Source: a virus. Taken from it: 20,652 nucleotides of DNA. The position numbers and the translations under genes were made by a program. Below are positions 1 through 20,652 of the stretch, piece after piece. Location: the IMG/VR virus record IMGVR_UViG_3300028800_000349, positions 1-20,652 of that record. One strand, 5' to 3'. Every line of letters begins with the position of its first letter. The first letter of the stretch is position 1. The notes beneath the pieces were generated by a model that saw only the letters and a list, made by a program, of their open reading frames with translations, was not told where the DNA came from and made no database searches.

Positions 1-17
1 CGAAAGCCTGAAAGTGA

Positions 18-713
18 ATGGTTAGTAATGAAGGTGAGGTAAATAATTTTCTAATTGATATGCTTAAAAATAAAGCAGCAGCTCTTGATGATATGACTAG
101 GGATATTTCTAAGCAAGCAGAACTTGTTAATATACCTTCAGATCAAGGTCAAGATTTTGTTGTTTATATTAATCCGACTTTCAATGAAGTTTTAGGATTA
201 TGGAAACATTCTTCATCTAAACATCTTCGTCTATTGACTGATGAAACGACTGGCGATAAGTATATTTGGGATGCATATTTTGCTACTCATGATGATATGA
301 TGAAAAAGCTTACAGGATTTAGGAGCACTCTCCATAAAGATGATTTGGATAATCTATCAGTTATTCGTAGTATATTTAACGGAAGTTCTTTGAAGCAAGC
401 TGGGGATCAAAGTGCAAGTGTTCCCGATTATTTAATAAATGAGTGGAAGACTGAACAAATTAACAATGATACAGATGAAGAGCCCTATGTAAATCATGAT
501 CAAAGAGACTATCCATATGGGATGCATGATAGTCCTGAAAATACTGGAACAGGTGTTGGTTGGGCAAAGGATAACACACCTTACGTTGTTCGATTAGATA
601 TCCTTGAGAATCCAGCCTATCGATTAGATCCTTTCGGGGTGGGCGAGTACAACGTGACGTACTACACAGCAATGCCAGCCTCTGATGGCTTAGAAGCGAC
701 GAATCCAGACTAG
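18..713 (+). CDS. Hypothetical phage protein, 231 aa
   Basis: I do not recognise this family. The frame has a stop at 9-11, so ATG at 18 is the first possible start. No good Shine-Dalgarno precedes it; an in-frame ATG at 60 has an AAGGTGAGGT stretch (30-39) about 20 nt upstream and is a weaker alternative. The protein is acidic and soluble. A compact, probably folded part (about residues 45-105, rich in Trp, Tyr and Phe around VVYINPTFNEV and YIWDAYFATHDDMMKK) is followed by a hydrophilic tail rich in Asp, Asn, Gly and Pro. No signal peptide or membrane segment is seen. It precedes the two long structural-looking proteins and is separated from them by a repeated intergenic element. The last ~100 bases are more GC-rich than the rest of the gene. 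A virion or head-associated role is only a guess from position. Confidence 0.75.
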   Translation: MVSNEGEVNNFLIDMLKNKAAALDDMTRDISKQAELVNIPSDQGQDFVVYINPTFNEVLGLWKHSSSKHLRLLTDETTGDKYIWDAYFATHDDMMKKLTGFRSTLHKDDLDNLSVIRSIFNGSSLKQAGDQSASVPDYLINEWKTEQINNDTDEEPYVNHDQRDYPYGMHDSPENTGTGVGWAKDNTPYVVRLDILENPAYRLDPFGVGEYNVTYYTAMPASDGLEATNPD

Positions 714-734
714 ATAACAATTCTCAAGTAGATA

Positions 735-788
735 AAAAAGTATAATATTTTCATGTTAGTATAGGAGTCCTACGTCCTATCGATTTTT
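735..788 (+). repeat. Intergenic element, copy 1 (TATAAT plus hairpin plus T-run)
   Basis: This 54-bp block is repeated with about 84% identity at 12766-12820, the other intergenic site of this kind in the window. Both copies read AAAAAGTATAATATTTT, then ATGT, a variable 4-nt part, ATAGGAGT, CTACGT and ATCGATTTTT. TATAAT at 741-746 matches a sigma70 -10 box perfectly, but I see no convincing -35 box 16-18 nt upstream. The right half forms a hairpin followed by T's. It may be a promoter with a structured leader, a terminator, or both. It lies between the stop at 713 and the gene at 824. Confidence 0.7.
761..788 (+). terminator. Possible weak intrinsic terminator or leader hairpin, copy 1
   Basis: ATAGGA (761-766) pairs perfectly with TCCTAT (775-780) around the 8-nt loop GTCCTACG. 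CGA and five T's (784-788) follow. The stem is short and AT-rich, so termination would be inefficient. Conservation of the pairing in the second copy, with one GU wobble, supports the RNA hairpin over chance. Confidence 0.4.
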
Positions 789-790
789 AT

Positions 791-801
791 TAGTAAATAA
801 C
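791..801 (+). repeat. Short repeated motif TAGTAAATAAC
   Basis: TAGTAAATAAC occurs here and, extended to TAGTAAATAACAAT, at 8198-8211 and 12741-12754. A close form, GGTAAATAACAAT, forms the ribosome-binding and start region of the gene at 824. The role is unknown; the AT-rich composition makes some chance recurrence likely. Confidence 0.35.
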
Positions 802-823
802 TTCAAATAAGAGGTAAATAACA

Positions 824-2302
824 ATGTCCAACAAATTTCAAGAGGCTCAAAATAAACTTGTAATCCAGGCTACTCGTGTGGCTGGAAATTATCTTTTATC
901 AAAATATGGTTCTGCTCATATTAATGGGGAACCAAAGGTTGAACTAACCTCTACAGTTGATCCTAATAGCTCTGCAATCGTTTTTAATGGGTCTATTACT
1001 TGTTTTGCCTCTCCTGGTCTATTAAACCAAGTTGGCGTAAATATGACAGTAAATAACAATGATATTGAAGTAGAATCCGAGAATATTCAAGCTGATATAA
1101 ATGAGGCACTAAATGCTGCAGCTGAACATTCCGATGTAGTTGTTGCTTCTTTGGATTCTTTTAAATTAACTGATAATGGCACAAAATATTTGAAACTTAG
1201 TCATTCAGCTCTTCAGGATGCAGATCTTGGTATAGTAGGTAAGAATGAGTATGCTACTTCTCCAAATAAATCTGAACTTTTACAAGGTATGGTTAAAGAT
1301 GCAATGCTAGAAACAAAAATTTCTTTTACAGGTGAATTTAAAGAACCAGTTATTGAAACACCAAAACGAGAAGTAACAGCCAGTGAGAAAGCCGAATGTA
1401 AAGAATGTGGTAAAGAATATAGTCCAAAATCTCCTTTTAATGCTTGCCCATCTTGTGAGAAAGATATTCGTAAGGATGAAAAATCAGTGAAGGCATCATG
1501 GCTTACAGCTGATTTAGAAGTTCCAACAATGGATGAGGAAGGCAATGTTCTTCTTGCAGCTATTGATGAAACTAAAGAAATTTCTACTCTTGGAATTAAA
1601 GAAGATATGCCAATGGCTCGTGCAGCTGATTATCTAGTTCAATCAGCTCAGGCTGAGGAACAAACAGGTATGGAAGCTCAATTGAAAGTTGAACATGAAG
1701 CAGCTAATGCACTTCTTTCCTTGCTCCAGGGAATGGGATATGGATCAGCTAAAATTGTTGAGAGTTCCCGTTCAAAAGATGGTTTAGATTTTATGGCAGC
1801 TATTGACGATGCAGGATCTGTTAAGGCTGTGAGTATCCCTGTCTCTGTTAAAGAGGGAAAAGTAGTTCTTCCAAAGAAAGCTCTTGTATCAACTCTTATT
1901 TCCAAGGGTCTTGATGTTAAGGCTAAACTTGCAGAACAATTTGATTTAGATGTATTAGAAAAACTTGCAGCAATTGATGAAAAAATGGCTTTTGAGGTTA
2001 AAGAAGCTGAAGATATTCTTGCAGAAAAGACCGCTTCAGTTGAAAAAGCTGCTGCAGGTCAAAAACAACCATTCTTTGATAGTGATGATTCTACATTAAC
2101 TGTCCAGAAGCACCTCCTACCAAATCACGAGGATATGAAAGTTGGTGATAAATTTTCTGATGGTACTGATTCTTGGGAACTTGTAAACACCGATGGTCAG
2201 CAAAATTCAACGGGTGAAGGTGATAGTAGTATTTGGACCATGAAGAAATGTCAGGCCCCTGAACACAGTAAAGAAGAACCTAAAAACAAGATGCCCATCT
2301 AA
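824..2302 (+). CDS. Zinc-ribbon-containing probable virion protein, 492 aa
   Basis: I do not recognise the whole protein. ATG at 824 follows AGAGG at about 810-814. Residues ~1-175 look like a folded domain with regular hydrophobic spacing. Residues 192-211 carry a clear zinc-ribbon pattern, C192-x2-C195-x12-C208-x2-C211. Residues ~225-300 are acidic and probably helical. Residues ~285-400 look like a second folded region with helices. From ~405 there is an Ala/Lys/Glu stretch (EKTASVEKAAAG), and a small C-terminal module around W451-W470 ends in a charged tail. No membrane segment or signal peptide is seen. It lies 29 nt upstream of the 1160-aa protein and shares its style (zinc motif, Lys/Ala/Ser-rich linkers), so the two may act together, perhaps in the virion. 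That role is inferred from context only. Confidence 0.8.
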   Translation: MSNKFQEAQNKLVIQATRVAGNYLLSKYGSAHINGEPKVELTSTVDPNSSAIVFNGSITCFASPGLLNQVGVNMTVNNNDIEVESENIQADINEALNAAAEHSDVVVASLDSFKLTDNGTKYLKLSHSALQDADLGIVGKNEYATSPNKSELLQGMVKDAMLETKISFTGEFKEPVIETPKREVTASEKAECKECGKEYSPKSPFNACPSCEKDIRKDEKSVKASWLTADLEVPTMDEEGNVLLAAIDETKEISTLGIKEDMPMARAADYLVQSAQAEEQTGMEAQLKVEHEAANALLSLLQGMGYGSAKIVESSRSKDGLDFMAAIDDAGSVKAVSIPVSVKEGKVVLPKKALVSTLISKGLDVKAKLAEQFDLDVLEKLAAIDEKMAFEVKEAEDILAEKTASVEKAAAGQKQPFFDSDDSTLTVQKHLLPNHEDMKVGDKFSDGTDSWELVNTDGQQNSTGEGDSSIWTMKKCQAPEHSKEEPKNKMPI

Positions 2303-2331
2303 GTATCAGATTCGACTATCCAGGAGCTACC

Positions 2332-5300
2332 ATGAATTCATTTTTCAAAGACGTAATCGCCCATCTATTAAAAAACGCTTTCGAAGGGCATACAAAGTTC
2401 TCAGTTGCTGATAATACAGCAGTTGGAGCTAACCCTATTCGTTCTATTTCTCTTGATGCCGTACCAGTCAATAATGATACTCTTATTTCATTGGCTTGGG
2501 ATGGTGGTGAAAAGCTGTTTGAAAAGACTCTTAGTGAACAGGAAGCTTCCCATCAATTTGATTTAATTTCCACTGATTTAGCTGAAGTTGCAGCCCTAAC
2601 AAAACAGGGTGAATATAATGCTGCCAAGGATCTGATGAAGAAACTTGGTCAAAAGTATGCTGAAAATACAGGTGATATTGTAGAAACAAATTTGCCAAAG
2701 CTCCATAATACACAAGCTTCTGCAGATAAAGGGAATGAATGGCCCTTATGTTCTGTTGAAGGTTGCAATAATAAATCTGATAGTGTTGACGAGGGTGGCA
2801 AACGCTATTGCTATACACATAGTTGGGGTGTAGGTAAAAAGCTAAAAGAAGCTTCTCAGGAAGATTCTCGTCTTTGGAAACAAGCTAAAATAACGATGCA
2901 GAATTTATGGTTTTCTACAACTGATGAACTATTAGAATATCAAGAAAAACAAAAAGGTGCAGCTAAACCAGGAACTGATCAAGATCATATTCCTCTTTGG
3001 GATAAAATGAATAAAGGAAAAGCTCCTGTAGCTAAAGATGAGCTTGCTCCAGCTTCTTTATCTTATGAAGATGTTGAAAATCAGAAAGAGAAAGAACATG
3101 ATGATATGCAGAAGCATATTGATGAAAAAATTAAGACTGAGCTAGAATCCGCTTTGCAGGAAAAAGCTGCCAGCGTATTTGGTCCAGATCAGGTTGAGCT
3201 TGTCCAAGTTCTTCGTAAGAATGGACGTAATTGGGATGAAATTAAAAAGATTCTAATTAAAGATTTTAATTTTGATAAAGATGCAACAACTATTTTTGTG
3301 GATGAACAACGTCAGGGTTCAGATCCAACTGGCATTGAAGTAGAACCAGTTAAAGAGGAACCTAAAACTCCTCTTACTCCTCCTGAAGATCTTGTTTCTC
3401 CTGAAACTCATGATAAACTTCTTCAAGACCACGAAGATAAAAAAAAAATTGACTCCCCAATAAAAGATGATAAGGAACCAGGATTCTCTCCAAAAGAGAT
3501 CATGGATATTCCTGAAGATAAAGAGATTGAGGATAAGTCATCTTTAAATAATGAAATTGCTCGTGCAGATAATGATGATATTCATAAAGTCGCTGCACCT
3601 ACTGATTTAAACCCCCTCCAAGAACCTATCCAAGAAAAACCTACTACACCCAGTCAAGATGTTGTTCCTATGGGTAAACCATTGGATCATAATGCACCAC
3701 AAAAGGGAGACAGAGTTTTTGTCTCTTCAGATCTTACTGACGAGAAAGCAGGATTTGAGGCTGTATTTGTTAGTACTTACAAATCTAAAGGTATTGATTT
3801 CTCTATTGTGGAAACGGATGATGGGGATCTTCTTGACATTGAATCTCATCGTGTAGTTAAGACATCTGAGGGATCGGGTGCCCAGGATACCGAACCAGTA
3901 ATGGAACCTGAGATTGCAACAACTAAAGATGAATCAATTCAAGTAACACCCAAGATGGATGATTTTCACACAAGCTCCCAGGACCCTCTTTTAGCTATTA
4001 AACTTGAGGCAGAAGCCCTATTAAAAGAAGTAAATGATATGAGTAAGACTTCTTATGTTTTTATCCGAAAAGGTCTTGAAAAACATGCCGATGATTCTGC
4101 CTTTGAAGGTAACGGATGGTGCAGAGTATGGGTTCAGGAAGACGAAGTTTCTTCTGATTCTAGATATCCTGAAATTTTAAAATTACCAGATGAAAATGCT
4201 CGTATTGCCGCATTGAAAGAAGTGGCTCGTGAACTTGCTCATGAAGCATTACGTCTTGCAGATAGTGCAGGAGCTAAGGTTGGCGTTCAATCTTGGTTTG
4301 ATTCATTAAAACCTTCTGATCATGATCGTATTGATTGGGTTAAACTTGCTAACCCAAAAACAGTTGAACAGGAAGAAGCTGAAGAAATGGCTGATTTTAA
4401 TAAAGATATGGGTTATGATGATTCTGAAGGTCCTGTCCAATTACCAAAAATGCCAAGATCTTCTTTAGAACCTAAAGTAGAAAAGGAATCAGCTGGAGTT
4501 GAAGATGTAATGCGTGGTCAGGCTGGTAATCGAGGTATTGGTAAGGTATGGATTAAAGATAGTTATGATGGGTCTACTGTTACCATGTCGTCACATTTTG
4601 GTAGTAAGGAAGAGTTCGATAAATGGGCAGCTTCCAAAGTTGCAGGATCTACAACTAAGGAAATAGTTAAATCAGAATTTCCAGTAGCTGCAGCCAAGAA
4701 AGCATCTGATTTTGAGAAAGGAATTTCACAGAATAAAACATCTGATGAGACTCTTCCAGCTACTACACCAGCTAAGAGTAAGAATCCAAGTTTAAAAGAT
4801 AAGGATATTGATCCTTATAAGCACCATTCTGATTTAGAATGGGAAGAAGGCGATCCTTGTAAACTATGCAAATCTCCTATTGATGATAGTTGCCAATGTA
4901 CTAATGATAAATGTGAATTTCATAGAATGGGCCAGTCATTTTCTGCTACTAAGCCAGAAGGTTCAGAACCAGATCAAGTTGACTTGATTATGGCTTATGA
5001 AGATGGTTCTTTAGATGAAGCTGGTATTCTAAAGCTTTTCAGTGAATTAATCAAGAGTGGTCAGGCATGGAGCTTACAAGGCTCGTATGGTCGTACAGCT
5101 AAGGCTTTGATTGAAGCAGGATATATTAATGAAAAAGGTACTATTACAAAAGATGTAGTAGATACTGAGCTTGCACCTGAACAAAAAATGCTAGAGAGTA
5201 AGTATTCTTTTAAGAATATGAAAACAGCTGCAGATCCTGAGCTTGATCCCAAGACACGATTTAAAGAACTTAAAATTACCCCTAAATATGTAGAGAAGGA

Positions 5301-5814
5301 AAAAGCTACTCCAGCGTCTCCAGAGCTGGATCAAGTATTGTCTAAGTTAAATGCTTTGGAGCAGAATATTGCTGTTTTAGAAACAGCAAAGAAAGAAATT
5401 ATGGCAAAGGCAAAAGAAGAAATTGCTAAACTTGAAGAATCGGGGGAACGTGTTCGATTGGATAAAGAATGGCAGGAAGCTGTAGAGCAATCTGCTGCTT
5501 TGATTGGTGCTCTTGAATCCAAGATTGTTTCCTGGAGAGACAAACTTTATACATTGAAGACTGAGGAAGTTTCTTATGTTCCTCAATTAACTCCTACAGA
5601 GATGCTTGAAAAACTTTATAAGAAGTTTGAAGGTGCTGAGAAGTATGTTCAGGATGTGTTGAATGGTATGCTTGCCTTAGCTAAAAATGTTATGGTTAAT
5701 ACACTCGTGAGATGGCCCAATAAAAAATCTGAGTTAAGTAAAGAAGCTTCTTCACTTGATGAGTTGAAGAGACTAAATGAGGAACTTTTAGCTGCTCTTA
5801 AAGAATTAGCCTAA
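2332..5814 (+). CDS. Giant modular zinc/coiled-coil protein, 1160 aa
   Basis: ATG at 2332 follows a good AGGAG (CCAGGAGCTACC). The protein reads as small modules joined by charged, Pro/Glu/Lys-rich linkers. An N-terminal helical region (1-125) is followed by a Cys/His cluster C140-x4-C145...C160-x2-H163. A helical segment lies at ~285-320 (QVELVQVLRKNGRNWDEIKK). A small beta-rich SH3/KOW-like module is at ~457-508, and a mixed helical domain at ~575-700. A second Cys/His cluster has C843, C846, C854, C856, C861 and H864. A module at ~882-937 (YEDGSLDEAGI ... LQGSYGRTAKALIEAG) resembles small stand-alone phage proteins; I recall this as Pfam DUF7417, unverified. A coiled coil follows at ~1000-1083, then a helical C-terminus. 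No enzyme motif is visible. Its place upstream of the terminase suggests an internal virion or head-assembly protein, but this is inference. A run of ten A's (3439-3448) lies in the linker. Confidence 0.8.
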   Translation: MNSFFKDVIAHLLKNAFEGHTKFSVADNTAVGANPIRSISLDAVPVNNDTLISLAWDGGEKLFEKTLSEQEASHQFDLISTDLAEVAALTKQGEYNAAKDLMKKLGQKYAENTGDIVETNLPKLHNTQASADKGNEWPLCSVEGCNNKSDSVDEGGKRYCYTHSWGVGKKLKEASQEDSRLWKQAKITMQNLWFSTTDELLEYQEKQKGAAKPGTDQDHIPLWDKMNKGKAPVAKDELAPASLSYEDVENQKEKEHDDMQKHIDEKIKTELESALQEKAASVFGPDQVELVQVLRKNGRNWDEIKKILIKDFNFDKDATTIFVDEQRQGSDPTGIEVEPVKEEPKTPLTPPEDLVSPETHDKLLQDHEDKKKIDSPIKDDKEPGFSPKEIMDIPEDKEIEDKSSLNNEIARADNDDIHKVAAPTDLNPLQEPIQEKPTTPSQDVVPMGKPLDHNAPQKGDRVFVSSDLTDEKAGFEAVFVSTYKSKGIDFSIVETDDGDLLDIESHRVVKTSEGSGAQDTEPVMEPEIATTKDESIQVTPKMDDFHTSSQDPLLAIKLEAEALLKEVNDMSKTSYVFIRKGLEKHADDSAFEGNGWCRVWVQEDEVSSDSRYPEILKLPDENARIAALKEVARELAHEALRLADSAGAKVGVQSWFDSLKPSDHDRIDWVKLANPKTVEQEEAEEMADFNKDMGYDDSEGPVQLPKMPRSSLEPKVEKESAGVEDVMRGQAGNRGIGKVWIKDSYDGSTVTMSSHFGSKEEFDKWAASKVAGSTTKEIVKSEFPVAAAKKASDFEKGISQNKTSDETLPATTPAKSKNPSLKDKDIDPYKHHSDLEWEEGDPCKLCKSPIDDSCQCTNDKCEFHRMGQSFSATKPEGSEPDQVDLIMAYEDGSLDEAGILKLFSELIKSGQAWSLQGSYGRTAKALIEAGYINEKGTITKDVVDTELAPEQKMLESKYSFKNMKTAADPELDPKTRFKELKITPKYVEKEKATPASPELDQVLSKLNALEQNIAVLETAKKEIMAKAKEEIAKLEESGERVRLDKEWQEAVEQSAALIGALESKIVSWRDKLYTLKTEEVSYVPQLTPTEMLEKLYKKFEGAEKYVQDVLNGMLALAKNVMVNTLVRWPNKKSELSKEASSLDELKRLNEELLAALKELA

Positions 5815-5829
5815 AGGAAGAAGTAGATA

Positions 5830-6078
5830 ATGGATTTCTTACTCTCATTGTTAACTGACCCTAAAATTTTAGGGGTTCTGACTCTCCCCGTAGTTTGCAT
5901 GGGTATTGAGGCTTATTGTATATGGAAACTTTTTTCTCTTTACAATAAACTTCAAGAAGCTCGTCTTAATGAGTGGAGATCTATGGTGGATGATTACAAT
6001 AAGTTATGTTCTGATGTTAATAATACCTTAGATATTCTTTTAAAAACAATGGGTAAGAATAATGGGACAGGTAAATAA
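5830..6078 (+). CDS. Small single-span membrane protein, 82 aa
   Basis: ATG at 5830 is preceded by AAAGGAAGAAG, starting just after the previous stop. Residues ~5-38 are strongly hydrophobic (LLSLLTDPKILGVLTLPVVC and onward through IEAYCIWKLF), giving one transmembrane helix or a re-entrant pair. The remaining ~45 residues form an amphipathic, probably coiled-coil helix (LQEARLNEWRSMVDDYNKLC). The layout fits an inner-membrane protein with its helix in the cytoplasm or periplasm. Size and shape would allow a holin- or spanin-like role, but the gene is not in a lysis context and no endolysin is nearby, so I leave the function open. Confidence 0.7.
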   Translation: MDFLLSLLTDPKILGVLTLPVVCMGIEAYCIWKLFSLYNKLQEARLNEWRSMVDDYNKLCSDVNNTLDILLKTMGKNNGTGK

Positions 6079-6079
6079 A

Positions 6080-6247
6080 ATGGACCGAGCAAAAAAGATC
6101 GATATGGAAGTTAAAAAGATTCACACTGGTATAAAGAAAGCTAATCTGATCCTGAGAGAGCGAATAAGAGATATTCAGGCAGATCTTACTGAGTGGGATT
6201 TATCGGATGGGCGAAATGATAAAAACGGAGAAAACTTCTTGCACTAA
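6080..6247 (+). CDS. Small charged helical protein, 55 aa
   Basis: I chose ATG at 6080, one base after the stop of the membrane protein (6076-6078), with AGGT about 9 nt upstream. An in-frame ATG at 6062 would add six residues inside the previous gene. The product is almost entirely predicted helix, rich in Lys, Arg, Glu and Ile with heptad-like spacing (VKKIHTGIKKANLILRERI), and may pair with the helix of its neighbour. Its family is unknown. Tight coupling to 5830-6078 suggests co-translation. It overlaps the next small gene by 32 nt. Confidence 0.5.
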   Translation: MDRAKKIDMEVKKIHTGIKKANLILRERIRDIQADLTEWDLSDGRNDKNGENFLH

Positions 6248-6380
6248 GAGTAAAGACCATGATTTTCTAGAAATTTATAGTTTCCAGATGGGAACTATGT
6301 TTTCTATAGACAGATTTTGGAAAATTTTTAAATGTTCTAGATGTATGAAATTAAAGCTAGTAACGAAAGATTTAAAATAA
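6216..6380 (+). CDS. Mini-protein with CxxC motif, 54 aa
   Basis: This short frame runs from ATG 6216 to TAA 6378-6380, just before the terminase. It is preceded by a GGATGGG stretch that could act as a poor ribosome-binding site. Residues 15-20 (HDFLEI), the aromatic stretch FWKIFKC and C40-S-R-C43 followed by MKLK resemble the many small phage proteins of the type 'HDF...W.I..C..C.K', which end in a half zinc ribbon. Only two closely spaced Cys plus C9 and H15 are available as ligands. It is supported by the otherwise unexplained gap and by the motif, but not by strong start signals. Confidence 0.45.
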   Translation: MIKTEKTSCTKSKDHDFLEIYSFQMGTMFSIDRFWKIFKCSRCMKLKLVTKDLK

Positions 6381-6401
6381 AAGATAAGGTATGGAGTAAT
6401 A

Positions 6402-8051
6402 ATGTCTAGATTTGATTCGATGTTGCAGGATCAATTAACTCTTAAGATCGATAATATATTTGAGCTAGGTACAAATGATTCCTATTGGTCTTTGACCGAG
6501 TTGGGAATTGATTTGTACGATAATCAGGTTGAGATTTTAAATGCCGTTTGTGATCTTAGTATCCCATATGTAGGTGTACTTGCTTCTCGTGGATCGGGCA
6601 AGACTTATTCTGTTGCTATTGCCATTGTTAAGCTTTGCTTAGATAATCCAGGATTTCGTGTTGGTATCTTTGGGCCAAAAGCAGATACCTCAAAACGATT
6701 AGTTAAAGAAGATATTATAGGGCGTATTCTTTCTCCTACCTCTAAGGTCTATGCTCAAATAGACTGGAACAAAACCTCTAATTCTTTTATTCAATTTAAA
6801 AATGGATCAACTGTAAAGGCATTATCTGCTTCTCCAACTGCTACACAGGAATCAGAGCACTTTCATGTGCTGGTACTTGATGAAGCTCATAGAACTAGTG
6901 ATTTCGTGGTCAAAGAAAAATTAGTCCCAATGCTTGGTAGTTTTTCTGTTGCTAAAACTATTAAGATTGGGATTTCTCTTTATAAAAATAATTTTTGGCA
7001 TAGTTGTAATGATAATGGAACTAAGTATAAGGTTTTACGCAAAGCTTGGTCTGAATGTGATATTTATTGGCTGCAGGGATCTATACGTTATGAGGGCAAG
7101 GATTATCCTAAGCGTATTGTAGATTTGATGCCAAAAGTTGTTAAGGAAAAACTTTTTCCTAATGATTTATCCCTTCACTACGATAGTGTAGAGGGCTATT
7201 CAGAAATTGAATGGAATACACAATATGAAATGATATGGATGGAGGATATTAACCTTGTTCTATCAGGTGATCAACAAAAGAAACTTGCATCAGGATTGTT
7301 TGATATCCTTAAGAAAGGTCGTCCTGAGAGGAGTGAAAAGTATTATTTTGGTTTAGATACTGCATCAGGAACTTTGATGCCTGGGCAGAAGGATCTAGAC
7401 TGGACGGTACTAACAATTTTAAGAAAAAACCAAGATAATACTAAAGATATTATATTTAAACAGATGTGGCAGGGTGACACTGTTACTCAAATGCAGGAAA
7501 TAAGAGATTTAATTCATCCTACTGATGGTGAGTTTAAATGCGTTATGGGACTTGCTGATTTTTCAAATTTTGCTATTGGTCTTGTGGATATATTTAGAAA
7601 AGAAGGTATTCCTATGGCGGGAGTTAGTTTTGGAGCTAAAGAACCAATTACAGGAAAGAATTTTAAAAATGCTATGGTAGATCAGTTTGTTTTCGAGCTT
7701 GATAGTGGAAGAGTTCAATACCCTAATATTGAGAAGATAAAAAAGAGTAAAGTTTTTAAAGAAGGCTATGAACAATGGGGTCTTGTAGAAAGACATCGTA
7801 GCAAAGCAGGAATAAATGACAAGATCTTTGTAGATCCCTCTGCAGGGCACGACGATCACGTTTCAGCTGACGTTTTAGCCGTTTGGTGTGCAGATCAAGA
7901 GAAGTCCTTTGCAGGTAAGGTTGTCCATACTATGCGAGATGTTCCAAGACCTATAGGTGGGCCAAGTAATTTAAGTGGTTTGGGTACTCCGATGCCAGGG
8001 CAGCCTGGAGATCCTAACCAAGGTCGATTTCTTAAAGATAGGCTAACATAA
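6402..8051 (+). CDS. terL: Terminase large subunit (ATPase plus nuclease), 549 aa
   Basis: This is the DNA-packaging motor that pumps the genome through the portal and cuts the concatemer. ATG at 6402 follows GGAG with good spacing. The ATPase domain has Walker A at 61-68 (ASRGSGKT) and Walker B at 156-161 (VLVLDE, the E being the catalytic base), followed by AHR. The C-terminal RNase H-like nuclease shows the expected acidic residues: D319 in FGLDTASG, D386 in LADFSNF and the D/H cluster HDDHVSAD at 483-490. The ~550-residue length is normal. The tail after ~510 is Pro/Gly-rich and probably flexible. No clear small terminase subunit is recognisable next to it. The stop overlaps the next start (TAATG at 8049-8053). 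Confidence 0.95.
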   Translation: MSRFDSMLQDQLTLKIDNIFELGTNDSYWSLTELGIDLYDNQVEILNAVCDLSIPYVGVLASRGSGKTYSVAIAIVKLCLDNPGFRVGIFGPKADTSKRLVKEDIIGRILSPTSKVYAQIDWNKTSNSFIQFKNGSTVKALSASPTATQESEHFHVLVLDEAHRTSDFVVKEKLVPMLGSFSVAKTIKIGISLYKNNFWHSCNDNGTKYKVLRKAWSECDIYWLQGSIRYEGKDYPKRIVDLMPKVVKEKLFPNDLSLHYDSVEGYSEIEWNTQYEMIWMEDINLVLSGDQQKKLASGLFDILKKGRPERSEKYYFGLDTASGTLMPGQKDLDWTVLTILRKNQDNTKDIIFKQMWQGDTVTQMQEIRDLIHPTDGEFKCVMGLADFSNFAIGLVDIFRKEGIPMAGVSFGAKEPITGKNFKNAMVDQFVFELDSGRVQYPNIEKIKKSKVFKEGYEQWGLVERHRSKAGINDKIFVDPSAGHDDHVSADVLAVWCADQEKSFAGKVVHTMRDVPRPIGGPSNLSGLGTPMPGQPGDPNQGRFLKDRLT

Positions 8052-8200
8052 TGATTTCCGATAAAGAGCTTAAAAAAGAGATTAAAGCTATAAAAGCTTT
8101 TTTAAAATATTTAATTAGAACACATAAGAAACATGATTTCCCCGAAGTACAAGGTTATCTAGATGGTTTAATTTTTTGTTTGAAAGGGAAACTTGATTAG
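8051..8200 (+). CDS. Small hypothetical protein coupled to terL, 49 aa
   Basis: The ATG at 8051 overlaps the terminase stop codon by one base, a classic translational-coupling arrangement. The product begins MISDKELKKEIKAIKAFLKY. It is a Lys-rich amphipathic helix followed by a short mixed region (HDFPEVQGYLDGLIFCLK). There is no membrane segment, and its family is unknown. The DNA after its TAG begins the repeated motif TAGTAAATAACAAT, so the stop codon is part of that motif. It is called from coupling and the absence of another explanation for the gap. Confidence 0.55.
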   Translation: MISDKELKKEIKAIKAFLKYLIRTHKKHDFPEVQGYLDGLIFCLKGKLD

Positions 8201-8211
8201 TAAATAACAAT
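8198..8211 (+). repeat. Repeated motif TAGTAAATAACAAT
   Basis: The identical 14-mer occurs at 12741-12754, in both cases right after a gene end and ahead of an intergenic regulatory stretch. The first 11 bases also occur at 791-801. The function is unknown. Confidence 0.4.
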
Positions 8212-8224
8212 ACTAAAAAACAAG

Positions 8225-8253
8225 TTGGATCTGACGACAATTTGGGATATACT
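8225..8253 (+). promoter_or_regulatory. Sigma70-like promoter for the coiled-coil gene and portal
   Basis: TTGGAT (8225-8230) and TATACT (8248-8253) are separated by 17 bp, close to the bacterial consensus. Transcription would start near 8260 and give a ~50-nt leader to the gene at 8310. The same -10 box and spacing recur upstream of the GIY-YIG gene, which supports the call. Confidence 0.5.
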
Positions 8254-8309
8254 TAGAAGTGAAAAAATACTTATCTGCATTTCTGATTTAAAAAATCTGG
8301 AAAAATAAT

Positions 8310-8744
8310 ATGAAAAATAATCAAGCCCTTGATGAGGCTCGTAAATATTTGTTGTATGTTTCTGATGCTCTGCAAGCCATAGCGTCAAGTTATTCTACTG
8401 ATAAAGAGGATCGAACCATTTTAAATAAATTTTCTTCTGATCTGTTTGAATATTCAAATGGACTTGAGCAATTGAGGAATCAAATAACTGCTAAAGAACA
8501 GGCAAAGAAAAAAATTAAAATTGTTGCAGAATTGGAATACGCATATGAATCCCAGAAACGTCATACTGAGAAAGTTAGAACTGATTTGCGTACTGTTAAA
8601 GCACTTCTAAAGAATGCAGAGAAAATTGGTGTTGAGGCAGATATAAAAGAAGCTAAGAATCGTGTTGTCTATTATACTAATCAATTTTCTATTGCAGAAC
8701 AGAATGAATTAAAAGCTAAGAAAGAATTTGAGCAAGGAGCTTAA
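8310..8744 (+). CDS. Coiled-coil protein between terminase and portal, 144 aa
   Basis: ATG at 8310 follows CTGGAAAA, with only a weak Shine-Dalgarno. The protein is nearly all helix. The first ~60 residues contain DEARKYLLYVSDALQAI and a charged middle. Residues ~60-140 have continuous heptad-like spacing, rich in Lys, Glu and Ala, typical of a coiled coil. There are no Cys or enzyme motifs. It ends two bases before the portal start, with the portal's AAGGAG inside its last codons, so the two are probably co-translated. Position would suit a portal-associated, small-terminase-like or scaffold-type role, but I do not recognise a family. Confidence 0.75.
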   Translation: MKNNQALDEARKYLLYVSDALQAIASSYSTDKEDRTILNKFSSDLFEYSNGLEQLRNQITAKEQAKKKIKIVAELEYAYESQKRHTEKVRTDLRTVKALLKNAEKIGVEADIKEAKNRVVYYTNQFSIAEQNELKAKKEFEQGA

Positions 8745-8745
8745 T

Positions 8746-10488
8746 ATGGCAAGACAAAAGGGCAGTAAAAATAGCAAAGGTATTTCAAAGAAAGGAACAG
8801 CATCTGGCACTGGTTTTCATGGTGGTATCCAGGAGCCAAATTCTGGAGCTAATGCATTTACTCTAGGATTGAATAAGACTGCTTCGTTGGATAAGAATGC
8901 TTCTAGTGGAGAATATTCTGTCACACAGACTCAATCTTTTTTCTATTCGCCAGAATTAACAAGTGATTCATGGGTTCTTCCAAAATCTCGTCAGGAAATT
9001 TTGAAATGGATTCGTATTTTCTTTAATCTTGAACCTTATATCCAACAGATTACAATGATGCACTCATTATATCCTTTTTCAAAATTTGATTTAGTTGTAT
9101 CTGATCCTACCATTAAGAAATTTTATGAAGAAATGTCTTCAAATGGTGATTTTAATTTATTTGAATTTATTCTTCAAGCTTCTTTGTCACGAGAAAAGTT
9201 TGGTGAGGCAATTCCATTCGGTAATTTGACTCAGGATGAAAATCCTTCTAAGAATGGTAAAAAACTTTTTCGATGGCACAATTTTATTCTTTTAGAGCCA
9301 GAGCTTGTTGAGATTAAGACGGATATGATGAGTGGGAAAAAGACTTTTGAGATGGTTCCTACCGAGGAAATTAAAGCTCTTATTTCTTCTACTCGTCCCG
9401 AAGATATTGAACGAGTTGCAGAGCTTAGAGAGTCTTCTCCAGAGCTTGTTAATGCTGTTGTAGAACATAGAAATATTAAACTTGATGAAAGTTGTGTGTC
9501 ACAGATTGCACGTATTACTGATCCTTCTGCTACACGAGGAACATCTAGGATTCAATCATGTTTTAAAGCTCTTATTCTTCAAGATTGGATTCGTCTTGCC
9601 CAATCCGCTTACGCTAAAAATTATGTATTTCCTAAAGAATTGTGGACTATTGGTGATTTAGCAAGTGGCACAATGCCTTCTAATGATGATTTAAATAATT
9701 GGAAACAGCTTATTAATCAATCTATTCAAAGTCCTCCTTTTACAATTATTGCTCCACCCATTGTTCACTATGAAGCTTTGAGTGTTATGGGTAAGCAATT
9801 TCCTTTGAATCAGGAATATGACTATATTCAGGATCAATTGCTTGTGGGGTTGGGTGTAAATAAAAATATTATTTTAGGTGAAGGTCCAAATTTTGGTAAT
9901 AGTAAAACAATGGCTCTTCAGGCATTGGTCATGCAATATAAGGCTGTACGTGACAAGTTTGAAGATTGGATGATTAATAAGTTTTTTAGACCTATTGCTG
10001 AGAAGAATGGATTTTATACTGTTGATCCTGATACGGGTGAGAAGCAGTTAATTCTTCCTCAAATCTCTTGGTATAAATCTTTGGATATTGATGCCCAAGA
10101 ACGTGAACAGGAACAATTTGCGGAGTTTCATAAAGACGGTCTTATTTCTACAAAGACCCTATTTAGTAAATATCCTAATCTTGATTATGAAACCGAACGT
10201 AAGCAATTGGAAGAAGAACGTGGAACTATTTTTGATAAAGGTGGGAAAGATAGTCGTTTGCCAGCTCAAATTTCTAAGCCTAGTAGCGGTGGTGGAGGTG
10301 GTGGAGGAGGAATTGGTGATGAAGGTTTAGGGGAAGAAGAAGGTGCTCCAGAACCAATGGAACCAACAGAGCCAATGGAACCAGGAGCTGAAGGTGAAGG
10401 TACTCTTCCTGAAGGTCAAGAGAGTTCTCCTAATGTGGGAGAAACTAATGAAGGTGGCTCTTCAGATTTGGGTATGCCAGAGGTTTAA
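8746..10488 (+). CDS. Portal protein, 580 aa
   Basis: This forms the dodecameric vertex ring through which DNA enters and leaves the head. I chose ATG at 8746 with AAGGAG at 8734-8739; a TTG at 8728 would only add six residues before the ribosome-binding site. Residues 1-60 are Lys/Gly/Ser-rich and probably disordered, containing K44-T-A-S47. The body (~65-500) has portal-like features: an early WIRIFFNLEPYI helix, the stem-like region ending in RGTSRIQSCFKAL, and QEYDYIQDQLLVGLGVNKN before the long helix QYKAVRDKFEDWMINKFFRP. The C-terminal ~70 residues are low complexity (poly-Gly, then Glu/Pro/Gly). It sits close behind the terminase, as usual. The assignment rests on pattern and context, without an invariant active site to check. 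Confidence 0.85.
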   Translation: MARQKGSKNSKGISKKGTASGTGFHGGIQEPNSGANAFTLGLNKTASLDKNASSGEYSVTQTQSFFYSPELTSDSWVLPKSRQEILKWIRIFFNLEPYIQQITMMHSLYPFSKFDLVVSDPTIKKFYEEMSSNGDFNLFEFILQASLSREKFGEAIPFGNLTQDENPSKNGKKLFRWHNFILLEPELVEIKTDMMSGKKTFEMVPTEEIKALISSTRPEDIERVAELRESSPELVNAVVEHRNIKLDESCVSQIARITDPSATRGTSRIQSCFKALILQDWIRLAQSAYAKNYVFPKELWTIGDLASGTMPSNDDLNNWKQLINQSIQSPPFTIIAPPIVHYEALSVMGKQFPLNQEYDYIQDQLLVGLGVNKNIILGEGPNFGNSKTMALQALVMQYKAVRDKFEDWMINKFFRPIAEKNGFYTVDPDTGEKQLILPQISWYKSLDIDAQEREQEQFAEFHKDGLISTKTLFSKYPNLDYETERKQLEEERGTIFDKGGKDSRLPAQISKPSSGGGGGGGGIGDEGLGEEEGAPEPMEPTEPMEPGAEGEGTLPEGQESSPNVGETNEGGSSDLGMPEV

Positions 10489-10490
10489 AA

Positions 10491-10775
10491 ATGTTTACAA
10501 GTTCTAGTTCCACTAATGTTATTTGGAATATGGATTATATAACTTCTAATATTTGTAACTCTGTATTAACTAGTAGTTCAAATAGCATTAATATCTCTTA
10601 TATTATTACACGTTGTAGAAAATGTAATCATGCCCATGCTCAAGATGGTGCAGAGGGATGTTATGATGTGATAGGACAGGCTGTAACGTTTGTAATTTGC
10701 CATTGTAAAGAACATGTCCCAACTGATAATCTTGAGTACTTGGAATATCTAATAAAGAAAAAGGAATCCTTATGA
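10491..10775 (+). CDS. Small Cys/His protein, zinc-knuckle family member 1, 94 aa
   Basis: The first of three related proteins in the window (others at 13111 and 13325). Shared pattern: CRxCxH, a mid Cys, CxC, then P-x-DNLE-Y/F-LE. Here the ligands are C42, C45, H47, C57, C70 and C72, followed by VPTDNLEYLEYL. A compact zinc site is likely; the target is unknown. The start ATG at 10491 is two bases after the portal stop with AGAGG upstream. Unlike its relatives, it carries a ~40-residue Ser/Thr/Asn-rich N-terminal extension; M14 (10530) is an alternative start, and I see no ATG nearer the zinc motif. Its stop overlaps the protease start by 4 nt (ATGA). Confidence 0.7.
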   Translation: MFTSSSSTNVIWNMDYITSNICNSVLTSSSNSINISYIITRCRKCNHAHAQDGAEGCYDVIGQAVTFVICHCKEHVPTDNLEYLEYLIKKKESL

Positions 10776-11437
10776 AAAAATCGTTAGCTTTGCTTATGTC
10801 TTTTTTGTTTACTCTTCCAGCTTGTAGTTTTTCTTCTGAATATCATGGTACTAATGAGGCTATAAGGGAAACAGTTAAAATTGTTATTAAATTAGAAAAT
10901 TCTAAAGGACAGCATAGAGAAGCCCTTTGCTCAGGAGTTATTATAGGACCCAATGAAATTTTGACTGCAGGGCACTGTGTAGAGACTCCCTATAAAGTTA
11001 TAAATATTTGGGTTCGAGATATTGATGGAAGAAGTCAACCTGCTTTGGTTGAGAAAGTTGCACCTGGAATAGATCTTGCTCTTCTTGAAATTGTTATACC
11101 TGAGAAACATTGGGCAAGAATATCTAATCATTTAGAAGTGGGAGATGCTGTAGAAGCAGTTGGGATGCCTATGGGATTAGAATGGACTTCAACATTTGGT
11201 CATGTAAGTGCTCTTCATAGAATGTTTGCTAATAGAGGTGAAAATGGCGATCTTGGTGAGTATACTCAATTTGATGCTCCTATAAATGGAGGAAATTCTG
11301 GTGGTGGGTTGTGGGATAGGCATGGTAGACTCGTTGGTATTGTTACTGCTCATGTAACACCTTGTTGGTTTGGTAGTTGGAGTGGTTTAAGTTTTGCAGT
11401 AAATATGAGCACAATTAAAGAATTTTTAAAGTCATAA
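10772..11437 (+). CDS. Exported trypsin-like (S1 family) serine protease, 221 aa
   Basis: A chymotrypsin/trypsin-fold protease with its whole catalytic triad: H68 in LTAGHC, D101 in GIDLALLEI and S176 in NGGNSGGGL. C53 and C69 sit where the conserved disulfide next to the catalytic His is found in this family. The N-terminus is a clear export signal: MKK, a hydrophobic stretch (SLALLMSFLFTL), then L-P-A-C18, which could be a lipobox (Pro at -2 is unusual) or a signal peptidase I site. It is therefore expected outside the cytoplasm of the host, not in the assembling head. AAGGA precedes ATG 10772, and the 4-nt overlap with the previous stop suggests coupling. A signal peptide is out of place in a portal-capsid cluster. 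It could be an acquired host-modifying gene or a virion protein exported after infection. Confidence 0.88.
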   Translation: MKKSLALLMSFLFTLPACSFSSEYHGTNEAIRETVKIVIKLENSKGQHREALCSGVIIGPNEILTAGHCVETPYKVINIWVRDIDGRSQPALVEKVAPGIDLALLEIVIPEKHWARISNHLEVGDAVEAVGMPMGLEWTSTFGHVSALHRMFANRGENGDLGEYTQFDAPINGGNSGGGLWDRHGRLVGIVTAHVTPCWFGSWSGLSFAVNMSTIKEFLKS

Positions 11438-11517
11438 TAATATAAATCTCCTTTTGTAAAACGGGGCTTGTTCAGTGCCCTCATCGAAACTGAATAAAAT
11501 AAATGAAAAGGAGCAAC

Positions 11518-12429
11518 ATGGAAGTGTATAGAGATAGCTACATCGTAGCATTAATGGTAAATGGAAAGATTCAGAAGGAATCTGATGATGGTTCTGTTCT
11601 TATTCCCTTTGGATCAGAGTATGTACTTCGACTTAAGAATAAACTTCGTAAACGTGCAGTAGCTGATGTTTGGATTGATGGAAAAGTAGCTGCAAAAGGT
11701 ATTGTAATTGATGCTAATGGAACTGTAGACTTAGAAAGATTTGTTGCTGATGGTAATCTTTCCGAAGGTAAACGATTCAAATTAGCTAGACTTACCGATC
11801 CAAAAGTTGATCAACCTAATGATAGTGAAAATGGGATAATTGAAGTAAATTTTTATCCAGAGAAAGATGCTCCAGTAGTTGAAAAAATAGTTGAGCATCA
11901 TGATTATTGGGATTTTAATCATTATCCCCATAATCATAATTGGATTGGGCATTGTCATCAATGTTGCAATAATAATTGGTGTTCTATCTGTCATCCAAAT
12001 ATATTTTTGTGCAAAACAACTACAACTAGCTGGGATGGACTTAGCAGCGGTAGTATCACTGTCGGTAATAATATTACTGGTGGAGATTTTAATAAAGCAT
12101 TTCAAGGTGGTGTTACAGGTAATATTCCTATGAATGCTTCATTTTCTACAGAAGCATCCATGATGTCTCAGGTAACATCAAATAACTTAGATCTAAGCAA
12201 GGTTGTTAATTGTTCTTCTCTAGGTGAAGCTGCAGCAACAGTTGAGGGAAGTACATCCTCGCAGAAGTTTAGTTCTATATCCATAGATGTAGATCGTTCA
12301 AAACCTACTACTATTCGTTTAACGGTTAAAGGTTTAAGTAAGGTTCTAGAAGTCTGCAGTGCTTGTGGCTATAAGCGCAAGAAAGACGTTAAGTATTGTC
12401 CTTATGATGCAACTCAATTAGTGGCCTAA
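11518..12429 (+). CDS. Probable structural protein with His/Cys-rich centre and degenerate zinc ribbon, 303 aa
   Basis: I chose ATG 11518, which follows AAGGAG (11508-11513); ATG 11503 would place that ribosome-binding site inside the gene. Residues ~1-115 (GSEYVLRLKNKLRKRAVADV ... GIVIDANGTVDLERF ... NGIIEVNFYPEK) resemble a beta-sandwich domain that I recall from many phage and giant-virus proteins with the pattern 'Y.l.l.N....r....v.vDG'; the family name is not certain. Residues 127-165 are packed with possible metal ligands (H127, H128, H135, H138, H140, H145, C146, H147, C149, C150, C155, C158, H159, C165). A Gly/Ser/Thr/Asn-rich stretch follows. The C-terminus has C280-x2-C283-x10-C294, where the fourth ribbon Cys is replaced (CPYD). 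A strong terminator follows directly. A virion role is inferred. Confidence 0.75.
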   Translation: MEVYRDSYIVALMVNGKIQKESDDGSVLIPFGSEYVLRLKNKLRKRAVADVWIDGKVAAKGIVIDANGTVDLERFVADGNLSEGKRFKLARLTDPKVDQPNDSENGIIEVNFYPEKDAPVVEKIVEHHDYWDFNHYPHNHNWIGHCHQCCNNNWCSICHPNIFLCKTTTTSWDGLSSGSITVGNNITGGDFNKAFQGGVTGNIPMNASFSTEASMMSQVTSNNLDLSKVVNCSSLGEAAATVEGSTSSQKFSSISIDVDRSKPTTIRLTVKGLSKVLEVCSACGYKRKKDVKYCPYDATQLVA

Positions 12430-12434
12430 GAATC

Positions 12435-12488
12435 TGGGCCTGTCTTAATTGATTAGATATTGGTTGGGACAGGCCCAATTTTTATTTT
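12435..12488 (+). terminator. Strong intrinsic terminator
   Basis: TGGGCCTGTC (12435-12444) pairs perfectly over 10 bp with GACAGGCCCA (12468-12477) around a 23-nt AT-rich loop. ATTTTTATTTT follows. The hairpin begins six bases after the stop of the His/Cys-rich protein and closes the portal-to-11518 transcript unit. It is the best terminator in the window. Confidence 0.85.
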
Positions 12489-12501
12489 AAAAGAGGTTAA
12501 A

Positions 12502-12738
12502 ATGGCATTAAATAAACGTGGTAGTCCATCCAAAATTCAAGTATTTAAAAATGCTGGATTTATTATCAATGTTAACTACTTATCTGAAATGCTACTTAAA
12601 CAGTGGCCTGACAAAAAGATTACAACAGATCAGTTACACTCAGCTTTAAAATCTATTGGTATTGATAATTATCAAGCTGAGGATATGTCTGAGCTTATGG
12701 GTCGTTTACAATCTATTGGTTTTGTTGTTTCTAAATAA
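12502..12738 (+). CDS. Small hypothetical protein, 78 aa
   Basis: ATG at 12502 follows AAGAGG (12491-12496). A longer frame back to 12460 would start inside the terminator and is rejected. The product (MALNKRGSPSKIQVFKNAGF ...) has a basic N-terminus and then two or three short helices (YLSEMLLKQWP, TTDQLHSALKSIGI, EDMSELMGRLQSIGF). It looks like a small helical, possibly winged-helix or HTH-like domain, but I do not recognise a family. It lies just downstream of the terminator and just upstream of the second copy of the intergenic element, so it may depend on readthrough or on a promoter I cannot see. Confidence 0.65.
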   Translation: MALNKRGSPSKIQVFKNAGFIINVNYLSEMLLKQWPDKKITTDQLHSALKSIGIDNYQAEDMSELMGRLQSIGFVVSK

Positions 12739-12740
12739 CG

Positions 12741-12754
12741 TAGTAAATAACAAT
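12741..12754 (+). repeat. Repeated motif TAGTAAATAACAAT
   Basis: Identical to 8198-8211. It lies immediately after the stop of the 78-aa gene and just upstream of intergenic element copy 2. In copy 1 the related motif lies downstream of the element instead (791-801), so the two are not in fixed order. Confidence 0.4.
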
Positions 12755-12765
12755 AAAAAGTGTTT

Positions 12766-12820
12766 AAAAAGTATAATATTTTTATGTATTAATAGGAGTA
12801 CTACGTTCTAATCGATTTTT
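12766..12820 (+). repeat. Intergenic element, copy 2 (TATAAT plus hairpin plus T-run)
   Basis: About 84% identical to 735-788, with conserved AAAAAGTATAATATTTT, ATGT, ATAGGAGT, CTACGT and ATCGATTTTT. TATAAT is at 12772-12777; the best -35 position (12749-12754, AACAAT) is poor. It sits upstream of the gene cluster starting at 12854, just as copy 1 sits upstream of the gene at 824. That placement suggests shared regulation of the two operons. Confidence 0.7.
12793..12820 (+). terminator. Possible weak terminator or leader hairpin, copy 2
   Basis: TAGGA (12793-12797) pairs with TTCTA (12806-12810) through one GU wobble, around the loop GTACTACG. ATCGA and seven T's follow. The substitution relative to copy 1 keeps pairing, which suggests that the RNA structure matters. 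Confidence 0.4.
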
Positions 12821-12853
12821 TTCAATTAAAAGCCAAGTAAAGAGGAGATTCAT

Positions 12854-13111
12854 ATGCCACAAGATAGCCACGATAGAGAAGGCAAGAAAGAACTTAATTA
12901 TATCACAGAAGATGGAGATCTTAATGTTCCAGTGATGTTTGAAGCAGTTATGGTCAAATATATGGGACGAGTTTTGGATCTCATTAGAATTTCTGACATT
13001 TCAGAACGTAATTTAACTCAACTTTCTAGAACAATTAAAGATGATTGTTATGAGAAAATCAAATTTGCTAAAGCTATCTTAGAGAAGCATGGGATTGACG
13101 AGAGCAAGTAA
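12854..13111 (+). CDS. Small acidic helical protein, 85 aa
   Basis: ATG at 12854 has a strong ribosome-binding site (AAAGAGGAG). The first ~25 residues are hydrophilic (DSHDREGKKEL). The rest is helical and amphipathic, with VMFEAVMVKYMGRVLDLIRI and a second helix SERNLTQLSRTIKDDCYEKI leading to KAILEKHGI. There is one Cys and no membrane segment. Its family is unknown. It is the first gene after intergenic element copy 2, and its stop overlaps the next start by one base (TAATG at 13109-13113), so it leads a coupled group of small genes. Confidence 0.7.
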   Translation: MPQDSHDREGKKELNYITEDGDLNVPVMFEAVMVKYMGRVLDLIRISDISERNLTQLSRTIKDDCYEKIKFAKAILEKHGIDESK

Positions 13112-13338
13112 TGCCTCTCCGAAAAATTAAGAATCCATATAACTTTCAAAAATGCAGGACATGTGATCATTATTTCCTTTCCCATACTTCTATGCCTGAC
13201 GAGACGATATTTTGTGAATGGGGAAATAGCTCTTATAAACCCACACGATGTTATTGTAGAGATTTTGTTCCTAAAGATAATTTAGAATTTCTCGAATGGA
13301 AATTGGATAAAAAGAGAAAGAAGAATGTATCAGGATAG
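13111..13338 (+). CDS. Small Cys/His protein, zinc-knuckle family member 2, 75 aa
   Basis: It starts by one-base overlap with the previous stop. The zinc pattern is C-R-T-C-D-H, a second His in the segment FLSHTS, a mid Cys in IFCEW, then RCYC and FVPKDNLEFLEW, and ends with a Lys/Arg-rich tail. It aligns over its full core with the proteins at 10491 and 13325. No enzymatic residues are seen. Small zinc proteins with a similar CRxCxH...CxC plan are common in phages, usually without known function. It may bind a phage or host protein or nucleic acid. Confidence 0.75.
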   Translation: MPLRKIKNPYNFQKCRTCDHYFLSHTSMPDETIFCEWGNSSYKPTRCYCRDFVPKDNLEFLEWKLDKKRKKNVSG

Positions 13339-13561
13339 TAGATGTCGAACTTGTAATCACTTTTGGGAAGTTCACGATCATCATGGGCGTATACGTTGCT
13401 ATGAATATCTTGATGAGGACTATAATCCAGTTGGGGATTGTTCTTGTGATACAGGATATATTCCTGGAGATAATTTAGAATATCTGGAAATGAAATATGA
13501 GCGAAACAAATTGGCTATCAAATCTCGCAATAAAAGCAATGAGGATCTGCCGCCTAAATAA
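13325..13561 (+). CDS. Small Cys/His protein, zinc-knuckle family member 3, 78 aa
   Basis: ATG at 13325 lies 14 nt inside the end of its sister gene, with GAAAGAAG upstream. The core is C-R-T-C-N-H, then HDHH, a mid Cys in IRCYEY, CSC and YIPGDNLEYLEM, followed by a basic Asn/Ser/Lys-rich tail. The tandem placement with 13111-13338 and the shared end motif indicate a local duplication. Sequence between the fixed residues has diverged strongly, so the duplication is not recent. Confidence 0.75.
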   Translation: MYQDSRCRTCNHFWEVHDHHGRIRCYEYLDEDYNPVGDCSCDTGYIPGDNLEYLEMKYERNKLAIKSRNKSNEDLPPK

Positions 13562-13589
13562 AGAAGCAGTAGGGAATCATCGTCAGGAT

Positions 13590-14201
13590 ATGACGGGGCC
13601 AGTTCTCAATAATTTATTGAATAGTGGATATACGCAAGTAATGTGGAATTCAAATGGTTCCCATCATAGTGAGTGTAGGGATTTAAATAAGCAAGTTTGG
13701 GATCTTCAAGATTTTTTAAGCACAACTGAATATGATGCTCCCTTGTTTTCTCGTTCTCATCCAGGTGATGCTTCTTGTACATTAACTGTATCTGGTCCTA
13801 GCCTTCCTCCAATTGAAGTTGATTCCTATGGAGAGACTGACGAAGCAATAGGTACTAATCGTCCTATAAGGGCTCCTGTAGCTCCAAAACCAACGGTTAA
13901 GAGATTAGCTCCAACTCCTGAGCCCAGGATTGATCGAAAGCCTATAGAACCAGAGAAAAAAGTTGTTTATGTTCCTAAAGAAGTTCATAAGCAGATTAAA
14001 GATCCTTTTGAGAAGCATGATCTTAGTCCTGAAGAATATTCTGATTGGTTACGAGATCTTGAGAAAGAGAATGTTGAAGAATCTATTCCAACTATTCCAG
14101 CTAAACCAACTGATGAAGAAGTAGAAGAATGGCAGCGTGGATTGGATAGAGAAACTAGTAAGAAAGTACCCAATTGGATTTACGGAATTTTTAAAGGATA
14201 A
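13590..14201 (+). CDS. Probable minor head-type protein with Pro-rich linker, about 203 aa
   Basis: The start is uncertain: 13497, 13539 and 13590 are in-frame ATGs without good ribosome-binding sites. I chose 13590 because 13497 would overlap the previous gene by 65 nt. The N-terminal part (SGYTQVMWNSNGSHHSECRD ... APLFSRSHPGDASCTL) recalls the C-terminal 'D..C..C...L ... P..HP.C.C' signature of Mu gpF-like minor capsid proteins, in degenerate form. That is a weak, inferred similarity. A Pro/Lys/Arg-rich linker follows, then two similar acidic helices: LSPEEYSDWLRDLEKE and PTDEEVEEWQRGLDRE. It ends with VPNWIYGIFKG. It lies 8 nt upstream of the protease-scaffold gene, consistent with a head role. 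Confidence 0.65.
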   Translation: MTGPVLNNLLNSGYTQVMWNSNGSHHSECRDLNKQVWDLQDFLSTTEYDAPLFSRSHPGDASCTLTVSGPSLPPIEVDSYGETDEAIGTNRPIRAPVAPKPTVKRLAPTPEPRIDRKPIEPEKKVVYVPKEVHKQIKDPFEKHDLSPEEYSDWLRDLEKENVEESIPTIPAKPTDEEVEEWQRGLDRETSKKVPNWIYGIFKG

Positions 14202-14209
14202 AATTTACT

Positions 14210-17200
14210 ATGAGTTTGATTAAGTTAGGTTCTCATCTTCGAATCTTAAAAACGGCTGCTATGGTTGAAGATTTACTTATTGATAGACCTGTTGAAGCTG
14301 CTAAACCTGTAGTTTCCAAGGTTATTGAATCAAAAAATTCTGATTTCCTTTATTATCGTGCTCGTGCAATTAGTGCTGGTGATCAAGGCCCCCTGAATAA
14401 AGATGGGGCTCGTAGTTGGAATTTTAATGGGAATAAAGATTATTTTGAGCGAAAAGAGTTAGAAGCTGCATATGAAACGTTTATTGGGCGTAACATTTTC
14501 CTTGATCATAACTCTGAGAGTTCCTTGTATTCTATTGGTAAGATTATTGACGCTTTGCCTATTGATGATAAAGAAACTGGCGAATTTTATATTGAATTAG
14601 TTGGAAAGATTGATCGTACTCTTCATCCTGAAATTTGTCGTAAGATCGAAACAGGTGAACTTAATAGCACAAGTATGGGCTGCTCAGTTGATGAGTCCAT
14701 TTGTTCTATTTGTGGTCATGTTCTTCATTCAGATGCTGATGAAAAATGTAACCATATGGGTATGAATCTTGGCAAGGAATTTCCTGCTGAAGTTGATATG
14801 CCTGAATATAGCATTAAAAAAGGGGATATGGTTCCTTGTTTTTCTATTAATAAAGGAATTGTTTTTAATGAAGATAGTATTGTGGGGGTTCCTGCAGATC
14901 CAACAGCTGTTATCAAAACCGTTTTGTCTAATATGAAGAGTCAGATTTCTAAAAAAGCTTCTCTGACAAAAAAAGAGCAATTAGATTTAGCAGCACAGAT
15001 GGAAAAATTATTTGAAAAATTAGATGCTGATACTAAGATTCAATTAAAAGCTGATTTTTGTGGCATTTGCCCACCAGTTGAAAAGGAGTCGTCCATGGCT
15101 GATAAGAGCGTAATTCCTAATGAAGAAACCAAAAAGATTTTATCTAAAATCTCTGCTTTAGAGATGGAACAACTTGAATCATTTATAACACATAAGACTA
15201 AGAAAGCTAACGAAGTAGCCAGCCAGGAGATCGTTGCTGATGCCGCTGCAAAAGAAGAGACATTTCTATCTAAGATTGTTGCTAAAGTAAAAGATGCTCT
15301 TTCTAAAGAAGCTGCTAAATGTGAACGTTGTGAGGATATTCTTAGTGAGAAAGATCCTAGTCATGAATATGACCCAGATTGTGCAGGTTCTCTTTGTGCA
15401 AAACACGAAGCAGAATGGTATAAAAAGAAATCGTCTATTTCAGCTAAATTCCAGGAAGATAAAAATAACGTTTTAGATTCCACATGGTCAGTTAATGACG
15501 GTGATAAGTGTATTCTTGAAGCTTCCCTTAAAGAGATTTGGGGCTCACAATTTGAATTACTTTCATTTGATGATCAAAGATGGGCAACTAGTGAGGAGTA
15601 TGCTAAAGAGATTGTTGCTCGTTATACCAAAGATGGTATTGAGAAACTTGCAGATGCTTGGGATGTCTCTCATAAGCTTTCAAAGACAGCTGCAGATCCA
15701 AAACTTGGTCCTTCAGGGACTCGTGCAAAACCCTCAACTGGATCTTCTAATAAAGAACACAGCTATCCAACAAATCCTAAATTTGAAAAGCCTAAACCAG
15801 GAACAAGTTCAAAAGGTCCCGCCGCACCAGCTCATAAAGATGTAAAGGACTCTAAGGTTGAAATGCCAGGGCAGGAGAAAGGTCAAACTGGTCCTGCAGC
15901 ACCAAAGGCAAAAGAAGTTAAAACAGATCATAGTGAGCCAAAGGTAGAAGCAGAAGGTAAAGAAGTAAAGAATACACCTAAGAATCCTGAAGAGAAAAAG
16001 CATGATAAGTCTGAGAAAGAAGTAAAGACGGATTATGTTGCTGAAGGTAAAGAACATATGGAAGAAGAAGCAAAAGATGGGAAAAAAGAAGATAAGAAAT
16101 CTGATAAAAAATCTTCTTTAATTAGTTGGGCTTCTCTTACCTCCAAAGCACAAGATTTTATTAAAACAGCCGCTACAAAACATATTAAAAGTGGAATGAA
16201 AAATGCTGAAGCTGTCGCTAAGGCTCACAGCGAATTTATAGCTCAGGAGAATGATATGAAAAAGCAAGCATCCGATGGCAAGCCAGATGAATCAGTTGAA
16301 GGATCTACTCTTCCAGAAGGCACGAAAGAGATGGGAGATAAGCCAGAGGAATCAGTTAAAGGTACTACCCTTCCTGGTGGTGCTGCTCCTTCTTCAGCTC
16401 CTGAAACAAGTGCTCAGGGTGACACAGAGCACAAGACACCAAATTTGACAAAGAAACCTGACGAAGCAGTTGATGGTACAACCACTCCTAAAGATCATAT
16501 TCCTAATACTCAAAAGAGTGATGAAAGTTCTAAAGGAACAACTTTCCCTGATAGTAAGAAAGAAATTGGCGATAAAGCTGAATCGGCAGTAAAAGAAGCT
16601 GCTAAATCTGAAAGCTCTGCTCCAATTGAAGCTGTTCAGGATAAACCAGCACTTTCCAAAGCAACAGCTGGTGATACACCTGAAAGCGCACGAGAAGGCG
16701 GCGATTTAAAGAAAGATCCCAAAGATATTGAATCCGTTAATAAAAAGGCTGCAACTGAAATGCCTATGCCAGCTGATAAAGATCCTATGGAATCAATGAA
16801 ACCAGAAGCTCCATTAGATGAGAAACCTCTAGATCTCCCAATGGATGGTCCTAAAGTTGACGCTCCTGCTGAAGAAGTTTCCGCATTTGATACTGCTGAG
16901 AATGTTGATATTGGTGAGGGTTATACAGCTAACAAGGATAAAGAATCTAAAGAAATTATTGTTATGAAAGATGGTCAGGAAGTCAAACGTCTCCCAGATG
17001 GTTTTGGTAAAGATATGGCAGTTGTTCTACCTCTTATGAAAGCCGTTCTTGGTCTTCCTCCAACAGAAGAAGTTAAACCTGAAGTTCCAGGTGTAGCAGC
17101 TCCTTTGGAAGAGCATAAAGAAGAACCTAAGCTTGAAGAACATCCAGGTGCAGAAGAAGCACATGAAGATGAACTTGGGATTAAAGAGTCTGCTCTTAAG

Positions 17201-17659
17201 GTAAAAGAAGCTGCCCTTGCAGAGAAAGAAGCTGCAATCACTGCAAAAGAAGCAGAGATTAAGGCTACCGAATTATCCAAGAAATTTGCCTCTATTATTC
17301 AAGCTCGTACAGAACGCTGTAAGAAAATTGTAGCTGCTTTGGTTGAAAAAGATGCACTTCAAATGGATAAAGAAGTTTATGACACAGAACGTAAGAATGG
17401 CACATATATGTTAGATGCTCAGAAAAAAGCTTTTGAATATGCTATCAAAGCAAAACAGAAAGAATTACTAGCTATGGATGATAATGCATTACTTGCTACA
17501 GAGAAAGTAATTGCTGATCTTAAAGCTCCTGCTTCTACAGTAAATACAAAGAAAGCAAGTCATATCTTTGTTTCACCTTCATTTGGTGAAGAGCTTTCTG
17601 AAGATGCACAACTTAAGAAAATCTTTGACACATTCGGTACTAAAAACAGACCACAATAA
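14210..17659 (+). CDS. Prohead-protease-like domain fused to a long scaffold-like tail, 1149 aa
   Basis: Residues ~45-245 look like a head maturation serine protease: H100 in IFLDHN, followed by YSIGKIIDA, and Ser in NSTSMGC (S155 or S153) match the His and Ser motifs of S78-type prohead proteases. An inserted zinc knuckle follows (C165, C168, C180, H182), an arrangement that I recall from other large phages. K248-K-A-S ends this domain. A second Cys/His cluster has C371, C374, C391, C396 and H399. From ~500 to ~985 the protein is disordered, rich in Lys, Glu, Pro and Ala, with internal repeats. Residues ~989-1060 are a near-perfect heptad coiled coil (ALKVKEA, ALAEKEA, AITAKEA), as expected of a scaffold. 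AAAGGA lies rather far upstream of ATG 14210. The length is well above normal for either a prohead protease or a scaffold. Confidence 0.78.
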   Translation: MSLIKLGSHLRILKTAAMVEDLLIDRPVEAAKPVVSKVIESKNSDFLYYRARAISAGDQGPLNKDGARSWNFNGNKDYFERKELEAAYETFIGRNIFLDHNSESSLYSIGKIIDALPIDDKETGEFYIELVGKIDRTLHPEICRKIETGELNSTSMGCSVDESICSICGHVLHSDADEKCNHMGMNLGKEFPAEVDMPEYSIKKGDMVPCFSINKGIVFNEDSIVGVPADPTAVIKTVLSNMKSQISKKASLTKKEQLDLAAQMEKLFEKLDADTKIQLKADFCGICPPVEKESSMADKSVIPNEETKKILSKISALEMEQLESFITHKTKKANEVASQEIVADAAAKEETFLSKIVAKVKDALSKEAAKCERCEDILSEKDPSHEYDPDCAGSLCAKHEAEWYKKKSSISAKFQEDKNNVLDSTWSVNDGDKCILEASLKEIWGSQFELLSFDDQRWATSEEYAKEIVARYTKDGIEKLADAWDVSHKLSKTAADPKLGPSGTRAKPSTGSSNKEHSYPTNPKFEKPKPGTSSKGPAAPAHKDVKDSKVEMPGQEKGQTGPAAPKAKEVKTDHSEPKVEAEGKEVKNTPKNPEEKKHDKSEKEVKTDYVAEGKEHMEEEAKDGKKEDKKSDKKSSLISWASLTSKAQDFIKTAATKHIKSGMKNAEAVAKAHSEFIAQENDMKKQASDGKPDESVEGSTLPEGTKEMGDKPEESVKGTTLPGGAAPSSAPETSAQGDTEHKTPNLTKKPDEAVDGTTTPKDHIPNTQKSDESSKGTTFPDSKKEIGDKAESAVKEAAKSESSAPIEAVQDKPALSKATAGDTPESAREGGDLKKDPKDIESVNKKAATEMPMPADKDPMESMKPEAPLDEKPLDLPMDGPKVDAPAEEVSAFDTAENVDIGEGYTANKDKESKEIIVMKDGQEVKRLPDGFGKDMAVVLPLMKAVLGLPPTEEVKPEVPGVAAPLEEHKEEPKLEEHPGAEEAHEDELGIKESALKVKEAALAEKEAAITAKEAEIKATELSKKFASIIQARTERCKKIVAALVEKDALQMDKEVYDTERKNGTYMLDAQKKAFEYAIKAKQKELLAMDDNALLATEKVIADLKAPASTVNTKKASHIFVSPSFGEELSEDAQLKKIFDTFGTKNRPQ
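15095..17659 (+). CDS. Possible nested scaffold gene by internal initiation, 854 aa
   Basis: An in-frame ATG (residue 296 of the fused protein) has AAGGAG at 15083-15088 with a 6-nt gap, one of the best ribosome-binding sites in the window. It lies just past the protease and its zinc knuckle. A product from here would hold the disordered region and coiled coil without the protease, as lambda Nu3 does within gene C. Against it, another in-frame ATG with AGGAG occurs at 16256, so such sites can arise by chance in Lys/Glu-rich coding sequence. Confidence 0.4.
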   Translation: MADKSVIPNEETKKILSKISALEMEQLESFITHKTKKANEVASQEIVADAAAKEETFLSKIVAKVKDALSKEAAKCERCEDILSEKDPSHEYDPDCAGSLCAKHEAEWYKKKSSISAKFQEDKNNVLDSTWSVNDGDKCILEASLKEIWGSQFELLSFDDQRWATSEEYAKEIVARYTKDGIEKLADAWDVSHKLSKTAADPKLGPSGTRAKPSTGSSNKEHSYPTNPKFEKPKPGTSSKGPAAPAHKDVKDSKVEMPGQEKGQTGPAAPKAKEVKTDHSEPKVEAEGKEVKNTPKNPEEKKHDKSEKEVKTDYVAEGKEHMEEEAKDGKKEDKKSDKKSSLISWASLTSKAQDFIKTAATKHIKSGMKNAEAVAKAHSEFIAQENDMKKQASDGKPDESVEGSTLPEGTKEMGDKPEESVKGTTLPGGAAPSSAPETSAQGDTEHKTPNLTKKPDEAVDGTTTPKDHIPNTQKSDESSKGTTFPDSKKEIGDKAESAVKEAAKSESSAPIEAVQDKPALSKATAGDTPESAREGGDLKKDPKDIESVNKKAATEMPMPADKDPMESMKPEAPLDEKPLDLPMDGPKVDAPAEEVSAFDTAENVDIGEGYTANKDKESKEIIVMKDGQEVKRLPDGFGKDMAVVLPLMKAVLGLPPTEEVKPEVPGVAAPLEEHKEEPKLEEHPGAEEAHEDELGIKESALKVKEAALAEKEAAITAKEAEIKATELSKKFASIIQARTERCKKIVAALVEKDALQMDKEVYDTERKNGTYMLDAQKKAFEYAIKAKQKELLAMDDNALLATEKVIADLKAPASTVNTKKASHIFVSPSFGEELSEDAQLKKIFDTFGTKNRPQ
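16280..16555 (+). repeat. Four degenerate 14-residue repeats in the scaffold-like tail
   Basis: Residues 691-782 of the fused protein hold KPDESVEGSTLPEG, KPEESVKGTTLPGG, KPDEAVDGTTTPKD and KSDESSKGTTFPDS, separated by 6-22 residues. The consensus is K-P/S-D/E-E-S/A-V-x-G-T-T-x-P. The flanks also echo each other (KEMGDKPEESV and KEIGDKAESAV). The repeats are protein-level and diverged at DNA level, so they are not a recent slippage product. Confidence 0.75.
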
Positions 17660-17664
17660 CTTCA

Positions 17665-18180
17665 ATGGGTAGACCTAAATCTCAATTTTGTAAGTATGGT
17701 CATGATACAAGTATCTGTGGAAGAGATTCTACTAATGCTTGTAATGGCTGCAAGAGAAATTGGACTTTAGAGAATAAAGATTATTACACAGCGTATCATA
17801 TAGAACATAGAAATAATATTTTAGTGCAACGAAAAGAATATCGTAACACAAATAAAGAGTTTATAGCTTTAAAAGAGAAAGAATGGAATGGTGCCCATAA
17901 AGAACGTAGTGTAGAAATAGATAGAAAGTCTTATGAACGTCATAGACCAAAACGTTTGGCTTCTATGATAAGAAGTCAAACTAATCGTAATCTTAGAGTA
18001 GTAGCTTGGACTGATTGGGATAAAATTAAAGAAATTTATGCCAATTGTCCTAAAGGAATGGAAGTTGATCATATAATTCCTTTACAGGGTAAAGAAGTTT
18101 CTGGGTTGCATGTAAGTTGGAATTTGCAATATTTAACTCCTACAGCTAATAGATCCAAGAGAAATAAACTGATTTGTTAA
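17665..18180 (+). CDS. Free-standing HNH homing endonuclease, 171 aa
   Basis: The C-terminal HNH nuclease motif is complete: E133-V-D135-H136-I-I-P, then GLHVSWNLQYL with N153, and T-ANRSKRNK with N162 and a final basic residue. The N-terminus has Cys and His (C9, H13, C19, C26, C29) that may form a zinc finger, followed by a long basic helical DNA-binding stretch. Such genes cut cognate DNA lacking them and spread by repair. It starts five bases after the scaffold stop and has no visible ribosome-binding site, so translation may depend on reinitiation from upstream. It interrupts the usual scaffold-decoration-capsid order. No intron features are seen around it. Confidence 0.88.
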   Translation: MGRPKSQFCKYGHDTSICGRDSTNACNGCKRNWTLENKDYYTAYHIEHRNNILVQRKEYRNTNKEFIALKEKEWNGAHKERSVEIDRKSYERHRPKRLASMIRSQTNRNLRVVAWTDWDKIKEIYANCPKGMEVDHIIPLQGKEVSGLHVSWNLQYLTPTANRSKRNKLIC

Positions 18181-18182
18181 CC

Positions 18183-18192
18183 CCTAGCTAGG
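18183..18192. other. Perfect 10-bp palindrome CCTAGCTAGG
   Basis: It lies directly after the HNH stop. A perfect 10-bp palindrome could be an operator half-site pair, but a chance match is possible. It opens the 193-nt non-coding gap before the decoration gene. Confidence 0.3.
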
Positions 18193-18201
18193 TTCAAAAT
18201 T

Positions 18202-18225
18202 TGTTATGTTGGAAAATTCATAACA
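18202..18225 (+). other. Stem-loop in the gap before the capsid genes
   Basis: TGTTATG (18202-18208) pairs perfectly with CATAACA (18219-18225) around a 10-nt loop. TCTTATTCGTTT follows, which is only loosely U-rich. It may be a weak terminator ending the scaffold-HNH transcript. Confidence 0.35.
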
Positions 18226-18277
18226 TCTTATTCGTTTCATCCAGAAAAGTAAAAAAGTTTAAAAGATAAACAATTTT

Positions 18278-18295
18278 CCACACATGTTTGTGTGG
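18278..18295 (+). terminator. Hairpin, possible terminator before the capsid genes
   Basis: CCACACA pairs over 7 bp with TGTGTGG around the tetraloop TGTT. CCTTTAAATAA follows, so the U-run is poor. It may instead stabilise the 5' end of, or regulate, the highly expressed capsid mRNA. I see no clear sigma70 promoter in 18181-18373. Confidence 0.4.
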
Positions 18296-18373
18296 CCTTT
18301 AAATAAGACCTACAACTAGAAAAGACCCGCCTCGATTGTTTCAGAATCAAAAAATAAATCAAGGAGTTACAAA

Positions 18374-18850
18374 ATGGCTATTCGGCAGATAAAAGAAGTA
18401 AACCGTTCAATCGGTTATCCAATCGCCTCTGGAAATATCGTTGGTGGAAATTTGCTACAACTGAATGTAAGTGGACAGCTTTTGCCTTGGGATCACACCC
18501 AGACAACAGGCCAGCCTTTCGGTTTAGCAATTGAATCCAATGTACTTTTCCCACTTCAGCCAGCAAACGGTGAAGTAGCAGGGCAGGGTTTCGACTATAC
18601 CAACTTCAATCGTGGTGGAATGGAATCCGTTTATAACAACGGTGGAGATTTCGTCCTTTATGATGATGGTCGTGGTTATCCTTATGCTCGTGGTACGGTA
18701 ACATATGCAGTTAATCAACCAGTCTACGCTTCTTCAGCAACTGATGGTCTTATCACATCTGCTGCTACAAGCGGAGTTCTAGTTGGATATGTTGTCAGTT
18801 TCGACGTTGCAACTGACCCAACACAGCTTGAGATCAAATCCATAATCTAA
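18374..18850 (+). CDS. Probable head decoration / capsid-stabilising protein, 158 aa
   Basis: ATG at 18374 has a strong AAGGAG. The protein is beta-rich with many Gly, Asn, Thr and Val and little charge: SGNIVGGNLLQLNVSGQLLP, PFGLAIESN, VYASSATDGLITSAATSG and VLVGYVVSFDV. This layout of small beta strands and loops is typical of phage decoration or capsid-cement proteins encoded directly before the major capsid gene. Its codon use differs from most of the window: all six Phe codons are TTC, as expected for a very highly expressed protein. There are no Cys or enzyme motifs. The assignment rests on position, composition and codon bias more than on a named family. Confidence 0.65.
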   Translation: MAIRQIKEVNRSIGYPIASGNIVGGNLLQLNVSGQLLPWDHTQTTGQPFGLAIESNVLFPLQPANGEVAGQGFDYTNFNRGGMESVYNNGGDFVLYDDGRGYPYARGTVTYAVNQPVYASSATDGLITSAATSGVLVGYVVSFDVATDPTQLEIKSII

Positions 18851-18919
18851 TTAATTTTAGATCTAGTTGTAAGCATGATTGGTCGTGAGACTGACATGTA
18901 AATTTAAAGGAGAAATTTT

Positions 18920-19876
18920 ATGAACGATAAGTTAAATGTAGAAGCCTCCATGGAGATTCTTTCCAGCGCACAGGTTGAGGAAAAACTCACCCGCTTGATG
19001 AATTCCCCAGGTGGACTTCAAAAGATCGCACAGCAAATGCTCTCGCCCCTAAAGCGAGAACTTTTGTACGAAGGCCGTATTCGCCAACTCTTCCAGACCT
19101 ATAAACTAGCTCTTGGAGAAGAAGCAGTATTCGACGCTGATGTTGATGTACCAGCCGCAAGCATCTCAGTCGAAGGTCTTCCAGCACAGCTCGAAGTTCT
19201 AGCAGATCGTATTCGTGTTGAAACGTCACCTATTTCAACCCGCCCTATGATTCGTTGGAATGAATCGAACTTCCGCAAATATGACGTTCTAAACAGAACA
19301 CAAGAACGTGCAAAAGCATCAATCATGCTTCAGGAAGATACTCGTGGTTATAATTTGATCAACTTCGCAAGTGGTTTGACAAATCAGACACCCGCAGCAT
19401 CTCTTGCTGGTACGACTGCTGCAACAAACAACCCTTCAGTTATCGCCAACGGCGCAACTGGATTGTCCATGTATACCTTGGCTACCGCAATCGTAACCCT
19501 AAGCTCAAAGCTTTTGGTTGCCAGCAAGTTATATATTAACCCACTAACACGTAGAGACTTGCTGTTGTTCAACAATGCTCCAAGTGGTAATGGTGGACTT
19601 GGTATCTTCGCTCCTAACTTCCAGGATACAGCTCTAAAGGCTGGTCGTGTAGGTGGAATCATGGGCGTTGACGTTCTAGAGTCTGTTGTTGTTCCTTCTA
19701 ATGCCTGTTTCGTCTTGGCTCCCGCTGATTATCTTGGCGTTCTCGCCATTCGTACAGACCTATCGGTTGAGACAATGAAAGATGTAAACAAGATGGCAGA
19801 TGTATTTGCAATCTGGGAAGATCTCGGATTTTTAATCCGATATGCCAAAGGCATTGTGAAGATCACCCTACCCTAA
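18920..19876 (+). CDS. Major capsid protein (HK97-fold type), 318 aa
   Basis: This is the shell protein. AAAGGAG precedes ATG 18920. The N-terminal ~60 residues are helical (MEILSSAQVEEKLTRLM ... LKRELLYEGRIRQLF), like the N-arm or delta region. An E-loop/A-domain style body follows, with ISTRPMIRWNESNF and TLATAIVTLSSKLLVASKLY. The C-terminal part has GGIMGVDVLESVVVP, FVLAPADYLGVLAIRTDLSV and WEDLGFLIRYAKGIVKI, the beta strand, loop and strand seen at the end of many HK97-fold capsids. Eight of ten Phe codons are TTC, unlike the neighbouring genes. Position after protease/scaffold and decoration genes is the standard order. A hairpin overlapping its stop codon follows. Confidence 0.88.
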   Translation: MNDKLNVEASMEILSSAQVEEKLTRLMNSPGGLQKIAQQMLSPLKRELLYEGRIRQLFQTYKLALGEEAVFDADVDVPAASISVEGLPAQLEVLADRIRVETSPISTRPMIRWNESNFRKYDVLNRTQERAKASIMLQEDTRGYNLINFASGLTNQTPAASLAGTTAATNNPSVIANGATGLSMYTLATAIVTLSSKLLVASKLYINPLTRRDLLLFNNAPSGNGGLGIFAPNFQDTALKAGRVGGIMGVDVLESVVVPSNACFVLAPADYLGVLAIRTDLSVETMKDVNKMADVFAIWEDLGFLIRYAKGIVKITLP

Positions 19877-19888
19877 GTTATTTAGGGT
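19870..19888 (+). terminator. Hairpin over the capsid stop codon
   Basis: ACCCTAA (19870-19876, containing the TAA stop) pairs perfectly with TTAGGGT (19882-19888) around GTTAT. The T-run TATTTTT comes only 11 nt later (19899-19905), so termination would be partial. It may also protect the 3' end of the capsid mRNA. Confidence 0.5.
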
Positions 19889-19909
19889 GTTGTTGCTGTA
19901 TTTTTACTG

Positions 19910-19931
19910 GAGGGGATGTAAAAATCCCCTC
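19910..19931 (+). terminator. GC-rich hairpin after the capsid gene
   Basis: GAGGGGAT (19910-19917) pairs perfectly with ATCCCCTC (19924-19931) around GTAAAA. No T-run follows directly. The following base opens the -35 box of the next promoter. With the hairpin at 19870 it separates capsid transcription from the endonuclease gene. Confidence 0.5.
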
Positions 19932-19960
19932 TTGCTAAAAATATACAAATATGGTATACT
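19932..19960 (+). promoter_or_regulatory. Sigma70-like promoter for the GIY-YIG gene
   Basis: TTGCTA (19932-19937) and TATACT (19955-19960) are 17 bp apart. Transcription would start at about 19966-19968, at or within a base or two of the ATG at 19968, so the message may be leaderless. No ribosome-binding site is visible before that ATG, which fits. Confidence 0.6.
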
Positions 19961-19967
19961 AATAGAT

Positions 19968-20612
19968 ATGGAAAAGATAAGTGGAATTTATACAATAACT
20001 CATATAAGTAATGGTAAGATGTATGTTGGCTCTGCCATTAATATCGAAAAACGTTGGTCTGAACATCGATCAGAGTTAAATCATAATAAGCATGATAATC
20101 CTCGTCTTCAAAATTCATGGAATAAGTATGGGGAATATCAATTTAATTTTAGACTTTTAGAAGAAGTTAAAGATCCTTCTAAGCTATTAGAAAGAGAACA
20201 GTATTGGATGGATAGTTTACATAGTTCTGATAGAAATAAAGGTTTTAATATTCGTATAAAAGCTGAGAGTAATTTTGGGCTAAAACATACACTTGAGACT
20301 ATTGAAAAAATTAAATTAGGAAGTATTGGTAAAAATAGAGATAAAGTTGGTGCAAAAAATCCTTTTTTTGGTCATATGCATACAGAAGCAGCTCATAAAA
20401 AGATGCATAAGCCTAAGTCTGACGAAGGTAGAAAGAATATTAAAATTGCAAGACAAAAATATTCAGATAGTCTTAAGATTAAAAAGATTTGTTTGGGTTG
20501 TAAAGAAGAATTTTTAATGTTGCCCTATGAGGATAAACGATTCTGTAATCATCCTTGTTGGTTAAAGTATCAAACAGCTAATAGATTAAATTTAAGTAGG
20601 GAAGAAAGATAA
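19968..20612 (+). CDS. GIY-YIG homing endonuclease, 214 aa
   Basis: I chose ATG 19968, since the nuclease motif begins five residues later; a frame back to 19887 would run through both hairpins and the promoter. Residues 1-95 are a complete GIY-YIG domain: G6-I-Y-T, Y19-V-G, R29 in EKRW, catalytic Glu E77 in LEREQYW, and GFN at 92-94. Residues ~104-120 (GLKHTLETIEKIKLGS) and ~134-165 are NUMOD3-like DNA-binding repeats. The C-terminus is a zinc finger with C175, C178, C193 and C197. This is the usual plan of mobile phage endonucleases of this class. AT-rich codon use contrasts with the capsid gene beside it, consistent with insertion. A tRNA begins 12 nt after its stop. Confidence 0.9.
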   Translation: MEKISGIYTITHISNGKMYVGSAINIEKRWSEHRSELNHNKHDNPRLQNSWNKYGEYQFNFRLLEEVKDPSKLLEREQYWMDSLHSSDRNKGFNIRIKAESNFGLKHTLETIEKIKLGSIGKNRDKVGAKNPFFGHMHTEAAHKKMHKPKSDEGRKNIKIARQKYSDSLKIKKICLGCKEEFLMLPYEDKRFCNHPCWLKYQTANRLNLSREER

Positions 20613-20624
20613 GGTTTACTTAGT

Positions 20625-20652
20625 GGGCTTGTAGCTCAATTGGGGGAGCAAG
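20625..20652 (+). tRNA. tRNA, 5' part only (cut by window end)
   Basis: GGGCTTG is followed by TA and a D-arm GCTC (20634-20637), loop AATTGGGG, GAGC (20646-20649). The A and AG that follow would begin the anticodon arm. The 5' acceptor strand and D-arm fit a bacterial-type tRNA, but the anticodon is outside the window, so the amino acid cannot be told. Confidence 0.7.

Follow-up and report, generated by a model that had tools for sequence, protein, structure and literature searches.

A phage clade carries a predicted exported HtrA-type serine protease at a fixed, apparently exchangeable site among its head genes

Our data show that a clade of phages carries a trypsin-fold protease gene, here called S1, at one fixed site among its head genes, and suggest that this gene has been exchanged whole between relatives. 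We analyzed a 20.6-kb virus record (20,652 nucleotides, the window) together with related viral contigs. The protein domain and phage-borne "protease" families containing it were already known; what is new is a clade-wide fixed slot with apparent gene-for-gene replacement.

The S1 ORF lies on the plus strand at 10772-11437, starts with ATG and encodes a 221-residue product. This product matches Pfam Trypsin_2 (PF13365; E = 2.9e-23, 83.6 bits against a cut-off of 27.6) and Pfam Trypsin (9e-13), far beyond chance, as well as PHROG 11383 (2e-29) and PHROG 9683, annotated "protease" (1.8e-21). Among solved structures, DegQ, DegP and other HtrA proteases come closest to it in sequence, and H68 (10973-10975), D101 (11072-11074) and S176 in a GNSGG motif (11297-11299) align with the catalytic triad of DegQ. 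All three residues are invariant in an alignment of 14 relatives, as are C53 (10928-10930) and C69 (10976-10978), a pair that brackets the His within 10928-10978 and suits an oxidizing compartment. A preliminary description of this DNA had named the same ORF, with correct residue numbers and coordinates, and both the intact triad and the Cys pair near the His proved accurate.

An AlphaFold2 model built from the 14 relatives (mean pLDDT 83.5, falling below 50 at residues 18-23 and 195-203) superposes on AlgW, DegP, DegQ and DegS over residues 22-221 with Z scores of about 26-28. Neither a Pfam search nor the model revealed a C-terminal PDZ domain, the chain stopping directly after the protease domain, and the score against the NCBIfam HtrA model TIGR02037 (102 bits) is far under its cut-off of 416. 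S1 is thus a predicted single-domain HtrA-type (S1C-like) serine endoprotease. The preliminary label of a trypsin-like protease holds for the fold; in family terms, HtrA/S1C is nearer to it than classical trypsin.

On the plus strand of the window, a large terminase gene (6402-8051; phrog_2, 3e-22) is followed by hyp144, a portal gene (8728-10488; phrog_16240, 5e-34) and a gene for a small Cys/His-rich protein (10491-10775) that overlaps the start of S1 in an ATGA. After S1 come hyp308 (11503-12429) and, at 12435-12477 (+), a terminator-like hairpin with a 19-pair stem and a T run, which by consensus match only is the likely end of a portal-S1 transcript. Several small genes then lead to a gene that joins a head-protease-like domain to a long acidic tail (14210-17659, +; phrog_18299, 1.5e-13 over residues 79-186, with H100 and S155 kept), a candidate head protease, and to the major capsid protein gene (18920-19876, +; phrog_2522, 6e-35). 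S1 therefore lies between the portal and the head block, as had been described. Promoter-like sites around S1 are no more frequent than expected by chance, from which we infer that S1 is co-transcribed with the portal gene and is probably made late.

Between S1 and the downstream gene hyp92, gene content varies among relatives; hyp308, which may end in a zinc ribbon, is present in only 5 of 18 contigs. The small Cys/His-rich proteins encoded at 10491-10775, 13111-13338 and 13325-13561 have in common the pattern CxxCxH...CxC as well as a tail of the form [VI]PxDNLExLE, and relatives have more copies. HNH-like (17665-18180) and GIY-YIG-like (19887-20612) ORFs, assigned by eye, flank the decoration and major capsid genes and lie elsewhere in relatives, as homing endonucleases would. 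In two relatives (L012:7219-11709 and L020:13827-18521) the head-protease-like protein contains an intein-like insertion that starts with CFKAGT or CFKEGT and ends with VNGVAVHN followed by Cys. The candidate intein site directly follows a conserved TSMG beside the putative catalytic Ser, equivalent to 14680/14681 in the window (G157/C158 of the 14210-17659 product).

We gathered relatives by scanning viral contigs with S1, portal and terminase sequences and alignments, and found 18 contigs that span the site (window included), with 17 distinct S1 sequences. An intact S1 gene lies upstream of hyp92 in every one, and the portal gene is visible upstream of S1 in 17; the remaining contig, L168, starts after the portal gene. 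Six clade records and five further records searched have one Trypsin_2 match apiece. No PF13365 match was found in phage G, LR745208 or Rctr197k, Bacillus phage G being the nearest named relative by portal sequence (33% identity). Among nine distant portal relatives (27-32%), a single one (G010) encodes a protein with Trypsin_2, which is located elsewhere and bears a different signal. Presence in all 18 contigs and absence from phage G show that S1 belongs to this clade as a fixed trait and is no stray insertion.

Viral S1 relatives with lipoprotein-type signals, judged by eye, also occur on unrelated contigs (L167, L172-L174, L176, L177, L179, L181, L183, L185, L195 and L196), some of which may not be phage. 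Some of these genes adjoin head, spanin or endolysin genes; in one unrelated phage with a phrog_12 portal (L172:1134-10403), an S1 with such a signal lies between two minor head genes.

The N-terminus of S1 was described as an export signal, and comparison with relatives bears this out: all 18 proteins begin with MK or MR and a hydrophobic stretch, the window protein with MKK. The signal spans residues 1-18 (10772-10825, +) up to a possible lipidation site, Cys18 (10823-10825), within LPAC, the commonest box among the 18 N-termini. From these N-termini, S1 is very probably exported. Of the 18 proteins, 17 have a Cys where a lipobox would place it, the exception being L006, read by eye, with VPCQA. 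Under a strict PROSITE PS51257-like rule, the window sequence fails owing to Pro at -2, while L011, L020 and L156 (scored by script) and L004 and L010 (judged by eye) pass. Cleavage by signal peptidase I, for instance at ACA/x, suits these N-termini as well. A Cys kept in otherwise very different N-termini argues for lipidation, because signal peptidase I sites put little constraint on residue -2, and we consider lipidation somewhat the better supposition. The earlier wording, a "possible" lipobox at C18, had the right strength, since Pro at -2 in LPAC fails the rule.

Other proteins with export signals in relatives include a polysaccharide deacetylase and lipoproteins, and the signal types suggest a diderm host. 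In one relative of 117 kb, L051, three genes (7711-8433, 9002-10084 and 13682-14848) specify an export-signal-bearing polysaccharide deacetylase, a family-2 glycosyltransferase and a transporter of the BT1/MFS type, hinting at wider envelope remodeling. The products at L049:5503 and L051:8435 look like outer-membrane proteins, without Pfam support.

The history of S1 departs from that of the phage itself. The window portal is 90-91% identical to those of L003 and L017, and the major capsid protein is 99% identical to that of L003, yet S1 is only 34% identical to its counterparts in L003 and L017. Conversely, L002 has a portal 85% identical and an S1 73% identical to those of the window. Portal data reject a clade of the window with L002 (p-AU = 0.0013), and S1 data reject placement of the window within its portal clade (p-AU = 8e-12). 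By blastn, homology with L003, L017 and L168 stops at 10780, nine bases inside the S1 ORF, setting the left edge of the replaced stretch at 10772-10780 (+). The right edge lies at 11383-11448 (+), where homology restarts at the end of the ORF for L006, L168 and L170 (11411-11448) and from 11383 for L004; both edges are seen in L168. DNA homology that ends at the S1 start and resumes at its end suggests that the ORF was replaced gene for gene. The simplest account is whole-gene exchange of S1 at a fixed site; the alternative is extreme local divergence.

In a wider tree, three versions of S1 form separate supported groups: A, which includes the window, B with L016 and C with L020. Version C clusters with L164, in which the 12.5 kb read shows no further recognized clade gene; this is a quick tree with several long branches, and its finer points are uncertain. 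Values of dN/dS within versions run from 0.07 to 0.23, indicating purifying selection that has kept the enzyme working. The preliminary description had called for a phylogeny against bacterial S1 proteases. Of the 80 matches listed in a scan of genome contigs, the 20 placed in our tree form one group apart from the phage genes, and we rejected recent capture of a host HtrA. The matches are mostly full-length HtrA proteins; among the 80, two pass a simple lipobox regular expression and one or two more may by eye. This sample is biased towards HtrA and does not reveal the true cellular source.

Our preferred reading, held tentatively and at a little under even chances, is that S1 is a late, exported, envelope-acting HtrA-type protease that most likely disables a receptor or entry factor. 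S1 would be synthesized late with the head proteins, exported by Sec into the host envelope and held there, probably by a lipid anchor, where it would cut one or a few host envelope proteins. Loss of a receptor or entry factor would then keep sister phages from superinfecting and progeny from sticking to debris. A target-specific enzyme facing variable host surfaces would be expected to show just such exchange of entire versions that are each under purifying selection, a pattern that suggests a protease aimed at changing host-cell targets. Random recombination between phages could also account for the swapping. Two further points count against our reading: S1 is encoded with head genes, whereas known exclusion proteins are usually made early, and the window sequence fails the strict lipobox rule. 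Of the roles proposed in the preliminary description, the likeliest kind is host-surface remodeling or a block to superinfection, which accords with the gene swapping; we found nothing in favor of an attack on competitors. A bolder form of the idea, which we regard as rather doubtful, is that the head operon holds a dedicated slot for an envelope-anchored exported protease, exchanged whole like a receptor-specificity cassette, that destroys the receptor or entry factor on which the phage itself relies and so acts in proteolytic superinfection exclusion.

Placement with late genes would also suit a helper in lysis or release, in which exported S1 cuts outer-membrane or wall-linking proteins late in infection so that large virions escape, acting beside endolysin and spanins and not on a receptor. 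In unrelated contigs, S1 genes with lipoprotein-type signals do occur next to an Rz-like spanin, in L185, and a few kb away from an endolysin, in L174. In the clade, however, S1 sits with portal and head genes, no recognized lysis gene was found within the window, and lysis targets are conserved, which leaves the gene swapping unexplained; we judge this role unlikely. Slightly more remote is envelope housekeeping or counter-defense, with S1 as a further HtrA-like enzyme, either removing misfolded proteins from the envelope or destroying a host defense protein in the periplasm. Its closest known folds are indeed the quality-control proteases DegP, DegQ, DegS and AlgW, but S1 lacks the PDZ domain that these enzymes use for substrate recognition and regulation, and hosts already own HtrA. 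Version swapping would be unexpected for general clearance, though it would fit a defense target.

Two cytoplasmic roles are far less probable. S1 might process portal or capsid proteins, its N-terminal segment being no export signal in practice; it is encoded among head genes, as is the S1 of the unrelated L172. Against this very improbable role, all 18 proteins have export-type N-termini and S1 keeps its Cys pair, identity drops to 34% for S1 against 85-99% for the portal and major capsid proteins, with which it has thus not co-evolved, and a PHROG search gave no head-protease family match for S1, phrog_18299 being matched instead by the 14210-17659 product, whose H and S are kept clade-wide. 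As had been argued from the window, the export signal and this separate domain rule out head processing as the main reading. Still harder to credit is a cytoplasmic phage-borne defense effector, like the trypsin-like domains of anti-phage systems, which was raised by PADLOC, with matches to RT-Protease_XI (1.2e-11) and LmuA and a marginal one to Avs1b. We rejected this candidate since the matches are weak and partial, covering only residues of about 327-510 of the RT-Protease models; those proteins are longer and multi-domain, S1 is a single domain with an export signal, and HtrA models match it far better.

Among known systems, the HtrA/Do proteases (DegP, DegQ, DegS and AlgW; MEROPS S1C) have the same protease domain, triad and fold as S1, and for both an envelope location is expected. 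S1 differs from them in its lack of PDZ domains, its short length, scores far under the NCBIfam cut-offs and a conserved pair of Cys residues beside the His. The families PHROG 9683 ("protease") and PHROG 11383 comprise phage-encoded proteins with the same domain, also matched by the viral S1 proteins of L167 and L176; their descriptions include neither a role nor the fixed-site replacement seen in this clade. Head maturation (prohead) proteases, which act in the cytoplasm and carry no export signal, resemble S1 in being encoded among head genes, but S1 has a different domain and an export signal, and the prohead-type domain lies in a separate gene. In the defense proteins RT-Protease and Avs1b, the trypsin-like domain is embedded in a longer multi-domain protein, unlike the 221-residue S1.

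In the limited open-access literature covered, we found no description of a phage-encoded lipoprotein protease or of a phage protease in superinfection exclusion. If our preferred reading is true, S1 would offer a concrete way to study phage remodeling of the envelope during infection, and would supply a testable role for the "protease" families of PHROG. The closest likeness in role, itself inferred, is to phage-encoded exported envelope proteins. Precedent comes from T5 Llp, a phage lipoprotein located in the periplasm, which prevents superinfection as well as adsorption to fragments (PMC9586334); Ltp of a Streptococcus thermophilus phage is a superinfection-exclusion lipoprotein (PMC3952083). 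Llp and Ltp bind or block and are not proteases, and the lipidation of S1 is putative; a proteolytic route to exclusion would differ from that of these known envelope proteins.
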